A stretch of DNA of 64,000 bases from Clostridia bacterium (GTDB lineage Bacteria; Bacillota; Clostridia; Christensenellales; Aristaeellaceae), in the NCBI GenBank assembly GCA_017469265.1, contig JAFUGS010000060.1:50272-114271 (forward strand), in the 5' to 3' direction. The translations under genes and the position numbers were made by a program. The notes under the pieces were generated by a model that saw nothing but the letters and a program-made list of their open reading frames with translations, was not told where the DNA came from and did not search any database. Positions 1-64,000 of this stretch are shown piece by piece. Within the stretch, counting starts at the first letter, position 1, and each line of letters starts with the position of its first letter.

Positions 1-432
1 ATGCTGGCGCTCCATATTCCCGGCGGGGAAGGGTATACGCCGGAACGGGTTCGGCACAGCTGCGAACTGGCGCTGGATTTCTTTGACCGGTATTATCCGG
101 AATACAGCTACAGGGGATTCTGGAGCGAATCCTGGCTCTATGACCCCGGGCTGGCGGAAATCCTGGCGGAGGATCGGAACATCATTCAGGTGCAGCGGCA
201 GTTTTACCGCTATCCCACCCGGGAGGGAGACCGGATGATCCGGCTGGAGGTGCTGGGGGACGAGAACGCGGATTTCCGGAACCGGCAGCCGCGGAACAGC
301 CTGGAGCGGGGTATGAAGGCCGTATGGGACCGGGGAGACCGGTTTCATACCACCGGCATGTTCCTGCTGCGGGAAGAGGTATCAGAAATCGGCCGGGCGC
401 CCTACCTGCGGGCCGCGGACGCAAAAGCATAA
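1..432 (+). CDS. acyltransferase C-terminal (GNAT_C-like) domain protein, 5' partial
   Basis: The window opens within this gene. It is open for 143 codons to a stop at 430-432, and the ATG at base 1 has no visible ribosome site, so the real start is probably upstream. The visible part resembles the C-terminal GNAT-like domain of larger clostridial acyltransferase-domain proteins: HIPGGEGY near the start, DFFDRYYP around residue 27, SWLYDPGL around 44 and an aromatic-rich QRQFYRYP. Family members normally have an N-terminal half that is missing here. The substrate is unknown. It ends 104 bases before the GTG of a sugar-type transporter operon on the same strand; 433-536 holds only the ribosome site of that operon. 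Confidence 0.55.
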   Translation: MLALHIPGGEGYTPERVRHSCELALDFFDRYYPEYSYRGFWSESWLYDPGLAEILAEDRNIIQVQRQFYRYPTREGDRMIRLEVLGDENADFRNRQPRNSLERGMKAVWDRGDRFHTTGMFLLREEVSEIGRAPYLRAADAKA

Positions 433-536
433 CCGGCTTCCCGCGCATACAGGGATGCGGAGCGGATATCAGCCAGATCATCCTCGACGTGAGACGGCGG
501 CGGGGCAGAAAAGAAAGCGTGAAAGGAGGGAAGCGC

Positions 537-1520
537 GTGCAGGCGGGAATCAAGGAAAAGAACAAAGGCTTCTGGTGGGAGATGAAACGGCATCGGACGC
601 TGTACCTGATGTGCGTGCCGGCGCTGCTGCTGCTTCTTGCTTTTGCGTATCTGCCCATGGGCGGCATATATATGGCTTTTACCAAGTACAATGTGGTGGA
701 CGGTATCTTCGGATCCCCCTTCGTCGGCCTGGATAATTTCCGGTACTTTCTGCAGGGTAATCCCTATGCCTGGAACGCCATCGGAAACACGCTGATCATT
801 AACTTCTGGGGCCTGATCCTGGGGACCATTCTTCCGATCACGCTGGCCATCTTCATGAACGAGCTGAAGAACGGCGTCTTTAAAAAGCTGAGCCAGAGCG
901 CCATGTTCTTTCCCTATTTCCTGAGCTGGGTTGTGGTTGGTGCGATACTGTACGGCTTTTTAACCGCCAATTTCCGGGTGGACCGGCGCAGCGGTGAACT
1001 GATCGTCACCGGCGCGAACGGCGTGGTGAACCGGCTGATCATGGCCATGGGCGGAACACCGGTCCGCTGGTACGCGGAGCCCCGGTACTGGAAGGCCATT
1101 GTGATCATGCTGGATGTCTGGAAATGGGCCGGGTACAATTCCATCATCTACATGGCGGCCATGGCCGGATTTGACGGGAGCCTGTATGAGGCGGCCACCA
1201 TCGACGGGGCCAGCCGGTGGCAGCAGATCATTCATCTGACCCTGCCGATGCTCAAGCCCAATGTGGTCATTCTGACCCTGATGTGCATCGGGCGCATCTT
1301 CTTCGGAGATATGGGGATGATCTGGGGCGTTGTGGGAAACAACAGCACGATCCTGGACGCGGTTACGGTCATTGACACCTACGTCTATACGTCCATGCGG
1401 TCCATGGGCTTCGGCTTCAGCACCGCGATCGGCCTGTGCCAGAGTGTCATGGGCCTGATCCTGATTCTGCTGGCCAATCAGACCGCGAAGAAAATCAACG
1501 ACGGGGAGGGGCTTTTCTGA
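537..1520 (+). CDS. ABC sugar transporter permease, LplB type
   Basis: Inner-membrane permease of an LplABC-type carbohydrate importer, 327 residues, a normal family length. The start is a GTG at 537 with AAGGAGGG at 523-530; upstream in-frame codons read as non-membrane, arginine-rich junk. Six hydrophobic segments are visible, beginning with LYLMCVPALLLLLAFAYLP. The cytoplasmic EAA loop that docks the ATPase is clear near the C-terminus (YEAATIDGASRWQQI). It overlaps the next permease by one base (TGATG). No ATP-binding gene lies beside it, so like many clostridial LplBC systems it probably uses a shared MsmK-type ATPase encoded elsewhere (inference). The sugar imported cannot be read from the sequence. 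Confidence 0.9.
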   Translation: MQAGIKEKNKGFWWEMKRHRTLYLMCVPALLLLLAFAYLPMGGIYMAFTKYNVVDGIFGSPFVGLDNFRYFLQGNPYAWNAIGNTLIINFWGLILGTILPITLAIFMNELKNGVFKKLSQSAMFFPYFLSWVVVGAILYGFLTANFRVDRRSGELIVTGANGVVNRLIMAMGGTPVRWYAEPRYWKAIVIMLDVWKWAGYNSIIYMAAMAGFDGSLYEAATIDGASRWQQIIHLTLPMLKPNVVILTLMCIGRIFFGDMGMIWGVVGNNSTILDAVTVIDTYVYTSMRSMGFGFSTAIGLCQSVMGLILILLANQTAKKINDGEGLF

Positions 1521-2419
1521 TGAAAAATGCGATTCGTCAAAGCCGGAACGACCGTTGGGTGAAGATCATCGCGGGGCTGGTGGTGGGCTTGTTCGCGCTG
1601 GTGTGCCTGTATCCGCTGCTGCTGACGGTGACGGTCAGCCTGACGCCGGAGGATCTGATCGCCTCCGACGGCTACCGGCTTTTTCCCAAAAGGATGACGC
1701 TGGATACCTATACCTACATCTTCGCGCACAGCGGCAACCGCATCCTGCTTTCGTACGGGGTGACCATTCTGGTGACCGTGACCGGCACGCTGGGCTCCAT
1801 GGTGGTGACCTGCATGATCGCCTTCGCCATCAGCCTGAAGGAGCTGCGGTACCGGAACGTCATTGCCTTTATCTGCAATTTCACCAGCATTTTTTCCGCG
1901 GGCCTGGTCCCGTGGTATGTGGTCTGCGTCAACTGGTACGGGCTGCGGGATCATATCCTGGCCCTGATTCTGCCGGCGCTGTTCAGCGTGTGGAGCATGT
2001 TCCTGATGCGGACGTATTTTCACGCGATCAGCCCCAGCCTTTATGACGCGGCGAAGATCGATGGCGCCGGATACTGGACCATTTTCTGGCGGGTAGCCAT
2101 GCCGCTGAGCACCACCGCCCTGCTGACGGTGGGCATGATGTACGCGCTGAACTACTGGAACGACTGGTGGCACGCGCTGATGTTCATCAGCGACCGGAAT
2201 CTGTATCCGCTGCAGTATTATCTGTATTCCATCGTGTCCAACGTGAACGCGATCTCCAGCGGGCGGGTCCCGGCCGGCGCGGCGGCTTCCATCCGCCTGC
2301 CGTCGGAAACCGTGAAAATGGCGGTGACCATCATCACCATCGGGCCGATCATTTTCCTGTATCCGTTCATTCAGCGCTACTTTATTCAGGGCATCATGAC
2401 CGGCGCGGTCAAGGAATAG
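1520..2419 (+). CDS. ABC sugar transporter permease, LplC/YtcP type
   Basis: Second permease of the same importer, 299 residues. The ATG at 1520 overlaps the stop of the previous gene by one base and GGGGAGGG lies just upstream. There are six predicted membrane segments (first one IIAGLVVGLFALVCLYPLLL). The EAA loop reads YDAAKIDGAGYWTIFWRVAMP. The ending FIQGIMTGAVKE is typical of the LplC/YtcP group, where a short Ile-Met-x-Gly-Ala-Val-Lys tail is conserved. It should pair with the LplB-like subunit to form the channel for the solute-binding protein encoded 64 bases downstream. Confidence 0.9.
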   Translation: MKNAIRQSRNDRWVKIIAGLVVGLFALVCLYPLLLTVTVSLTPEDLIASDGYRLFPKRMTLDTYTYIFAHSGNRILLSYGVTILVTVTGTLGSMVVTCMIAFAISLKELRYRNVIAFICNFTSIFSAGLVPWYVVCVNWYGLRDHILALILPALFSVWSMFLMRTYFHAISPSLYDAAKIDGAGYWTIFWRVAMPLSTTALLTVGMMYALNYWNDWWHALMFISDRNLYPLQYYLYSIVSNVNAISSGRVPAGAAASIRLPSETVKMAVTIITIGPIIFLYPFIQRYFIQGIMTGAVKE

Positions 2420-2483
2420 ACCGAAAAAGGGATCTGAGGCGGGAAAACGCCTTAAAAATCAAAAAAACAAGGAGGAGACCAAG

Positions 2484-3938
2484 ATGAAGAAACTGTTATC
2501 CATGCTCCTGACGCTGACGCTGCTGCTGACGCTGGCGGCGCCCCTGATGGCCAGGGCGGACGATCCGGAAGAGATCACCATCCTCTACCCCGGTGAGGAA
2601 ACGGATGAGATGGCGGCCTTCCTGAACGGAAAGTTCGCGGAAAAGGTGAAGGCGGACCTGAACATGAAGGTGAACTTCCGATTCCTCAGCTGGGAAGCCT
2701 ACTGGGATCAGAAACAGCTGATGCTGGCGGCGAAGGAGCCCATTGACCTGTACTGGGATGGCCTGCCGGATCTGCCCACGATCGTGAACAACAAGGAAGC
2801 CCAGCCGCTGGATGACCTGATCGCCAAATGCTGGCCGGAGAGCATGAAGGAGATTCTGCCGGACAGCCAGCTGGCCGGCGGCCGTATCGGCGGCGTCCTC
2901 TACGGGATTCCGTCCGCTTACGCCCCTTCGTCCGCCATGTTCCAGTTTGTCTGCGTGCGGCAGGATCTGCTGGAAAAGGTGGGCATGACCGAAATCAAAA
3001 ACGCGGAAGACCTGCGGGAATTCGCACTGCGGGTGCAGGAACAACTGCCCCAGTACAAGGGCGGGGCGGATATCCTCTTCAAGCCCCTGACCCGGAACTT
3101 TACGGACGAGCAGTACACCTGGGTGGCCAGCCAGGATCTGGTGGTCTTTGGTGAGGAAAGCAAGAAGGCCTACAGCTACGCGCATACCCAGGCTTTCCAG
3201 GATGTGGCCAAATTCAACCGGGAAATGTTCCTGGACGGCCTGTACGGGGACGAGGTCGCCATCAAGTACAACGAGCGGGACAGCCGGATGCAGACAGGGC
3301 TGTACCTGTGGGTGGAAGGCTCCCTGGGCAAGGATAACGAGATCAGCGGAAGCGTGAAGGTGGCGGATCCGGACGCGGTTCTGGCGAACTATCTGCTGGC
3401 GCCGGAAAAGCCCCGTTACATCAACGCCACCGGCGGCGAGGTGCTGTGCGTGCCTTATTCCGCGAAGAATCCGGAAGGCGCGATGAAATTCCTGGCCTGG
3501 ATGTGGGGCAGTCAGGAAAACTACCTCTTCTGCCTCTACGGCGAGGAAGGCAAGGACTGGGAGCTGAACGCGGACGGCCGGCTGGTAACCCTGAGCGAGA
3601 CCGCCCGGGGCGATGGTTACCTGTACGAGTGGATGTTCCGCAACGCGAACTACCAGGTCTTCCCGGAAGGCGTGAGCGACGAGTATATCGAGATGTACAG
3701 GCACTGGGACGACGAGGCGGTTCCCTCCGCCATGCTGGGCTTCGCCTTCGACAATTCCGGCCTGGAAGCGGTGGAAACCGCCTGCCTGGAAGCGTACAAG
3801 AAGCTGGAGCCGATTCTCTACGGCTATGTGGATTTCGAAACCGAGTATCCCAAGGCCATCGAGGCGCTGGAAGCCGCGGGCATCGAGCAGTATGTGGCGG
3901 AAGTGAACCGGCAGCTGGAAGCCTTCATGGGCGAGTAA
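2484..3938 (+). CDS. extracellular solute-binding protein, LplA type
   Basis: Secreted substrate-capture protein of the LplABC-like importer, 484 residues. It starts at 2484 after AAGGAGGAGACCAAG. A signal peptide covers residues 1-26 with a likely SPase I site after ARA; there is no lipobox cysteine, so the protein is not obviously a lipoprotein and retention may depend on the permeases. The body has the LplA-like layout (ITILYPGEETDEM at the mature N-terminus, DLYWDGLPDLPTIVNN, then a C-terminal lobe with repeated aromatic and acidic residues). A strong hairpin terminator lies just downstream, which should make this gene more abundant than the kinase that follows. Confidence 0.88.
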   Translation: MKKLLSMLLTLTLLLTLAAPLMARADDPEEITILYPGEETDEMAAFLNGKFAEKVKADLNMKVNFRFLSWEAYWDQKQLMLAAKEPIDLYWDGLPDLPTIVNNKEAQPLDDLIAKCWPESMKEILPDSQLAGGRIGGVLYGIPSAYAPSSAMFQFVCVRQDLLEKVGMTEIKNAEDLREFALRVQEQLPQYKGGADILFKPLTRNFTDEQYTWVASQDLVVFGEESKKAYSYAHTQAFQDVAKFNREMFLDGLYGDEVAIKYNERDSRMQTGLYLWVEGSLGKDNEISGSVKVADPDAVLANYLLAPEKPRYINATGGEVLCVPYSAKNPEGAMKFLAWMWGSQENYLFCLYGEEGKDWELNADGRLVTLSETARGDGYLYEWMFRNANYQVFPEGVSDEYIEMYRHWDDEAVPSAMLGFAFDNSGLEAVETACLEAYKKLEPILYGYVDFETEYPKAIEALEAAGIEQYVAEVNRQLEAFMGE

Positions 3939-3979
3939 TCCGGAGGACCGCGGTTCTCATTCCGGTCGGACAGCAATGG

Positions 3980-4011
3980 GCCGGCAGGGGGATTCCCCTG
4001 CCGGCGCTTTT
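3980..4011 (+). terminator. intrinsic terminator between binding protein and kinase
   Basis: Perfect 11-bp stem GCCGGCAGGGG / CCCCTGCCGGC (3980-3990 and 3995-4005) with a GATT loop, followed by GCTTTT. It sits 41 bases after the solute-binding protein gene and ends just before the ribosome site of the kinase gene, so it probably acts as a partial terminator within the operon. Confidence 0.75.
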
Positions 4012-4025
4012 GAGAGGAGACAAAA

Positions 4026-5123
4026 ATGCGGCAGCTGCTGAGCCTTTTTCAGCTGGAAGGAACGCCCATCCAGTGCGTTCCCTTTGGACAGGGACACATC
4101 AATCAGACCTGGCTGGTGGTGACCAACCGGCCCCATCTGTATATCCTCCAACGGGTGAATACGGGCATCTTTCGAGACCCGGAGGGCCTGATGCGCAACC
4201 AGCGGCTTGTCGTCGCGCACATGCGGAACAAGGGCCTGGACTCCCGCCACGTGCTGACGGCCGTGCCGACATGGGAAGGCGGCGATTTCTGCTGGGTGAA
4301 TCCTGCCACGCGGGATGGAAAGGATGATCCTGCTTCGGACGGAAGGCAGTTCTGGCGGATGTATGAATACGTCACGGGCGGAATCTGCCTGGAGCGGGCG
4401 GAGAACGCGGAGGACTTCCGCCACAGCGGAGAAGGGTTCGGCGCGTTTCAGCGTCTTCTGGCGGACTTCCCGGCGGAGCGGCTGACGGAAACCATTCCGC
4501 GTTTTCATGACACCCCTGTCCGCTTTGCGGCCCTGCGGGAGGCCCTGCGGGCGGATCCGATGAACCGGGCCGCCGGCGTCCGGCGGGAGACAGATTTCCT
4601 GCTGGCGCGGGAAGATCGGGCCGGAATCCTTGTGCGGATGCAGCGGGCGGGGGAACTGCCCCTGCGGGTGACGCACAATGACACGAAGCTGAACAACGTC
4701 ATGCTGGATGAAAAGACCAGGGAGCCCCTGTGCGTGCTGGATCTGGATACGGTGATGCCGGGCCTGGCGGCCACGGATTTCGGTGACGCGATCCGCTTCG
4801 GCGCCTCTACCGCCGCGGAGGATGAACCGGACACCAGCCGGGTCGGCCTGGATCTGTCCTATTACCGCGCCTTCGCGGAGGGATTCCTGTCCGCGTGTGG
4901 GGCCCATCTGTCCCCTGCGGAACTGGAAACCCTGCCGGAAGGCGCCTGGTGCATGACGATGGAGTCCGCGGTCCGTTTCCTGACGGACTATCTGCAGGGA
5001 GATGTCTATTTCCATACGGAGCGGCCAGGGCAGAATCTGGACCGGACCCGAACCCAGATTGCCCTGGCCGAAGCGATGGAGCGCCGGGAAAAGGAGATCC
5101 GCGGGATGCTGGCCGGAGGCTGA
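4026..5123 (+). CDS. NahK-like sugar kinase (aminoglycoside phosphotransferase fold)
   Basis: Cytoplasmic kinase of 365 residues, related to bifidobacterial N-acetylhexosamine 1-kinase. The N-terminal signature PFGQGHINQTWLVV followed by YILQRVNTGIFRDPEGLMRN is shared with NahK. The catalytic Brenner motif is HNDTKLNNV (D219 as base, N224 as metal ligand), followed by DLDT with D241 as the second metal ligand. It follows the importer genes, suggesting that it phosphorylates an imported hexose or N-acetylhexosamine; the exact sugar is inferred, not shown. ATG at 4026 has GAGAGGAG upstream. Generic APH-fold kinases for other small molecules remain an alternative. Confidence 0.8.
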   Translation: MRQLLSLFQLEGTPIQCVPFGQGHINQTWLVVTNRPHLYILQRVNTGIFRDPEGLMRNQRLVVAHMRNKGLDSRHVLTAVPTWEGGDFCWVNPATRDGKDDPASDGRQFWRMYEYVTGGICLERAENAEDFRHSGEGFGAFQRLLADFPAERLTETIPRFHDTPVRFAALREALRADPMNRAAGVRRETDFLLAREDRAGILVRMQRAGELPLRVTHNDTKLNNVMLDEKTREPLCVLDLDTVMPGLAATDFGDAIRFGASTAAEDEPDTSRVGLDLSYYRAFAEGFLSACGAHLSPAELETLPEGAWCMTMESAVRFLTDYLQGDVYFHTERPGQNLDRTRTQIALAEAMERREKEIRGMLAGG

Positions 5124-5210
5124 AAGCACCGCGGAGAAGAATCCGTCGGAAGCGTGCCGCGGCACGCGGAAAATCATTTCCAGACCCGGAAAACCAAGAC
5201 AGAAAAGAAG

Positions 5211-5237
5211 CCAGGATCCTCTACGATCCTGGTTTTT
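5211..5237 (+). terminator. intrinsic terminator of the importer-kinase operon
   Basis: Perfect 8-bp stem CCAGGATC / GATCCTGG (5211-5218, 5225-5232) with a six-base loop and five T. It closes the unit that begins at or before base 537. Confidence 0.85.
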
Positions 5238-5332
5238 CTGATCCCCCTTTTCTGTGGAGCTGAAGATGGATGGAGACGTGAGAAGAAAAAACGCAATGAA
5301 TGCAGCCTGCATCCCTTTTGGCGCATGCGCTT

Positions 5333-5341
5333 TGCTATAAT
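5333..5341 (+). promoter_or_regulatory. extended -10 promoter for the 1570-residue secreted protein
   Basis: TGCTATAAT is a consensus extended -10 element (TATAAT at 5336-5341) located 75 bases before the ATG at 5417. The -35 position holds only weak sequence (CCCTTT at 5313), as expected for extended -10 promoters. The rest of 5238-5416 shows nothing else beyond the GAAGGAGGA ribosome site. Confidence 0.65.
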
Positions 5342-5416
5342 GCGGGAAAGGGCGGAGCCCGAGCGAGAGAAAAATATCGAAAAACATCGAGCGGGAATCC
5401 GAAGGAGGATGACGGG

Positions 5417-8400
5417 ATGAAAAAAAGATGCTGGCTGCTGACGCTGTGCCTGCTGATCATCGCGCTTTGCAGCGCGGCCAGGGCGGAGCGGACGATCACG
5501 ATGACCGTAAACGGCAGCGCTTCGACATCGCAGAACGTGCTGTCCAATGAAAACGTGACGCTGGTGATCGAAGCGCCGGGAGCAACCGCGGTGCGGCTTC
5601 GGGACGGGAACGAGGATAACTGGTATTACTACGACGGCCGGGAGTGGAACACGGATTATATTGAGGCGAGCTGGACGTATAACAGCGGAGCCAAAACCGT
5701 CTATGCCCAGGCCAGGTACGACAGCTTTCCGGAGGGGACCAACCTCTGGGAAGAGGACCGGGAGGACCTGTGGCAGACCGGTGCGGAAAGCGCGCGCTTC
5801 ACGCTGTACGTATCCGCCGAGGGCGAGATGAATCCGCCGGCCGCGGCCTGGGTCGGGGCCTCCACCGTGGCCCGGGGAGAAACGCTGACGATGCGGATTT
5901 CCGGTACCCAGGGCAGAAATGAGTGGTTCTGGGTGGACGTCGGCCGGGTGCTGGATGAGGGTGATGAGATCGGATGGATGGATCATTATAACATGGGGGA
6001 TGATCTGATTCTGACGCTGCCGACGCATGCTTTCGATCCGGGAACCTATGAGATGGATGTCTTCGCCGGCGCGGTGGGATGGGATAACAAAAGCACGGCG
6101 CTGCGGTTCACCGTTACGGAGCCGGCTCAGGCGCCGGGCGCGATGCTGTCCGTCTCCAGGCCGGAGGTCCGGATTCAGGAAGCGCAGAACATCTACGGCT
6201 ATATTCCGGACGCGGACCGAATCGGCTTCATGATCCGGAAACAGGAAGATCCGACCTGGTGGAACCGGGAGGAACGGGAAGGCCCCTTCGGCGTGCTGGA
6301 AAGATGGGGCTTTCCGGATAAAGGAACCTACATCATCTCCTTGCTGGACCTGAGCGAGGAAACCGCGGTGGAGATCCGCGAGGCTTCGGTGACTGTCAGT
6401 CAGGACGCGCTTTCCGGCCGCCTGACCATTCCGAATCTTTCCGGCATACCGAAGCGGGTTTCGACGGGTGAAGGCGTGAACGCTGTTCTGGAAATCGATG
6501 AGAATGCCTCCGGGTTCGACCTGGATCTGGAGTACTGCCAGGACAGCGGCGACCGGGAAGAGCTGCTGCATTTCAACCGTACGCTGGGGTCCGGTTCACT
6601 GACGCCGGAGATGATGCGGACGATTCATCTGCCCGCGACCCTTTTTCAGCGGGAAGGGATTTACCGGCTGCAGGTCGGGGTCTGGGCGGATCGGTACGAG
6701 GGCAATGGCGCCGAATGCTATTTCCTGTGCCGGGACGGGGAGCCGGAAGCACAGCTGACGCTGACGGTGAACGGCGGCACCGGGGATCTGGCGTCCTGGC
6801 CCAGCGGCAGGGGGCTGGACATCCGTGTGCAGGCACCGGAAAACGTGACCGCGGTCCGGCTGTGGAAAAACGGGTACTGGGATTACCGCGGCAATCCGCG
6901 GGAGGGACTGCGCTGGGAGGAAGGCTTTGGCGACGGGGATTACATGCTGATCGCCCAGGCAACCACGGCGGACCCCATCTGGCGTGCGGATGGGTTCGAC
7001 TGGGAAAACTTCCAATGGGAGGACCTGGACTGGTCCCTGTCCAGCGACGCGGTCAGGGTGCATTCTGCCAGCCAGGGGACGATGCAGATCCCGGAGGTGA
7101 CCCTGTCCGCCGCCAGCGTGGCCCGGGGGGAGATCATTGCGGCCATCATTACACCCCAGCGGGAAAGTGAATGGTACTGGGCGGAACTGATGACCCTGCG
7201 GCGCGAAGAAGACCAGTGCTGGTATGAAACGATCCGCCATCTGGATGGAAATGGCCAAAACCAGCTTCGGATCCATACGCTGGACCTGGAACCGGGAGAT
7301 TACTATCTCCGGATCGGCATTGACGCCGAAGGCTGGGCCGGCAGGGATCGCGTGATTCCGATCATCGTCCGCGAGCCGGAAGGGGAACTGCCGGAAGCCA
7401 TGCTGGACTTCAGCCGGGAAACCATGCAGGCCAGCGAGAACCTGACGGTCTATGCCTCCGCGCCCGGGTGCGATCATTTCCGGCTGGATATACGCTGGGA
7501 CCGGGATCCGTACTGGGAGGACGGCCGGGACGACTGGAAAAACGACAGCATTTCCTGGGGATGGGGCTGCGGCTGCGGCGGAACCTATACCTTTACGCTG
7601 TCTTACTGGCAGCCCGGAGCGCAGGAAGCGGGAACCATTACGAAGACGCTGACGGTTACCTCGGAAGGCGCGCTGGATCAGCCCGAAATGGAAGGCGTGC
7701 CGGCGGTCCTGAGCCTGGGAGAAGGCATCCGGGCCAGCTTCCAGGCCATTGACGGCGCGGAATGGTACAACGTGGGCATCCGGTACTCCGAAAACGGATG
7801 GGACTGGGAAGACCTGGTGAATGAAGAACGGGATCCCGGGGAGGACGGCGCGACGGCGCTGGTTTTTGGACCGGAGATATTCTCCCGTACCGGCACCTAT
7901 CAGATCTGGGTTGATGCGGCCGCGGTGGGGGTCGATAACGGATATCGCGAAGCACAGATGGAAGTGATCGATCCGGCGACGATCAGCGACAGCCTGGTGC
8001 TGAAAATCAACGGCGAAACGGATGGCGCGCAGGCGGAGGTCTACCTGCATGAGAATGTGCTGATCTCGGTGGACGCACCGGAAAATGTGACGGCCGTACG
8101 GATCCGGAACGCGTATAATGAATGGGAATACCGCTGGTGCGGGGATGACGCCTATGAATGGTGGATGGGCGCCCATCAGGGCGGGGATGACACCTACATT
8201 GCGCAGGCCAGCACGGATCGGTCCATTGTGGACTGGGCGGAGGCAAACGACGGCAGTCTGGACGGGTTCGACTGGAGCGGCCTGACCTGGAGCATGACCA
8301 GCGCGCCGGTGACCATGCATGTCATCTATTGCGGTGACCTGGAGGCGCCGGAGATCACCTTCCCGAACGGGACGGCAGTGGAATGGGGAAACACGCTGGA

Positions 8401-10129
8401 CTTTACCCTGACCCCTGTGGAGAATGCCTACGGTTACGGCGTCCAGATCCGGAAGGCGCGGGACAGCGGGGAATGGTCAGAACCGGTGCTGGATATGGAA
8501 ATCACCGCGGATGAAACCACCCTGCTTCAGATTCCCACGGACGCGCTGGAACCCGGGAACTATATGCTGGCCGTTGATCCCAGGCGCTATGGCTGGCACG
8601 GGGATCAGGAGCGCTATGCCTTTACCGTCCTGGCATCCGCCGGATGGACGGCGGAACCGCTGTTCCGGGCGGACAGGGCGGAAGCGCTGACCCTGGAAAC
8701 GGTCACCTTCTCCGTCCGGGCGCCTGGCGCGGAGCGGGTGAAACTCTGCTTCGCTGATGCGGGAAACGTCTGGCAGGAGACGGAAGGGGAAAGCCTGATT
8801 TTCCGGGTGGGGATGAACTGGGTCAGAACCTATGATCTGTACGCTTACGCGATATATCCGGACCAGGAGGACTGGCAGCCTGTGGGGGAAACCGTTTATG
8901 TCAGCGTGACCGCCCCGAACGGCGGCGTATATGTGCGGGCCCTGACAGGGCCCGACACCGCGAGGACGGATGAAACCGTGACCTTTGAGGCGGCGCTGGA
9001 TTTTTCGGAAGCAGGCGGAACGGGACATGGCGAGTGCTGGCTCAGCGATGAGAACGGCCAGATTCACGACATGGAAGTCAGCGAAACCACGGACGGAGGC
9101 GTGTGGCGGGTCACCTGCCGGATTCCGGCGGAAACCCTCGCGCCCGGACTGTACTATGTAACGGTGTACGCGCTTCCGGACAGAGCGGGATATGCCCTCG
9201 GCATGAAGGAACGGGCGGTCACCATCACGGAGGGAACGCCGGCCGGCACGCTGACCGCCAGCAAAAACCCGGTGGAAATCTTTGAAAACTTCACCCTGAC
9301 GGTCAACGCCCCCGGCGCGACGGCTGTCGCCGTGTATGAGGACGGCTGGTGGGATTACGCGGCGGGATCCTTCCTGGAAGTTCCGATGAACACCTGGGGG
9401 GACGGAGAAACCGTTTATTACGCCAAATACACGACCGCGGCAATCACGCCGGACGCGCCGGATTTCGACTGGGAAACGGTGGAATGGGACGGCCTGACCA
9501 ACGCGGTCACCGTATATACGAACCCGCCTTCCTACGCGCTGGAAGTCCTGCGGTTTACGGTGAAAAACAGGGCCGTGATCCGGGGCAAGGAGCTTGAGAT
9601 CACGGTTCTGAATGAAAACAGCCACCTGGAGAATGTGGCCTACGGCGCGCATCTGCTGCCCGTTGGGGGAAATTTCTCCGGTTCCAGCTGGTTTGGCGCG
9701 GATGCAGACAAAAAGATCCTGGTCAACACCGCGGAAGTGGAGCCGGGCGAATACTGGCTGGAGGTTTCCGCCAACTGCATCAGCTGCTACGGAGTTTCGG
9801 ACCGGATCCAGGTGACGGTTCTCCCGCGCCCGGCGGCTTCGACCGTGCTGACCCTGCCCGCGGGGCTGCGGGTGATTTCGGAGGAAGCCTTTGCCGGCGT
9901 GGCGGCGGAGAAAATCATCGTACCGGCGGGCGTGACGGAGATCGGATCCCGGGCTTTCGCGGACTGCCCCAATCTGATCGAGCTGGAGCTGCCTGAAGGG
10001 ATCACCTCTTTCGCGGCGGACGCGCTGGACGGATCGGGCACCATCTTCCTTTACGGAGAACCCGGAAGTGACCTGGAAGCTTACGCCGAAGCCTGCGATG
10101 GGCTGCGGTTTATCCCGGCCACGGAATAA
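5417..10129 (+). CDS. giant secreted protein: tandem Ig-like super-repeats with C-terminal LRR_5 repeat
   Basis: Secreted protein of 1570 residues; ATG at 5417 after GAAGGAGGA, signal peptide at residues 1-23 ending ARA. I see four beta-rich module types that recur in fixed order about every 415-420 residues. Type A (EAPGATAVRLRDG-like) begins near residues 45, 465, 880 and 1290. Type B (VARGE) begins near 140, 560, 980 and 1377. Types C and D begin near 237/657/1077 and 336/757/1169. That gives three full A-B-C-D sets plus A-B. A BspA-type LRR_5 repeat follows (VISEEAFAGV, IGSRAFADCPNLIELELPEG, residues about 1480-1545). There is no LPXTG or clear C-terminal anchor. A surface adhesin or glycan-binding role is plausible but unproven. 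It is transcribed alone, between a promoter at 5333 and a terminator at 10163. Confidence 0.8.
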   Translation: MKKRCWLLTLCLLIIALCSAARAERTITMTVNGSASTSQNVLSNENVTLVIEAPGATAVRLRDGNEDNWYYYDGREWNTDYIEASWTYNSGAKTVYAQARYDSFPEGTNLWEEDREDLWQTGAESARFTLYVSAEGEMNPPAAAWVGASTVARGETLTMRISGTQGRNEWFWVDVGRVLDEGDEIGWMDHYNMGDDLILTLPTHAFDPGTYEMDVFAGAVGWDNKSTALRFTVTEPAQAPGAMLSVSRPEVRIQEAQNIYGYIPDADRIGFMIRKQEDPTWWNREEREGPFGVLERWGFPDKGTYIISLLDLSEETAVEIREASVTVSQDALSGRLTIPNLSGIPKRVSTGEGVNAVLEIDENASGFDLDLEYCQDSGDREELLHFNRTLGSGSLTPEMMRTIHLPATLFQREGIYRLQVGVWADRYEGNGAECYFLCRDGEPEAQLTLTVNGGTGDLASWPSGRGLDIRVQAPENVTAVRLWKNGYWDYRGNPREGLRWEEGFGDGDYMLIAQATTADPIWRADGFDWENFQWEDLDWSLSSDAVRVHSASQGTMQIPEVTLSAASVARGEIIAAIITPQRESEWYWAELMTLRREEDQCWYETIRHLDGNGQNQLRIHTLDLEPGDYYLRIGIDAEGWAGRDRVIPIIVREPEGELPEAMLDFSRETMQASENLTVYASAPGCDHFRLDIRWDRDPYWEDGRDDWKNDSISWGWGCGCGGTYTFTLSYWQPGAQEAGTITKTLTVTSEGALDQPEMEGVPAVLSLGEGIRASFQAIDGAEWYNVGIRYSENGWDWEDLVNEERDPGEDGATALVFGPEIFSRTGTYQIWVDAAAVGVDNGYREAQMEVIDPATISDSLVLKINGETDGAQAEVYLHENVLISVDAPENVTAVRIRNAYNEWEYRWCGDDAYEWWMGAHQGGDDTYIAQASTDRSIVDWAEANDGSLDGFDWSGLTWSMTSAPVTMHVIYCGDLEAPEITFPNGTAVEWGNTLDFTLTPVENAYGYGVQIRKARDSGEWSEPVLDMEITADETTLLQIPTDALEPGNYMLAVDPRRYGWHGDQERYAFTVLASAGWTAEPLFRADRAEALTLETVTFSVRAPGAERVKLCFADAGNVWQETEGESLIFRVGMNWVRTYDLYAYAIYPDQEDWQPVGETVYVSVTAPNGGVYVRALTGPDTARTDETVTFEAALDFSEAGGTGHGECWLSDENGQIHDMEVSETTDGGVWRVTCRIPAETLAPGLYYVTVYALPDRAGYALGMKERAVTITEGTPAGTLTASKNPVEIFENFTLTVNAPGATAVAVYEDGWWDYAAGSFLEVPMNTWGDGETVYYAKYTTAAITPDAPDFDWETVEWDGLTNAVTVYTNPPSYALEVLRFTVKNRAVIRGKELEITVLNENSHLENVAYGAHLLPVGGNFSGSSWFGADADKKILVNTAEVEPGEYWLEVSANCISCYGVSDRIQVTVLPRPAASTVLTLPAGLRVISEEAFAGVAAEKIIVPAGVTEIGSRAFADCPNLIELELPEGITSFAADALDGSGTIFLYGEPGSDLEAYAEACDGLRFIPATE

Positions 10130-10162
10130 GCGGCCGGATCTACGGAAGGAAAAGAAACATAC

Positions 10163-10195
10163 GCGGGGCCGGCGGATACGCCGGCCCCGCGCTTT
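10163..10195 (+). terminator. intrinsic terminator after the super-repeat gene
   Basis: Perfect 12-bp stem GCGGGGCCGGCG / CGCCGGCCCCGC (10163-10174, 10179-10190) with a GATA loop, followed by GCTTTA. The U-tract is short but the stem is very strong. Confidence 0.7.
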
Positions 10196-10283
10196 ACGGA
10201 CAGAAGGAACCGGGCTTTTCAGTGATCGCTGAGGCCGGGAAAAGCGCGCCTGTCCGGGAAAAGAATGTATGCAGGCAGCATTC

Positions 10284-10312
10284 TTGCGCTCCGGGAGGTT
10301 CAATGGTATAAC
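10284..10312 (+). promoter_or_regulatory. promoter for the HTH-kinase pair
   Basis: TTGCGC at 10284-10289 and TATAAC at 10307-10312 are separated by 17 bases, with TGG before the -10 giving an extended element. It lies 63 bases upstream of the HTH gene start at 10375. Confidence 0.6.
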
Positions 10313-10374
10313 TATGACAGCATCCACAGATAACGGCAGCGGCCGGCATGATCAGAAAAACGGGGGGTTGCGGC

Positions 10375-10809
10375 ATGGCGGATAAAGTCAGCACCGATTC
10401 CCTGCTCAGAAAAATATTCCGGACGAAAAACCTGAATACGTTTCTGCAGCAGAACGAGCAGCATCTGCGGACCGTTGATTTTCAGACGCTGCTGCGGGAT
10501 TACTGCGCGGCGCGAAACATGATTCCGGAGCGGGTCATCCTGCTGGCGCAGATCGACCGAACCTATGGGCATCAACTGTTCAACGGCACGCGCCGGCCTT
10601 CCCGGGAGCGGGTGCTGCAGCTGGCCGTGGCCCTTGGCCTGTCGCTGGAGGAGACGCAGCGGCTGCTGCAGGCGGCCGGCCGGAGCGCGCTGTACCCCCG
10701 GCTGAAGCGGGACGCGGTGGTAATCTTCTGTCTGAAGAACGGATACGACATGATGCGGACCCAGGAACTGATGAGCAGGTACGATCTGACGCCGCTGGGG
10801 GAATCATAA
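10375..10809 (+). CDS. XRE-like helix-turn-helix protein paired with a kinase
   Basis: 144-residue cytoplasmic protein. I chose the ATG at 10375, which has GGGGGG eight bases upstream, over an in-frame ATG at 10348 without a site. A helix-turn-helix region lies at about residues 45-95: VILLAQIDRTYGHQLFNGTR matches the turn and recognition helix of Cro/XRE proteins, followed by RPSRERVLQLAVALGLSLEE. The C-terminal helix region resembles clostridial regulators. It is separated by only two bases from the downstream kinase gene, so the two are translated together and likely work together, with the HTH protein a candidate DNA-binding output or substrate of the kinase. That link is inferred from gene order only. 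Confidence 0.65.
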   Translation: MADKVSTDSLLRKIFRTKNLNTFLQQNEQHLRTVDFQTLLRDYCAARNMIPERVILLAQIDRTYGHQLFNGTRRPSRERVLQLAVALGLSLEETQRLLQAAGRSALYPRLKRDAVVIFCLKNGYDMMRTQELMSRYDLTPLGES

Positions 10810-10811
10810 GG

Positions 10812-12524
10812 ATGGAAAAGGAGAAAATCACCGGGCCGGAGCTCCCGGATGAAACGGAATATCCGACGGCGCTGACGGAAGCATATGAGCTGATGGAGCG
10901 GATGTCCGCTTCCCCCGGAACGGAAACCCTGCTGGCCCGCAGGCGGGATACGGGGGAAAAGGTCACGGTAAAATGCTTCCTGGCGGAGAATCCGCTCTTT
11001 GATCATTCGGAGCCGGAAACGCTGCGAAATCTGAATGTGCCGCCGCTGCCCGGCTTTGTCGGCGAGTATCGGAATGAAAGCATGCGCTGCGTGCTGCGGC
11101 AGTATGTGGAGGGGGAGTCCCTGGCGGACCGCGCCGCGGGGGAGCGGCTGACGGAAGCGCGGGTCCGGGAAATCGGCATTCAGTTATGCGAGGAGCTGCG
11201 GGCGCTGCACAGCACCGAGCCGCCGGTCATTCACCGGGATGTGAAGCCGCAGAATATCATCCTTCGGGAAGACGGGATCCCTGTGCTGATCGATTTCGGG
11301 ATCGCCCGGGTCTGCTCGGAAAAGAAAACGGATACCCTGATCCTGGGCACCCACGGCTTCGCGCCACCGGAGCAGTATGGCTTTTCCCGGACGGATGCCC
11401 GGTCCGATCTGTACAGCCTGGGCATGGTGCTGCACTGGCTGCTGCATGGCGACACGGAGCAGCCGCAGGGCGCCGTCACGCCGCTGGAAAAGGTGATTCT
11501 GCGGATGACCGCGTTTGACCCGCAGCGGCGTTTCGCTTCCGCGGCGCAGGCGAAGAAGGCGCTGGAAAGAACAGAACCGGCGCAAAGACGCCGGCGCCTG
11601 TTCCGGTGGGCGGCGGCCGCGGCGCTGGTGACGGCGGTCATCGTGCTGGGCGTGACATGGTTCCTGCGGAAGCAGGAAGAACGGGCTGCCTTCGCCGAGC
11701 CGCTGATGGCGGAGGCGGCGCGCCTGAACCTGGGGCTGGCGGAAGGGGAGGCGCTTTCCCGAAGCCGACTGGCGGAGGTCAGGGGTATCTACATCATGGC
11801 CAATCAGGCCTACGCGGACGCGGATGCCTTCTACCAGGCGGTCAACCGCTGGTATTCGGAGGGAAAGCCGGATCGGGGGGCCATGACGGATCTGGCGGAT
11901 TTGTCCATGATGCCCCATGTGGAACAGGTCTGCGTGGCGGCCCAGCAGCTGGCGGATCTGTCGGCCCTGGAGGGGCTGGAGCAGCTGAAAAGGGTGGAGC
12001 TCAAGCATAACCAGATCCAGGATGCGTCCGTGCTCGCGGGGAGAACCCTGCTGACTTCGGTGGGACTCAACGATAACCCGATCCGGGATCTGTCGCCGCT
12101 GCTTTCCTGCCCTAATCTGGCCTTTCTGGACCTTTGCGACGTGCGGAACTATGATCCGGAGCTGATCAGGCAGCTTGGCAATTTTCAGTATCTGGACATC
12201 TCCAACCCGACGGAAAGCTATCATTACCTGGGGCGGAAAAGCGTTGCGATGCTGCGCCTGGCCTGGACGGGGCTGAATACGCTGGAGGATCTGGCAGGGG
12301 TGACCCTGCTGGAGGACCTGGATATCTCCCACACGGCGGTCAGCGACCTGACGCCGATCGCCTGCCACACCGGGCTGAAGGTCCTGAAGATGGTGGATAT
12401 CCCGGTGACGGACCTGACGCCGCTGCTTTCGCTGCCCATGCTGGAAAGCGTGACGCTGGGCAGGGATCAGGCGGATCTGGCGGAATCGCTGGGGGACGCG
12501 CCTTTTTCCATCCTGTACGAATAA
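10812..12524 (+). CDS. membrane Ser/Thr protein kinase with extracellular leucine-rich repeats
   Basis: 570 residues: cytoplasmic kinase domain, one membrane span at about 265-285 (WAAAAALVTAVIVLGVTWFL), then an extracellular region with leucine-rich repeats at about 375-560. Kinase motifs are VTVKCF (ATP-binding K54), HRDVKPQN (catalytic D143), DFG (D161) and an activation segment GTHGFAPPEQYG. The Gly-rich loop is degenerate (SASPGTETLLA, no GxGxxG). The repeats read like KRVELKHNQIQDASVL and TSVGLNDNPIRDLSPL. This is a Hanks-type kinase arranged like PASTA kinases but with LRRs as sensor. It is followed by a terminator at 12533. The signal sensed and the targets are unknown. Confidence 0.85.
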   Translation: MEKEKITGPELPDETEYPTALTEAYELMERMSASPGTETLLARRRDTGEKVTVKCFLAENPLFDHSEPETLRNLNVPPLPGFVGEYRNESMRCVLRQYVEGESLADRAAGERLTEARVREIGIQLCEELRALHSTEPPVIHRDVKPQNIILREDGIPVLIDFGIARVCSEKKTDTLILGTHGFAPPEQYGFSRTDARSDLYSLGMVLHWLLHGDTEQPQGAVTPLEKVILRMTAFDPQRRFASAAQAKKALERTEPAQRRRRLFRWAAAAALVTAVIVLGVTWFLRKQEERAAFAEPLMAEAARLNLGLAEGEALSRSRLAEVRGIYIMANQAYADADAFYQAVNRWYSEGKPDRGAMTDLADLSMMPHVEQVCVAAQQLADLSALEGLEQLKRVELKHNQIQDASVLAGRTLLTSVGLNDNPIRDLSPLLSCPNLAFLDLCDVRNYDPELIRQLGNFQYLDISNPTESYHYLGRKSVAMLRLAWTGLNTLEDLAGVTLLEDLDISHTAVSDLTPIACHTGLKVLKMVDIPVTDLTPLLSLPMLESVTLGRDQADLAESLGDAPFSILYE

Positions 12525-12532
12525 AAAGACCG

Positions 12533-12567
12533 GGGCGGCCGCGAAAACTGAAAAGCGGCTGCCCTTT
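12533..12567 (+). terminator. intrinsic terminator after the kinase gene
   Basis: Stem GGGCGGCCGC / GCGGCTGCCC (12533-12542, 12555-12564; one G-T pair) followed by TTT. The U-tract is short. Confidence 0.55.
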
Positions 12568-12615
12568 GACTTCCGCGCAAAAAGCAGGGGATGATCTGAA
12601 AACAACGGAAAAGAA

Positions 12616-12644
12616 ATGACAGCGGGCAGAAAAACTGCTATAAT
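12616..12644 (+). promoter_or_regulatory. promoter for tldD-tldE
   Basis: ATGACA at 12616-12621, 17-base spacer, TATAAT at 12639-12644 with an extended TGC. This is one of the best promoter matches in the window. Confidence 0.75.
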
Positions 12645-12650
12645 ACCACC

Positions 12651-12889
12651 GGCGTGCCTGCCGTTTTCCATTTCAAAGGGAAAGGACAGGTTGAGCCCCA
12701 CGGAGACTGGAAAACATCCTGCTTCTTCCGATCATGTTTCCCACTGAAGACATCAAAAACCTGGAATAGAGGAATACGAATACCACCGAACAACCATAAC
12801 CAGATCCCGGACGCGGGCGGCCCGCCGGGCCGGAACCGATGAGGGCCAAAGCCAGCCGGTTTGGGAAAGGACGATTTACAGGAGGGAAT
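12651..12889 (+). other. long untranslated leader of tldD
   Basis: About 240 bases separate the predicted transcription start from the tldD ATG, an unusually long leader here. It contains a GC-rich self-complementary patch (around 12811-12832, GCGGGCGGCCCGC) but no riboswitch consensus that I recognise, no convincing small gene and no terminator with a U-tract. An ATG at 12839 is in frame with tldD but has no ribosome site. Confidence 0.45.
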
Positions 12890-14275
12890 ATGCTTACAGA
12901 CATTATTACACCGCGAAAGAGTCAGTTTGACGAAGCGGCCCAGACGGTGCTGCGGGGGCATGAAAACCGCTCCCGACGGGTCGCGCTGCTGAAGGGGAGC
13001 CTGACGCAGAACAGCCGCGGCGAAAGCCGGGGCATCAGCGCCCGGGTGACCCGGGAGGGACGGTACGGTTTCGCGTCCATCGCTTCCTACACGGAAGCGG
13101 ACGCGGAACGCGTGCTGCGCGCGGCGACGGAAAACGCGCGCTTCCTGGCGGACCGGGCCGGAAGCCCCCGGGCGGCGTATCCCGCGCTGGCGGGGGGAAC
13201 GGTTTCCCCCGTCCGCCCGGTGACGGATACGGCGCAGAAGCGGATCATTGAAGCCTGCCAGGCCCTGGACCGGTATGTCCAAAACAAATATCCAAAGCTG
13301 CTGAGCCGCACGATCGTGTATACGGAGGACTCCCAGGAAAAGATCATCGCCACCTCGGACGCGGCCAGCGGCCATGTGACGTATCCCCGGTGCTACATCT
13401 ATGTCATGCTTTCCGCGGAGGGGAAAAACGGCGCGCCGGTGGAGCTGTTCAAGGCTTTCGGCGGCGCCGGCAGCTTTGAGGATCACTTCGCGGATCTGGC
13501 GCAGTATGAGCCGGCCATCGACGCCCTGTATCAGCACCTGATGAACAAGACGGAGGGCGTATACGCGGAAGCGGGAAACAAGACCGTGATCCTGGGCGGC
13601 ATGATGGGCGGCATGCTGGCCCATGAGGCGGTGGGCCACACGGTGGAGGCGGACCTGGTGCTGGGCGGCAGCGTGGCCGGCCCGAACCTGGGCAAACCCG
13701 TGGCCTCGGAGATGGTGACGCTGGTGGACTTTGCCAGCGAAGCCTTCGGCGCGCCGACCCCCCTGCCGGTGTTCCTGGATGACGAGGGCACGCTGGCCCG
13801 GGACGCGACGCTGATCGAAAACGGCATCCTGAAGGGATACATGAACAGCCGGGAGAGCGCCGCGCGCTTCGGAATGGAGCCCCTGGGGAACGCCCGGGCG
13901 TGGATGTTCAACGACGAGCCCCTGATCCGGATGCGGAACACCTGCATTCTTCCCGGCCGCAGCAGCCTGGAGGAGATGATCGCCTCCATTGACGACGGGT
14001 ATTACCTCATCGACAGCAGCAACGGGCAGGCGGACCTGACGGGGGAATTCATGTTCGGCGTGTCCCTGGGATATGAAATCAAAAAGGGAAAGCTGGGCAG
14101 GGCCCTGCTGGACACGACGGTGAGCGGCGTGGCCTTCGACATGCTGAAGACGGTTGATATGCTGGGCGAGCGGGTCACGTGGTCTTCCAGCGGCTTCTGC
14201 GGAAAGAAGCAGCCCATGCCGGTGGGCATGGGCGGGCCGGATATGCGCTGCCGGATCACCATCGGCGGACGCTGA
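12890..14275 (+). CDS. tldD: TldD-like metallopeptidase subunit
   Basis: 461 residues; ATG at 12890 after AGGAGGGAAT. TldD carries the active site of the TldD/TldE heterodimeric zinc protease, which cleaves unfolded or small modified peptides. The zinc motif HEAVGH (H245, E246, H250) is intact inside MLAHEAVGHTVEAD. The C-terminal half keeps family features such as SRESAARFGMEPLGNARA and FMFGVSLGYEIKKGKLGRA. tldE follows 18 bases downstream, as expected for a complex. In other bacteria the pair processes microcins, but no peptide precursor is visible nearby, so general peptide turnover is the safer reading. Confidence 0.92.
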   Translation: MLTDIITPRKSQFDEAAQTVLRGHENRSRRVALLKGSLTQNSRGESRGISARVTREGRYGFASIASYTEADAERVLRAATENARFLADRAGSPRAAYPALAGGTVSPVRPVTDTAQKRIIEACQALDRYVQNKYPKLLSRTIVYTEDSQEKIIATSDAASGHVTYPRCYIYVMLSAEGKNGAPVELFKAFGGAGSFEDHFADLAQYEPAIDALYQHLMNKTEGVYAEAGNKTVILGGMMGGMLAHEAVGHTVEADLVLGGSVAGPNLGKPVASEMVTLVDFASEAFGAPTPLPVFLDDEGTLARDATLIENGILKGYMNSRESAARFGMEPLGNARAWMFNDEPLIRMRNTCILPGRSSLEEMIASIDDGYYLIDSSNGQADLTGEFMFGVSLGYEIKKGKLGRALLDTTVSGVAFDMLKTVDMLGERVTWSSSGFCGKKQPMPVGMGGPDMRCRITIGGR

Positions 14276-14293
14276 GAGGGGAGGAGAAGATTC

Positions 14294-15586
14294 ATGCGCA
14301 AGATTGCGGACCGGCTGGAAGCGCTCCTGCGGGAAAAAGGCGCGAAAAACTGGAGCTATCAGGTTTCGGAAAGCGAAAAGCAGGAGCTGAACACGGAGAA
14401 GACGGATTTTAACCTCTTCCGCACCACCTTCGACCACCACGTGGCGGTCACCGTGCTGCAGGACGGCCGGAAGGGCAGCGCGGCGGGCAATGACCTGAGC
14501 GAAGCGGGCCTCGCGCGGGTGGTGGAGGACGCCCTGACCGGCGCGGAAGGCGCGCAGGCGGATGAGGCGAATGTGCTGGCGGAGCGCCAGGAACCGGCGA
14601 AGATGCGCTCCGGCAGCTGGGAAGGGCCGGACATGCCCCGCTTTTATGACAGCCTGCGGCAGCTGATGGCGGCGGTGGAGAAGGAATATCCTCAGGTCAG
14701 CCTGATGACCGTGATCGGGGATCACGTGAAAACCCATACCCTCTACGCCAATTCCAACGGTACCCGCTTTGAGCGCCGCCACGGCGTCTATGAGATGGAA
14801 ATGGAAATGTCCGGCACGGACGGGACCCGAAACACGGGCCTGGATTATACCGGCCTGATGACCCATGATCTGGACACCCCGCTGGCGGATCAGGGCAGCG
14901 TCCGGCAGCATCTGCGGGATACGGAAGCAGGCCTCCGGATGGTCACGCTGCCCGGCAAATTCGAGGGCACGGTGATCTTCACGCCGGACTGCCTGGGAAG
15001 CTTCCTGCGCATGCTGGCCGGCAACTACCTGATGAGTTCGGTGATCATGGAGGGCACCAGCCAGTGGCTGGATAAGCTGGATCAGCCCGTGGCCAGCCCC
15101 CTGGTGACCGTTTCCCTGAAGGCGAAGGATGACCGCATCGCGACGGAGCCTTTCTATACGGGGGACGGATACCGGGCGGAGGATGTGACGGTTCTGGAGC
15201 GCGGCGTGCTGAAAAGCTTCCTGCTGAATCTGTACGCCGCCCGGAAAACCGGCCGCGCCGTCACGAAGAACGACAGCCTGGCCCTGGTGATGGAACCGGG
15301 GGAGACCCCGCTGGCGGAGATGATCGCGTCCGTCAGGCGGGGGCTGATCGTGGGCGGCTTCTCCGGCGGGTATCCCGGCGCCAATGGCGAGTTTTCCGGC
15401 GTGGCGAAGAACAGTTTCTACGTGGAGGACGGCCGGATCGCCGGCGCGGTAACGGAAACCATGATCAATGGCAACCTGGAGAAGGTTTTCCGGCAGGTGC
15501 GGGCTATCTCCCGGGAGCAGGTCCGCGACGGAGGCAGCGTGCTGCCCTACCTGGCCAGCGACGGCATCGTAATCTCCGGTAAGTAA
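14294..15586 (+). CDS. tldE: TldE/PmbA-like subunit of the TldD/E protease
   Basis: 430 residues, beginning at ATG 14294 behind GAGGGGAGGAGA. TldE (PmbA) is the non-catalytic partner of TldD and lacks the HExxxH motif, as seen here. It has the family fold signatures, including FEGTVIFTPDCLGSFLRML and VGGFSGGYPGANGEFSGVAKNS near the C-terminus. It is translationally close to tldD and ends in a strong terminator. Confidence 0.9.
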   Translation: MRKIADRLEALLREKGAKNWSYQVSESEKQELNTEKTDFNLFRTTFDHHVAVTVLQDGRKGSAAGNDLSEAGLARVVEDALTGAEGAQADEANVLAERQEPAKMRSGSWEGPDMPRFYDSLRQLMAAVEKEYPQVSLMTVIGDHVKTHTLYANSNGTRFERRHGVYEMEMEMSGTDGTRNTGLDYTGLMTHDLDTPLADQGSVRQHLRDTEAGLRMVTLPGKFEGTVIFTPDCLGSFLRMLAGNYLMSSVIMEGTSQWLDKLDQPVASPLVTVSLKAKDDRIATEPFYTGDGYRAEDVTVLERGVLKSFLLNLYAARKTGRAVTKNDSLALVMEPGETPLAEMIASVRRGLIVGGFSGGYPGANGEFSGVAKNSFYVEDGRIAGAVTETMINGNLEKVFRQVRAISREQVRDGGSVLPYLASDGIVISGK

Positions 15587-15594
15587 GTCAAGGC

Positions 15595-15645
15595 GCGGCG
15601 TGGCCCTTCAGCGCGGCCAGAGCGGGAGGGGCACGCCGCTTTTTT
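15595..15645 (+). terminator. terminator between tldE and the ABC exporter genes
   Basis: Outer stem GCGGCGTG / CACGCCGC (15595-15602, 15632-15639), extended by CCC/GGG after a bulge, followed by six T (15640-15645). It ends only three bases before the ribosome site of the next gene, and no promoter fits between, so downstream expression must come from read-through or from a promoter within tldE. Confidence 0.75.
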
Positions 15646-15659
15646 GCGGAGGATCATCA

Positions 15660-17462
15660 TTGGAAAAGGAACTGAAGGTGGCGCTGCACTACGCGAAACG
15701 GTACGGGTGGCAGTATCTGCTGGGCATTCTGTCCCTCTTTCTGGTGGACAGGATTAACGCCGGAGTGCCGCTCCTGTCCGGAGAACTGACCGACGGCCTG
15801 GCGGCCGGGACGCTGGATATGGGCGGCGTCTGGCAGATCGCCCTGCGGCTGCTGGGCATGGGCGCGCTGATCATGCTGGGACGCTTTGGGTGGCGCTTTT
15901 TTCTGTTCGGCTCCGCCCGGAAGATTGAGCGGGATCTGCGGTCGGATCTGTTCGCCCATCTGGAAACCCTGTCCATGTCCTGGTACAACGAGCACAAGAC
16001 CGGGGATCTGATGGCCCATTTTACCAACGATCTGGGCGCGGTGCGCCAGCTGATGGGCATGACCGTCATCTCCGCCTTTGACGCGACGGTGATGCTGGTG
16101 CTGGTGCTGATCAGCATGATCCGCTTTGTGTCCCCCCGGCTGACGCTGATCGCCGTCTTTCCGCTGATCGTCATCCTCTTTGGCGATTTCTGGTTCGGGA
16201 AGGCCATGCACAAGCGCTTCCTGGCCAGGCAGGAGGCTTTTTCCGCCCTGACGGATCAAAGCCAGGAAGCCATCTCCGGCATTCGGGTTATCAAGGCTTT
16301 CGTCCAGGAGCGGCAGGAGCTGGCCGCCTTCGCGAAGGCGAACGCCCGGGCTCGGGAGAAAAACCTGGATGTGGCGCGGCTGGTGGCGCTGGTGCTGCCG
16401 CTGCTGGACCTGATCGTGGGGCTGAGCCTGCTGCTGACGCTGGTGTTCGGCGGCAGAATGGCCATTGACGGGGAGATCACCCTGGGCCAGTTTGTCGCCT
16501 TTAACAGCTATGTGGCCATGCTGGTCTGGCCCATGATCGCGGTGGGGGAAAGCGTATCCAATTTCTCCCAGGGCATGGCTTCCCTCCGGCGGATCCGGGT
16601 GATCCTGGAGGAACGGCCAGAAATCCGGGACGAGGGGGATCCGTCCATCACCGCCCTGCGGGGGGACCTGGTGCTGGATCATCTGTCCTTCTCCTATCCG
16701 GACACGCCGGCGGATCACCCGGCCCTGTCGGATATCTCGGTGCAGGTCGCGCGGGGGGAGACGCTGGCGGTGATCGGTCGCACCGGAAGCGGCAAAACCA
16801 CGCTGATGAACCTGCTGGAACGCCTCTGGGATACGGAACGGCCGGAGATGATCCGGATCGACGGGCATCCGCTGCGGACCATTCCGCTCTCCGTGCTGCA
16901 CCGGGACATCGCCTATGTGCCCCAGGACTCCTTCCTCTTTTCGGATACGATTGAGAACAATATCGCCTTCGGCGTAAAGGACGTGGATGCCGAAGCGGTC
17001 AGGAATGCGGCCGTCGCGGCGGACGTACACGAGAACATCATGGGCTTTCCGGAGGGATATCAGACCATGCTGGGAGAACGGGGGGTGACGGTTTCCGGGG
17101 GCCAGAAACAGCGGATTGCCATCGCCCGGGCGCTGATGAAGGACGCGCCGATCCTGATCCTGGACGACGCGCTGTCCGCGGTGGACACGGACACGGAGGA
17201 AAGGATTCTTTCCCGGCTGAAGGCCCTGCGGCAGGGGAAGACCACGTTGATTGTGGCGCATCGGATTTCCACCATTCAGCACGCCGATCACATCCTGGTG
17301 CTGGAGGACGGCCACCGGGCCGAGTTCGGTACCCACGCGGAGCTGATGGCCCAGGGCGGCCTGTACAGCTCCATCTTTGACCGGCAGCAGCTGGAGAAGC
17401 AGCTGCGGGAGGAGCATCCCGACCTGCCGGCCCGGGAGCAGAGGGGAGGCGAGCCGGCGTGA
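15660..17462 (+). CDS. ABC exporter half-transporter, degenerate-site subunit
   Basis: 600 residues with TTG start at 15660 (GGAGG at 15648-15652, spacing seven); a GTG at 15600 lies inside the terminator and is unlikely. It has six membrane helices, then one ATPase domain. Walker A is GRTGSGKTT, the signature is VSGGQKQR and Walker B ends LILDDALSAVD, with Asp where catalytic Glu is normal. That substitution marks the non-hydrolysing site of heterodimeric exporters of the BmrCD / TM287-288 class. The partner gene overlaps by four bases. Drug, lipid or peptide export is possible; the substrate is not evident. Confidence 0.9.
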   Translation: MEKELKVALHYAKRYGWQYLLGILSLFLVDRINAGVPLLSGELTDGLAAGTLDMGGVWQIALRLLGMGALIMLGRFGWRFFLFGSARKIERDLRSDLFAHLETLSMSWYNEHKTGDLMAHFTNDLGAVRQLMGMTVISAFDATVMLVLVLISMIRFVSPRLTLIAVFPLIVILFGDFWFGKAMHKRFLARQEAFSALTDQSQEAISGIRVIKAFVQERQELAAFAKANARAREKNLDVARLVALVLPLLDLIVGLSLLLTLVFGGRMAIDGEITLGQFVAFNSYVAMLVWPMIAVGESVSNFSQGMASLRRIRVILEERPEIRDEGDPSITALRGDLVLDHLSFSYPDTPADHPALSDISVQVARGETLAVIGRTGSGKTTLMNLLERLWDTERPEMIRIDGHPLRTIPLSVLHRDIAYVPQDSFLFSDTIENNIAFGVKDVDAEAVRNAAVAADVHENIMGFPEGYQTMLGERGVTVSGGQKQRIAIARALMKDAPILILDDALSAVDTDTEERILSRLKALRQGKTTLIVAHRISTIQHADHILVLEDGHRAEFGTHAELMAQGGLYSSIFDRQQLEKQLREEHPDLPAREQRGGEPA

Positions 17463-19339
17463 GCGGGAATGAAAAAAAGACCACGATCCGGCAGCGGCTG
17501 CTGGAGCTGTTCCGCCCGGCGGATGAGGACCGGCAGGAGCTCCATTACCACGGGAGGCCCATGACCCGGCTCATCGGCTATCTGAAGCCGCACCGGAAGG
17601 TGTTCTTCCTGTGCCTGGCGCTGGTGCTGCTGCTGACCGGGCTGGAGCTGATCCGCCCCATGATCATTGGTAACGCCATTGACCGGTATATCACCGGGGA
17701 AACCAGCCCGGAGGTGCTGGCGGCGGGCCGGGAACACTGGGAGACGGGAGAACAGGCGGATGCCCGCTTCGCGGGGGTGCTGCGGGCGGCGGGGCTGTAC
17801 CTGGCCGCGCTGGTGCTGATCATGCTGTGCAACCGGGCTCAGATGCTGATGCTGCAGCGTATGGGACAGGACATCGTATATGAAATCCGCAATGAGCTTT
17901 TCCAGCATGTGGAAAAGCTGACCATGCGCTTTTTTGACATCACCCCGGTGGGCAGGATCGTGACCCGGCTGACCAACGACGTGGAGGCGATCAATGAGGT
18001 TTTCGCCAACATCCTGGTCAAGCTTTTCCGCAACGTGGTCAAGATGATCGGTCTGGCGGTGATCATGGTTTCCCTGCACCCGCGAATGGCGCTGTACAGC
18101 TTTATCCTCCTGCCGGTGGTGGCCGCGTTGACGCTGCTTTTCCGGATGATTTCCCGGAAGACCTACCGGCTGGTCCGTACCCGGCTGACGGCGCTCAACA
18201 CCTTTCTGTCCGAGCACCTGTCCGGCATGAAGGTCATTCAGGTTTTCGGGCGGGAAAAGCAGAAGCAGGAGGCCTTTGAGGAAAAGAACGAGAGCCTCTA
18301 CCGCTCCAGCTTCCGGGAGATGATGGTTTTCGCCATCTTCCGCCCGGGCATTTATCTGCTGTCCATCGTGGCGCTGATGATCATCATGGTGGCGGGCGGC
18401 GCCTCCGTCCTGCGGGCGGAGATCACCCTGGGGACCCTGTATGTATTCCTGCAGTACATCAACTCCTTCTTCGAACCGATTCAGGAGCTGGCGGAGCAGT
18501 TTACGACCCTCCAGAGCGCCATCTCCGCGGCGGAGAAGATCTTTACCCTCCTGGACACGGAGCCGGACATTCCCGAGGAGCGGAATCCCATCCTGCTGCC
18601 CGGGATCCGGGGCGAGATCGTCTTTGACCACGTCTGGTTCTCCTATACCGGGAAGGAGGAGGACTGGGTGCTGAAGGACGTGTCCTTCACGATTCAGCCG
18701 GGCCAGTCCGTGGCGTTTGTGGGCGCGACAGGCGCGGGAAAGAGCTCAATTCTGAATCTGATCGGCCGGTATTATGACATTCAGCGGGGCGCCATCCGGA
18801 TCGACGGGGTGGATATCCGTCAGCTGTCCCGGGAGCAGATCCGCGGGGCCATCGGCCAGGTGCAGCAGGATGTATTCCTCTTCACGGGGGACATCGCTTC
18901 CAATATCCGCCTGCGGGACGAGACGATTACGGACGAGATGATGGAGCGGGCGGCCCGGGAGGTCAACGCCGCCCGGTTTGTGGAACGGCTGCCGGACCGA
19001 TACGCCTCCCGGGTCACGGAGCGGGGCGCCACCTATTCCGCCGGGCAGCGGCAGCTGCTGTCCTTTGCCCGGACGCTGGCTTTTGATCCCCAGATCCTGA
19101 TTCTGGATGAGGCGACCGCCAACATCGACACGGAGACGGAGCAGTGGATTCAGGAGGCGGTGGCCCATCTGATGCGGGGGCGAACCTCCATCATGGTGGC
19201 CCACCGGCTGTCCACGATTCAGCACTGCGACCGGATCATCGTCATGCATCACGGGCGGATCCGGGAGTCCGGGACGCACCAGGAGCTGCTGGCGCAGGAC
19301 GGGATCTACAAAAAGCTGTACCAGCTTCAGCTGGCCTGA
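17459..19339 (+). CDS. ABC exporter half-transporter, consensus-site subunit
   Basis: 626 residues; GTG start at 17459 overlaps the previous stop (GTGA) with GAGGGGAGG upstream. Six membrane helices are followed by an ATPase domain with Walker A GATGAGKSS and canonical Walker B glutamate (LILDEATANID). The signature reads YSAGQRQ instead of SGGQ. This is exactly the complement of the upstream subunit: its odd signature faces the Asp-containing site, and its Glu faces the canonical SGGQ. It has a longer N-terminal part with an extracellular insertion around 75-100, as in BmrD/YheH-like subunits. Confidence 0.9.
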   Translation: MSGNEKKTTIRQRLLELFRPADEDRQELHYHGRPMTRLIGYLKPHRKVFFLCLALVLLLTGLELIRPMIIGNAIDRYITGETSPEVLAAGREHWETGEQADARFAGVLRAAGLYLAALVLIMLCNRAQMLMLQRMGQDIVYEIRNELFQHVEKLTMRFFDITPVGRIVTRLTNDVEAINEVFANILVKLFRNVVKMIGLAVIMVSLHPRMALYSFILLPVVAALTLLFRMISRKTYRLVRTRLTALNTFLSEHLSGMKVIQVFGREKQKQEAFEEKNESLYRSSFREMMVFAIFRPGIYLLSIVALMIIMVAGGASVLRAEITLGTLYVFLQYINSFFEPIQELAEQFTTLQSAISAAEKIFTLLDTEPDIPEERNPILLPGIRGEIVFDHVWFSYTGKEEDWVLKDVSFTIQPGQSVAFVGATGAGKSSILNLIGRYYDIQRGAIRIDGVDIRQLSREQIRGAIGQVQQDVFLFTGDIASNIRLRDETITDEMMERAAREVNAARFVERLPDRYASRVTERGATYSAGQRQLLSFARTLAFDPQILILDEATANIDTETEQWIQEAVAHLMRGRTSIMVAHRLSTIQHCDRIIVMHHGRIRESGTHQELLAQDGIYKKLYQLQLA

Positions 19340-19499
19340 GGGCCGCTGAAAGACGGGCTCCGCGGAGCGGGGACGGACGGAGAAAGGGAAGCACCGCCCC
19401 GGCGGGGGAAGGAAACCGGCGGTTTTGGCCGGAGTGGAATTCCTCAGAGCGCAGAGCGACGGAACAGATATGAATTTTCTAGGAAAAGGAAGGATGAAA

Positions 19500-20264
19500 A
19501 TGAACGAATCCGTGCTGGAGCGGCTCTCCTCAGGGCCGGTGTATCTGATCTGCGGCGGGATCATCGCTTTTGTGGCGGCGGTTTGCGTGGTGTTCCTCGT
19601 CCGGGCGTGGAAGGCGGGACTGGCCCTGGGCATGGACCGGGCAAAAATGAAAAGGGCTGTAACCGCTTCCGCCTCGTTTTCGGTGCTGCCCAGCGTGGGC
19701 ATCCTGCTTGGCGTCATCGCCCTGAGCGGCTCCCTGGGCGTGCCGTGGCCCTGGCTTCGGCTGAGCGTTATCGGCGCGCTGCATTACGAGACCCAGGTGG
19801 CCGCGGCCGCCGCGGAGGCGGTGGGGCTGCCGGAGCTCAGCGGCAGCGCGATGACCACCCAGGCCTTCGGGACCATCGCCCTGCTGATGAGCGTATGCAT
19901 CATGTGGGGGATGATCCTTTCCACCCTCTTCAACCGGCGGTATCTGAAGAAGCTTCACGGCGCGGGGGAGAAAAAGACCGGGGAAAAGAAAGGCCTGGGC
20001 TTTGGCGACCTCGCCATGAGCGCCATGTTTATCGGCATGGTCAGCGCGTATCTGGGCAGCTACCTGGGCGATTTTGTGTCCGGGCAGGGGCTGTTCACCT
20101 TCCGGGGAAGCTGGACGCCGCTGGCGGTGGCGGCGGTGTCCGCCGCGGCCATGGCGCTTTTCACCTGGCTGTCGGAAAAGAAGGGCCTGCAATGGCTGGA
20201 TAACTTCTCCATCGCGGCCAGCATGCTGATCGGCATGGCGGCGGCGGCGCTCATCGGACGGTAA
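19500..20264 (+). CDS. DUF5058 family membrane protein
   Basis: 254 residues, about six membrane segments. I chose ATG 19500, which has AGGAAGG six bases upstream, over 19470 and 19494. The family motif VLPSVGILLGVIALSGSLGVPWPWLRLS followed by GALHYE is recognisable as DUF5058 (shown here in parts: SVGILLGVIALSGSLG, PWLRLSVIGALHYE). The molecular function of the family is not established. It lies 13 bases before a second membrane protein and in the same operon as an M20 peptidase. A role as permease for peptides or acylated amino acids is a reasonable guess from context. Confidence 0.75.
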   Translation: MNESVLERLSSGPVYLICGGIIAFVAAVCVVFLVRAWKAGLALGMDRAKMKRAVTASASFSVLPSVGILLGVIALSGSLGVPWPWLRLSVIGALHYETQVAAAAAEAVGLPELSGSAMTTQAFGTIALLMSVCIMWGMILSTLFNRRYLKKLHGAGEKKTGEKKGLGFGDLAMSAMFIGMVSAYLGSYLGDFVSGQGLFTFRGSWTPLAVAAVSAAAMALFTWLSEKKGLQWLDNFSIAASMLIGMAAAALIGR

Positions 20265-20277
20265 GGAGGGGTAGAAA

Positions 20278-20964
20278 ATGGAAAAAACGGAACAGACGCT
20301 GGATCAGTATATGAAAAACACCCACCGGCTGGGGCGGGCGGTGTCCATGGTTTCCCTGGCATTGCTGCTTGGCGCGCCTTTCCTGATCGGCGCGTACCTG
20401 GGGGCCATGCCGGATCTCGGCGCCGTGGCCCGGGGCTTCCTTTCCGTCGGGCTGGTGTGGACTGTCTCCAGCGTGGTGGAGTTCCTGGTTTACACCCCCA
20501 TGCTGGGGGCGGGCGGCAGCTATCTGGCCTTTATTACCGGCAATCTGATTAACATGAAAATCCCCTGCGCCATGAACGCGAAGGACATGGTGGGCGCCAA
20601 ATCCGGCACACGGGAGAATGAAATCATCTCCACCCTGTCCATCGCTACCTCCAGCCTGGTGACCATCCTGGTGCTGGCGGCGGGGGTGGCGCTGCTGACG
20701 CCGCTGCGCCCGGTGCTTCAGAGCCCGAGGCTGGCGCCCGCCTTTGCCAATGTGGTGCCCGCGCTCTTCGGCGCCATGGGTTATAAGTATTACCGCCAGC
20801 ATATCCGCCTGGCCGCGGTGCCGCTGATGGTCATGAGCCTGCTGTTCATGCTGGCGCCGGGCCTGACCGGCTCCACCAGCATGATGATCATTCCCAGCGG
20901 CGCCATCGCCATCGGCCTGGCCTGGCTGGAGTACCGCCGGCACCGGAAGGAGGGACGGGTATGA
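20278..20964 (+). CDS. membrane protein partner of DUF5058
   Basis: 228 residues with about six hydrophobic segments; ATG at 20278 after AAGGAGGGG. I do not recognise a named domain. Features are an amphipathic N-terminus (MEKTEQTLDQYMKNTHRLGR), conserved-looking glycine segments (PMLGAGGSYLAFITGNLINM) and a short soluble loop KDMVGAKSGTRENE. Its stop overlaps the start of the peptidase gene (ATGA). Together with DUF5058 it could form a two-component membrane carrier; this is inference from gene order. Confidence 0.6.
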   Translation: MEKTEQTLDQYMKNTHRLGRAVSMVSLALLLGAPFLIGAYLGAMPDLGAVARGFLSVGLVWTVSSVVEFLVYTPMLGAGGSYLAFITGNLINMKIPCAMNAKDMVGAKSGTRENEIISTLSIATSSLVTILVLAAGVALLTPLRPVLQSPRLAPAFANVVPALFGAMGYKYYRQHIRLAAVPLMVMSLLFMLAPGLTGSTSMMIIPSGAIAIGLAWLEYRRHRKEGRV

Positions 20965-22406
20965 TCGCGGTCTGGATTCTTCTGGGACTGCTGGGCCTGA
21001 TGCTGGCCCTGCTGCTGATCGCGGTGATCCGCACGGTCCGGATGCCGTCCAAAGCTTCCACCTATGTGCCGGATCCGGATCCGGAGAGGGCCATGGCCTA
21101 CGCCCGGAAGTTGTCCCGGATGATTCAGTACGAAACCGTGTCCCGGCCGGAAACGGACCTGCGGGAGAAGTTTCTCGGCTTCCATCAGGTGCTGGCGGAG
21201 CTTTTTCCCCTTGTCCATGAGAAGCTGGAGAAGACGGAAATCGACGGCAACCTGCTGTATTGCTGGAAAGGAAAATCCGACGCCCGGCCCCTGGTGCTGA
21301 TGAGCCATCAGGACGTGGTGCCCGCGGAAGGGGAATGGACGCATCCGCCCTTCTCCGGGGACATGGCGGAAGGAAAGGTATGGGGCCGCGGCGCGTCGGA
21401 TACAAAATGCTCCGTCATGGCCTTCTTTCAGGCGGTGGAGGAGCTGCTGGCCCAGGGATATGTTCCGGAAAACGATGTGTATCTGTCCTCCTCCTGCACG
21501 GAGGAATGGGCGGGAGACGGCTGCCCGAAGCTCGTGGCGGAGCTGGAGCGCAGGGGTGTCCGCCCCTGGCTGGTCTGCGATGAGGGCGGCGGAATCATTA
21601 CCGAGCCGGTGGGCGGCATCCCGGGCAATTTCGCCATGGTGGGTGTTTTTGAAAAAGGAAAGGCGGATGTGAAGCTGACCGCCCGCTCCCAGGGCGGGCA
21701 CGCCTCCGCGCCGGTGAAGCATTCTCCGGCCGCGCGGCTGGCGGACTTCATTCATGAGGCGGAACACCGTTCGCTGTTCCGTCGCCGCATGCCGCCGGAG
21801 GTCCGGGCCATGTTTGAAACCCTGGCCCCGTACGCCTCCTTTCCGCTGAAGCTGGTCTTCGGCAACCTGTGGCTGTTCCAGCCGGTGATGCTGCGGGTGC
21901 TGCCCATGATCTCCGCCCAGGCCGGCGCCATGATTCAGACGACCATGGCCTTCACCATGCTGAAGGGTTCGGACGCCTATAACGTCATGCCCCAGGAAGC
22001 CAGCCTCGGGGTGAACATGCGCTTCATTCCCCATCAGGGGATGCGGGAAAGCCTGGATATTGTCCGCCGCCTGGCGGAAAAGCATCAGCTGGAGATGCAG
22101 GTGTACCACGCGTCGGATGTCTCGGCGGCCACGGATATCCACGGGGCCCCGTTTCAGCTGGTGCAGCGGGTCATCGCGGAGACCTTCCCCGGCTGCGCGG
22201 GCAGCCCCTATGTCATGACCGGCGCCACCGATGCCCGGAATTATGAGCGCATCTGCGACAGCATTGTGCGCTTCGCGCCGGTGATCTACGGACCGGAGCA
22301 GATGAAGGGCATGCACGGCCTGAACGAGAACATTGAAATCAACTGTCTCCCCGGCGCGGTGGACTTTTATCAGAACCTGATCCGGGCGGTTGGTAAGGCG
22401 GAGTAA
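20961..22406 (+). CDS. membrane-anchored M20 family metallopeptidase (PM20D1/CPS1-like)
   Basis: 481 residues. An N-terminal membrane anchor (IAVWILLGLLGLMLALLLIAVI) is followed by a di-zinc M20 peptidase domain: SHQDVVPAEG (H116), WGRGASDTK (bridging D147), SSCTEEWAGD (catalytic E181, metal E182) and GGHASAP in the dimerisation lid. The layout resembles eukaryotic CPS1/PM20D1 more than soluble dipeptidases. It probably hydrolyses N-acyl amino acids or dipeptides; the membrane-protein neighbours suggest coupling to transport. It overlaps the previous gene by four bases and the next gene converges on it with five bases between. Confidence 0.85.
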   Translation: MIAVWILLGLLGLMLALLLIAVIRTVRMPSKASTYVPDPDPERAMAYARKLSRMIQYETVSRPETDLREKFLGFHQVLAELFPLVHEKLEKTEIDGNLLYCWKGKSDARPLVLMSHQDVVPAEGEWTHPPFSGDMAEGKVWGRGASDTKCSVMAFFQAVEELLAQGYVPENDVYLSSSCTEEWAGDGCPKLVAELERRGVRPWLVCDEGGGIITEPVGGIPGNFAMVGVFEKGKADVKLTARSQGGHASAPVKHSPAARLADFIHEAEHRSLFRRRMPPEVRAMFETLAPYASFPLKLVFGNLWLFQPVMLRVLPMISAQAGAMIQTTMAFTMLKGSDAYNVMPQEASLGVNMRFIPHQGMRESLDIVRRLAEKHQLEMQVYHASDVSAATDIHGAPFQLVQRVIAETFPGCAGSPYVMTGATDARNYERICDSIVRFAPVIYGPEQMKGMHGLNENIEINCLPGAVDFYQNLIRAVGKAE

Positions 22407-22411
22407 GCCCC

Positions 22412-22987
22412 TCAGGCGTGGCCGGGATAGATGGGAAGGTTCCGCGCCAGGGGAATCAGGCGGCGGAGCGAGGCGGCCATGTCCCGCTCGCTGCCGCCGG
22501 GCAGGTCCGTGCGGCCCCAGCCGGATTCAAAGAGCGTGTCGCCGGTGAAAAGCAGGTCCCCGATCCGGTAGCAGACGCTGCCCGGGGTATGCCCCGGCGT
22601 ATGGAGCACCTGAATGTGCAGGCCCGCCAGGGCAAGGGAATCCCCTTCCCGCGCCAGGTCCGTGGCGTCCGGCGCGGTGATGGATCGCCCCAGGAGCCCC
22701 CGGCTGGCGTTCAGCGCGGCATCCGTCAGCATGGGCCTGTCCAGGGGATGCACAAAAAGCCGCGGCGCCTGCTTTTCCATGAGGGCGCCGACCGCGCCGA
22801 TATGGTCAAAATGCCCGTGGGTCAGGAGAATGGCGGCAATCTCCCGCCCTTCGGCGGCCGCCAGAATCCGTTCGGCCTCCGCGCCCGGGTCGATGACTAC
22901 GCAGTCCCGCCGGTCCGCCTGTCCCACAAGATAGCAGCAGGTGCCAATGGGGCCGACGGTGACTTCCTTCATCCAGCATTCGCTCAT
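22412..22987 (-). CDS. MBL-fold hydrolase, glyoxalase II-like
   Basis: 191 residues on the minus strand. Start at 22987 with GGAGGG upstream; a longer in-frame extension to 23074 has no ribosome site. Metal ligands are THGHFDH (HxHxDH), HTPGHTPGS and TGDTLF. The family usually ends in a PGHG motif followed by 10-20 more residues; here translation stops directly after PGHA, so the C-terminal tail with the last helix is missing. The likely role is thioester hydrolysis (glyoxalase II or YcbL-like), but specificity is uncertain. Confidence 0.85.
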   Translation of the reverse strand: MSECWMKEVTVGPIGTCCYLVGQADRRDCVVIDPGAEAERILAAAEGREIAAILLTHGHFDHIGAVGALMEKQAPRLFVHPLDRPMLTDAALNASRGLLGRSITAPDATDLAREGDSLALAGLHIQVLHTPGHTPGSVCYRIGDLLFTGDTLFESGWGRTDLPGGSERDMAASLRRLIPLARNLPIYPGHA

Positions 22988-23020
22988 GGGTTTTTCCCTC
23001 CAAATCACGGATATGCCGAT

Positions 23021-23049
23021 ATTATAGGGAAAAAGCGGCGCCTCGTAAA
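23021..23049 (-). promoter_or_regulatory. promoter for the MBL-fold hydrolase
   Basis: On the minus strand: TTTACG (23049-23044), 17-base spacer, TATAAT (23026-23021), 33 bases before the ATG. Confidence 0.65.
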
Positions 23050-23092
23050 GCGGAACGGGTACGGACGAATTCATGAATCCTCAGAGGAAAAC

Positions 23093-23141
23093 AAAAAAAC
23101 GCCGGAGCGCGGGGATCAGACCCGCGCTCCGGCGCTTTTTT
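23093..23141. terminator. bidirectional intrinsic terminator
   Basis: Perfect 14-bp stem (23100-23113 with 23121-23134; begins CGCCGGAGCGCGGG) with a seven-base loop. It is flanked by seven A on the left and six T on the right, so it can stop transcription in both directions. On the minus strand it ends the rubredoxin transcript. Confidence 0.85.
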
Positions 23142-23172
23142 CAGGAAGCTCCATCAAAGGAGCCCAGACCGC

Positions 23173-23331
23173 TTACGCCACTTCCGTAAAAGCGTCCTTT
23201 CCCAGACCGCAGACCGGGCAGACCCAGTCCTCCGGGATATCCTCAAAAGCGGTGCCGGGGGCGATCCCGCTGTCCGGATCGCCGACTTCGGGATCATACA
23301 CATATCCGCAGGGGCATTCGTACTTCGCCAT
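23173..23331 (-). CDS. rubredoxin
   Basis: 52-residue iron protein for electron transfer, typically in oxygen or peroxide detoxification of anaerobes. Both iron-binding pairs are intact: [13 protein letters not shown] and [11 protein letters not shown] (four cysteines). Conserved PEDWVCPVC is present. ATG at 23331 follows AAGGAGGAAGAACC. It is transcribed alone from a near-consensus promoter and no partner oxidoreductase is beside it. Length and spacing are standard. Confidence 0.95.
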
Positions 23332-23384
23332 GGTTCTTCCTCCTTCTTTATCTTTCACTCGGGACATTGCCCTGATTCACTGTC

Positions 23385-23413
23385 ATTCTACCGGCTGCGG
23401 GGCGTCCTGTCAA
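23385..23413 (-). promoter_or_regulatory. rubredoxin promoter
   Basis: On the minus strand: perfect TTGACA (23413-23408), 17-base spacer, TAGAAT (23390-23385). It lies 54 bases upstream of the rubredoxin start and is among the strongest promoters in the window. Confidence 0.75.
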
Positions 23414-23496
23414 GATGGGGCGCAGATTCGTACCGGCCAGAGAAGGGCCCGGCCGAGAAGCGCGTCCCGCCATGCCGGGCCTTTTCCGGGGAATCA

Positions 23497-24468
23497 TCAG
23501 GAGAAAAACTGGAAGGCTGTAAAGGCCACGTAGACGCAGAGCAGCAGGATTCCCTGCCACCGGGACAGTTTCCCCCGCAGCAGGCTTGGCATGCAGAGAA
23601 TCAGCATGACTGCCAGCATGACCGGAATATCCACCAGCAGGGAGCTGTTGATCCCGGCCAGCATTTTCTCCGAGGGAATGGAGAAGGGGGAGATGGTAAT
23701 CGCGGTGCCGCTGACAAGGACCAGGTTGAAGAGGTTGGCGCCGATGATGTTTCCAAGGGAAAGGCTGCTGTGGCCTTTCACCAGGGAGGTAATGGCGGTT
23801 ACCAGCTCCGGCAGGGAGGTGCCCAGGGCGACCATGGTCAGCCCGATGACGGAATCCGGCACGCCCAGCGCCGCGGCGATCAGGGTGCCGTTGTTGACCA
23901 GCAGATTCGCGCCGACGGCAATGGCGGCCGCACCGACCACCAGCAGCACCAGCTCCAGCCAGAGTTCCCGGGGCTTTTCCTCCGTTTCCTCCGCTTCCTG
24001 TGCGGCGGCTTCAGGATGCTTTTTCATCTGCCAGACGGTGAGCACCATGTAAAGCACAAAGCCCGCCAGCAGCGCCAGCCCGTGCCACCGGGAAAAGTAC
24101 CCCGTTGTGTAGGCGATGCCCGCGTAAAAAACGGCCGCCAGAAAGAAGGCCGCCACAGGCAGCCGCAGGGTCCGGGACTCCACCGCGGAGGGGCGGATCG
24201 CGACGGTCAGCGCGGCGATGAGGCTCGTGTTGCAGATGATGGAGCCAATGGCGTTGCCGTAGGAAATGCCGCTGTTATGCGCCATGGCCGCCTGCGCGGA
24301 AACCATGACCTCCGGCAGGGTTGTCCCGATGGAAACCACGGTCGCGCCAATCAGCAGCTCCGGCAGATGAAAGCGATGGGCCAGCCCGGTGGCGCCATCC
24401 ACGAACCAGTCGCCCCCCTTGATCAGCAGCGCCAGACCCAGCAGAAACAGCAAAACGGGAACCAGCAT
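23497..24468 (-). CDS. Na+/Ca2+ antiporter (CaCA family, YrbG-like)
   Basis: 323 residues, ten predicted membrane segments. The two family repeats are clear: alpha-1 GATVVSIGTTLPEVMVS with GNAIGSIICNTSL, and alpha-2 GLTMVALGTSLPELVTA with GNIIGANLFNLVLV; the ion-binding glutamates lie in TLPE and SLPE. The two halves are joined by a Glu-rich cytoplasmic loop (EAAAQEAEETEEKPRE). ATG at 24468 after AAAGGAG; an upstream in-frame TTG at 24489 lacks a site. It exchanges cations across the cell membrane. It is divergent from the nuclease-fusion gene. A weak TATGAT at 24529-24524 could serve as its -10. Confidence 0.9.
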   Translation of the reverse strand: MLVPVLLFLLGLALLIKGGDWFVDGATGLAHRFHLPELLIGATVVSIGTTLPEVMVSAQAAMAHNSGISYGNAIGSIICNTSLIAALTVAIRPSAVESRTLRLPVAAFFLAAVFYAGIAYTTGYFSRWHGLALLAGFVLYMVLTVWQMKKHPEAAAQEAEETEEKPRELWLELVLLVVGAAAIAVGANLLVNNGTLIAAALGVPDSVIGLTMVALGTSLPELVTAITSLVKGHSSLSLGNIIGANLFNLVLVSGTAITISPFSIPSEKMLAGINSSLLVDIPVMLAVMLILCMPSLLRGKLSRWQGILLLCVYVAFTAFQFFS

Positions 24469-24645
24469 TTTCAACCCGCTCCTTTCCAAAATCGAAAAGA
24501 CGCGCTTTTTTCACGCGGACATGATCATACTGCTTTTCGGAGAAAAAATAAAGCCCGAAAAAAGGAAAATAGCCCTGCCTATTTTGCGGACGGACGGAGA
24601 AACGCCACGGGTGCTTCCACGGGTGTCGCGAAAAGTTGGAAAGTG

Positions 24646-24654
24646 TGGTATGAT
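24646..24654 (+). promoter_or_regulatory. extended -10 element upstream of the nuclease fusion
   Basis: TGGTATGAT (TATGAT at 24649-24654) lies 37 bases before the GTG start at 24691. No good -35 is visible. The remainder of 24469-24690 is AT-rich near 24530-24590 and has no other feature I can support. Confidence 0.45.
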
Positions 24655-24690
24655 GGGGCGGAAAAACCGGAGGGGACGGAGGTGAGGCCG

Positions 24691-26301
24691 GTGGCCGGAA
24701 AGAGCCGCGTCCGGCGGGAGGATGCCCGGGTGAAGGCGCCGGCGCTGCTTCACCTGGTCCGAATGGGGTACAGGTATCTTCCCCGGGAAGAGATTCAGAG
24801 AGACCCGGAGACATGCATTCTGCCCTCGGCGCTCAGGGACGCTGTGGCGCGGATCAATGGCGCGGAACTGGCGGAGGAAAGCTTCTCGCGGCTGATGGCC
24901 GACCTGCGAACCCTGCTGGCCATGGAGGATCTGGGACAGGGGTTCTATACCGTGCTCCGGGACGGATGGAACGGGCTGCGGCTGCTGGACTTCGCGCGCC
25001 CGGAGAGAAACTGCTTCCAGGTGGGGACGGAGATCCCCTGCGCCCGGGGGCGGAAGCGGTTCCGGCCGGACATCACCGTGTTTGTCAACGGCCTGCCCCT
25101 GGCCATGATGGAGGTCAAGGCGCCGGAACAGCGGGACGGCATTCTGGCGGAATATGACCGGATGTGCCGGCGGTTCCGGGAGGGGGCGTTCCGCCGGTTT
25201 CTGCAGGCGGCGCAGCTCTGGCTGTTTTCCAATGACCAGAGCGTGGACACGGCGGCGCTGACGCCCCGGGACGGGGCCTATTACACCACCGCGGCCGCGG
25301 AGACGTTTTCCATCTATCCCGGGCCGGGCAGGGCCGACCGCGGCCTGTACCGGGGCTCCGCGCTGGACCGGAAAACGGAAGCGCGGGTCCTGGCGGATCT
25401 GGGGCTGGAGGAGATCCGGAAGGATCCGGCTTACCGCAGGTGGAAGGCGGCGGATACGCCGACGAACCGGATGCTGACGGCGCTGCTGAGGCCGGAAAGG
25501 TTTCTGTTCCTGCTGCGCTTCGGCATCCGCTATGTGGAGGATCCGGCGGACGGGGTCCGGAAGCGGATCCTGACCTGGGAACAGCTGGACGCCCTGAGCC
25601 GCGTGGAGAAAAAGCAGGCGCGGGGTTTTCTGAACTGGCGGATTCCCTGCACCAGGCCCGCTGAACGGTGCTTTCTCGGGGCGGCGGCCGCAGCCGTCCT
25701 GCGGGAGCGGATGCCGGACTGCCGGCTGATCTGGGTCGTGGAAAGCCGGGCGGAAAAGCGGCGGGCGGAAGCGGCTTTCCGCGGCCAGGGCCTTCAGGAG
25801 GGAGAGATGACCCTGCTGGCCGCGGAGGAAATCCGGCGGGACATGTACGCCGCTCCGGAGGAACGCGCCTTCACGGGCCGGCGCGTGTTCTTCCTCAGCG
25901 AGCCGGCGCAGCAATACCGCCCGACGCGGGGCCAGCCCGCGGGCCGGCTTCGGGCCGCGGATCCCCGGGCGATTCTGATCACCATGGGAGCGGAGGCGCT
26001 GCACGAGGGAGAGAACTATACCTACCTGCTGCAGTGCGCGGACGGCACCCTTTACTGCGGGTGGACCAATGACCTGGAAAACCGGGTCAGAACCCACAAC
26101 GCGGGCAGGGGCGCCAGATACACCCGGAGCCGGCTGCCGGTGCGGCTGGTATACTGGGAACGCTTTGAAACAAAGGAAGAAGCCATGCGGCGGGAATGGC
26201 GGATCAAGCGGCTGAGCCGGGCGGAAAAGGAAGAACTGATCCGGAAAGCGGGTATGGAGCTGAACCCCGGCGCGAGGCGGGAGAAAGGACGAAAGGCATG
26301 A
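24691..26301 (+). CDS. fusion nuclease: HsdR_N (PD-ExK) - decayed RecA-like domain - GIY-YIG
   Basis: 536 residues; GTG start at 24691 with GGACGGAGG just upstream. Residues about 10-180 match the N-terminal nuclease of type I restriction HsdR: RPDITVFVNGLPLAMMEVKA with D127, E141 and K143 intact. Residues about 265-435 follow the first HsdR motor domain in order (FLNWRIPCTRPAERCFL where a W-H-x-x-GSGKS segment is expected, LIWVVESR like the TDR motif, VFFLSEPAQQYR where DEAHRSQ is expected), but Walker A and the DEAH box are lost. The second motor domain is replaced by a complete GIY-YIG domain at 440-515 (YTY 443-445, YCG 455-457, R465, E502). No hsdM or hsdS is nearby. It is followed with a four-base overlap by an SDR gene. 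Role unknown; DNA cleavage in defence or repair is inferred. Confidence 0.75.
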   Translation: MAGKSRVRREDARVKAPALLHLVRMGYRYLPREEIQRDPETCILPSALRDAVARINGAELAEESFSRLMADLRTLLAMEDLGQGFYTVLRDGWNGLRLLDFARPERNCFQVGTEIPCARGRKRFRPDITVFVNGLPLAMMEVKAPEQRDGILAEYDRMCRRFREGAFRRFLQAAQLWLFSNDQSVDTAALTPRDGAYYTTAAAETFSIYPGPGRADRGLYRGSALDRKTEARVLADLGLEEIRKDPAYRRWKAADTPTNRMLTALLRPERFLFLLRFGIRYVEDPADGVRKRILTWEQLDALSRVEKKQARGFLNWRIPCTRPAERCFLGAAAAAVLRERMPDCRLIWVVESRAEKRRAEAAFRGQGLQEGEMTLLAAEEIRRDMYAAPEERAFTGRRVFFLSEPAQQYRPTRGQPAGRLRAADPRAILITMGAEALHEGENYTYLLQCADGTLYCGWTNDLENRVRTHNAGRGARYTRSRLPVRLVYWERFETKEEAMRREWRIKRLSRAEKEELIRKAGMELNPGARREKGRKA

Positions 26302-27119
26302 CGGAAAACAGGAAAACCGTGTGGGTCACGGGCGCGTCCAGCGGACTGGGCCTGCACACGGCCATGGCGCTGCGAGACGCGGGATGGCGGGTGATTGCCG
26401 GCGCCAGAAGCTTTTCGGAGCCGGGGGAGAAGGACGGCATGTACCGCCTGCCGCTGGACGTGCGGGATGAAGCCAGCGTGGAGGCCTTCTGCGACCGGGC
26501 GCTGGAGATTTCCCCGCGCCTGGACGCGCTGGTGCAGTGCGCGGGCATGCTGGTGCTGGGCTCCTGCGAGGAGACGGCCATCGAGGAATACCAGCGGGTG
26601 ATGGACACGAATTTTCTGGGCATGGTGCGGGTGAATCAGCAGGCCCTGCCCATCCTGCGGGCGCAGGGAGAAGGGCGGATCGTGCTGTTTTCCTCCATCA
26701 ACGGCCTGCTGGGCATCCCTTTCCAGAACGCGTATACCGCCAGCAAACACGCCATCGAGGGATACGCGGAGGGCCTGCAGATGGAAGTGCGGCCCTTTGG
26801 CATCCAGGTGATGCTGGTGGAGCCGGGAGATCACCGCACCGGCAGCGAGAAATACCGTCACCAAGCGGCGAAGATGGGGCCGGAATCCCCCTACGCGGCG
26901 GCTTACGCAAGCGCCACGGCGAAAATCCATCATGACGAGACGAACGGCAGCGACCCGGATCAGCTGGGGCGCAAAATCGCCCGGATGCTGGAAAAACGCC
27001 GGATGCCTTTCCGGAAGCGCATCGCCAGTCCGGACCAGCATCTGGCGGTCTGGCTGCACAAGCTGCTGCCGGCCCGGTGGAATGAAAAGATCCTGCGGGA
27101 TTATTATATCAAAAACTGA
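26298..27119 (+). CDS. short-chain dehydrogenase/reductase (SDR)
   Basis: 273-residue NAD(P)-dependent oxidoreductase. The start ATG at 26298 overlaps the nuclease stop (ATGA), with GAAAGGACGAAAGG upstream. The nucleotide-binding motif is TGASSGLG near the N-terminus, the active site YTASKHAIEGYAEGL gives Tyr and Lys, and SSINGLLG supplies the catalytic Ser. The C-terminal third is longer than minimal SDRs and resembles SDRs acting on lipids or retinoid-like substrates. The overlap with the nuclease gene implies co-transcription, but no functional link is apparent. Confidence 0.9.
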   Translation: MTENRKTVWVTGASSGLGLHTAMALRDAGWRVIAGARSFSEPGEKDGMYRLPLDVRDEASVEAFCDRALEISPRLDALVQCAGMLVLGSCEETAIEEYQRVMDTNFLGMVRVNQQALPILRAQGEGRIVLFSSINGLLGIPFQNAYTASKHAIEGYAEGLQMEVRPFGIQVMLVEPGDHRTGSEKYRHQAAKMGPESPYAAAYASATAKIHHDETNGSDPDQLGRKIARMLEKRRMPFRKRIASPDQHLAVWLHKLLPARWNEKILRDYYIKN

Positions 27120-27182
27120 GCGACGGGGCGGGATACCCGGCCGGAGAAGCCTCCGGCGGAAAAAACGGAGCAAGGGGATACG

Positions 27183-28112
27183 ATGATGCTGAAACGAATG
27201 ACGGCCGGATGGCTTGCGGGGCTGATGCTGCTCTTCTGCGGCACGGCCTGGACGGAAACAGCGGAAACGGCGCCGGCGGCGCCGGCGGGGGAAACCTCCC
27301 TGCTGGAGGATCCGGAGAACGGGCGGTGGGAATACCATTCTCCCACCCTGACCATTACCATCGACCGGTATACGGAGACGGTGAAGTCCGGGGGCAAGAA
27401 GAAAACCCGGGAATACTGCATTGCGGATATCCAGGCCTCGCCGGAATCGCCGCTGTATCCGATCATGACGGAACCCACGAAAAAGCATCCCGCTGGATAC
27501 AAGCTGGTAAGCCCGGAACTGCTGACGGAAAAGTATCAGCCGCTCTTTGCCATGAGCGATGACATGTACGGCATCCGGCTGCAGAAATACAGCTACAAGG
27601 GCATTGTCATCCGGAACGGGGAGATCCTGTCTGATCAGACGCGGAACAGCGCGAAAAAACGGCCATGGCCCAACCTGGATACGATGGCGCTGTTCGCGGA
27701 TGGCAGCATGAAGGCCTATATCTGCGACGCGTACACGGCGGAGGAGTACCTGGCCATGGGCGCGACGCAGGTCTTTTCCTTCGGGCCCATCCTGATCTCC
27801 GACGGTCAGATCACGGAGCAGGTGCTGGATCCCAAGTACTATCCCTATAACGAGCCGCGGGTGGCGATCGGCATGGTGGAACCCTGGCATTATGTGGCCA
27901 TCGTGGTGCGGGGCCGGCCGAAAAGCAGCTACGCCGGGGTGCATCTGGACTGGGTGGCCCAGCAGCTGCTGGACCGGGGCTGCGTGGAGGCGCTGAACCT
28001 GGACGGCGGACAGACCGCCACCATGATGTTCAACGGCCAGATCATCGAAACCGGGGATAAGGGACTCCGGTCCCAGGGCAGCCTGATCTGCTTTGGAACC
28101 ATGGGAGAATAA
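27183..28112 (+). CDS. secreted phosphodiester glycosidase-like protein (NAGPA domain)
   Basis: 309 residues; ATG at 27183 (a second ATG at 27186 is equally possible) after AAGGGGAT. Signal peptide about residues 1-25. The C-terminal half shows the NAGPA/phosphodiester glycosidase pattern: AIGMVEPWHYVAIVVRGR, then LNLDGGQTATMMFNG. The family includes the enzyme that uncovers N-acetylglucosamine-1-phosphodiesters; in bacteria it is often attached to envelope or exopolysaccharide functions. It likely acts outside the membrane. It lies 63 bases after the SDR gene and is followed by a terminator at 28121. Confidence 0.8.
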   Translation: MMLKRMTAGWLAGLMLLFCGTAWTETAETAPAAPAGETSLLEDPENGRWEYHSPTLTITIDRYTETVKSGGKKKTREYCIADIQASPESPLYPIMTEPTKKHPAGYKLVSPELLTEKYQPLFAMSDDMYGIRLQKYSYKGIVIRNGEILSDQTRNSAKKRPWPNLDTMALFADGSMKAYICDAYTAEEYLAMGATQVFSFGPILISDGQITEQVLDPKYYPYNEPRVAIGMVEPWHYVAIVVRGRPKSSYAGVHLDWVAQQLLDRGCVEALNLDGGQTATMMFNGQIIETGDKGLRSQGSLICFGTMGE

Positions 28113-28120
28113 ACAGCGGA

Positions 28121-28146
28121 GCCTCGGCGGAACGCCGCGGCTTTGT
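28121..28146 (+). terminator. probable terminator after the phosphodiester glycosidase gene
   Basis: Stem GCCTCGGCG / CGCCGCGGC (28121-28129, 28133-28141; one mismatch) with a GAA loop and TTTGTGT following. Confidence 0.5.
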
Positions 28147-28178
28147 GTAAACAAATTGTAACATTCTTCCTGAAACGG

Positions 28179-28207
28179 TTGAAAGCGCGGAAGGGGAGGG
28201 GTATAAT
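28179..28207 (+). promoter_or_regulatory. promoter of the importer/exporter hybrid operon
   Basis: TTGAAA at 28179-28184, exactly 17-base spacer, TATAAT at 28202-28207, 52 bases before the first gene. No terminator with a U-tract is visible between here and 37761, so this promoter may drive seven genes. Confidence 0.8.
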
Positions 28208-28258
28208 ACCCGGTAATCAGACGGTGGCTGAAAGTGATGGAAAGAAAGGATGAGCTGC

Positions 28259-29692
28259 ATGAGAAGAAAAGGCTGGCGGAAGAGCGCGGCGTGTATGCTG
28301 CTGGCGCTTTGCCTCGGCGTGTGCTGGCTGGCCTTCCCCTCCGGAAGCGAAGCGGATGCACCGGAAGCCACGAACGATCTGACAGAGGAACAGGACGACT
28401 CCACGGAAGGGCAGGAGGGTGAGGAGACGCCCACCCCGACGCCGACACCCACACCGACGCCTGAGGAGACGCCGACGCCTACGCCGACCCCTGAGGAGAC
28501 GCCGACGCCCACACCTACACCCACACCTGAGGAGACACCGACGGAAAAGCCAACACCCACGCCGACGCAGCCTCCGGCGGAAACGACTACGGGTGCCCCT
28601 GCAGAGACGACCACGATTCCGCCCGCGACGCCTACTCCGCAAGACGAGGATACTTTCACATTGGAGAATGGTGAGCTGAGAATCAAAGACGGTGTCACGG
28701 AGATCACGGAGGGACAGTTCAAGGGAAGGTCAGATATCACAAAAGTGTATCTGCCGAATTCGGTAAAGACGATTCAAAAAAACGCCTTTGCGAATTGTTC
28801 AAATCTGAAGGAAATTGTCATTTCACCCGAGAGCAGTGAATTGAAAACAATTGGTGAAAAAGCTTTTCAGAACTGTGACAGGCTGAATGAGGACAGCATG
28901 AAGACGCTGAGAAGCATAAAGGGCATCAGCATTGCAGACGATGCGTTTCCTGCAAAAGAGACCCCTACGCCGATGCCTTCTTCGAAGCCTACGGCCACAT
29001 CGGATCCCACGCCTACCCCGACCCCTGCGGCCACGCCGGATCCCGGGGAGGATACGGCGCAGGAGGAGCATGAGGTTCCTTCCGCTTCCGGATCGGGGAG
29101 CAAGACCACCACGACCAAAACAAACACAACCACCACGACCAAAAAGGTCACCCACGCCAGGGGCACGACCACCATGACCCATGACTATGATCAGGTGCAG
29201 GTTACGGAAGCGGACAGCGGGACGGCCATGCATACCCTGACGCTGGGTGGTGAGACGATGGCGCTGTCCCTGCAGGACGGGGACGGGGCGGAAGCGGAAT
29301 TTACCCTGAGCTACGGGCGGCATGATGCCGAAGACCCGGACAGCGGCGCGGTGAATACCCTGATCCTGAAGGCGGCGGATCCGGCGGCCTGCGAATGGAC
29401 GATGAACGGGGAAACGCTGCGAAAGCTGAACAAGAGCGGGATCGCGTACCTGACCTTTGAGATCGGCGGCGTTACCGTGACCGTACCGACGGAGGGCTTC
29501 CTGGCCGGCTGGACCTACGACGCGCTGAAGAGCCGGGGCACCGCGGGCCGGCGGTTTGAATACGAGCTGAAGATGGGGGATACGGACGCGCAGTGGGCTG
29601 TAACGGTGGAAAGCCAGCGCTATGAGCTGGATACGGATCCCCTGGCGCCGATGTACCTGGTGGGGCTCGAAGCGGCGGAAAGCAATGGATAA
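28259..29692 (+). CDS. secreted Thr/Pro-stalk protein with LRR_5 domain
   Basis: 477 residues from ATG 28259 (GAAAGG nine bases upstream; the ATG at 28250 sits on the ribosome site). Signal peptide at 1-30. Residues about 55-125 are a Thr-Pro repeat stalk (EETPTPTPTP units). Residues about 130-230 are a BspA-type LRR_5 domain (EITEGQFKGRSDITKVYLPN, TIQKNAFANCSNLKEIVI). A second Thr/Pro stretch and a Thr/Lys run (TTTTKTNTTTTTKK) precede a C-terminal beta-rich domain (residues about 300-477). There is no sorting signal. The LRR_5 segment is visibly AT-richer than its surroundings. It is the first gene of the 28.2-37.8 kb operon and probably a surface recognition component. Confidence 0.75.
   Translation: MRRKGWRKSAACMLLALCLGVCWLAFPSGSEADAPEATNDLTEEQDDSTEGQEGEETPTPTPTPTPTPEETPTPTPTPEETPTPTPTPTPEETPTEKPTPTPTQPPAETTTGAPAETTTIPPATPTPQDEDTFTLENGELRIKDGVTEITEGQFKGRSDITKVYLPNSVKTIQKNAFANCSNLKEIVISPESSELKTIGEKAFQNCDRLNEDSMKTLRSIKGISIADDAFPAKETPTPMPSSKPTATSDPTPTPTPAATPDPGEDTAQEEHEVPSASGSGSKTTTTKTNTTTTTKKVTHARGTTTMTHDYDQVQVTEADSGTAMHTLTLGGETMALSLQDGDGAEAEFTLSYGRHDAEDPDSGAVNTLILKAADPAACEWTMNGETLRKLNKSGIAYLTFEIGGVTVTVPTEGFLAGWTYDALKSRGTAGRRFEYELKMGDTDAQWAVTVESQRYELDTDPLAPMYLVGLEAAESNG
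28421..28568 (+). repeat. Thr/Pro-coding tandem repeat
   Basis: Four irregular units that each begin GAGGAGAC(G/A)CC and continue with alternating ACG/ACC/ACA and CC(N) codons, encoding EETP followed by (TP)n of variable length. Unit length differs (42, 30, 36, then about 40 bases), typical of slippage-prone stalk repeats. A shorter similar stretch lies at about 28966-29040. Confidence 0.85.
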
Positions 29693-29788
29693 ATGTCGAA
29701 GGGCTCCGACAAAACAGTGAAGAGGATGGATTTGAGGAGGTCAGAAAACAATCGCACCGGTGAACCCGGAAACAAGAAAGGAAGGAAC

Positions 29789-30916
29789 ATGAAAATGAAG
29801 AAGATCAGCGCGATGATTCTGGCCCTGGTTTTACTGGCGGGCAGCGGACTGGCGGAGTTTTCCTATGAGGGAACGATCGTGGCCGGGGACACCCTGCCGG
29901 TTCAGGTTCCCTATGGCGGAAAGGTTTCGGACGTGCTGGTGGAGGCTGGCGACCTGGTGGAGGAAGGCCAGGTGCTGGCCACCATGCGGACAACCTTCAA
30001 CTACGCGCCGGTGGAAGGCACCATCACGGGGCTGTACATCGCCGAGGGGGACGCGACAGAGACGGCGACGGAAAGATACGGCGCCAGCCTGTACATCGAG
30101 CCGACCAACCGCTACACCATCAAGGCGACCACCGATAAGGCCTATAACAACAGCGAAAACCGGTACATCCACCTGGGAGAGCGGGTGTACCTGAAGTGCA
30201 CGGCGGACGGATCCCACACGGGAACGGGCATGGTTTCCGCCCTGACGGACAGCGGATACAGCATCGAGGTCACCGGCGGGGAATTCTCCCTGCAGGAGAC
30301 GGTCACCATCTACCGGAAGAGCGATTACAGCAAGGAAAGCGTAATCGGCCGGGGCACGGTCAGCCGGGCCACCCCGGTGGCGGTGAAGGGCAGCGGCAGC
30401 GTGCTGAAGATCCACGTGCAGAACGGGGATTTTGTGGAGCGGGGCGAAGTGCTGTTTGAGACGGTGGAAGGCGTGCTGGACGGCCTGTACGCGCCGGACA
30501 ACCAGGTGCTCAGCCCCACGAAGGGCATTGTCAGCAGCATCGACAAGAACAGCGGGGAGTCCCTGGCCAAGGGGGACACCCTGCTGAAGCTGGTTCCCTC
30601 GGACAGCCTGCGGGTTGAGTTCCTGGTACAGGAAGCGGATGTCTTCACGCTGCAGGTGGGGCAGAAGGTCCGCATGGAGCTGTACTGGGACACGGAGCAG
30701 GGCCGGTACTACGAGGGGGAGGTCACGCGGATTTCCCGCATTCAGGAAACCACGACCGACAGCAGCACGACGGACCGGAAATCCTACAAGGCGTATGCTT
30801 CCATCACTCCGGATGAACGCATCCGGGTGGGGATGAGCGTGGTGCTGACCGTGGAAGGCACGGAAACCGCGGAAACCACGGAGACCGCGGAAGCCATTTC
30901 CACGGACGGGGATTAA
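29789..30916 (+). CDS. secreted HlyD/MacA-like adaptor protein
   Basis: 375 residues; ATG at 29789 after GGAAGGAAC (in-frame upstream codons from 29693 lack a site). Signal peptide at 1-22 (ALVLLAGSGLA). Two lipoyl-like half motifs are visible: VPYGGKVSDVLVEAGDLVEE at about 40-60 and VLKIHVQNGDFVERGEVLFE at about 210-230. A beta-barrel region follows (EFLVQEADVFTLQVGQKVRM). There is little coiled coil between the halves, unlike classical HlyD. It ends in a Thr/Glu-rich tail. Such adaptors normally work with MacB-type or RND pumps; here the next gene is instead an import-type binding protein, and the MacB-like gene is the last of the operon. Confidence 0.75.
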   Translation: MKMKKISAMILALVLLAGSGLAEFSYEGTIVAGDTLPVQVPYGGKVSDVLVEAGDLVEEGQVLATMRTTFNYAPVEGTITGLYIAEGDATETATERYGASLYIEPTNRYTIKATTDKAYNNSENRYIHLGERVYLKCTADGSHTGTGMVSALTDSGYSIEVTGGEFSLQETVTIYRKSDYSKESVIGRGTVSRATPVAVKGSGSVLKIHVQNGDFVERGEVLFETVEGVLDGLYAPDNQVLSPTKGIVSSIDKNSGESLAKGDTLLKLVPSDSLRVEFLVQEADVFTLQVGQKVRMELYWDTEQGRYYEGEVTRISRIQETTTDSSTTDRKSYKAYASITPDERIRVGMSVVLTVEGTETAETTETAEAISTDGD

Positions 30917-30988
30917 GGATCAGAAGGGGGATGCCGTTCCGGAAGAAAAAAGAGACTTCCGGAACGGAGGAAAGGGAAAAGAATCGAC

Positions 30989-33337
30989 ATGAAACATGAA
31001 AACAGAACGGGAAACAGGCTTTTTTTCCTGATGCTCTGCGGTCTGATGACGGCATGGCTTGTTTGCTGCGCCGCGCCGGCGCTGGCCTCCACGGGGGATC
31101 GGACAGTGCTTCAGGCGGACAACGGGGACGGATACAGCACCGCTTATGTGCAGGATCTGATGGTGGAGGGAAGAAAGATCTACCTCTACATGACCGGCAG
31201 CGTCCCCAACTTCCGGGTATATGACATGGACACGGGGGAAACAACGGTTTATGACATGACCGCGCTGCAGGAGAAGCTTCGCGATACGGAGGCGGAGGAA
31301 AACCGCACCGAGGACGGCGACCCCGCCACGATGGACATCGCGGCCTGGTTTGACTGGAACGGGGAGATTTACGCGATCCTGACCCGGTCCTACAGCCGGA
31401 ATGGCTTCAGTCAGATGGAAGGCGGATTCGTGCGCAGGCTGGTGCTGTCGGATGGTCAGATGGACCTGGAGGCCTGCGAGCTGCCCCGGCTGGACTGGTC
31501 GGAGATGCTGGAGGACGGCGGCGACTGGACCTACTCCCGCTATGTGAGCGACCACGCCACCGTGGGGGATACGCTGGCGCTGAGCTGCTTTGGCGATAAC
31601 GGGGAGATGCAGCTGCATCTCTTTAACCTGCAAACCGGTGAAACGGAAGAACGGGAAATTCAGGACCTGAATGATTTCACTCCGGGGCCGGACGGAAAGC
31701 TGCTGATCGCCCGCTACAAATGGTCGGACACGCCGGAAATGCTCCTGGAGCTTTATGACATGGAGCGGGACGAGGGGGAGCCTTTTGCCCGCTATGCCGT
31801 GGAAAGCGGCAGCATCCGCGCCGTCGCCTACCGGGAGGAGACGGACACCCTGTATTTTATCCGGAACGGGGAAATCTTCGCCGCGCCGGGCCGGGATCTT
31901 GAAAACGCGCAGAGCGTGAATGACTGCGCCATTGCCAGCTCCGGGGTCTTCACGCCCCTGACGGAGGATGGTTTCCTGATCGTGTATGGCTATGAGGGCG
32001 TGATGCTGCGAAACACGGATCCCGCGGCGCGGGGTTCTACCACCATCCGGATCCGTCCGTACAGCTGGAGCGAGGGATACAATCTGGCCTACTACGCGTT
32101 TACGGAAAGCCACGGGGATATCGGCGTGGTGCAGGAGGATTACGGGGATGAGACCGCCCTGCTGCAGGCGATGATGAACCAGGACGACCGGGTGGACATT
32201 TATATCCTGTCCTCCGACTCCAGCGTTTACGGCGCGGTGTATGAGCGGGGATTCATGGGCGACCTGAGCGGGGACGAAAAGCTGGTGGAGGCTGTTTCCC
32301 AGATGTATCCCATGGCGCGGGAGACCGCCAGCCGGGACGGGAAGCTGGTGGCGGTTCCCCTGGGCCTGTCCGGGGAGAGCGTGGCCTACAACCAGAAGGC
32401 CTGGGAAGATCTGGGCCTGACGGAGGAGGATGTGCCGCGGACCTGGGATCAGCTGCTGGATCTGATGGAAACCCTTCCGGAAAAGCTGGCGGGCACGGCG
32501 TACCGCGCCTTTGATTTCTACTACACCCAGGAGGGAATCCGCGGGGAGCTGCTGATGCAGATGCTCCGGAATTACGCCCTTCAGCATCCGGATGAGAGCT
32601 TTTCCGAGCCGGCGCTGCAGCGGCTGACCGACCGGGTGGCGCGGATCGATCTGGAGACGCTGGGCATCTTTACGGAAGAGGAGATGGAAACGGCGGAATC
32701 CCGCTACGAGGAGCTGGGCGGGATGAAAACCGCGCTGCTGTCCATCAACAGCAATCCCGGGCTGACGATCTACGACCAGGACACGCAGTGCCTGCCCATG
32801 GCTTTTACCGCGGAGGAGCAGCCCATTCTTCCCGTGACCATGGTTATGGCCTTCATGAACCCCTTCTCCCGGCATCCGGCGGAGGCCATGGCCTACCTGG
32901 AGTGCCTGGCGGAGCACCTGGACCTGGCGACGGAGTACGCCCTCCACGAAGAGCTGAATGAGCCCGTCCGGTATCCCGACCATGAGGAACAGCGCAAAAG
33001 CATGGAGGACTGGCTGGCCACGATGAAGGAAAGCATGGCCTCGGGGGAGGATGCCCCCTCCAACATCCGGACGATCGTGGAGGAAATCGAAAAGGAACTG
33101 AAGGACTTCGATGAAACCCACTGGATGCTGTCCCCCGCGGCGATCCGTGCCTATCGGGACCGGGCGGCGTATCTGGTTCCGGCCCGCTTCAGCTTCTGGA
33201 GCCAGCTGTACGGCGACGAGAACGGGGAAGCGTTTTCCACCCTGTGGGCAGGCTTCCTGAAGGGACAGAAGACGTCCGGTGAGCTGCTGAGCTTCATGGA
33301 TCAGAAGATTCGCATGATGCGCCTGGAAGGGAATTGA
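30989..33337 (+). CDS. solute-binding protein with a long N-terminal beta-rich domain
   Basis: 782 residues, nearly twice the size of a normal sugar-binding protein. Signal peptide about 1-34 (LASTG). Residues about 40-345 look like a beta-propeller: repeated short strands with acidic turns (YLYMTGSVPNFRVYDMDTGE, FDWNGEIYAILTRS, LLELYDMERDEGE). Residues about 350-782 are a family 1 solute-binding domain (VAVPLGLSGESVAYNQKAWEDLG, MVMAFMNPFSRHPAEAMAYL). The start at 30989 has AAAGGGAAAAGAA upstream. Two sugar-type permeases follow at once. The propeller could recognise the ligand or contact the adaptor proteins; both ideas are inference. Confidence 0.8.
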   Translation: MKHENRTGNRLFFLMLCGLMTAWLVCCAAPALASTGDRTVLQADNGDGYSTAYVQDLMVEGRKIYLYMTGSVPNFRVYDMDTGETTVYDMTALQEKLRDTEAEENRTEDGDPATMDIAAWFDWNGEIYAILTRSYSRNGFSQMEGGFVRRLVLSDGQMDLEACELPRLDWSEMLEDGGDWTYSRYVSDHATVGDTLALSCFGDNGEMQLHLFNLQTGETEEREIQDLNDFTPGPDGKLLIARYKWSDTPEMLLELYDMERDEGEPFARYAVESGSIRAVAYREETDTLYFIRNGEIFAAPGRDLENAQSVNDCAIASSGVFTPLTEDGFLIVYGYEGVMLRNTDPAARGSTTIRIRPYSWSEGYNLAYYAFTESHGDIGVVQEDYGDETALLQAMMNQDDRVDIYILSSDSSVYGAVYERGFMGDLSGDEKLVEAVSQMYPMARETASRDGKLVAVPLGLSGESVAYNQKAWEDLGLTEEDVPRTWDQLLDLMETLPEKLAGTAYRAFDFYYTQEGIRGELLMQMLRNYALQHPDESFSEPALQRLTDRVARIDLETLGIFTEEEMETAESRYEELGGMKTALLSINSNPGLTIYDQDTQCLPMAFTAEEQPILPVTMVMAFMNPFSRHPAEAMAYLECLAEHLDLATEYALHEELNEPVRYPDHEEQRKSMEDWLATMKESMASGEDAPSNIRTIVEEIEKELKDFDETHWMLSPAAIRAYRDRAAYLVPARFSFWSQLYGDENGEAFSTLWAGFLKGQKTSGELLSFMDQKIRMMRLEGN

Positions 33338-33341
33338 TCCG

Positions 33342-34196
33342 TTGTATACCAAAAAAAGACTGGCGCTGCCCTTTCTGCTGCCGGGGCTGGCCGGAATTCT
33401 GCTGTTTTACGTGGTTCCTTTTTTCGGCGGCGTCTGGTACAGCCTGACGGACGGCAGCTTTGAGAACGCTTTTGTCGGCTTTGACAATTATCTGAAGGTG
33501 TGGCAGAATCCCATGTTTCAGCTGGGACTGCGAAACACCATGGAGCTCAGCGCCATTTGCGCGCCGAGCCTTTTCCTGCTGTCCTTTCTGCTGAGCCTGA
33601 TCCTGAACCGGATCCGCCCCGCCGGCAGGCTGTTCCGCTCCACGGTGCTGCTGCCGTATCTGATGCCCTCCAGCGCGGTGCTGATTATCTGGCTGCTGTG
33701 GTTTGACTATGGCGGGCCGGTGAATCATCTGATCACCCTGCTGGGCGGGCAGCGGGTGGCCTGGCTCCAGGGGTCGGAGCTGCGGGTGCCGGTGGTGCTG
33801 CTTTTCCTGTGGAAGAACCTGGGCTTCTGCGTGATCATCTTTCTGGCCGCGCTGCAGGCGATTCCGGCCTCTCTGTACGAATACGCGGAGCTGGAAGGCG
33901 CTTCCTTCGGCCGGCAGGCTTTTTCCATTACCCTGCCGCTGATCGTCCCCTCCGCGTTCCTGGTGTTTATTCTCAGCTTTGTGAACGCCTTTCGGATTTT
34001 CAAGGAGGTCTACTTCATCGGGGGCGCCTATCCGGAGGAGCCGCTGTATACCCTGCAGAATTATATGAACAACATGTATGGCAAGCTGAACTACCAGAAC
34101 GTGACCACGGCGGCGTACAGCTTTGCCGTGATCGTTTTTGCGCTGTTCGGGCTGCTGTTTTTCCTGCAGCACCGGGCCCAGCGCGGGCTGAACTGA
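33342..34196 (+). CDS. ABC sugar permease, MalF/UgpA type
   Basis: 284 residues with six membrane spans; TTG start at 33342, GGAAGGG nine bases upstream, four bases after the binding-protein stop. The opening YTKKRLALPFLLPGLAGILLF is typical of MalF/UgpA permeases. The EAA loop is YEYAELEGASFGRQAFSITLP. It forms the channel with the next gene. No ATPase is encoded in the operon. Confidence 0.88.
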   Translation: MYTKKRLALPFLLPGLAGILLFYVVPFFGGVWYSLTDGSFENAFVGFDNYLKVWQNPMFQLGLRNTMELSAICAPSLFLLSFLLSLILNRIRPAGRLFRSTVLLPYLMPSSAVLIIWLLWFDYGGPVNHLITLLGGQRVAWLQGSELRVPVVLLFLWKNLGFCVIIFLAALQAIPASLYEYAELEGASFGRQAFSITLPLIVPSAFLVFILSFVNAFRIFKEVYFIGGAYPEEPLYTLQNYMNNMYGKLNYQNVTTAAYSFAVIVFALFGLLFFLQHRAQRGLN

Positions 34197-34207
34197 GGAG
34201 GCGGAGC

Positions 34208-35068
34208 ATGCGAAATGTAAAAGGCTTCCGGCTCCGGCTGATCCAGGTCTGCCTGGGCCTGCTGGCGGTGCTGCTGCTGCTGCCCATGGCGCAGACCTTC
34301 CTCTACTCCTTCTCCAGCATGACGGAGATGCAGGCTTTCATGAAGACCAGGGGCAGCTACGACGAGACCCGGTGGATGGAGGCCCATCTGATTCCCAACC
34401 TGGTTTCCCTGGGCCAGTATCATCAGATCCTGATCGCGGACAACACGGTCCTGTGGTTGTTCATCAACTCCGCCATGTACGCGGCGCTGATCCTGCTGGG
34501 CCAGGCGGCCATCATTCCGCCCCTGGCCTTCGCGCTGAGCAAATTCCGCTTTCCCGGCCGGAACGGGCTGTTCTTCGGCATCATCCTGCTGATGCTGCTC
34601 CCGTTTCAGGTGACCATGGTGCCGAATGTGCTGACGCTGCGATCCCTGGGGCTGATTGACACCATCTGGGCGGTGGTGATTCCCATGTGGTTCGCGCCCT
34701 TCTATATCTTCCTGATCCGGCAGTACATGGTCGGGCTGCCGGGAGAACTGATCGAGGCGGCGGAGATGGACGGGGCGGGCGCCATGAGCGTATATTTCCG
34801 GGTGATTCTGCCGGTATGCCGGCCCATCCTCGGCGCGGCCGCGGCCCTTTCCTTCGCGGAAAGCTGGAACCTGGTGGAGCAGCCCCTGACCTACCTGACC
34901 ACCCGGATGGATCTGCAGCCCCTGTCCACCATGTTCAACCAGCTGGCGACGGAGAACACGGGCTTTGAGTTCGCCGGGGCGGCGCTGTATATCTTGCCCG
35001 CGCTGTTTGTGTACCTCTTCTTTCAGGAGGACATTCTCAGCGGAATTCAGTTAACGGAGTTGAAATGA
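34208..35068 (+). CDS. ABC sugar permease, MalG/UgpE type
   Basis: 286 residues; ATG at 34208 after GAGGAGGCGGAGC. Six membrane spans. The EAA loop is IEAAEMDGAGAMSVYFRVILP. It has a larger extracellular loop after the first span (MTEMQAFMKTRGSYDETRW) than is usual. It overlaps the following adaptor gene by four bases (ATGA), which ties an importer subunit directly to an exporter-type adaptor at the translational level. Confidence 0.88.
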   Translation: MRNVKGFRLRLIQVCLGLLAVLLLLPMAQTFLYSFSSMTEMQAFMKTRGSYDETRWMEAHLIPNLVSLGQYHQILIADNTVLWLFINSAMYAALILLGQAAIIPPLAFALSKFRFPGRNGLFFGIILLMLLPFQVTMVPNVLTLRSLGLIDTIWAVVIPMWFAPFYIFLIRQYMVGLPGELIEAAEMDGAGAMSVYFRVILPVCRPILGAAAALSFAESWNLVEQPLTYLTTRMDLQPLSTMFNQLATENTGFEFAGAALYILPALFVYLFFQEDILSGIQLTELK

Positions 35069-36405
35069 CGATGAAGAAATTTGCCCTGCGGGGGCTGATC
35101 GTGCTGGCGGTGGCGGTTGCCCTCTGCATCTTTTTTTCCGGAACCCTTCGCACCCTGACCACCCCGAAGGCGCGTTTCGCGCAGGCCAAAATGGGGAAAT
35201 TCGAGCAGAGCACCAGCCTCACGGGCAAGGTGGTTTTCCCGGAGGAAGCGGAGATCCGGCTGCCCGTACCGGAGGGCGTGACCCTGACGGTGACCCGGGT
35301 GAGGGTGGCGGCGGGAGACCGGGTGAAGCAGGGCGATCCCCTGATTCAGGCCCGGGTCACGGATGTAGACAAAACCCTGGAAACTCTGCGGAAGGACTAT
35401 GAAACCGCCCGGAACAGCCTGCGTATCCTGGAGAAGAAAACCGGGGAGATCCGGCTCAGCCCGGGAGAACAGAAATGGCAGGAAGCCTGGGAGGCGGAGA
35501 AGACCGCCATGGAGGCGGAGCGGGACGCCCGGGTAAACCGGCAGGTGCTGCTGCAGCAGGCGGGACTGGAAGCCGGCGCGGACGCGCTGCCCGCGGACGC
35601 GGGAGAGGAGCTGACCGCGGCGGATCAGGCCTGGCGGGACGCGGAGGCGGCCTGGCGGCAGGCGCAGGCGCAGCTGAAGGCACTGGACCGGTACGCGATT
35701 GCGGAGAGCACCTGGACATCCATCCAGCAGAAAAAGGAATATACGGAGAAGATGGCGGCCTGTGAAGAGCAGATGACCGCCCTGGAGGTGCTGAAGAAGG
35801 AGGCGGAGCAGATCTCCGCGCCTTACGACGGCTATGTCAGCCAGGTGCTGGTGGAAAAAGGCGCCTCCGTGGACGGGGATACGGTGCTGGTGATGATGAC
35901 CGCCGAGGGCACCGCCCCGGTGATTCGGGCGGATCTGGGCAGCATGAAACAGGATATCGGCAAGGGAACCACCATGACCGTGGAAACGGACAGCTGGGGA
36001 CGGCCGGAAACGAAGGTGCTGTCCACCGGGGTCAACCAGGAGGGGCATGCCTACGCGGACTGTGAGATCAATGAGGATGTCCGTTATGCCCTGGGCAGCG
36101 TGGCCACCATGATGAAAAACGAAATCAAGATGACCCTGTATACCCGGGCGAAGGAATCCACCTGCCTGCTGCCGGCCAGCGCGGTGCGGGGCAGTGGCAG
36201 CGACCGCTACGTCTATGTGGCGGAACGGAAAAGCTCCACCTTCGGCGGCAGCGGCATGATCTGCCGGAAAATGCCCGTGACGGTACTGGGCGAATCCGGC
36301 AGCACCGTTTCCCTGGCGGAGGACCTGACCTATTCCCAGGTGCTGTACATGGAGGACCGGGCCCTGAGTGAGGGTGCCGCCGTCATGACCTATGACGGAA
36401 ACTGA
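35065..36405 (+). CDS. HlyD/MacA-like membrane fusion protein with coiled-coil hairpin
   Basis: 446 residues, start ATG at 35065 overlapping the permease stop. One N-terminal membrane segment (LRGLIVLAVAVALCIFF). A lipoyl half motif (VTRVRVAAGDRVKQGDPLIQ) is followed by a long Ala/Glu/Gln-rich coiled-coil hairpin at about residues 105-235 and the second lipoyl half (ISAPYDGYVSQVLVEKGASV). The beta-barrel part ends with AEDLTYSQVLYMEDR. This is the classic architecture of MacA/HlyD adaptors in Gram-positive ABC exporters. It is followed 21 bases later by a MacB-like gene. Confidence 0.85.
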   Translation: MTMKKFALRGLIVLAVAVALCIFFSGTLRTLTTPKARFAQAKMGKFEQSTSLTGKVVFPEEAEIRLPVPEGVTLTVTRVRVAAGDRVKQGDPLIQARVTDVDKTLETLRKDYETARNSLRILEKKTGEIRLSPGEQKWQEAWEAEKTAMEAERDARVNRQVLLQQAGLEAGADALPADAGEELTAADQAWRDAEAAWRQAQAQLKALDRYAIAESTWTSIQQKKEYTEKMAACEEQMTALEVLKKEAEQISAPYDGYVSQVLVEKGASVDGDTVLVMMTAEGTAPVIRADLGSMKQDIGKGTTMTVETDSWGRPETKVLSTGVNQEGHAYADCEINEDVRYALGSVATMMKNEIKMTLYTRAKESTCLLPASAVRGSGSDRYVYVAERKSSTFGGSGMICRKMPVTVLGESGSTVSLAEDLTYSQVLYMEDRALSEGAAVMTYDGN

Positions 36406-36426
36406 GAGGGGAAACAGGTCGGAACG

Positions 36427-37551
36427 ATGAAAAAGAAAACGCGGTTATCCTGGCTGAGCCTGCTGGGGATCCTCCTGCTTCTGGGAGGCCTGGCCGGCCT
36501 GTACAGCGGGCCGGAGATCAGCCAGTACGCCTTTGCGCCGACGGAGCTCAGGGCGGACAAAGCGCTGGAAAAGATGGGGGAAAGCCTCCAGGATGCCTAC
36601 GCGGCCCTGGCGCTGCATGGCAGCAGCCACGGCGTCTCCCTGGAGACGGAAAAGAAGAGCCAGGGGGACATCACCCTGTATCAGGTGGCGGGGGAATGGA
36701 ACAGCGTCTATCCCCAGGTCATGACGGCGGGCCGGCCGGTGAACCCCCAGGATCAGCGGTCTGGTCAGCGGGTGATTGTGCTGGACGCGGAGACGGCTTT
36801 CCAGCTTTTTGGCGATCAGGATCCGCTGGGGCAGCAGGTCAAGCTGGGAGGAAAGACCTTTGAGGTGGTGGGCGTGGCCGCGCACCGGCGGCGCATCGGG
36901 GAGACGGATCCCCATTGCGCCTGGATTCCCTTCGGGCTTCCGGACGTGCCGCCCTGTGACATTTTCGTTTTCAGCGCCGGCGGCGCCAGCGGTGCCGCCC
37001 TGCGCACCATGTTTGAAAACGCAGCGCGGGAGACTCTGGGCGACGGGCAGGCCATTCATCTGGGAAAAGAAAAAAACCGAGGCACAATCATGCTTCGGGT
37101 GGTGCTGCTGGTGCTGGGCCTCCGGCTCCTGGCGGCCTGGATCCGGCTGGCCAGACGGAAAAGTGGTCAATGGATCGCGGAGATCCGGAACCGGGCGAAA
37201 ACCCGCTATCCCCGGCAGATGATCGGCTTCACGCTGCTGCGCGCCGCGGGGATGCTGGGCGTCTTCGGACTGGCCGTGGCCGCCGGCGCCGGGCTGGCGG
37301 TGATGGCGGCGGCGCCGATGCGGGTTTTTCCGGAATGGGTGCCGGAGGTGCTGGTGGATCCGGAATCGCTGCGGCAGCGCTTCTGGGATCTGACCGCCCT
37401 GGCGGCGGCGCCGCGCCAGTGGCGCACGCCGGAACTGGCGGAAATCCGCTTCTGGAGCGGGATGATCCGCTGGGGGATTCTGCTCGCCCTCCTGGGCCGG
37501 ATCAAAGGAAAAAAGGCCCGGCAGAAAACGACAGCGGATCCCGCCCTTTGA
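36427..37551 (+). CDS. MacB-like permease (MacB_PCD/FtsX type), no ATPase domain
   Basis: 374 residues with MacB topology: one N-terminal span (LGILLLLGGLAGLYS), an extracytoplasmic core at about 40-210, then three spans starting at about 218, 262 and 336. The core contains the MacB_PCD hallmark AFQLFGDQDPLGQQVKLGGK followed by FEVVGVA. No MacB ATPase is encoded in this window, so it lacks a visible power source. The C-terminal spans are poorly conserved compared with true MacB, so it may be a scaffold rather than an exporter. The downstream bases continue open in the same frame after the stop (see 37552-37677). Confidence 0.7.
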   Translation: MKKKTRLSWLSLLGILLLLGGLAGLYSGPEISQYAFAPTELRADKALEKMGESLQDAYAALALHGSSHGVSLETEKKSQGDITLYQVAGEWNSVYPQVMTAGRPVNPQDQRSGQRVIVLDAETAFQLFGDQDPLGQQVKLGGKTFEVVGVAAHRRRIGETDPHCAWIPFGLPDVPPCDIFVFSAGGASGAALRTMFENAARETLGDGQAIHLGKEKNRGTIMLRVVLLVLGLRLLAAWIRLARRKSGQWIAEIRNRAKTRYPRQMIGFTLLRAAGMLGVFGLAVAAGAGLAVMAAAPMRVFPEWVPEVLVDPESLRQRFWDLTALAAAPRQWRTPELAEIRFWSGMIRWGILLALLGRIKGKKARQKTTADPAL

Positions 37552-37677
37552 GGAAACGCTGATGAAAGCTCCCCCGCGACGCAGATGTTCGACAAGGAAA
37601 CCGGGAACAACCTGATCTGGTTTGACGAGGTATCCTCCAGGGCTAACTCGCCCGTGTGCAAACAGTATAACTTCTGA
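37552..37677 (+). other. open reading remnant in frame with the MacB-like gene
   Basis: Directly after the TGA at 37549-37551 the same frame stays open for 41 more codons. It ends ...WFDEVSSRANSPVCKQYNF at a TGA (37675-37677), with an internal ATG at 37585 but no ribosome site. The peptide does not read like a continuation of a membrane domain. It may be the tail of a decayed gene or chance; I recognise no family. Confidence 0.3.
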
Positions 37678-37760
37678 GCGCGGACGGGAACTGGCCGGGG
37701 TGAAAACCGGCACAGCCTGAAAGGCTGAATGTGCCTTCAGGCGGGATTTTCCGGAAAACG

Positions 37761-37801
37761 GGCGGGAAGAATGACAAAACGGTTATTCTTTCCGCCTTTT
37801 T
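37761..37801 (+). terminator. intrinsic terminator of the hybrid operon
   Basis: Twelve-pair stem GGCGGGAAGAAT / ATTCTTTCCGCC (37761-37772, 37785-37796; one G-T pair), twelve-base loop, five T. It closes the operon that starts at 28207. The bases before it (37678-37760) hold two small hairpins (around GCACAGCCTGAAAGGCT) of unknown meaning. Confidence 0.85.
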
Positions 37802-37841
37802 CCGTGACGCCAGGGGGAAGCAACCCCCACGGAAATAACGG

Positions 37842-37870
37842 TTGCAAAGCCGAAAGGCCTGTGATAGAAT
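37842..37870 (+). promoter_or_regulatory. promoter for the DUF1858 gene
   Basis: TTGCAA (37842-37847), 17-base spacer, TAGAAT (37865-37870). Immediately upstream lies a hairpin-capable sequence with GGGGG/CCCCC arms (37801-37833), which could be an operator but matches nothing I know. Confidence 0.65.
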
Positions 37871-37923
37871 GGGCGCGTTCTGAATCAGGGGCGGTTTCCC
37901 CGAGATGGAGAGGAGTAAGTACG

Positions 37924-38127
37924 ATGGAAGTAAACGAGAAGACCCTGGTGGGCGAGATCGTGATGAAGCATCCGGAAGCCATTGAAGTGCTGATGTCCAT
38001 TGGCATGCACTGCCTGGGCTGCCCGGCGTCCCAGGCGGAGAGCCTGGAGGAAGCATGCATGGTGCACGGCTTCGATCCGGCTTCCGTGGTGGAAGCGATT
38101 AACGACCGCATTGCCGCGGCCAACTGA
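37924..38127 (+). CDS. DUF1858 domain protein
   Basis: 67-residue protein of the DUF1858 (ScdA_N-like) family. ATG at 37924 follows GAGAGGAGTAAGTACG. Family features are VGEIVMKHPEAIEVLMSIGMHCLGCPASQAESLEEAC, shown here in parts: KHPEAIEVLMSIGMHCLGC and the following Cys in EEACMVHG. The conserved C-x2-C pair suggests a role linked to iron-sulfur or redox handling; the family function is not firmly known. It is transcribed alone between its own promoter and terminator. Confidence 0.9.
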   Translation: MEVNEKTLVGEIVMKHPEAIEVLMSIGMHCLGCPASQAESLEEACMVHGFDPASVVEAINDRIAAAN

Positions 38128-38136
38128 AGTAAAAAG

Positions 38137-38165
38137 ACCGTACCCGGAACCGGTACGGTTTTTTT
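38137..38165 (+). terminator. intrinsic terminator after the DUF1858 gene
   Basis: Perfect 8-bp stem ACCGTACC / GGTACGGT (38137-38144, 38152-38159), seven-base loop, six T. Confidence 0.9.
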
Positions 38166-38232
38166 GACGATGCGGGGCGGCGCGATGCGGCCGGCCTCCG
38201 CGAAGAAATGATAAAAGGAGCGAAACACAATC

Positions 38233-38706
38233 ATGATCAACATCCGTAAAGCCACCCCGTCGGATACCCAGGCCGTGCTGGACCTTCTGAGCCAGGTGCT
38301 GGAGGTACACGCGGTGATCCGGCCGGACCTTTTTATTTCCGGCACCCGAAAGTATACGGCGGAGGAGCTGCAGGTGATTTTCGCCGATGCCCAGCGGCCG
38401 GTGTTCGTGGCGGAGGAAGAGGACGGCGCCGTGGTGGGGTACTGCTTCTGCATCCTGCAGCCGGTGGAGCATTCCAACAACCAGCGGGATTCCCTGACGC
38501 TGTACATCGATGACCTGTGCGTGGACGAAAAGCGCCGGGGACAGCATATCGGCCGGATGCTGACGGATTACGTGACCCATTTTGCCCGGGAAAAAGGATG
38601 CTATGACATTACGCTCAATGTCTGGGAGGGCAATGACCAGGCGCTGAATTTCTACCGCCGGAACGGTTTCGGCGTCCGGAAAACCGTGATGGAAAAAATC
38701 CTGTAA
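38233..38706 (+). CDS. GNAT family N-acetyltransferase
   Basis: 157 residues; ATG at 38233, AAAAGGAG 11 bases upstream. The acetyl-CoA loop is clear: IDDLCVDEKRRGQHIGRMLTD (motif A, R/Q-x-x-G-x-G/I variant RRGQHIG), followed by LNVWEGNDQALNFYRRNGF (motif B). It resembles RimI-like or small-molecule acetyltransferases; the acceptor is unknown. A partial hairpin follows at 38717-38735 (GCGCGC...), with T on the minus strand only. Confidence 0.9.
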   Translation: MINIRKATPSDTQAVLDLLSQVLEVHAVIRPDLFISGTRKYTAEELQVIFADAQRPVFVAEEEDGAVVGYCFCILQPVEHSNNQRDSLTLYIDDLCVDEKRRGQHIGRMLTDYVTHFAREKGCYDITLNVWEGNDQALNFYRRNGFGVRKTVMEKIL

Positions 38707-38820
38707 GGGAAAAAACGCGCGCTTCACGGAGCGCGAAACACGGCGGAAAAACAGCGGGATGAATTCAGAAGCGTCATGAACTCGTAATCAATTTGTAGCA
38801 CATTTTGCCGAAAGATCATG

Positions 38821-38826
38821 TATACT
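38821..38826 (+). promoter_or_regulatory. possible -10 of the phn operon
   Basis: TATACT at 38821-38826, 60 bases before the phnD start; no good -35 at 16-18 bases. It may need an activator, or the operon may read from elsewhere. Confidence 0.35.
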
Positions 38827-38885
38827 TCTGTGTGTCCGGAAATGATTCCGGACAGAGCACAGATCAATTACAGGAGGAAGAAGAC

Positions 38886-39932
38886 ATGAAGAAGATCGTT
38901 TCCCTGCTGCTGGCGCTGGCAATGCTGCTTTCCTGCGGGCTGGCCCTGGCGGACAACATCAAGATGGATAAGCTGACCTTCCAGTTCGTGCCCTCGAAGG
39001 ACGCGGACGTGATCATCACCGGCACCAAGAACCTGCCGGACCTGATCAAGGCGGAAATGGCCAACCTGGGCTATGACATCGGCGATGTGGAAATCTCCGT
39101 GGGCACCAGCTATGAGGCCACCGGCGAAGCCATGAGCGCCGGCACCATCGATGTGGGCTGGCTGCCCGGCGGCACCTACGCCATCTACAGCCAGAACAAG
39201 GAAGTGGACGTGATCCTGACCGCCACCCGCGCGGGCCTGTCCAATGACAGCGAGAATCCCGCGGACTGGAACGGCGACGCCAACAAGACCCTGCCCACCG
39301 AGAATCAGGTGACCTTCTATCGCGCGCTGATCTACGCCGCCCCCACCGAAAAGGGCAAGGCGCTGGCCGCGAAGGTGAACGCCGGCGAAACGCCCACCTG
39401 GGAGGAGCTGGACGCCTGCACCTGGGCCGTCGCGAACACCTCTTCCTCTGCCGGATACATCTATCCCACCATGTGGCTGATGGATCACTATGACGGCAAG
39501 AAGATCTCCGACCTGAGCTCCGTGCTGACGCTGGGCTATGCGGACGCCTTCGCGCAGGCTGCCGCCGAGCAGGTGGACATCATCTGCTGCTACGCGGATG
39601 GCCGCCGGGACTATGAGATTCCGTGGAACCTGCCCACTGACCAGGCGGATGAGACCGGCAAGCAGGGCATGGGCCGCCAGGACACCATCTGGAACGAGCT
39701 GAACGTGATCGGCGTGACCCCCGGCATCTATAACGATACCGTCGCCGTGACCACCGCGAAGCCCGAAATCTACAATCCGGAGTTCATCAGCGCCCTGCAG
39801 ACCGCGCTGATCAACATCATCAACACCGACGAAGGCAAGGACATCTTCTATGTCTACAGCCACACCGGATACGCCATCGCGCATGACAGCGATTATGACG
39901 GAGCTCGTCAGGCGCTGAGCGTCGTGAAGTAA
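38886..39932 (+). CDS. phnD: phosphonate-type ABC transporter binding protein (PhnD)
   Basis: 348 residues; ATG at 38886 after ACAGGAGGAAGAAG. The signal peptide ends LLSCGLALA, which can be read as a lipobox (cleavage before Cys17) or as an SPase I site after ALA. The body is PhnD/PtxB-like: FQFVPSKDADVIITGTKNLPD, then ISVGTSYEATGEAMSAGTIDVGWLPGGTY in parts (AMSAGTIDVGWLPGGTYAI). Ligands of this family include phosphonates, phosphite and phosphorylated nucleosides. A terminator hairpin separates it from phnC, giving excess binding protein. No C-P lyase gene is in the window. Confidence 0.9.
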   Translation: MKKIVSLLLALAMLLSCGLALADNIKMDKLTFQFVPSKDADVIITGTKNLPDLIKAEMANLGYDIGDVEISVGTSYEATGEAMSAGTIDVGWLPGGTYAIYSQNKEVDVILTATRAGLSNDSENPADWNGDANKTLPTENQVTFYRALIYAAPTEKGKALAAKVNAGETPTWEELDACTWAVANTSSSAGYIYPTMWLMDHYDGKKISDLSSVLTLGYADAFAQAAAEQVDIICCYADGRRDYEIPWNLPTDQADETGKQGMGRQDTIWNELNVIGVTPGIYNDTVAVTTAKPEIYNPEFISALQTALINIINTDEGKDIFYVYSHTGYAIAHDSDYDGARQALSVVK

Positions 39933-39948
39933 TTTCATATCGGGATCA

Positions 39949-39981
39949 GGCCCGGCAGCCCCATCGGTTGCCGGGCCTTTT
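39949..39981 (+). terminator. intercistronic hairpin between phnD and phnC
   Basis: Twelve-pair stem GGCCCGGCAGCC / GGTTGCCGGGCC (39949-39960, 39966-39977; one G-T pair), CCATC loop, TTTT. It probably attenuates downstream genes and stabilises the phnD transcript. Confidence 0.75.
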
Positions 39982-40037
39982 CAGAGAAACAGCGTGCCGA
40001 AGCAGCCTGCCATGGACAGGAAAAGGAGACGATCCAG

Positions 40038-40796
40038 TTGATAGAGTTCAAACATGTGGACAAGGTATATCCCAATGGGGTCAAGGGCCTGAAGGACATC
40101 AACCTGACCATTGATCAGGGGGAATTCGTGGCGATCATCGGACTCAGCGGCGCAGGGAAGTCCACGCTGATCCGGACGATTAACCGCATGATCGACGTGA
40201 CCGGCGGCCAGCTGATCGTCGACGGGACGGATGTCATGACCCTGAAGGGAAAGGCCATGCGGCGGTATCGGCGGAAGATCGGGATGATTTTTCAGTCCTA
40301 CAATCTGGTGACCCGCTCGACGGCGATCAAGAACGTGCTGACCAGCATGGTGCCGGACATGCATTTCTTCCGGGTGCTGCTGGGGCTGTTCACGAAGGAG
40401 CAGAAGATGCACGCCCTGGAGGCCCTGGACAAGGTGGGCATCCTGGACAAGGCCTATACCCGGTGCGATCAGCTCTCCGGCGGCCAGCAGCAGCGGGTTT
40501 CCTTGGCGCGGACGCTGAATCAGAATCCGACCATCATCCTGGCGGACGAGCCGGTGGCGGCGCTGGACCCGGTCACCGCGAAACAGGTCATGAGCGACTT
40601 TAAGCGCATCAATGAAGAGATGAACATCACGGTGCTGATCAATATCCATCACGTGGATCTGGCGCTGAATTACTGCTCCCGGGTGATTGGCATCCGGGCG
40701 GGCGAGGTGGTCTACGACGGGCCCACCAGCGCCGTGACCCAGGAGATTCTGGATCAGATCTATAATGGCGCCGCGATTCCCAAGGCGGAGAAATGA
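40038..40796 (+). CDS. phnC: phosphonate-type ABC transporter ATPase (PhnC)
   Basis: 252 residues; TTG start at 40038 with AAAGGAG nine bases upstream. The full set of ATPase motifs is present: Walker A GLSGAGKST (35-43), signature LSGGQQQRVSLART, Walker B ILADEPVAALDP. It powers the PhnE permeases encoded next. Unlike the two sugar-type importers in this window, this importer carries its own ATPase. Confidence 0.93.
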   Translation: MIEFKHVDKVYPNGVKGLKDINLTIDQGEFVAIIGLSGAGKSTLIRTINRMIDVTGGQLIVDGTDVMTLKGKAMRRYRRKIGMIFQSYNLVTRSTAIKNVLTSMVPDMHFFRVLLGLFTKEQKMHALEALDKVGILDKAYTRCDQLSGGQQQRVSLARTLNQNPTIILADEPVAALDPVTAKQVMSDFKRINEEMNITVLINIHHVDLALNYCSRVIGIRAGEVVYDGPTSAVTQEILDQIYNGAAIPKAEK

Positions 40797-40804
40797 GGCG
40801 GAGC

Positions 40805-41683
40805 ATGAAAAAGAAAGACGCAAACGCCTCCGCGGTGAAGGTTCCGCTGCTGGATCGGATTATTCCGCCGAAGACGATTACGCTGCCAAACGGGCATACC
40901 GTTCGCAAGCCGGTCTCCCGGGCGCCGTTCATCTCGGTCATCGTCATCGCGGTGATCTGGATTTCCGCCGTCGTGACCGGATTCGATTTCGGCATCATCA
41001 TCAGCCGGGGCAGCCAACTGGGATACATTCTGGGACGGATTTTCCAGCCCAACTGGAGCTATTTTGGCGGGGACGCGGCGAACACCTCGAAGCTGATGGG
41101 CGCGCTGTTTGATACGATCAAAATGTCCATCATGGGCTCCGTGATCGGCGCGACGCTGGCCCTGCCCATTGCCGTGCTGAGCTCGACAAATATCAATAAA
41201 AACGGTGTTGTGGTCTGGTTTCTGCGAATTCTGCTGATGATCATCCGGACGCTGCCAACCCTGATCATCGCGAAATTCGCGTCCCTGATCTTTGGACTGG
41301 GCACCTTCGCCGGCACGGTGGCCATCGTGGTTTTCACCTTCGGCATTGTGGCGAAGATGATGTATGAATCCATCGAGACCATCGACATGGGCGCTTTTGA
41401 GGCGACGGAGAGCTTCGGGGCGAACAAGTTCCAGAGCTTCTGGAGCGCCTGCATGCCCCAGATTCTGCCGACCTATCTGAGCTACTGCCTTTACAGCCTG
41501 GAGATGAATATCCGGGCGGCGGCCATCCTGGGATACGTAGGGGCCGGCGGCCTGGGCATCCTGATCAACGAGTTTATCGGCTGGCGGGATTATGAGAGCC
41601 TGGGCGCGGTGCTGCTGGCGCTGTTCGTGGTGGTGCTGATTATTGAAAACACCAGCCAGTACCTGCGCAGGAAGCTGAGCTGA
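40805..41683 (+). CDS. phnE: phosphonate-type ABC permease (PhnE, first copy)
   Basis: 292 residues from ATG 40805 (GAGGCGGAG upstream). An in-frame ATG at 40793 overlapping the phnC stop is also possible and would add four residues. Six membrane segments and the PhnE permease loop (FEATESFGANKFQSFWSACMPQI) are visible, with the family-typical VGAGGLGILINEFIGW near the end. It pairs with the next permease. Confidence 0.88.
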   Translation: MKKKDANASAVKVPLLDRIIPPKTITLPNGHTVRKPVSRAPFISVIVIAVIWISAVVTGFDFGIIISRGSQLGYILGRIFQPNWSYFGGDAANTSKLMGALFDTIKMSIMGSVIGATLALPIAVLSSTNINKNGVVVWFLRILLMIIRTLPTLIIAKFASLIFGLGTFAGTVAIVVFTFGIVAKMMYESIETIDMGAFEATESFGANKFQSFWSACMPQILPTYLSYCLYSLEMNIRAAAILGYVGAGGLGILINEFIGWRDYESLGAVLLALFVVVLIIENTSQYLRRKLS

Positions 41684-41704
41684 GAAAGGGGAGAGCATTG
41701 CAAC

Positions 41705-42547
41705 ATGGCGAAGACAAAATCCCTGCTGAACGCGGATCATCCCCTGTCCATTGAGGAAGCCTATGAATCCCGGCCCCGGCTCTGGTGGATGTACACGATC
41801 GTGGTTCTGATCGTCGCGGCGCTGCTGGGCTGGAGCGGAACCTCCATCAGCTATCACGGGCTGGCTTCCAAGGGCATGACCATTGCCCAGGGCATCGGAT
41901 ACGGCCTGATCCATCCGGACGTGAACCTGCTGTTCAACCTGACGAATGAAGGCGTTCCTTATCAGCTGCTTCAGACGGTGGCCATTGCCGTGCTGGGTAC
42001 GATCATCGGCGGCATTCTGGCGATTCCCTTCAGCTTCCTGGCCTGCGACAAGATCGTGCCGAAGCCCGTGGCCCTGATCTTCCGGACGGTGATTCTGGGC
42101 ATCCGGACCATTCCCAGCCTGGTCTGGGCGCTGGTCTGGATTCGGGTGACCGGGCCCAACGCCTTCTGCGGCGTGGTCACGGAATCCGTCTGCTCCATCG
42201 GCATGATCTGCAAGATGTATATCACGGCGATCGAGGATATCGACACGAAGATTCTGGAGAGCCTGGACGCGGCGGGATGCAATGGATTCCAGAAGATCCG
42301 CTACGGCATGCTGCCCCAGATTATTCCGAACTTCATCTCCACGGTGATCTACAGGTTTGATATCAATGTCAAGGATGCCACGACCCTGGGCATCGTCGGC
42401 GCCGGCGGCATCGGCGCTGCGCTGATCCAGTGCATGAACTCCAGCCGCTGGAGCATGGTCGGCGCGTATCTGGCGGGCATGATCGTGCTGATGATCCTGA
42501 TCGAGCTGTTCTCCACCAGGGTCAGAGCGAAACTGGCCAGAGGATAA
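41705..42547 (+). CDS. phosphonate-type ABC permease (PhnE, second copy)
   Basis: 280 residues; ATG at 41705 after AAAGGGGAGAGCATTGCAAC. About six membrane segments; the ATPase-contact loop is LESLDAAGCNGFQKIRYGMLPQI and the family motif GIVGAGGIGAALIQ is near the C-terminus. PhnE pairs of this kind form a heterodimeric channel. It is two bases from the phosphoesterase gene, so that gene belongs to the same transcript. Confidence 0.88.
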   Translation: MAKTKSLLNADHPLSIEEAYESRPRLWWMYTIVVLIVAALLGWSGTSISYHGLASKGMTIAQGIGYGLIHPDVNLLFNLTNEGVPYQLLQTVAIAVLGTIIGGILAIPFSFLACDKIVPKPVALIFRTVILGIRTIPSLVWALVWIRVTGPNAFCGVVTESVCSIGMICKMYITAIEDIDTKILESLDAAGCNGFQKIRYGMLPQIIPNFISTVIYRFDINVKDATTLGIVGAGGIGAALIQCMNSSRWSMVGAYLAGMIVLMILIELFSTRVRAKLARG

Positions 42548-42549
42548 AA

Positions 42550-44046
42550 ATGAGCAAGAAACTGACGATATATTTTACCTCGGACACCCATGGATACCTG
42601 TACCCAAACAATTTTCATGACAAAAACCCCCATTCCATGGGGGTTTTTGCCATGCGGTTTCCGAAGGACGGAAATACCCTGATCATTGATGGGGGAGACA
42701 CGATTCAGGGGTCTCCGCTGGTCTATTATTGCCGGACGGAGAGGGTCCCCCTGCCGGTGGCCCGGGCGCTGAATGACCGGGGATATGATTACGTGACCCT
42801 GGGCAACCATGATTTCAACCTGGGTCCGGAGCGGCTGGCGGACTACCTGAGGGAACTGCGGGCGGAATGCCTGTGCGCGAATGTGACGGACGGGCAGAAC
42901 CGGCTGAAGATCGCGCCTTTCGCCATCCGCGTCCTGGAAAACGGGCTGCGGGTGGGGCTGATCGGGATCGTGACGGACTGGGTGAACCGGTGGGAAAAGC
43001 CGGAGAACCTGATCGGCCTGCGGATCACGGATCCCCTGGAGGCGGCCCGGAAGGAAGCGGAGAAGCTACGAGGCCGGGTGGATGTGCTGGTCGGAATCTA
43101 CCATGGGGGCATGGAAAAGGATCTGGCGACAGGCAGACGGCTGTCGGACACGGATGAAAACATCGCCTGCCGCCTCTGTGAAGAGCTGCCCTTTGACCTG
43201 CTGCTGACAGGGCACCAGCATATCGCCTTCGCGGGCGGGGAATGGGCGGGAACCTGGATTGTGCAGACGCCGGCCAACGCGGAACAGTATATCCGGGTGG
43301 AAATGGATGAGAAGGGAAAATTCCGTTCGGAACTGATGACCGTGCCGGATCACGCAGCGCTTCGGCCGGAGGAAGAAAAGCTGTACGCGGACCTGAACGA
43401 CTGGCTGGACCGGCCGGTGGGACATCTGAGCCGCGCGCTCTGGCCCCGGCCCCATCTGGAGATGGCGATGGAAGGCAGCGGCATAGCGGACTTCTTCAAC
43501 CGGGTTCAGCTGCACGCCAGCGGGGCGGAGATCAGCTGCGCCGCGCTGGCTAACAGCGTACGGGGATTTGCGGAGGAAGTGACCGTGCGCGATGTGGTGG
43601 CCAGCTATGTCTACAGCAACACGCTGGTGGTGCTGGAAGTAACGGGCGCAATCCTGAAGCAGGCGCTGGAACAGTGCGCCTCCTTCTTTCAGGTGGGGGA
43701 GGACGGGACGATTCGGGTCAGCGCCCCCTTCCTGGAGCCAAAGGAAGCCTATTATAATTATGATTATTTCGCGGGGATGGAATACACCTTCGATCTGCGC
43801 CGGCCGGTGGGCGACCGGGTCACGGAAATGCGCCGGAAGGGCGGAACCATTCTGCCGGAGGAAAAGCTGACCCTCTGCATGTGCGATTATCGGGCCACCG
43901 GCTCCGGGGATTTTGACATGTATCTGGGCTGTCCGCGGGTCAGGGAGATTCAGACGGATATCTCGGAGCTGATTCTGGATGAGCTGAGGGCCTTTTCCCT
44001 GATCGAGATTCCGGAAGGGCACCCGATCCGGGTGATCCGGCCCTGA
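42550..44046 (+). CDS. cytoplasmic UshA/YfkN-like 5'-nucleotidase/metallophosphoesterase
   Basis: 498 residues; ATG at 42550, AGAGG upstream, no signal peptide, so it acts in the cytoplasm. The N-terminal metallophosphoesterase domain has the two-metal set FTSDTHGY (D12, H14), IDGGDTIQGSP, LGNHDFN, IYHGGME and TGHQH. The C-terminal half has the 5_nucleotid_C features (SGAEISCAALANSVRGF, YRATGSGDFDMY). It probably hydrolyses nucleotides or cyclic 2',3'-nucleotides. Being downstream of phnCE suggests action on the imported phosphorus compound. Codons 25-33 form a perfect terminator-like hairpin (see 42622-42648), which is odd within a gene. Confidence 0.88.
   Translation: MSKKLTIYFTSDTHGYLYPNNFHDKNPHSMGVFAMRFPKDGNTLIIDGGDTIQGSPLVYYCRTERVPLPVARALNDRGYDYVTLGNHDFNLGPERLADYLRELRAECLCANVTDGQNRLKIAPFAIRVLENGLRVGLIGIVTDWVNRWEKPENLIGLRITDPLEAARKEAEKLRGRVDVLVGIYHGGMEKDLATGRRLSDTDENIACRLCEELPFDLLLTGHQHIAFAGGEWAGTWIVQTPANAEQYIRVEMDEKGKFRSELMTVPDHAALRPEEEKLYADLNDWLDRPVGHLSRALWPRPHLEMAMEGSGIADFFNRVQLHASGAEISCAALANSVRGFAEEVTVRDVVASYVYSNTLVVLEVTGAILKQALEQCASFFQVGEDGTIRVSAPFLEPKEAYYNYDYFAGMEYTFDLRRPVGDRVTEMRRKGGTILPEEKLTLCMCDYRATGSGDFDMYLGCPRVREIQTDISELILDELRAFSLIEIPEGHPIRVIRP
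42622..42648 (+). terminator. intragenic terminator-like hairpin in the phosphoesterase gene
   Basis: Perfect 12-bp stem AAAAACCCCCAT / ATGGGGGTTTTT (42622-42633, 42637-42648) with a TCC loop and terminal T5, only 72 bases into the coding region. By structure this is a complete bidirectional intrinsic terminator. It encodes K25 to F33, and reading continues without disruption. Confidence 0.65.
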
Positions 44047-44100
44047 GCGAGGGAACTTGTATCCATTCGATTTGATGACGCGGAAACGGAGATGGAAAAC

Positions 44101-44841
44101 ATGCATGTTTTATTGACGAACGATGACGGGATTCAGAGCGTGGGGCTGGAAAGCCTGGCGCAGGCCTGCCTGCAGCGGGGACACGAGGTTACCATTTCCG
44201 CGCCGGCCACGCAGCAGAGTGCGGCCAGCCAGCGGATTACGATTGACGCGCCGCTGCTGGTCCGGGAAGTTCCCTGGAAGGGCGCGAAGGCCTACGCGGT
44301 GGAGGGCAGCCCGGCGGACTGCGCGCGGTTGGGCCCCCGGCTGGCGGAAAAACCGATTGACTTTGTTTTTTCAGGGATCAATAACGGGGAGAACGCGGGA
44401 TGCGCCGTTTTTTACAGCGGAACGGTGGCGGCGGCGCGGGAAGCCCGTATGTGCGGATATCAATCCATGGCGGTTTCCATCGACGTGGGCAGCACGGAGC
44501 CCATGCGGATGAAGCTGGCCAGGATGGCGGTGGAGATCGCCGAAAAGCTGCAGCCCCTGGACTGGCCGCGGATGCGCATGCTGAATCTGAACGCCCCGTC
44601 GCTGCCGCCGGAGGAATGGAAGGATCTGCGGATCTGCCCGCTCAGCGACGCCTATTTTAAGGATCAGTATGACCGGCGGGTCAGCCCCCGGGGACAGGTC
44701 TACTTCTGGCTGGGCGCGGGCATGGAGATGGAGCCCCATCGGAAGGGGACGGATCTGGATCTGCTGGAGAAGGGGCATGTAACCCTCTCCCTGCTGGGCG
44801 GCTGGCAGGACGACGCCGCCTGGCTGGAAAACGTTTTCTGA
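44101..44841 (+). CDS. surE: SurE 5'/3'-nucleotidase
   Basis: 246 residues from ATG 44101, which restores the usual SurE N-terminus MHVLLTNDDG; an ATG at 44092 sits on the ribosome site (GGAAACGGAG). SurE dephosphorylates nucleoside monophosphates and short polyphosphate in stationary phase or stress. Metal ligands D8 and D9 are in TNDDG, with SAPATQQSAAS and FSGINNGENAG following as in the family. It lies 54 bases after the UshA-like gene, so two nucleotidases sit behind a phosphonate-type importer. Confidence 0.93.
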   Translation: MHVLLTNDDGIQSVGLESLAQACLQRGHEVTISAPATQQSAASQRITIDAPLLVREVPWKGAKAYAVEGSPADCARLGPRLAEKPIDFVFSGINNGENAGCAVFYSGTVAAAREARMCGYQSMAVSIDVGSTEPMRMKLARMAVEIAEKLQPLDWPRMRMLNLNAPSLPPEEWKDLRICPLSDAYFKDQYDRRVSPRGQVYFWLGAGMEMEPHRKGTDLDLLEKGHVTLSLLGGWQDDAAWLENVF

Positions 44842-44861
44842 CGCTGCGCCGGAAAGGCGCG

Positions 44862-44889
44862 AAAAAGCCCGGCCGATTCCGGCCGGGCT
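44862..44889 (-). terminator. terminator for the HtrA gene
   Basis: Perfect 10-bp stem AGCCCGGCCG / CGGCCGGGCT (44866-44875, 44880-44889) with an ATTC loop. On the minus strand it is followed by five T (44866-44862). It also lies 25 bases after surE, where it would work more weakly. Confidence 0.75.
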
Positions 44890-44917
44890 GTAATTCTGAA
44901 GTTTTCCGGATGATGGT

Positions 44918-46234
44918 TTACTGGGCGACCGCGTCCACGATGGCCAGGGTCAGGGTCAGCTCCACGTACTCACCGTCGGTGGGAACCTGCTCCGCCGTGC
45001 TCAGATCCACGCCGGTGCGGTAGACGGTCAGCTTCACCTCGTCCCCCTCCTTCAGGGAGCCGATCAGGTTGGTCAGATCCGTGGTGGAGGAGATCAGGGT
45101 TTCGTTGGCTTCCACGATGATGTCATAGGGCTGGACGCCGGCCGCGGCGGCCGGGCTGTCGCTTTCAACCTCCATGACATACACGCCGCGGGGCAGGGTG
45201 CCGCTCTGCACGGCTGCGCCGGTCAGGGTCGTGATGGTGACGCCCATCCGGGGCCGTCCTGTGAGGCCGGTGCCGGCGTTCGGGGTGCCGGCGCTTTCAC
45301 GGGCGCCTGCGCCGGAATCCAGGGCGGAGGTATCGGAGGCCAGCGCCTTGTCAATCACGGCCTTGGCGTCGTTGATCGGGATGCACATACCGATGGACTC
45401 AACCGTGGCGTTGGAGGAATACCGGCTGCCGGTGTACTTTAGGGTGGGGATACCGATCAGCTGGCCATTCAGGTCGAACATGCCGCCGCCGCTGTTGCCG
45501 CTGTTGATGGCCGCGTCGGTCTGGATCATGGTGTTCACCACATCGGAAACCCGGCCGTATTTATCCGTGCTGGTGCCGGTGGAAATCTCCCGGTTCAGGC
45601 CGGAGATGATGCCGGCGGTGACGGTCTTGTTAAAGCCGATGGGGTTGCCGACGTTGAACACCAGGTCACCCACCTGCAGGGCATCGCTGTCGCCCAGGGC
45701 CACAGGCTCCAGATCCAGGCCGGCCACGTACAGCACCGCCACGTCCAGGTCCGTGTCCGAAGCCGCGACCACCGCGCTGAACAGGTCAGGTTCGCTCTGC
45801 CCTTCCCGCTCCACGGAAACCTCCAGGCTGCTGGCGTCTTCCACCACGTGGTAATTGGTCATGACATATTCCTTTGCCACCACCACGCCGGAGCCGCTGC
45901 CGTACTTCACTTCCCGGCCGGAATCCTGATTGTTGCCGTTTCCGTTGCCGTAGGGATAGCCGTAACCAAAGAAGTCACTCCAGGGGAAGCCGTAGCCGTA
46001 ACCGTAGCCATTGCCGCCGTAACGGTTGCTGACCAGCTGATAGTTGTTGACGCCAACCACGCTGTCCTTCACCTGCGCGATGGGGGCGGTAAAGGGAGAG
46101 GCGCTGGAGGCGCTCATGACGGAGTCCGCCGCCTGGGCCGGCTGCGTGCTGCCCACCAGGGAGCCGATCATGACGCAGGCCAGAGCCAGAGCGATATATC
46201 CAAGAGCTTTTTTGTTCCAAATCTTCTTCAACAT
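44918..46234 (-). CDS. membrane-anchored HtrA/DegP-type serine protease with PDZ domain
   Basis: 438 residues; ATG at 46234 with AAAGGAGG upstream. N-terminal signal or anchor (LGYIALALACVMIGSLVG). Catalytic triad H129 (TNYHVV), D164 (TDLDVAVL), S248 (NSGNSGGGM). A PDZ domain occupies about 325-430 (RMGVTITTLTGAAVQSG, AAGVQPYDIIVEANETLIS). Family members degrade misfolded proteins outside the membrane. A Gly/Tyr/Asn-rich insert at 70-107 (GNGYGYGYGF, GYGYPYGNGNGNN) lies between anchor and protease and is unusual. The leader region 46235-46480 shows a TATACT (46273-46268) but no good -35. Confidence 0.92.
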   Translation of the reverse strand: MLKKIWNKKALGYIALALACVMIGSLVGSTQPAQAADSVMSASSASPFTAPIAQVKDSVVGVNNYQLVSNRYGGNGYGYGYGFPWSDFFGYGYPYGNGNGNNQDSGREVKYGSGSGVVVAKEYVMTNYHVVEDASSLEVSVEREGQSEPDLFSAVVAASDTDLDVAVLYVAGLDLEPVALGDSDALQVGDLVFNVGNPIGFNKTVTAGIISGLNREISTGTSTDKYGRVSDVVNTMIQTDAAINSGNSGGGMFDLNGQLIGIPTLKYTGSRYSSNATVESIGMCIPINDAKAVIDKALASDTSALDSGAGARESAGTPNAGTGLTGRPRMGVTITTLTGAAVQSGTLPRGVYVMEVESDSPAAAAGVQPYDIIVEANETLISSTTDLTNLIGSLKEGDEVKLTVYRTGVDLSTAEQVPTDGEYVELTLTLAIVDAVAQ

Positions 46235-46480
46235 CTTTCAAAATCCTCCTTTCCGGATTTCGAGGACAGTATAGCGCCGCTTTTTGACAGGAGTATGAAC
46301 GCAATGTAAACGATGAGGACTTCATGGGAAAATTCGCCCGGAAAAGGGAAAAAGGACGTCCGGCGCCCGAATGATCACGGAACGCCGCGCAATCCGGCGG
46401 ATCGGCATGTCAAAAAAAGAATTATTTCGAACCAGTTTGCCAAAAAGGACAAAAAGCTTTGAAAAATTCGCAATTTCCCC

Positions 46481-46509
46481 TTCTCAACCGGCGGGTTTTC
46501 GGATATAAT
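46481..46509 (+). promoter_or_regulatory. promoter of the PRPP synthetase gene
   Basis: TTCTCA (46481-46486), 17-base spacer, TATAAT (46504-46509), 44 bases before the ATG. The remainder of the 318-base divergent region toward htrA (46235-46480) is AT-rich near 46420-46475 with no recognisable operator. Confidence 0.6.
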
Positions 46510-46552
46510 AAGCCTGTCACCCCGAAGCGTGGGACCTTATGGGAGGATCTGC

Positions 46553-47770
46553 ATGACGGATTTTGTGAGTACCTGGAACAACGAATCCTTTCTGACCTAT
46601 CCAGTCGGCCCCCTGGGGCTCATTGCCATGCCCGGCACGGAGAAAATGGGCGAAAAAGTCAATAACTGGCTGAAGAAGTGGCGGGATCATACCGAGGAAT
46701 CCATGGGGGATGAGATTCGCACCACCCCGGGTTTCGAAAGGGAAGATTTCCTCATCAAGGTCTCCTGTCCCCGTTTTGGCAACGGCGAGGGCAAGGGCAT
46801 GATCAAGGAAACCATCCGGGGGTATGATCTTTTCATTCTCTGCGACCCCGGCGCGTACAATGTCACCTATAATATGTACGGGGTGGATGTGCCCCTGAGC
46901 CCGGACGATCATTTTGCCAACCTGCGGCGGATCATCGCCGCCACCAACGGCAAGGCCCGGCGCATCAGCGTGATTATGCCCATGCTGTACGAAGGCCGGC
47001 AGCACCGCCGCGCTTCCCGGGAGAGCCTGGACTGCGCCATGATGCTGCAGGATCTGGAACGGATGGGCGTCAGCAACATTATCACCTTCGACGCCCACGA
47101 TCCCCGGGTGCAGAACGCGATTCCCACCGGCGGCTTCGAGAGCATCATGCCCAGCTACCAGATCTTCAAGGCCTTGCTGAAAAAGGACAAGACCCTGCAG
47201 ATCGACAAGGACCATCTGATGATCGTCTCCCCGGATGAAGGCGCCATCGACCGGAACATCTTCTATGCTTCCGTCCTGGGCCTGGATCTGGGCATGTTCT
47301 ACAAGCGGCGGGACTACACCCGCATCGTCAACGGCCGGAACCCCATCGTGGCCCATGAGTATATGGGCAATACCGTGGAGGGGAAGGATATCTTCGTGGC
47401 GGATGACATCATCTCCAGCGGGGACAGCGTCATCGAGCTGGCCCGGGAGCTGAAGAAGCGCAAGGCCAACCGGATTTTCGCCGCGGCAACCTTCGCCCTG
47501 TTCACCAACGGGCTGGACGTTTTTGACCAGGCCTATCAGGAGGGGATCATCGACCGGGTGATCTCCACGAACCTGACCTACCGCCGGGAGGAGCTGGCGG
47601 AGCGGGAATGGTTCCTGGAGGCGGACATGAGCAAGTATATCTCCTATATCATCGCGACCCTGAATCATGACCGCAGCCTATCCCGGCTGCTGAATCCCTA
47701 TGACCGGATTCATGCCCTGCTGAAGCGCTATGAGCGGGAGCAGCAGGAAGCCGGGATCCGGCTGGTGTAA
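46553..47770 (+). CDS. ribose-phosphate pyrophosphokinase, long clostridial form
   Basis: 405 residues (about 90 more than classical Prs). ATG at 46553 after GGGAGGATCTGC. The enzyme makes PRPP for nucleotide, His and Trp synthesis. Recognisable parts are MPMLYEGRQHRRASRESLDC, FDAHDPRVQNA, IVSPDEGAIDR and the PRPP-binding loop VADDIISSGDSVIEL (consensus DDxIDTGGT is altered to DDIISSGDS). The N-terminus has an extra segment (residues 1-60). It forms a single-gene transcript with promoter and terminator. Alternatively a second, non-canonical Prs paralogue. Confidence 0.85.
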   Translation: MTDFVSTWNNESFLTYPVGPLGLIAMPGTEKMGEKVNNWLKKWRDHTEESMGDEIRTTPGFEREDFLIKVSCPRFGNGEGKGMIKETIRGYDLFILCDPGAYNVTYNMYGVDVPLSPDDHFANLRRIIAATNGKARRISVIMPMLYEGRQHRRASRESLDCAMMLQDLERMGVSNIITFDAHDPRVQNAIPTGGFESIMPSYQIFKALLKKDKTLQIDKDHLMIVSPDEGAIDRNIFYASVLGLDLGMFYKRRDYTRIVNGRNPIVAHEYMGNTVEGKDIFVADDIISSGDSVIELARELKKRKANRIFAAATFALFTNGLDVFDQAYQEGIIDRVISTNLTYRREELAEREWFLEADMSKYISYIIATLNHDRSLSRLLNPYDRIHALLKRYEREQQEAGIRLV

Positions 47771-47777
47771 GGATCTG

Positions 47778-47820
47778 AGCCCCTGGCCTGCCTTTGGGCG
47801 GCGGGGGCTTCTTCTTTTTT
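47778..47820 (+). terminator. intrinsic terminator after the PRPP synthetase gene
   Basis: Stem AGCCCC / GGGGCT (47778-47783, 47804-47809) extended by GCCTGCC / GGGCGGC after a small bulge, followed by TTCTTCTTTTTT. Confidence 0.75.
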
Positions 47821-47853
47821 GATTTTTGGAAAAAACGCGGGAGGGACACAGAC

Positions 47854-48681
47854 ATGGAAATGGGCATTCGGCTGCATGACACCATTCAGGGCACGCTGGA
47901 GGAGCGGCTGGCCTTTGTGAAAGGGCAGGGGTTTACCTGCGTGCATCTGGCCCTGAGCAAAACCCTGCCGAACTTCACCATGGCGGACGCGCCGGAAAAG
48001 CTGAAGGAGTCCGGCTTTCTGGAGGCGGTGAAGGACCCCTTTGACAGGACGGGCCTGCACTGCGCCGTGCTGGGATGTTACCTGAATCTGACCCATCCGG
48101 ACGCCGCGGAGCGGGAGAAAACCCGCCGGATCTATGAGGCGCATCTGGCTTTTGCCGGAAAAATGGGCGCCTGGATGGTGGGGACGGAAACGCCCGCCCA
48201 TCCCGCCAGCCCCTTCGCGCAGGACGCGCCGGAAAGCGAGGAAGCCTTCCTCTTTTTCCTGGACCAGCTGCGGCCCCTGGTGCGCCGGGCGGAGGAGGAA
48301 AACGTGACCCTGGCGGTGGAGCCGGTGTACAGCCATATCGTTTCCACGCCGGAGCGGGCGGAGCGCATGCTGGACGCCATCCCCAGCGATCATCTGAAGA
48401 TCATTCTGGACGCGGTCAATCTGCTGGGGCCGGGAAACCTGGACCGGCGGGAGCAGGTGCTGCGGGAAGCCATGACCCGCCTGGGGGACCGGGTGGCCCT
48501 GCTGCACATGAAGGATTACCGCCTGGAAGGGGATCAGATGCCGGCCATGGCCTGCGGTGAAGGCGAAATGGATTACAGCGCCCTCATGGCCTTCGCCCGC
48601 CGCCGGGATTTGTCCATGACCCTGGAAAACACCGTCCCGGAGAACGCGGTCCGCGCCCTGGAAAAGCTTCAGAACAGCTGA
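47854..48681 (+). CDS. TIM-barrel sugar phosphate isomerase/epimerase-like protein
   Basis: 275 residues; ATG at 47854 after GGGAGGGACACA. It has an AP_endonuc_2 / xylose isomerase-like TIM barrel with metal-ligand candidates in LAVEPVYSH, IILDAVNLL and ALLHMKDYR. It likely isomerises or epimerises a sugar or sugar phosphate; substrate unknown. It lies between a terminator and the mscS gene. The 162 bases after it (48682-48843) hold no clear promoter. Confidence 0.85.
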   Translation: MEMGIRLHDTIQGTLEERLAFVKGQGFTCVHLALSKTLPNFTMADAPEKLKESGFLEAVKDPFDRTGLHCAVLGCYLNLTHPDAAEREKTRRIYEAHLAFAGKMGAWMVGTETPAHPASPFAQDAPESEEAFLFFLDQLRPLVRRAEEENVTLAVEPVYSHIVSTPERAERMLDAIPSDHLKIILDAVNLLGPGNLDRREQVLREAMTRLGDRVALLHMKDYRLEGDQMPAMACGEGEMDYSALMAFARRRDLSMTLENTVPENAVRALEKLQNS

Positions 48682-48843
48682 GGACGGGAAACAATCTGAC
48701 CGGGGATGACGACGGGTATGTCAGAGAGACAATCGTCCTGCCGCTGGTTTTGCCTTCATGCATTACGCGGGCAGGGAAGGAGGGACGGCAGCCTTCCTGG
48801 ATATATCTGAACTGAATGAACAGAGCGGTGGGAGAAGGGGAAA

Positions 48844-49677
48844 ATGGAAGCGCTGACAAAAACGCCGGATGAAAGCACCGTGGAGGAATACCGGAATATT
48901 CTTCAGTCCATCGACTGGCAGACCGCCGGGAAGGCGCTGCTGATTCTGGTGGCGGGCTTTGTCTGCGTCCGGCTGGTTCTTCATTTTCTGAAAAAAATCC
49001 TAAAACGGACGGGAATCCCGGCGACCGTCCATACGATTCTGCTGACCCTGACAAGAGTGCTGCTGGACGTGGTGGTCGTTCTGTCCGCTGCCAATGCCAT
49101 CGGCATTCCGGTGACCTCCTTTCTGGCGCTGCTCAGCCTGGTGGGGCTGGCCGTTTCCCTGGCGGTTCAGAACATTCTGAGCAATCTGGCCGGCGGAATT
49201 CTTGTTCTGGGCAGCCATCCGTTTGAAACAGGCGATGTCATTGAACATGACGGGATCGCCGGAACCGTCCGGGAAATCCGGGTGCTGCACACCCGGGTGG
49301 AAACCTTTGACGGCAGGATGGCGTTTATCCCCAACAGCAGCATTTCCAGCGGAAAGTTGATCAACTATACGGGAACCGGGCGCCGGCGGGTGGAGCTCAG
49401 CGTCTCCGCGTCCTACGACAGCGCGCCTTCCCAGGTCCGGAAGGCGGTTCAGGCGGCGATCAAGCGGACGGAGGGCGTGCTGGAGGATCCGGAGCCCCGG
49501 GTTTTCCTGGACCGCTACGGGGATTCCGCCATCAGCTACACCATCTGGTTATGGGCCCGGAATGAGGACTTTCTGTCCGTGAAGATTCAGCTGAACGAGC
49601 TGCTGTACGATGTCTTCGCGGAGTACGGCGTAGAGATGACCTATCCGCATCTGCAAGTCCATCTGAAGGACCGGTGA
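48844..49677 (+). CDS. small mechanosensitive channel (MscS family)
   Basis: 277 residues with three membrane segments; ATG at 48844 after AGAAGGGG. The pore helix is GLAVSLAVQNILSNLAGGILVLGSHPF (given in parts: AVQNILSNLAGG and LGSHPFETGDVI), followed by the beta domain (TRVETFDGRMAFIPNS) and the cytoplasmic vestibule. Function: release of solutes upon osmotic downshock. The family length is standard. Confidence 0.92.
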   Translation: MEALTKTPDESTVEEYRNILQSIDWQTAGKALLILVAGFVCVRLVLHFLKKILKRTGIPATVHTILLTLTRVLLDVVVVLSAANAIGIPVTSFLALLSLVGLAVSLAVQNILSNLAGGILVLGSHPFETGDVIEHDGIAGTVREIRVLHTRVETFDGRMAFIPNSSISSGKLINYTGTGRRRVELSVSASYDSAPSQVRKAVQAAIKRTEGVLEDPEPRVFLDRYGDSAISYTIWLWARNEDFLSVKIQLNELLYDVFAEYGVEMTYPHLQVHLKDR

Positions 49678-49851
49678 AGCCGCGGGCATACCATGAAAAG
49701 GTCACCGGACGGACCCGAGCGGCTGAATAAAAAAGAAAATCCGGGATGAAGCAAATGCGGAGCCTAAAGGGTACCCGTGCTTTCAGACAGCTGAAGTTTT
49801 TGACAGCCCATGTTCATAACTGCTGTTTTTGCTAAAAACAACCGCAAATTT

Positions 49852-49881
49852 GGCATCCCTGCTCCACCGGGGCCTTTTTTT
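49852..49881 (+). terminator. terminator after mscS
   Basis: Stem GGC-AT-CCC / GGGGCC (49852-49859 with 49869-49874, two-base bulge), nine-base loop, seven T. Confidence 0.65.
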
Positions 49882-50075
49882 GCTGTCATGTGAATCATCC
49901 TCCCGTGTGGCTTTTCGGCTGTTTCCCAGCAAATAGGGTATCACAGTCTGGTGGTTTCCCAGCTTGGCCTGTGAGCAGCCGCAGGTGGCGCGTAGGCGTT
50001 TCAGGCTGGCGTCCTTTCAATCACAATCTCAACACGCTCTGGAAGGATATGATGGAGAAGACGCGGCGGGACGGA
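49882..50075. other. intergenic stretch without a supported gene
   Basis: Between the mscS terminator and the end of the minus-strand permease gene. A 72-codon plus-strand frame (49890-50108) has no ribosome site and a Trp/Arg-rich composition that does not look like a protein. The 11-mer GTTTCCCAGC(A/T) occurs twice (49920 and 49957). 49678-49851 is similarly empty apart from A-rich patches. Confidence 0.5.
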
Positions 50076-50915
50076 TTATTTCCGCCAGCGGCGCAGCAGC
50101 AGGGATAGGGCGTAACAGGCGGCGGCCACCAGCACGATGGAGGCGCCGGCGCTGGTGTCCTGGTGATAGGCCAGGATCAGGCCGAGGATCCCGCTGAAGA
50201 GGGCGATGAGCACGGAGAAGACCGCGTGTTGGCGGCTGTTCCGGGCTAGGTTGCGGCCCGCGGCGGCGGGCAGGATCAGCAGCGCGTTGATCAGCAGCAC
50301 GCCCACCCAGCGGATGGCCAGCATCACGGCGACGGCCACCAGCACCACGAAGGCGCCTTCCACCAGGCGGGTATGGATCCCCCGGGACCGGGCCAGGGAA
50401 GGGGAGACGCTGGTCAGCAGCAGCTGGTTGTACATGGCCGCCCAGAGGATCACCCCCAGGGGCAGGGCGATGGCCAGGGAAAGAAGATCCTCCGGGGTGA
50501 CGGCGAGGATATCACCGATCAGCAGGGAGGAATACCGGGCAAACTTGCCGCCCCGGGCCAGGATCAGCAGCCCGGCCGCGATGGAGGTGGAGGAAAAAAC
50601 GGAGATGATGGTGTCCGTGGAGGCGGAGCCGCTCTGCTTGATCAGGCAGATCAGCACCGCCCAGACGACGCCGAAGATCAGCATGGCCATCAGGTCGCTG
50701 CGAAGGCCCAGCAGGATGCCCAGGCCGATGCCGGTGATGGCGGAATGCCCCAGGGCGTCGGAGAAGAAGGCCATTTGATGGTTCACCGCCATGGTGCCCA
50801 GCAGCCCCAGCAGGGGCGTCAGCAGCAGCACGGCCAGAAAGGCGTTTTTCATGAAGGAAAAACGGAACACCTCAAAGGGAAGCAGCGTGTCCATCAGCGC
50901 GTACAGGTTTTCCAT
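50076..50915 (-). CDS. metal ABC transporter permease (ZnuB/MntB type)
   Basis: 279 residues, minus strand, eight to nine membrane segments, ABC-3 family. The N-terminal part FMKNAFLAVLLLTPLLGLLG and the signature FFSDALGHSAITGIGLGILLG are diagnostic for zinc/manganese permeases. Its ATG overlaps the ATPase stop by one base (TGATG). It imports a divalent metal with the upstream ATPase. No ZnuA-type binding protein is present next to it, so the binding subunit must be elsewhere or is missing. Confidence 0.9.
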   Translation of the reverse strand: MENLYALMDTLLPFEVFRFSFMKNAFLAVLLLTPLLGLLGTMAVNHQMAFFSDALGHSAITGIGLGILLGLRSDLMAMLIFGVVWAVLICLIKQSGSASTDTIISVFSSTSIAAGLLILARGGKFARYSSLLIGDILAVTPEDLLSLAIALPLGVILWAAMYNQLLLTSVSPSLARSRGIHTRLVEGAFVVLVAVAVMLAIRWVGVLLINALLILPAAAGRNLARNSRQHAVFSVLIALFSGILGLILAYHQDTSAGASIVLVAAACYALSLLLRRWRK

Positions 50916-51955
50916 CAGCGATCCGCCTCCTTTTCCGCCCCGGGATCCGCCGCGGGAGCGGCGGAAGCTTTGGACCGGGGGGACGAAGTGATCCGTGCGA
51001 TCCGGCTGAGGCCGGCCGCGGGCCGGGATTTTTCACCTTCCCGGGCGGCATGGGTGTGGGCCGCATCGCCGTGGGCGGAAGGAGCCTCCGGCAGGAGGAC
51101 ATCCGGCTGGGGCGCCTCACTCTCCCGGGCAGTATGGACATGCGCCGCGCCGCCGTGGGCGGGCGGGGTATCTGTCAGCAGCATCTCCGGCAGGAGGACA
51201 TCCGGCCGGGGCGGGACGGTTTTCTCCGCGCCGGTGCCGAAAACGCTCTCAAAGGCGGGGGAGGAAAAGACGGCTTCCGGTTGGCCCTGGGCCAGCACAT
51301 TTTTATCCAGCAGAACCACGTGGTCCGCGTACTCCCGGACCAGGCGCAGGTCATGGCTGACCAGCAGGATGGCCATATGCCGGGTTTCCTTCAGGTGGGT
51401 CACGGTGTCCAGGAACATTTTCAGCCCGTTCCGGTCCACGCCGCTGACGGGCTCGTCCAGCACCAGCAGATCCGGCGCGGGATGCAGGGCCAGGGCCAGC
51501 AGCACCCGCTGCAGCTCCCCGCCGGAGCAGCGGCCCAGGGGCGTGTCCCCCAGGCCGGCGGCGTTTACGTCGGCCAGGGCTTCCGCCACCCGGGCGCGGA
51601 CGCTTTTGCGGATGCCCGTCCAGACGGGACGGCGGGAAAAGGCGGAGGCCAGAAAGTCCGTCACCGTCAGGGGCATCTCGGGATCGAAGGACAGATGCTG
51701 GGGCACATAGCCGGTGGTCAGGTGCGCGAGATCCCGCCCGGCGCTGTCCACATGCCGGATGGCGCCGCCATGGGGAATTTCGCCCAGCAGGGCGCGGATC
51801 AGCGTCGTTTTTCCGGCGCCGTTCTGCCCGATCAGCACGGTGAGCTGACCGCAGTGGATGTGCATGGACACATCCTGCAGAAGCAGCTGCCCGCCCCGGC
51901 GAACGGAGACCTGATCCAGGTCAATGTGGCACAGGGCGCAGCGATGAAGCGGCAT
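50915..51955 (-). CDS. metal ABC transporter ATPase (ZnuC type) with His-rich C-terminal tail
   Basis: 346 residues; start at 51955 with AAGGAGGG upstream. ATPase motifs are GQNGAGKTT (43-51), CSGGELQR (143-150) and LLVLDEPVSG (163-172). The normal ZnuC domain ends near 240; the remaining 106 residues are a tail. It carries two imperfect copies of PDVLLPE (251-257, 284-290), each followed by HGxAAHxHxARE (267-278, 295-306), six histidines in total, before a Ser/Ala/Arg-rich end. Cys6 and Cys9 (RCALCH) add another possible metal site. The tail may sense or buffer imported metal. Confidence 0.88.
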   Translation of the reverse strand: MPLHRCALCHIDLDQVSVRRGGQLLLQDVSMHIHCGQLTVLIGQNGAGKTTLIRALLGEIPHGGAIRHVDSAGRDLAHLTTGYVPQHLSFDPEMPLTVTDFLASAFSRRPVWTGIRKSVRARVAEALADVNAAGLGDTPLGRCSGGELQRVLLALALHPAPDLLVLDEPVSGVDRNGLKMFLDTVTHLKETRHMAILLVSHDLRLVREYADHVVLLDKNVLAQGQPEAVFSSPAFESVFGTGAEKTVPPRPDVLLPEMLLTDTPPAHGGAAHVHTARESEAPQPDVLLPEAPSAHGDAAHTHAAREGEKSRPAAGLSRIARITSSPRSKASAAPAADPGAEKEADR

Positions 51956-51969
51956 AGGGGGATCCCTCC

Positions 51970-51998
51970 TTGAAAATCGGGGAATAATGATGTATTAT
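51970..51998 (+). promoter_or_regulatory. promoter of parA-parB
   Basis: TTGAAA (51970-51975), 17-base spacer, TATTAT (51993-51998), 44 bases before parA. Its -35 overlaps the ribosome site of the divergent ZnuC gene, and its -10 overlaps the opposite -10. Confidence 0.6.
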
Positions 51999-52022
51999 AC
52001 CAGATGTTACTTTTTGTGTAAA
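51994..52022 (-). promoter_or_regulatory. promoter of the ZnuC-ZnuB operon
   Basis: Minus strand: TTTACA (52022-52017), 17-base spacer, TATAAT (51999-51994). An inverted repeat ATAAT-N5-ATTAT (51984-51998) covers the start region and could be an operator; it does not match the Zur consensus I know. Confidence 0.7.
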
Positions 52023-52041
52023 CCAACGGAGAGGAAGGCCC

Positions 52042-52827
52042 ATGGCGAAGATCATCGCGATTACGAATCAGAAAGGCGGCGTCGGAAAAACGACGACCGC
52101 CGTGAATTTGTCCGCCTGGCTGGCAGAGATGGGGAAGAAGACGCTGATGGTGGACCTGGATCCCCAGGGGAACACCACCAGCGGCCTGGGCTGCCGGGTG
52201 AGGGACAACAATTCCGTCTATGACGCGCTGATGGGCCGGGCGAAGATTGAGGACTGCGTGCAGAAGACCGGCGTCAAAAAGCTGCGGCTGATCGGGTCCG
52301 ACATCCGTCTGGCCGGCGCCGAGGTGGAGCTGGTGGGGGAGGATCGGCGGGAATACTATCTGAAAACCCTGCTGGCCCCCATCCGGGAGGATTATGCCTT
52401 CATCCTGATCGACTGCCCGCCGAGCCTGAGCCTGCTGACGCTGAACGCGCTGGCCGCGGCGGATTCGGTGCTGATTCCGATCCAGTGCGAGTATTACGCG
52501 CTGGAGGGGGTCACCAGCCTGATGAATACCATCGGGCGGGTGAAAAAGGCCATGAATCCCAGGCTGGAGATCGAGGGCGTGCTGCTGACCATGCTGGACG
52601 GGCGCACGAACCTGGGCCTGCAGGTGGTGGATCAGGTCAAGAAGCACTTTAAGAAGGAAGTTTTCGCCACCACCATTCCCCGGAACGTGCGCCTGGGGGA
52701 AGCCCCCAGCCACGGGGAGCCCATCCACCTGTATGACCCGAAGAGCACGGGGGCCCTGGCCTATCAGTCCCTGGCGAAGGAAGTTCTTGCCCGGAACAGG
52801 AAAAACGGAACGGGAGGAAAGCTGTAA
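52042..52827 (+). CDS. parA: ParA/Soj chromosome partitioning ATPase
   Basis: 261 residues; ATG at 52042 after GAGAGGAAGG. Deviant Walker A KGGVGKTTT (11-19), switch I region DLDPQGNTTSGLG and Walker B FILIDCPPSL. It binds DNA non-specifically and moves ParB-parS complexes during segregation. parB follows with one base overlap. In most Bacillota parAB lies near the origin, so the window may be near oriC (inference). Confidence 0.95.
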   Translation: MAKIIAITNQKGGVGKTTTAVNLSAWLAEMGKKTLMVDLDPQGNTTSGLGCRVRDNNSVYDALMGRAKIEDCVQKTGVKKLRLIGSDIRLAGAEVELVGEDRREYYLKTLLAPIREDYAFILIDCPPSLSLLTLNALAAADSVLIPIQCEYYALEGVTSLMNTIGRVKKAMNPRLEIEGVLLTMLDGRTNLGLQVVDQVKKHFKKEVFATTIPRNVRLGEAPSHGEPIHLYDPKSTGALAYQSLAKEVLARNRKNGTGGKL

Positions 52828-53684
52828 TGGCGAAGAAGGCACATGGCCTGGGGCGCGGGCTGGACTCCCTGTTTGCGGAGAACGAGGACTGGGGCGCCAG
52901 CATTCAGGAAATCCCCATCGGGGAGCTGGATCCGAACCCGGACCAGCCCCGGAAAACCTTTGACGAAGACACCCTGCGCCTGCTGGCGGACAGCGTGCGG
53001 GACCAGGGGGTGCTGCAGCCGCTGATCGTGGTGGCGGCCAGCAACGGCCGGTACCGGATCATCGCCGGGGAGCGGCGGTATCGGGCGGGGCGGATGGCCG
53101 GGCTGGAGACGGTGCCCTGCATCGTGAAGGATCTGGACATCGTCCGCCAGATGGAAATCTCCCTGATTGAAAACCTGCAGCGGGAGGACCTGAACCCGGT
53201 GGACGCGGCCCGGGGCATCCGGGCGCTGATGCAGCAGTGCGGATACACCCAGGAGAAGGTCGCCTCCCGGCTGGGCAAGAGCCGCCCGGCGGTGGCGAAC
53301 CTGATCCGGCTGCTGAGCCTGCCGGAGGAAGTGACGGAGATGGTCCGGGACGGCCTGCTGACCGCGGGGCACGCCCGGGTGCTGGCGGGGCTGACGGAAG
53401 CGGCGGAGCAGATCCGCCTGGCCCGCCTGGCGGCGGATGAGGGCCTGAACGTGCGTCAGCTGGAGGCGCTGGCGGCGAAGCGGAAAAAGCAGGACCCGCG
53501 GAGGACGAAGGCGGGCAGAACCCTGGCGCCGGAGCTCCGGGAGCTGCAGGAACGCCTGCTGGAAAAGACGGGCATGAAGGCCACCCTGACGGGGACCGTG
53601 AAAAAGGGAAAAATCGTACTGCAGTACAGCAGCCTGGAGGAATTGAACCGGCTGCATGAGCTGCTGGAGCAGGTGCAGGCATGA
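52827..53684 (+). CDS. parB: ParB/Spo0J parS-binding CTPase
   Basis: 285 residues, ATG 52827. The N-terminal motif GLGRGLDSLF is the ParA-interacting peptide. The CTP-binding fold shows PNPDQPRKTF, GERRYRAGRMAG and LIENLQREDLNPVDAA, followed by an HTH (SRLGKSRPAVANLIRLLSLP). A short C-terminal dimerisation domain ends near residue 285. No parS sequence was searched across the window. It overlaps the sugar transferase gene by four bases. Confidence 0.95.
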   Translation: MAKKAHGLGRGLDSLFAENEDWGASIQEIPIGELDPNPDQPRKTFDEDTLRLLADSVRDQGVLQPLIVVAASNGRYRIIAGERRYRAGRMAGLETVPCIVKDLDIVRQMEISLIENLQREDLNPVDAARGIRALMQQCGYTQEKVASRLGKSRPAVANLIRLLSLPEEVTEMVRDGLLTAGHARVLAGLTEAAEQIRLARLAADEGLNVRQLEALAAKRKKQDPRRTKAGRTLAPELRELQERLLEKTGMKATLTGTVKKGKIVLQYSSLEELNRLHELLEQVQA

Positions 53685-54364
53685 GCGGAAAAAAGAAACT
53701 GCCGGAAATGCCCTACTGGGACGGGCCCCTGAGCCACCCTTTCTACAGCCATGTGGTGAAACGGGCGCTGGATCTGCTGCTGGCGCTGCTGCTGCTGCCG
53801 CCGGGGCTGATCCTGATGCTGCCCCTGGCGGTCTGGGTCAGGCTGGATTCCCCCGGGCCCGTGATCTACAAGGCCATCCGGGGTGGATATCACAATCAGC
53901 CCTTCTACATCTTCAAGTTCCGGTCCATGGTGGTGGGGGCGGATCAGACCGGCGGCACCACCGCCAAGAATGACGCCCGGGTCACCCGGGCGGGCCGGAT
54001 CATGCGGCGCTTCAAGCTGGATGAGCTGCCCCAGCTGTTCAACATCCTGCGGGGGGACATGAGCTTTGTGGGCCCCCGGCCGGAGCTGCTGCTGTACACG
54101 AATCAGTACACGGAGGAGCAGCAGTGCATCCTGTGGGTCCGCCCGGGGGTGACGGACCGGAGCAGCATTGTCTACATCGCCCAGGACGAGATCGTGGGCG
54201 AGGAGGATCCGGTGGGCAACTTTGAGCGCCTGATCCTGCCGAAGAAGAATCAGCTGCGGGTGGAATACGCCCGGAATCAGAGCTTCCCCCTGGACTGGCA
54301 GCTCTTCTGGGAGACCATCGCCGGGGTTTTCAAAAAGGCCGAGAAGGCCGCGAAGGAGAAATAA
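53681..54364 (+). CDS. bacterial sugar transferase (initiating glycosyl-1-phosphate transferase)
   Basis: 227 residues; ATG at 53681 overlaps the parB stop. One N-terminal membrane helix (ALDLLLALLLLPPGLILMLPLAV) and the small catalytic domain of WcaJ/PglC-like enzymes: SPGPVIYKAIRGG, FKFRSMVVGAD, RIMRRFKLDELPQLFNILRG and MSFVGPRPE. It starts glycan assembly by placing a sugar phosphate on undecaprenyl phosphate. Its fusion to a parAB transcription unit is unusual. Confidence 0.9.
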   Translation: MSGKKKLPEMPYWDGPLSHPFYSHVVKRALDLLLALLLLPPGLILMLPLAVWVRLDSPGPVIYKAIRGGYHNQPFYIFKFRSMVVGADQTGGTTAKNDARVTRAGRIMRRFKLDELPQLFNILRGDMSFVGPRPELLLYTNQYTEEQQCILWVRPGVTDRSSIVYIAQDEIVGEEDPVGNFERLILPKKNQLRVEYARNQSFPLDWQLFWETIAGVFKKAEKAAKEK

Positions 54365-54368
54365 AGCG

Positions 54369-55244
54369 TTGGAAAGTTATGAAGCGCGGGTGCACAGCGC
54401 CTTCGGCGGGCGGACGCCGGACGCGGGGGATCCCCGGGTGCTGGCCTGGCTGATCCGGCGGAACGGGCTGGAGATGGCCCATCTGAGCCGGGGCAGCCAT
54501 ATCGGCAGCGTTTTCAGCGTGGCGGAGATCATCGCCGTGCTGTACGCCCGGGTGCTGCGGGTGGATCCCGCAGCGCCGAAAATGCCGGACCGGGACCGCC
54601 TGATCCTCAGCAAGGGGCACGCGGGCAGCGCGGTGTACGCGGCGCTGGCGGAGACTGGCTTCTTCCCGGTGGAGGAGCTCAGCACCCATTACGCCAACGG
54701 CTCCCGGCTCAGCGGGCACGTAAGCCACAAGGGCGTGCCTGGGGTGGAGGTTTCCACCGGATCCCTGGGCCACGGGCTGGCGGTGGGCGCGGGCATGGCC
54801 CTGGGCGCCCGGATGGACAGCGAGGCCTGGCGAACCTTCGTGGTGCTGGGCGACGGGGAATGCGACGAGGGCGCGGTCTGGGAAACCGCGCTGCAGGCGG
54901 CCCAGTTCCGGCTGGACCGGCTGATCGCGGTGGTGGATTACAACCACATGCAGAGCCTGGATTTTGTGAAAAACACCCTGGCGCTGGAGCCCTTTGAAAG
55001 CAAGTGGCGGGATTTCGGGTGGAACGCCCTGTCCTGCGACGGGCATGACGTGAACGGGTTGGAGAAGGCCTTCGCCTGGGCGGAGGGGAACGCCGGCACC
55101 GGCAGGCCTTCCGTCATCCTGGCGAACACGGTGAAGGGCAAGGGCGTTTCCTTTATGGAAAACGATATCCTCTGGCATTACCGTACGCCCCAGGGGGAGG
55201 AATACGAAGCCGCGCTGCGGGAACTGGAGGCGCAAAGGCCATGA
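54369..55244 (+). CDS. transketolase, N-terminal (thiamine-binding) subunit
   Basis: 291 residues with TTG start at 54369 (AAGGAGA upstream). The thiamine diphosphate site is visible: GDGECDEGAVWE, VSTGSLGHGLAVGAG, LSKGHAGSAVYA. It is the first half of a split transketolase; the second half is the next gene, overlapping by four bases. In glycan clusters such split enzymes can supply unusual sugars rather than serve the pentose cycle. Confidence 0.9.
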   Translation: MESYEARVHSAFGGRTPDAGDPRVLAWLIRRNGLEMAHLSRGSHIGSVFSVAEIIAVLYARVLRVDPAAPKMPDRDRLILSKGHAGSAVYAALAETGFFPVEELSTHYANGSRLSGHVSHKGVPGVEVSTGSLGHGLAVGAGMALGARMDSEAWRTFVVLGDGECDEGAVWETALQAAQFRLDRLIAVVDYNHMQSLDFVKNTLALEPFESKWRDFGWNALSCDGHDVNGLEKAFAWAEGNAGTGRPSVILANTVKGKGVSFMENDILWHYRTPQGEEYEAALRELEAQRP

Positions 55245-56191
55245 GAGACGCGTTTGTCAGGGCGCTGCTGCGGGAGATGGCCCGGGATGAGCGGATTGTG
55301 CTGGTGACGGGGGATCTGGGCTTCGGGGTGCTGCGCCCGGTGAAGGAACAGTTTCCGGACCGGCTGCTGAACGCGGGCATCGCGGAGCAGAGCATGGTGG
55401 GGCTGGCCGCGGGCCTGGCGGCCACGGGCCGGAAGGTGGTGGTCTATTCTATCGGCAATTTTCCCACCCTGCGCCCCCTGGAGCAGATCCGGAACGACTG
55501 CGCCTACCACGGGGCGGACGTGAAGATCGTCTGCGTCGGGGGCGGCTTTGTCTACGGCAGCCTGGGCATGAGCCATCACGCGACGGAGGACATGGCCGTG
55601 CTGCGGGCCATTCCGGGGGTGACCTGCTTCACGCCCGGCGACCCGGCGGAGACGGAGGCGGTGGTGCCGGCGATGTTTCAGACGCCGGGCACCTGCTACC
55701 TGCGGCTGGGGCGGGGCAATGAGCCCCACGCCCATGAGGAGCCGGTTCCGGACTGGCGCTTTCCGAAGGCCATCCGCCTGCGGGAGGGCCGGGACATCGC
55801 GCTGCTGAGCGCGGGCGGCATCCTGGTGGAGCTGAAACGGGCGGCGGAAAAACTGGCGGAGGCCGGCGTGTCCGCGGAGGTGGTCAGCTTCCCCTGCCTG
55901 AAGCCCCTGGACCGGGAGGCGGTCCTTTCCCTGGCGGGCCGGTTTACGGACCTGATCACCGTGGAGGAGCATACGATCCTGGGCGGCTTCGGCGGCGCGG
56001 TGTGCGAGGTCATCGCGGAGGCGGGATGCCCCTGCCGGGTTCACCGGCTGGGCCTGAAGGACGAGTTCTCCGCCGTGGTGGGGAATCAGGCGTACCTGCG
56101 CCATTTATACGGAATCGATGGAGAAGCCATCGCTGAAAAGGCCATGGCGCTGATCAATGAAAAAAGAACTGACGCTGGAAGAAATCCATGA
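55241..56191 (+). CDS. transketolase, C-terminal subunit
   Basis: 316 residues, ATG 55241. It has the pyrimidine-binding domain (VTGDLGFGVLRPVKEQFPDR, NAGIAEQSMVGLAAGLA with the catalytic Glu) and the C-terminal domain (VVSFPCLKPLDREAV, HTILGGFGGAVCEVIAEAG). It completes the heterodimer with the upstream half. Its end overlaps the LicD gene start by 35 bases, the largest overlap in the window. Confidence 0.9.
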   Translation: MRDAFVRALLREMARDERIVLVTGDLGFGVLRPVKEQFPDRLLNAGIAEQSMVGLAAGLAATGRKVVVYSIGNFPTLRPLEQIRNDCAYHGADVKIVCVGGGFVYGSLGMSHHATEDMAVLRAIPGVTCFTPGDPAETEAVVPAMFQTPGTCYLRLGRGNEPHAHEEPVPDWRFPKAIRLREGRDIALLSAGGILVELKRAAEKLAEAGVSAEVVSFPCLKPLDREAVLSLAGRFTDLITVEEHTILGGFGGAVCEVIAEAGCPCRVHRLGLKDEFSAVVGNQAYLRHLYGIDGEAIAEKAMALINEKRTDAGRNP

Positions 56192-56900
56192 GGAGCTGCT
56201 GGAGCAGCTGCGGGACATCGTGTCCGTCTGCGAACGGCACGGCATTGAATACAACCTGATGTGCGGGACGCTGCTGGGGGCCGTGCGCCACCAGGGCTTC
56301 ATCCCCTGGGATGACGACGTGGACCTGCTGATGACCCGGGAGGCCTTTACCGCGTTCCGCGCGGTCTATCCCAAAGAGTGCGATCAGCGCTTCGAGCTGA
56401 CCTATCTGGACACCTGGACCCCCCGGGTCATGAACCGGGACCCGGAGAAGGCGGTGGCCTTTACGGATCTGTTCATCCTGGATCCGCTGCCCCCGGCGGG
56501 CTGGCGGCGGAAGCTGCATCTGCTGCACCTGCACCTGCTGCAGGGCATGATGAAGAAAAACGTGGACTACAGCCGCTTCGGCCTGAAAAACCGGATTCTG
56601 CTCCGGGGGACCCATCTGCTGGGGCTGCCCTTCTCCTATGCCTGGAAGGCGAAACGGTATGAGCGGGTGTCCACCCGGGTGAAGGAAGGCACGGACCTGC
56701 ACATGAGCAACGGCGCCTTTGAGCTCATGACCCATGTGTGGCATCCGGAGCAGTTCGCGGAGAAAATCAGGGCGCCCTTCGCCGATGTGCAGGCCGTGAT
56801 CCCGAAAAGATACGACGAGGTGCTGACGATTCTCTTCGGTCCGGACTACATGCCGCCGCCGCCCCCCGAGGAGCGGGTGGCGAAGCACCTGGATCTCTGA
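56157..56900 (+). CDS. LicD family phosphotransferase-like protein
   Basis: 247 residues; ATG at 56157 inside the previous gene. Family core MCGTLLGAVRHQGFIPWDDD and VDLLMTREAF, with Asp triads for metal binding. LicD proteins transfer phosphocholine or similar groups to teichoic acids or other surface glycans. Together with the sugar transferase and transketolase it points to a surface glycan decoration module. Confidence 0.88.
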   Translation: MKKELTLEEIHEELLEQLRDIVSVCERHGIEYNLMCGTLLGAVRHQGFIPWDDDVDLLMTREAFTAFRAVYPKECDQRFELTYLDTWTPRVMNRDPEKAVAFTDLFILDPLPPAGWRRKLHLLHLHLLQGMMKKNVDYSRFGLKNRILLRGTHLLGLPFSYAWKAKRYERVSTRVKEGTDLHMSNGAFELMTHVWHPEQFAEKIRAPFADVQAVIPKRYDEVLTILFGPDYMPPPPPEERVAKHLDL

Positions 56901-56919
56901 CGAAAAGGATTATGCACAC

Positions 56920-57735
56920 ATGGAAATGTATTTCTGCCCGCTGTTTTCCGGGTCCAGCGGCAATGCCCTGTTCTGCCAGTACGGCGGCACGCGGCTGCTG
57001 ATCGACGCGGGAAAACCGGGCCGGCCCATCGAGGAGGCGCTCAGGAGCATCGGCGTCGCCCCGGAGACGCTCAGCGGCCTGCTGATCACCCACGAGCACA
57101 CGGATCATATCCAGGGCGCGGGGGTGCTGGCCCGGCGGTACCATCTGCCGGTGTACGCCACCAGCGGCACCTGGGCGGCCATGGAGGATAAAATCGGTAA
57201 AATTCCCGGTGATCTGCGCCGGGAGTTTTATGTGGGCCGGGATTTTTATCTGGGGGAGATGGGCGTGGTGCCCTTCGCCATTCCCCACGACGCGGCGGAC
57301 CCGGTGGGCTTCCGGCTGTACGGCGGAAAGCTCAGCGTCTCCACCGCCACGGACCTGGGGCATTTTTCCCGGGAGGTCTATGACCAGATCGCCGGCAGCA
57401 GCCTGATCCTGCTGGAAAGCAACCACGACCCGGACATGCTGCGGGCCAATCCCCATTACAACGCGATGCTGAAGGCCCGGATCCTGGGAGACCGGGGCCA
57501 CCTGAGCAACGACGCCTGCGCTTCCGCGCTGAAGCATCTGATCGCCGCGGGAACGGGAACGATTCTGCTGGGCCATCTGAGCGGCGAGAACAACACGCCG
57601 GAGCAGGCCATGCGGGTCAGCCGGGCCGCCCTGGCGGAGGAGGGCATCCTGCCGGGCCGGGATGTCCGGCTGGACGTGGCCCTGCGGGACCGGAGAGGAG
57701 AAGTGTACGTCATAAGGGAGAACGAAGATCCATGA
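56920..57735 (+). CDS. WalJ/YycJ-like MBL-fold hydrolase
   Basis: 271 residues; ATG 56920 with AAAGGA upstream (an ATG at 56926 is possible). Metal site LLITHEHTDHIQG, ESNHDPDML and GHLSGENNT. The N-terminus FCPLFSGSSGNA is the hallmark of WalJ/YycJ, a probable nuclease linked to coordination of replication and cell wall in Bacillota. There is no WalRK two-component pair here, unlike in Bacillus. It overlaps the ABC-F gene by four bases. Confidence 0.92.
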   Translation: MEMYFCPLFSGSSGNALFCQYGGTRLLIDAGKPGRPIEEALRSIGVAPETLSGLLITHEHTDHIQGAGVLARRYHLPVYATSGTWAAMEDKIGKIPGDLRREFYVGRDFYLGEMGVVPFAIPHDAADPVGFRLYGGKLSVSTATDLGHFSREVYDQIAGSSLILLESNHDPDMLRANPHYNAMLKARILGDRGHLSNDACASALKHLIAAGTGTILLGHLSGENNTPEQAMRVSRAALAEEGILPGRDVRLDVALRDRRGEVYVIRENEDP

Positions 57736-59630
57736 TCATCCTGTCCTTGCAAGATGTTTCGAAAAGCTTTGGCACCCACCAGGTGCTCCGGGAGGTGTCC
57801 TTCGCCCTGCAGGAGGGCGAGCGCATGGGGCTGGTGGGGGTGAACGGCAGCGGCAAGAGCACCCTGATGAAGATCATCGCCGGGGTGGAAAACGCGGACG
57901 GCGGCACCGTCAGCCTGCAGAAGGGGCTGCGGATCGGGTACCTGGCCCAGCAGGGGGAGCTGAGCGGGGAGGAAACGGTGGCCCGGGTGCTGGAAAGCGT
58001 GTTTGACCCCGTGGTGGCGCTGGAAAACGAGCTGCGGGAAACGGAACGGGAAATGACGAAGGCCGCCGGAGATCCGGAGCGCCTGCGCCAGCTGGGCGGA
58101 AAGTACGACCGGCTGACCCGGGCCTTTGAGGACGGAAACGGCTACGGCTGGCGGTCCGCGGTGCAGGGGGTGCTGGCCGGGCTGGATCTGCGGAAGTACC
58201 AGAACCAGCGGACCTCCATTCTGTCCGGCGGGGAGCGGACCCGGCTGTGCCTGGGGCGGATGCTGCTGTCCGGGCCGGATCTGCTGCTGCTGGACGAGCC
58301 CACCAACCATCTGGACCTGAAGAGCATCGCCTGGCTGGAGGACTATCTGCGGAGCTACCGGGGCGCGGTCCTGGTGATCAGCCATGACCGGACCTTCATG
58401 GACCATGTCTGCGGGAGAATGGCGGAGCTGCTCATGGGCACCGTGGAGACCTACGGCGGCAACTATACGGAATACCTGGAGAAGCGCACGGCGGTCTACG
58501 AATCCCGGATGAAGGCCTGGCAGAACCAGCAGAAGGAAATCGCCCGGGAGGAGGCCATCATCGCCACCTACCGCCGCTTCAACCGGGAAAAAAGCATCCG
58601 GGCGGCGGAAAGCCGGGAGAAGCGGCTGGAAAAAATGGAAAGGCTGGAGCGGCCCCAGGAGGAAGGGGCCATTCATTTCCATTTTGCAACCCGCCGCCGC
58701 ACGGGAGATGACGTGCTGATCGCGGAGGGCCTGCGCAAGGGCTACGGCGGGCGGGATCTGTTCACAGATCTGAAGCTTCATGTCCGGGCGGGGGACCGCA
58801 TCGCCCTGATCGGCGACAACGGCACGGGCAAATCCACCCTTTTCAAATGCCTCATCGCCCAGGAGAAGCCGGACGCGGGGATCATCCGCTGGGGCGCGGG
58901 CGTGGACATCGGCTACTATGATCAGCATCAGGCGGGCCTGCGGGAGGACAAAACCATCCTGGACGAGGTCTGGGACCGCTTTCCCCGGCTGGAGCAGTAC
59001 GAGGTCCGGGGCGCGCTGGGCCAGTTCCTCTTCACGGGGGAGGAGGTCTTCAGCCCCGTCTCCACCCTCTCCGGCGGGGAGAAGGGCCGGGTGGCCCTGA
59101 CGGAGCTGATGCTGCGGAAGGACAACGTGCTGCTGCTGGACGAGCCCACCAACCATCTGGACATGGACAGCCGGGAGGTGCTGGAGGAGGCACTGGAGGG
59201 CTTCGAGGGCACCATCATCGCCATCAGCCATGACCGGTACTTCATCAACCGCTTCGCGGAGAAGGTCTGGGCCCTGGAGGACGGCCGGCTGAAGGAGTAC
59301 CTGGGCAATTATGACGCGTACTTCGCCAAGGTGAGCCGGGACCAGCCCCCGGACGGGGATCTGCCCCAGATGACCCGGACCGCGGCGGAAAAGGAAAAGA
59401 AAAAGAGCCGGGAGGAGCAGCGCCGGGAAAAGGAGCGGAAGGATCATCTGGCGGCGCTGGAAAAACGCATCGCGGAGGCGGAGCGGGAGAACGCGGCCCT
59501 GGAGGAAAGCCTGGCAAAGCCCGATATCTGGCAGAACCCGGAGGAAGCGGCGGAAATGACTAGGCGCTACAATGAAGGAAAGGCGGCCATCGACCGGCTG
59601 TACGAGCAATGGGCGGAGGCTGCGGAATAA
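57732..59630 (+). CDS. ABC-F ribosome-associated ATPase
   Basis: 632 residues; ATG 57732. Two ATPase domains without membrane helices: Walker A GVNGSGKST and GDNGTGKST, signatures ILSGGERTR and LSGGEKGR, Walker B LLLLDEPTNHLD and LLLDEPTNHLD. The linker between them (about 230-320) is charged and contains the P-site tRNA interaction region. The C-terminal 90 residues form a charged coiled coil, as in Uup/YdiF-like members. It likely acts on stalled ribosomes or ribosome structure, not as a transporter. Confidence 0.93.
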   Translation: MIILSLQDVSKSFGTHQVLREVSFALQEGERMGLVGVNGSGKSTLMKIIAGVENADGGTVSLQKGLRIGYLAQQGELSGEETVARVLESVFDPVVALENELRETEREMTKAAGDPERLRQLGGKYDRLTRAFEDGNGYGWRSAVQGVLAGLDLRKYQNQRTSILSGGERTRLCLGRMLLSGPDLLLLDEPTNHLDLKSIAWLEDYLRSYRGAVLVISHDRTFMDHVCGRMAELLMGTVETYGGNYTEYLEKRTAVYESRMKAWQNQQKEIAREEAIIATYRRFNREKSIRAAESREKRLEKMERLERPQEEGAIHFHFATRRRTGDDVLIAEGLRKGYGGRDLFTDLKLHVRAGDRIALIGDNGTGKSTLFKCLIAQEKPDAGIIRWGAGVDIGYYDQHQAGLREDKTILDEVWDRFPRLEQYEVRGALGQFLFTGEEVFSPVSTLSGGEKGRVALTELMLRKDNVLLLDEPTNHLDMDSREVLEEALEGFEGTIIAISHDRYFINRFAEKVWALEDGRLKEYLGNYDAYFAKVSRDQPPDGDLPQMTRTAAEKEKKKSREEQRREKERKDHLAALEKRIAEAERENAALEESLAKPDIWQNPEEAAEMTRRYNEGKAAIDRLYEQWAEAAE

Positions 59631-59649
59631 CCGTTTCGGCACGGACGAA

Positions 59650-59675
59650 AGCGGGGGGAAAACCTCCCGCTTTTT
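59650..59675 (+). terminator. terminator after the ABC-F gene
   Basis: Nine-pair stem AGCGGGGGG / CCTCCCGCT (59650-59658, 59663-59671; one G-T pair), AAAA loop, four more T. Confidence 0.75.
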
Positions 59676-60004
59676 GCGTGACATAGGAGAGATCCGCGCT
59701 GACCCGGCGGAATGCTCCCGCCCGTTTCGGCGGAAGCACCACGGCACGGGGCATAGAAATGGGCACGCCAAGAAGCGTGTTAAAGTCATAAAACCGGGAA
59801 AGCCCGTGAATTCTAAGGTTTCGCGGGCTTTTCTCCGTTTTCGGGCGGTCAAAAAGGCAAAAAGGGCCCCGGAAGGGCAAAAAAAGGGGCACACCTAAAG
59901 GCGTGTACATTATGCGAAAGGAAGAGGCTTGAAAAATATGGCGGGATGGAAGGAAAAAGTCGCGAAAAAGTCAAAATTTTTTTTAAAAAAGGCCGGAAAA
60001 GCCC
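59676..60004. other. non-coding stretch with several hairpins before the S10 promoter
   Basis: No supported gene. A ten-pair stem AAAGCCCGTG / CGCGGGCTTT (59799-59808, 59822-59831) with T on both sides looks like a second, bidirectional terminator. Two diverged copies of a small hairpin, GGGCAC(G/A)C...GCGTGT, flank it (59761-59780 and 59887-59907). The segment 59960-60000 is AT-rich (run of T and A), typical for a region upstream of a strong promoter (UP element). Confidence 0.5.
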
Positions 60005-60033
60005 TTGATTTGATCACCGGACTCGTGTATAAT
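60005..60033 (+). promoter_or_regulatory. S10 ribosomal operon promoter
   Basis: TTGATT (60005-60010), 17-base spacer, TATAAT (60028-60033), preceded by AT-rich tracts at 59975-59995 that may be an UP element. Confidence 0.8.
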
Positions 60034-60039
60034 ATGCCT

Positions 60040-60211
60040 GTTGTCTGTGTAGGGATGAAGGGGTAAGTTGCCGCCAGGCCAGGCGGGTAATTATCCTGGA
60101 CCAGCCCGTCAATCGGGCGACGGACTCGAAACGCCGAACCCGGACCCGCACCTGCGAGCGGATCCCAAACGCGGCGAAAACGAGCACGAAAATCAAGGAG
60201 GGAAAACAGGT
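60040..60211 (+). other. 5' leader of the S10 operon
   Basis: About 170 bases without a start codon of quality until rpsJ. It contains hairpin-capable sequence (CCGCCAGGCCAGGCGG at 60069-60084, CCCGTCAATCGGG around 60106-60118). In E. coli the corresponding leader is bound by L4, but I cannot establish homology here. Confidence 0.45.
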
Positions 60212-60520
60212 ATGGCCAACCAGAAAATTCGTATCAAGCTGAAGAGCTACGAGCACAAACTGATCGATCAGAGCGCCGAGCGGATCGTGGAAACCGCCAA
60301 GCGCACGGGTGCCCGTGTCTCCGGCCCCATCCCGCTGCCCACGGAGCGCGAGGTCGTGACCATTCTTCGCGCGGTGCACAAGTACAAGGACAGCCGCGAG
60401 CAGTTCGAGCGCCGGACGCACAAGCGCCTGATCGACATCAATAACCCGAATCCCAAAACGGTGGACGCCATGATGAAGCTGGATCTTCCTGCTGGTGTCG
60501 AAATCGAAATGAAGCTGTAA
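60212..60520 (+). CDS. rpsJ: 30S ribosomal protein S10
   Basis: 102 residues, ATG at 60212 after AAGGAGGGAAAACAGGT. It is a component of the 30S head and also the NusE antitermination factor. [14 protein letters not shown] and [18 protein letters not shown] are standard. It opens the S10 operon; an in-frame upstream extension from 60068 has no ribosome site and is not used. Confidence 0.98.
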
Positions 60521-60537
60521 GCGGGAGGAAAGAGAAG

Positions 60538-61179
60538 ATGAAGAAAGCGATCGTGGGCAAAAAGATCGGTATGACGCAGGTCTTCGCGGAAGACGGCCGT
60601 CTGATCCCGGTCACCGTGATTGAAGCGGGCCCCTGCACCGTGGTGCAGACCAAGAACAAGGAATCCGATGGTTACGATGCCGTGCAGGTCGGTTTTGGCG
60701 ACCTGACGGAGAACCGGGCCAAGAAGCTGCTGAACAAGCCGGAGCTGGGCCATTACAAGAAGGCAGGCGTCGACGCGAAGCGCCACCTGCGGGAGCTGCG
60801 GTTCGATGACTGCGCGGGCTACAAGGTGGGCGATGTGCTGAAGTGCGACCAGTTCGCCTCCGGCGATAAGATCGACATCACCGGCACCAGCAAGGGCCAC
60901 GGCTACACCGGCGCCATCCAGCGCTGGAATCAGCACACCGGCCCCATGGCGCACGGCTCCAAGTATCACCGCGGCGTGGGTTCCCTGAGCGCGAACTCCG
61001 ATCCCAGCCGGGTGTTCAAGAACAAGCACATGGCCGGCCACTACGGCGTGGACCGCGTCACGGTGCAGAACCTGGAAGTCGTTCAGGTGGACGCGGAGCG
61101 GAACCTGCTGCTGGTGAAGGGCGCTGTGCCCGGCCCCAACGAAGGCCTGCTGCTGATCCGTGACACCGTGAAGGCCTGA
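60538..61179 (+). CDS. rplC: 50S ribosomal protein L3
   Basis: 213 residues, start preceded by GGGAGGAAAGAGAAG. Hallmarks are [20 protein letters not shown] and the internal loop [13 protein letters not shown] with [17 protein letters not shown], which reaches toward the peptidyl-transferase centre. An early 50S assembly protein. Confidence 0.98.
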
Positions 61180-61203
61180 TCCGGTAGGAAGGAGTAAAAG
61201 ACA

Positions 61204-61830
61204 ATGGCTAAGACTGCTCTTTATAATATGGAAGGAGCGACCATCGGCGAAGTGGAGCTGAGCGACGCGATTTTCGCCGCTCCCATTAATGAAGCCGCCA
61301 TGCACCTGGTCGTCCGTTCCTACCTGGCCGCGCAGCGGCAGGGAACCCAGAGCGCCCTGACCCGCGGACAGGTCCGCGGCGGCGGCCGGAAGATCTACCG
61401 CCAGAAGGGCACCGGCAACGCCCGGCACCATGGCAACCGCGCGCCCCAGTTCAAGCACGGCGGCGTGGTGTTCGCCCCCAAGCCCCGGGATTACGTCATC
61501 GCCGTGAACAAGAAGGTTCGCCGCGTGGCCTTTAAGAGCGCCATGACCGCGAAGCTGAACGCCGGCGAGCTGATCGTGGTGGATGCCCTGACCCTGAAGG
61601 AAGGCAAGACCAAGCTGATGGCCGAAACGCTGAAGAAGCTGCAGGCGGAGAAGAAGGCGCTGGTCGTGCTGCCCGAGCGGGATGAGAACGTGGTGCGCGC
61701 CACCGCGAACCTGCCCAAGGCCAAGACCACCTATGTGAACACCCTGAATGTGTATGATATCCTGGACGCGGACAAGGTGATTCTGACCAAGGCCGCCAAG
61801 GAATCCGTGGAGGAGGTGTACGCGGAATGA
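61204..61830 (+). CDS. rplD: 50S ribosomal protein L4
   Basis: 208 residues, ATG at 61204 after GTAGGAAGGAG. The extended tunnel-lining loop is present ([20 protein letters not shown]). In some bacteria L4 also represses this operon; the leader here could be the target but this is not shown. Confidence 0.98.
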
Positions 61831-62132
61831 AAAACGCCTACGACATCATCAAGCGCCCCATCCTCACTGAAAAGGCTTATGAGGGCATCGAGGACATGCG
61901 TTATGTCTTCGAGGTGGACATCCACGCCAACAAGGCGGAGATCAAGTCCGCGATTGAGACCGTGTTCGCTGACGACGGCGTCAAGGTCGCGAAGGTGAAC
62001 ACCCTGCGCACCATCGGCAAGATGAAGCGGCAGGGCCGCACCCAGGGCCGCACGCCCGAGACCAAGAAGGCCTATGTTACCCTGAAGAAGGACTCGAAGC
62101 CCATCAAGTTCTTCGCGGGTATGGCCGAGTAA
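61827..62132 (+). CDS. rplW: 50S ribosomal protein L23
   Basis: 101 residues; the ATG at 61827 overlaps the rplD stop (ATGA). It lies at the tunnel exit and docks trigger factor and [18 protein letters not shown] is the usual N-terminal motif. Confidence 0.97.
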
Positions 62133-62153
62133 AAGCAGGGAGGAGACGAAAAC

Positions 62154-62987
62154 ATGGCTATTCGAGTTTACAAGCCGACTTCGCCCGCCCGGCGCTTCAT
62201 GTCGGTTCTGACCTATGAGGAGATTACCAAGAAGAAGCCCGAAAAGAGCCTCACGGAATACCTCAAGAAGAACGCCGGCCGCAACAACCAGGGCAAGATC
62301 ACCGTCCGGCATCAGGGCGGCGGCAACAAAGTCAAGTACCGCATCATCGACTTCAAGCGCGACAAGGTGGACATCCCCGCCAAAGTGGCCGCGATTGAAT
62401 ATGACCCGAACCGCAGCGCCTTCATCGCCCTGCTGTTCTACGCCGACGGCGAGAAGCGCTACATCCTGGCGCCTCTGGGCCTGAAGGTGGGCGACACGGT
62501 CATCAGCAGCGACAACGCCGACATCAAGCCCGGCAACGCGCTGCCCATCAGCAACATCCCCGTGGGTACGCTGATCCACAACCTGGAGCTGAAGCCCGGC
62601 CGCGGCGGCCAGCTGGTCCGGTCCGCGGGCATGAGCGCTCAGCTCATGGCCAAGGAAAACGGCTACGCGCAGCTCCGCCTGCCCAGCGGCGAAATGCGGA
62701 AGCTGCCGCTGAACGCCAAGGCGACCATCGGCACCGTGGGCAACACGGATCATGAGAACGTACGCCTGGGCAAGGCCGGCCGCGTTCGCCACATGGGCGT
62801 CCGGCCCACCGTCCGCGGCGTCGTCATGAACCCGAACGACCATCCGCACGGCGGCGGCGAGGGCAAGAGCCCCGTTGGAATGCCCGCTCCTGTGACCCCG
62901 TGGGGCAAGCCGGCCCTGGGTTACAAGACCCGGAAGCACAAGAAGTATTCCAACAAGATGATCGTCAAGCGCGCCGGCAAGAAGTAA
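62154..62987 (+). CDS. rplB: 50S ribosomal protein L2
   Basis: 277 residues, start at 62154 after GGGAGGAGAC. It is part of the peptidyl-transferase region and subunit interface; the conserved [20 protein letters not shown] segment contains the important His region ([10 protein letters not shown]). Confidence 0.98.
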
Positions 62988-63011
62988 GCGGAAGGAGGCT
63001 ATGGAGAACAA

Positions 63012-63290
63012 ATGAGCCGTTCCATTAAGAAGGGCCCCTATGTGGAGGCCGCGCTGATGAAGCGCATTCAGGAGATGAACAACTCCGGAAAGAAGGCGGT
63101 CGTGAAGACCTGGAGCCGCGCGAGCACCATCTTCCCGGATTTTGTGGGCCACACCGTGGCCGTCCATGACGGCCGGAAGCATGTTCCGGTCTATGTGACG
63201 GAGGACATGGTGGGACACAAGCTGGGCGAATTTGCCCCGACCCGCACCTTCCGCGGCCATGCCGGCGACAAGGGCAGCAATCGCAAGTAA
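63012..63290 (+). CDS. rpsS: 30S ribosomal protein S19
   Basis: 92 residues, start at 63012 after [22 protein letters not shown] and [20 protein letters not shown] are diagnostic. Located in the 30S head near the A site. Confidence 0.98.
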
Positions 63291-63308
63291 GGAGAGGAGT
63301 GAAACAAT

Positions 63309-63692
63309 ATGGCGACCCGTAGCAAGGAAAAAGCGGCAGCCCGCAAGGCCAATGCCGATAAGCGGCCGCAGGCGCATGCCAAGTACGTTCGCATCTCTCC
63401 CCGGAAGGTCAAGATCGTGATCGATCTGATCCGCGGCAAGGACGTGGACGAAGCCCTGGCCATTCTGCAGTATACCCCCAAGGCCGCGAGCCCCGTGGTG
63501 CTGAAGCTGCTGAACAGTGCCATCGCCAACGCGGTAAACAATCAGGAGTTGAACCGCCAGAACCTTTATGTCGCAGAGGTGTATGCCAATCCCGGCCCCA
63601 CCCTGAAGCGGTACGTTGCCCGCAGCCGCGGCAGCGCATCTCCCATGCTCAAGCGCACCAGCCATATCAGCGTGGTGCTTGACCAGAAGTAA
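63309..63692 (+). CDS. rplV: 50S ribosomal protein L22
   Basis: 127 residues, start at 63309 after [29 protein letters not shown] and the tail [14 protein letters not shown] (tunnel hairpin) are present. An Ala/Lys-rich N-terminal extension of about 20 residues is slightly longer than usual. Confidence 0.97.
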
Positions 63693-63710
63693 GGCGAAGG
63701 AGGATTCAAC

Positions 63711-64000
63711 ATGGGTCACAAGGTTAATCCCCATGGCGCGCGCGTTGGTGTCATCTATGACTGGAGCACCCGCTGGTACGCCGGGAAAAAGGATTTCGCG
63801 GATCACCTGGTGGAAGACTACAAGCTTCGCAAGATGCTGAAGGAAAAGTATTATGCCACCGGTATTTCCCACATTGATATCGAGCGCACCGCGCAGACCA
63901 TGACCGTGAACATCTTCACCGCGAAGCCCGGCATGATCATCGGCCGCGGCGGCGCCGGCATTGAAGAGCTGAAGAAGACCATCACCGAGTTCCTGGGCCA
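63711..64000 (+). CDS. rpsC: 30S ribosomal protein S3, 3' partial
   Basis: The window ends after 96 codons. ATG at 63711 after GAAGGAGGATTCAAC. MGHKVNPHGARVG and the KH-domain GMIIGRGGAGIEELKK identify S3. The gene continues beyond base 64000, presumably followed by L16. Confidence 0.97.
   Translation, partial: MGHKVNPHGARVGVIYDWSTRWYAGKKDFADHLVEDYKLRKMLKEKYYATGISHIDIERTAQTMTVNIFTAKPGMIIGRGGAGIEELKKTITEFLG

Follow-up and report, generated by a model that had tools for sequence, protein, structure and literature searches.

An HsdR-type nuclease domain without its motor, fused to a UPF0213 GIY-YIG nuclease domain in a genus of Clostridia

The 64,000-nucleotide stretch of a Clostridia genome analyzed here (contig JAFUGS010000060.1; henceforth termed the window) carries an open reading frame in which the front part of a type I restriction subunit, HsdR, runs in frame into a whole GIY-YIG domain (Table 1). 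In the textbook view, HsdR cleaves DNA only when assembled with HsdM and HsdS and once its motor has translocated the DNA. Pfam identifies Na/Ca exchanger, SDR, NAGPA and HlyD-type genes in the surroundings of the fusion, and genes further out in the window appear ribosomal-protein-like from their translations. An initial annotation had proposed that one chain unites two unrelated nucleases with intact catalytic residues, and this proposal holds: Pfam assigns both an HSDR_N and a GIY-YIG domain, and the residues are conserved among relatives. Between HSDR_N (9-185) and GIY-YIG (442-513), Pfam returned no match, and the NCBIfam HsdR model TIGR00348 matched only residues 21-186, with 56.8 bits against a cut-off of 284.55. 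When a profile of the 13 family members described below was compared with known structures, it matched the UPF0213 proteins 1zg2 (1.7e-25) and 1ywl (6.7e-21), and a weak match was obtained to EcoR124I HsdR (2w00, 0.0018).

Table 1. Features of the fusion gene and the gene that follows it, in window coordinates.
Feature	Position	Strand	Remarks
Fusion gene, 536 aa (536 codons)	24691..26301	+	GTG start, TGA stop; found in 10/45 genomes of the genus
HSDR_N PD-(D/E)xK nuclease domain, residues 9-190	24715..25260	+	PF04313 residues 9-185, E 1.6e-21
Stretch with PD-(D/E)xK residues D127, E141, K143	25069..25119	+	Invariant in 13/13 members and 12/12 HsdR comparators
Decayed RecA1 of the HsdR motor, residues 301-435	25591..25995	+	Profile comparison with HsdR RecA1
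Lost Walker A GSGKT site, residues 323-327 = PAERC	25657..25671	+	Lysine absent in 13/13; GSGKT in 12/12 HsdR comparators
Lost DEAH site, residues 403-406 = SEPA	25897..25908	+	Absent in 13/13; DEAH or DEVH in 12/12 HsdR comparators
Internal in-frame ATG 5' of the GIY-YIG domain, probably unused	25984..25986	+	In 3/10 fused genes, without Shine-Dalgarno-like 4-mer
UPF0213/Slx1-like GIY-YIG nuclease domain, residues 442-520	26014..26250	+	PF01541 residues 442-513, E 6.6e-19
Short-chain dehydrogenase (SDR) gene	26298..27119	+	Pfam adh_short 2.9e-41; start overlaps fusion stop (ATGA)

The start codon, GTG 24691, lies eight bases behind a GGAGG and coincides with the start of aligned relatives. 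A gene finder calls the fusion a gene as well, a call that is not independent evidence since the frame was in the program's first training set. Two doubts voiced in the initial annotation concerned the reality of the single chain. That the junction near codon 430 is an assembly or sequencing artefact is ruled out by its presence in 10 of the 45 genomes of the genus. Nor is the GIY-YIG part likely, as a rule, to be translated separately from ATG 25984: this codon occurs in few of the fused genes and lacks a Shine-Dalgarno-like 4-mer, and in two of the ten there is no in-frame ATG, GTG or TTG within 40 codons ahead of the GIY motif. One fused gene (L037) has a GTG with a Shine-Dalgarno-like 4-mer ahead of its GIY motif, which counts against this rejection.

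Relatives were collected from a search of 61 genomes, a scan of a species-level genome collection and the 45 genomes of the genus. The family is present in 13 of these 45 genomes. Ten members, 45-58% identical to the window protein across the fused genes, share the three-part order, and the other three comprise just the HsdR part and stop close to where the fusion would begin (L035, the same gene as L008; L038; and L042, the same gene as L009). All 13 match the HSDR_N domain (PF04313). The species-level scan returned 25 loci, 12 from the HsdR-GIY-YIG family and 13 others. The 12 named records are all Clostridia or Clostridiales assemblies, with a ruminant host in five of the titles (goat three times, sheep, roe deer) and none in seven. 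At E <=1e-20, 19 of the 308 genomes searched in the taxonomic family had a match, namely the 13 members and six genes with frames of 1006-1074 codons, and 396 genomes drawn from the order gave eight matches, three of them members and five HsdR-type genes. These HsdRs keep Walker A and DEAH.

In searches of mobile elements, the four loci examined (L088, H1, H2 and H13) hold HsdRs with motor motifs. Viral contigs yielded a single locus (L088), an HsdR with motor motifs. The plasmid search returned 43 records and the phage search two, among the matches listed all below 60% identity, a level that by itself leaves room for diverged members. Three of these hits, two from plasmid records (H1, H2) and one from a phage record (H13), lie in open frames of 1056, 1010 and 1037 codons, respectively, which contain Walker-A-type and DEAH-type patterns (in H13 the pattern is GGGKS and may not be a true site) and no GIY pattern. 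The record behind H2 is labelled a Neisseria gonorrhoeae plasmid and is chromosome-sized (2.17 Mb); residues 5-312 matched it at 39.9%, and the frame (3471-6503 of locus L098) is unannotated there. Plasmid pBUN2 of Bacteroides uniformis (L099, 1755-2582 and 2986-6150) has genes annotated as a GIY-YIG nuclease and a type I restriction endonuclease close together on opposite strands, which encode separate proteins and not a fusion.

Within the family, the nuclease and the motor have fared differently. According to the initial annotation, conservation of D127, E141, K143 and E502 with simultaneous loss of Walker A would support a functional family. For D127, E141 and K143 this combination is found in all 13 members; no member has the Walker A lysine or the DEAH box, whereas none of the 12 HsdR comparators lacks them. 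D127, E141 and K143 correspond by motif to D151, E165 and K167 of EcoR124I HsdR, in which D151A, E165H and K167A enzymes do not cut and E165A and E165D enzymes cut poorly (PMC2602864). Engineered fusions of a motorless HsdR nuclease to HsdM are described as not restriction-active in PMC6158711, so that intact residues are no proof of activity. The assignment of the middle region to the first HsdR RecA domain, also made in the initial annotation, was borne out by a comparison of the remnant with HsdR RecA1 (hhalign probability 95.9, E 5.8e-9, 136 columns; eight column-shuffled profiles scored probabilities of 0.1-0.8). The second motor domain is likewise absent as claimed, the chain either ending or switching to GIY-YIG after RecA1. 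Mean pairwise identity of HSDR_N is 0.55 both within the family and among working HsdRs; that of RecA1 is 0.32 within the family versus 0.63 among HsdRs, based on 12 HsdR rows, some of them truncated at the end of a contig or locus. The comparators do not include L092, whose motor motifs are intact, or L044-L055. Among L043-L055, GSGK[ST] occurs in 11 of 13 and a DEAH-type motif also in 11 of 13: L053, a 229-codon frame, has neither, L054 has no GSGK[ST] and L046 no DEAH-type motif.

Purifying selection acts on all parts of the fusion. In three sister pairs, dN/dS (Nei-Gojobori with Jukes-Cantor correction, bootstrapped over codons) was 0.20-0.22 for HSDR_N, 0.33-0.46 for the dead RecA and, in two pairs, 0.24-0.29 for GIY-YIG, with upper 95% bounds all <=0.71. 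Several of these dS values are close to saturation: of 1000 bootstrap replicates, 104 gave no defined dS for one RecA pair, and 116 gave none for one pair of the segment 191-300. Uncorrected pN/pS averaged 0.80 for residues 291-435 and 0.53 for HSDR_N over 78 pairs, and 0.35 for GIY-YIG over 45 pairs. The drop in RecA1 identity and its pN/pS of 0.80, together with a dN/dS below one, indicate that the RecA remnant is relaxed yet still selected as protein. Random HsdR pseudogenes, which the initial annotation had considered as an explanation for the homologues, are ruled out by the invariant catalytic residues and the dN/dS values. A related possibility is that HsdR is vestigial, a decaying gene that reads through into UPF0213 and the translationally coupled SDR and is kept open for these downstream genes only. 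The strong decay of the RecA part would fit this explanation, and the ATGA stop-start overlap, present in eight of the ten fused genes, would give a reason for the frame to stay open; yet dN/dS is below one in every part tested, the dead RecA domain included, and the catalytic triad has remained invariant over a long divergence, in the unfused copies too. We therefore regard a vestigial HsdR as very improbable.

The GIY-YIG domain retains nearly the complete residue set listed in the initial annotation. Y445, Y455-C456-G457 and R465 are invariant in all ten fused and in 20 standalone copies (a set that excludes L030, missed by the search pattern). The other two positions each vary in one fused gene: the Y443 column holds Tyr in nine and Phe in L032 (Tyr in 16 and Cys in 4 of the standalone copies), and E502 is Glu in nine and Asp in L033 (Glu in 20/20 standalone copies). 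GIY-YIG is the most conserved segment of the fusion; its fused copies (mean identity 0.72) resemble one another as closely as standalone copies do (0.69). UPF0213 matches are present in 41 of the 45 genomes of the genus. Each of the ten fused genomes has exactly one, the fused copy, and each of the three unfused genomes has one separate copy; the lack of a second copy, like the HsdM/HsdS absences reported below, refers to fused genomes with an estimated completeness of 54-97%.

The genomic position points to the origin of this domain. Directly 3' of the fused gene lies the same SDR in eight of the ten loci and the same NAGPA in the other two (L032, L033). Since 3 of 18 standalone UPF0213 loci of other species precede the same SDR, the fusion stands at the place of a resident UPF0213 gene. 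By this position and by being the sole UPF0213 match per fused genome, GIY-YIG is an orthologue of the UPF0213 of the genus and no newly gained restriction domain. A search for an HsdR remnant beside the 18 standalone UPF0213 loci, in flanks of up to 1.5 kb, gave nine weak matches at E 0.076 or worse.

These observations also bear on the view that GIY-YIG does the work and that the HsdR part is a DNA-binding or regulatory arm, its residues kept for fold, metal or DNA binding and not for cutting. In favor of such an arm are the high conservation of GIY-YIG and its standing as the only UPF0213 match in each fused genome, as well as the known fusions of the Slx1 family to other proteins (with methyltransferases as partners of prokaryotic Slx1-like proteins; PMC1564403). 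Against it, the three members without GIY-YIG still keep the D/E/K residues, HSDR_N has a dN/dS of 0.22 in the unfused pair L035-L038, and invariance of all three catalytic residues exceeds what general fold retention would call for, which makes a non-cutting HsdR arm rather unlikely. A further UPF0213 fusion was noticed in L027 (G013), from another species of the genus, where a 334-codon frame on the minus strand, reaching into 1504-1743, joins a 2-thiouracil desulfurase (PF04463, E 3.8e-43) in frame with a UPF0213 GIY-YIG domain; such a fusion to another gene means that fusion by itself says little on function.

In a 25-row tree that includes the 12 HsdR rows, the 13 members form one clade (100/100) with a stem of 1.54 changes per column. 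This clade is nested within HsdRs from its own taxonomic family and adjoins L094, L095 and L096, which are HsdRs of sister genera, a placement which indicates that the fusion family grew out of full-length HsdRs of that taxonomic family. The unfused copies nest among the fused ones, beside L036 (98/95). A topology with the fused copies as one clade and the unfused copies outside is rejected (AU p 0.0095 with 3 HsdR rows and 0.0055 with 12 rows), and the unfused copies thus look derived from fused ones. At least two state changes are required, which we read as one fusion and one later loss of GIY-YIG, an order drawn from a single gene tree whose stem is long. An SDR tree of 12 rows, which covers 8 of the 10 fused species and is poorly supported within its main clade, places two of the three host species of unfused copies apart from the clade of the fused species, a hint that the unfused form may have been transferred.

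The initial annotation had noted that neither HsdM nor HsdS is present. In the genome of the window (91.75% complete), no PF01420 (Methylase_S) match was found and two weak PF02384 (N6_Mtase) matches exceed the Pfam cut-off, the better with E 1.6e-5, so that no convincing partner is seen there. HsdS (PF01420) was not found in seven of the ten fused genomes, this one included; weak N6_Mtase matches over the Pfam cut-off occur in three of these seven (G000, G019, G026), the best with E 1.8e-8 (G019). The claim does not extend to the remaining three fused genomes (G027, G018, G062), where both subunits are encoded elsewhere; the three unfused genomes also encode both, on contigs other than that of the family gene. 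In the genomes that carry them, fused or unfused, these subunits may be borrowed.

A defence nuclease, i.e., a motorless type IV- or type II-like enzyme that recognizes foreign or modified DNA alone or with borrowed HsdM/HsdS, would draw on this last observation and on the HsdR ancestry of the protein. The three different gene contexts of the unfused copies and the position of two of their three host species in the 12-row SDR tree likewise fit some horizontal movement. The fused genes, in contrast, are all found at a single chromosomal site, next to a shared set of metabolic-type genes. PADLOC models match 2 of the 21 neighboring window proteins, both ABC transporters recognized via their ATPase part, and the window protein itself matches only type I restriction models, via its N-terminus. 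For the 30 neighbors of unfused genes, the traced PADLOC matches are three L042 proteins, all partial (two via an ABC-type ATPase, one a helix-turn-helix protein), and there is a separate mad2 match with E 1e-16. Apart from the mad2 match, PADLOC thus identified no convincing defence gene among the 21 window neighbors and the 30 neighbors of unfused genes; the flanks of the other fused loci were judged by eye. The window neighborhood looks housekeeping-like rather than like a defence island, and we consider a defence role unlikely.

Comparison with known systems delimits what is new in this architecture. With type I HsdR (TIGR00348; EcoR124I, 2w00) the fusion shares HSDR_N with its D, E and K residues and the order of nuclease followed by RecA1, but it lacks Walker A, DEAH, the second RecA domain and the helical C-terminus, and in most fused genomes HsdS as well. 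From UPF0213/Slx1-like proteins (1zg2, 1ywl) it has the whole domain with the family residues, E502 in nine of ten; while UPF0213 is usually a short free protein, it here forms the C-terminus of proteins ~520-570 aa long. The initial annotation knew of no described family with this architecture. A link between HsdR and GIY-YIG does have a precedent: MCA0838 of Methylococcus capsulatus, reported in 2006, combines an HsdR nuclease and an Slx1-like GIY-YIG domain in one chain (PMC1564403). MCA0838 has typical motor domains and a GIY-YIG inserted near residue 800, whereas the present fusion has a dead motor and is conserved over a clade; the same paper notes a close homologue of MCA0838 without GIY-YIG and the authors' opinion that the insertion may not matter. 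Another precedent is provided by HSDR_N-HsdM fusions, natural in ZMO1934 (PMC8432527) and engineered (PMC6158711), in which the HsdR nuclease is also freed from its motor. Those proteins have a methyltransferase partner and a specificity subunit, and the fusion reported here has a second nuclease and neither of these. For a motorless HsdR-GIY-YIG protein, no description was found in the open-licence literature, among the matches listed and at the level of titles and opening abstracts.

Taken together, our best reading is a domesticated HsdR nuclease that works without motor or partners and is joined to a GIY-YIG nuclease of housekeeping type, with its activity and substrate predicted from the conserved residues and the family resemblance. 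We suggest that one lineage of gut Clostridia domesticated the HsdR gene of a common type I restriction system. The second RecA domain and the helical C-terminus would have been lost in the process, and the first RecA domain lost its residues for ATP binding and hydrolysis. The remainder would then have been joined in frame to the resident UPF0213 gene, which encodes a prokaryotic Slx1-like GIY-YIG protein. The product is a predicted endonuclease with two active sites that would act independently of ATP and of HsdM/HsdS, cutting DNA without translocation and without methylation-specific partners. In this protein, the RecA remnant may serve as a folded spacer or a DNA-holding platform. The GIY-YIG part would do the job of the former separate UPF0213 enzyme, on branched or single-stranded DNA by family resemblance, and the PD-(D/E)xK part would make a second cut.

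On balance, we lean towards a working two-nuclease enzyme without a motor; a strict version in which both sites cut in concert we put forward tentatively, as a possibility we doubt. Because 3 of 13 members do without GIY-YIG, the coupling is not essential and the HsdR part does not depend on GIY-YIG. The repurposed ATP-independent nuclease suggested in the initial annotation would, as judged from the motor loss and the lack of partners, still be the likeliest reading, although its housekeeping-like neighborhood departs from the anti-phage setting that had been considered. Its most likely role is housekeeping DNA processing or repair rather than restriction by methylation pattern. For prokaryotic Slx1-like proteins, a role in double-strand break repair has been predicted (PMC1564403). 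An HsdR nuclease without a motor, and mostly without partners, constitutes a natural test of whether this domain cuts alone, and the family also tests what the remaining RecA fold does. It documents how a restriction subunit became a domesticated chromosomal gene in a bacterial lineage, and the fused partner may point to the substrate of the little-known UPF0213 nucleases.

Several smaller observations were made at related loci. In one unfused species (L079, G012:C9, 1321-6018, minus strand), the standalone UPF0213 gene is immediately followed by sbcD- and sbcC-like genes in the same orientation, a neighborhood that hints at a DNA-repair role. The C-terminal tails of the unfused proteins L035 and L038 (GFSAVVMR and GGFSAILLR) align with the first GIY-YIG strand, EGGNYTYLLE, and are stub-like, although too short for proof. 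In L035, at 9463-12147, the HsdR remnant is located directly before two genes related to the window genes at 12890 and 14294, which we take to be TldD and PmbA. Within the window, the frame at 28250-29692 contains a long Thr-Pro-rich repeat segment; of this frame, the gene finder retained no more than the final portion.
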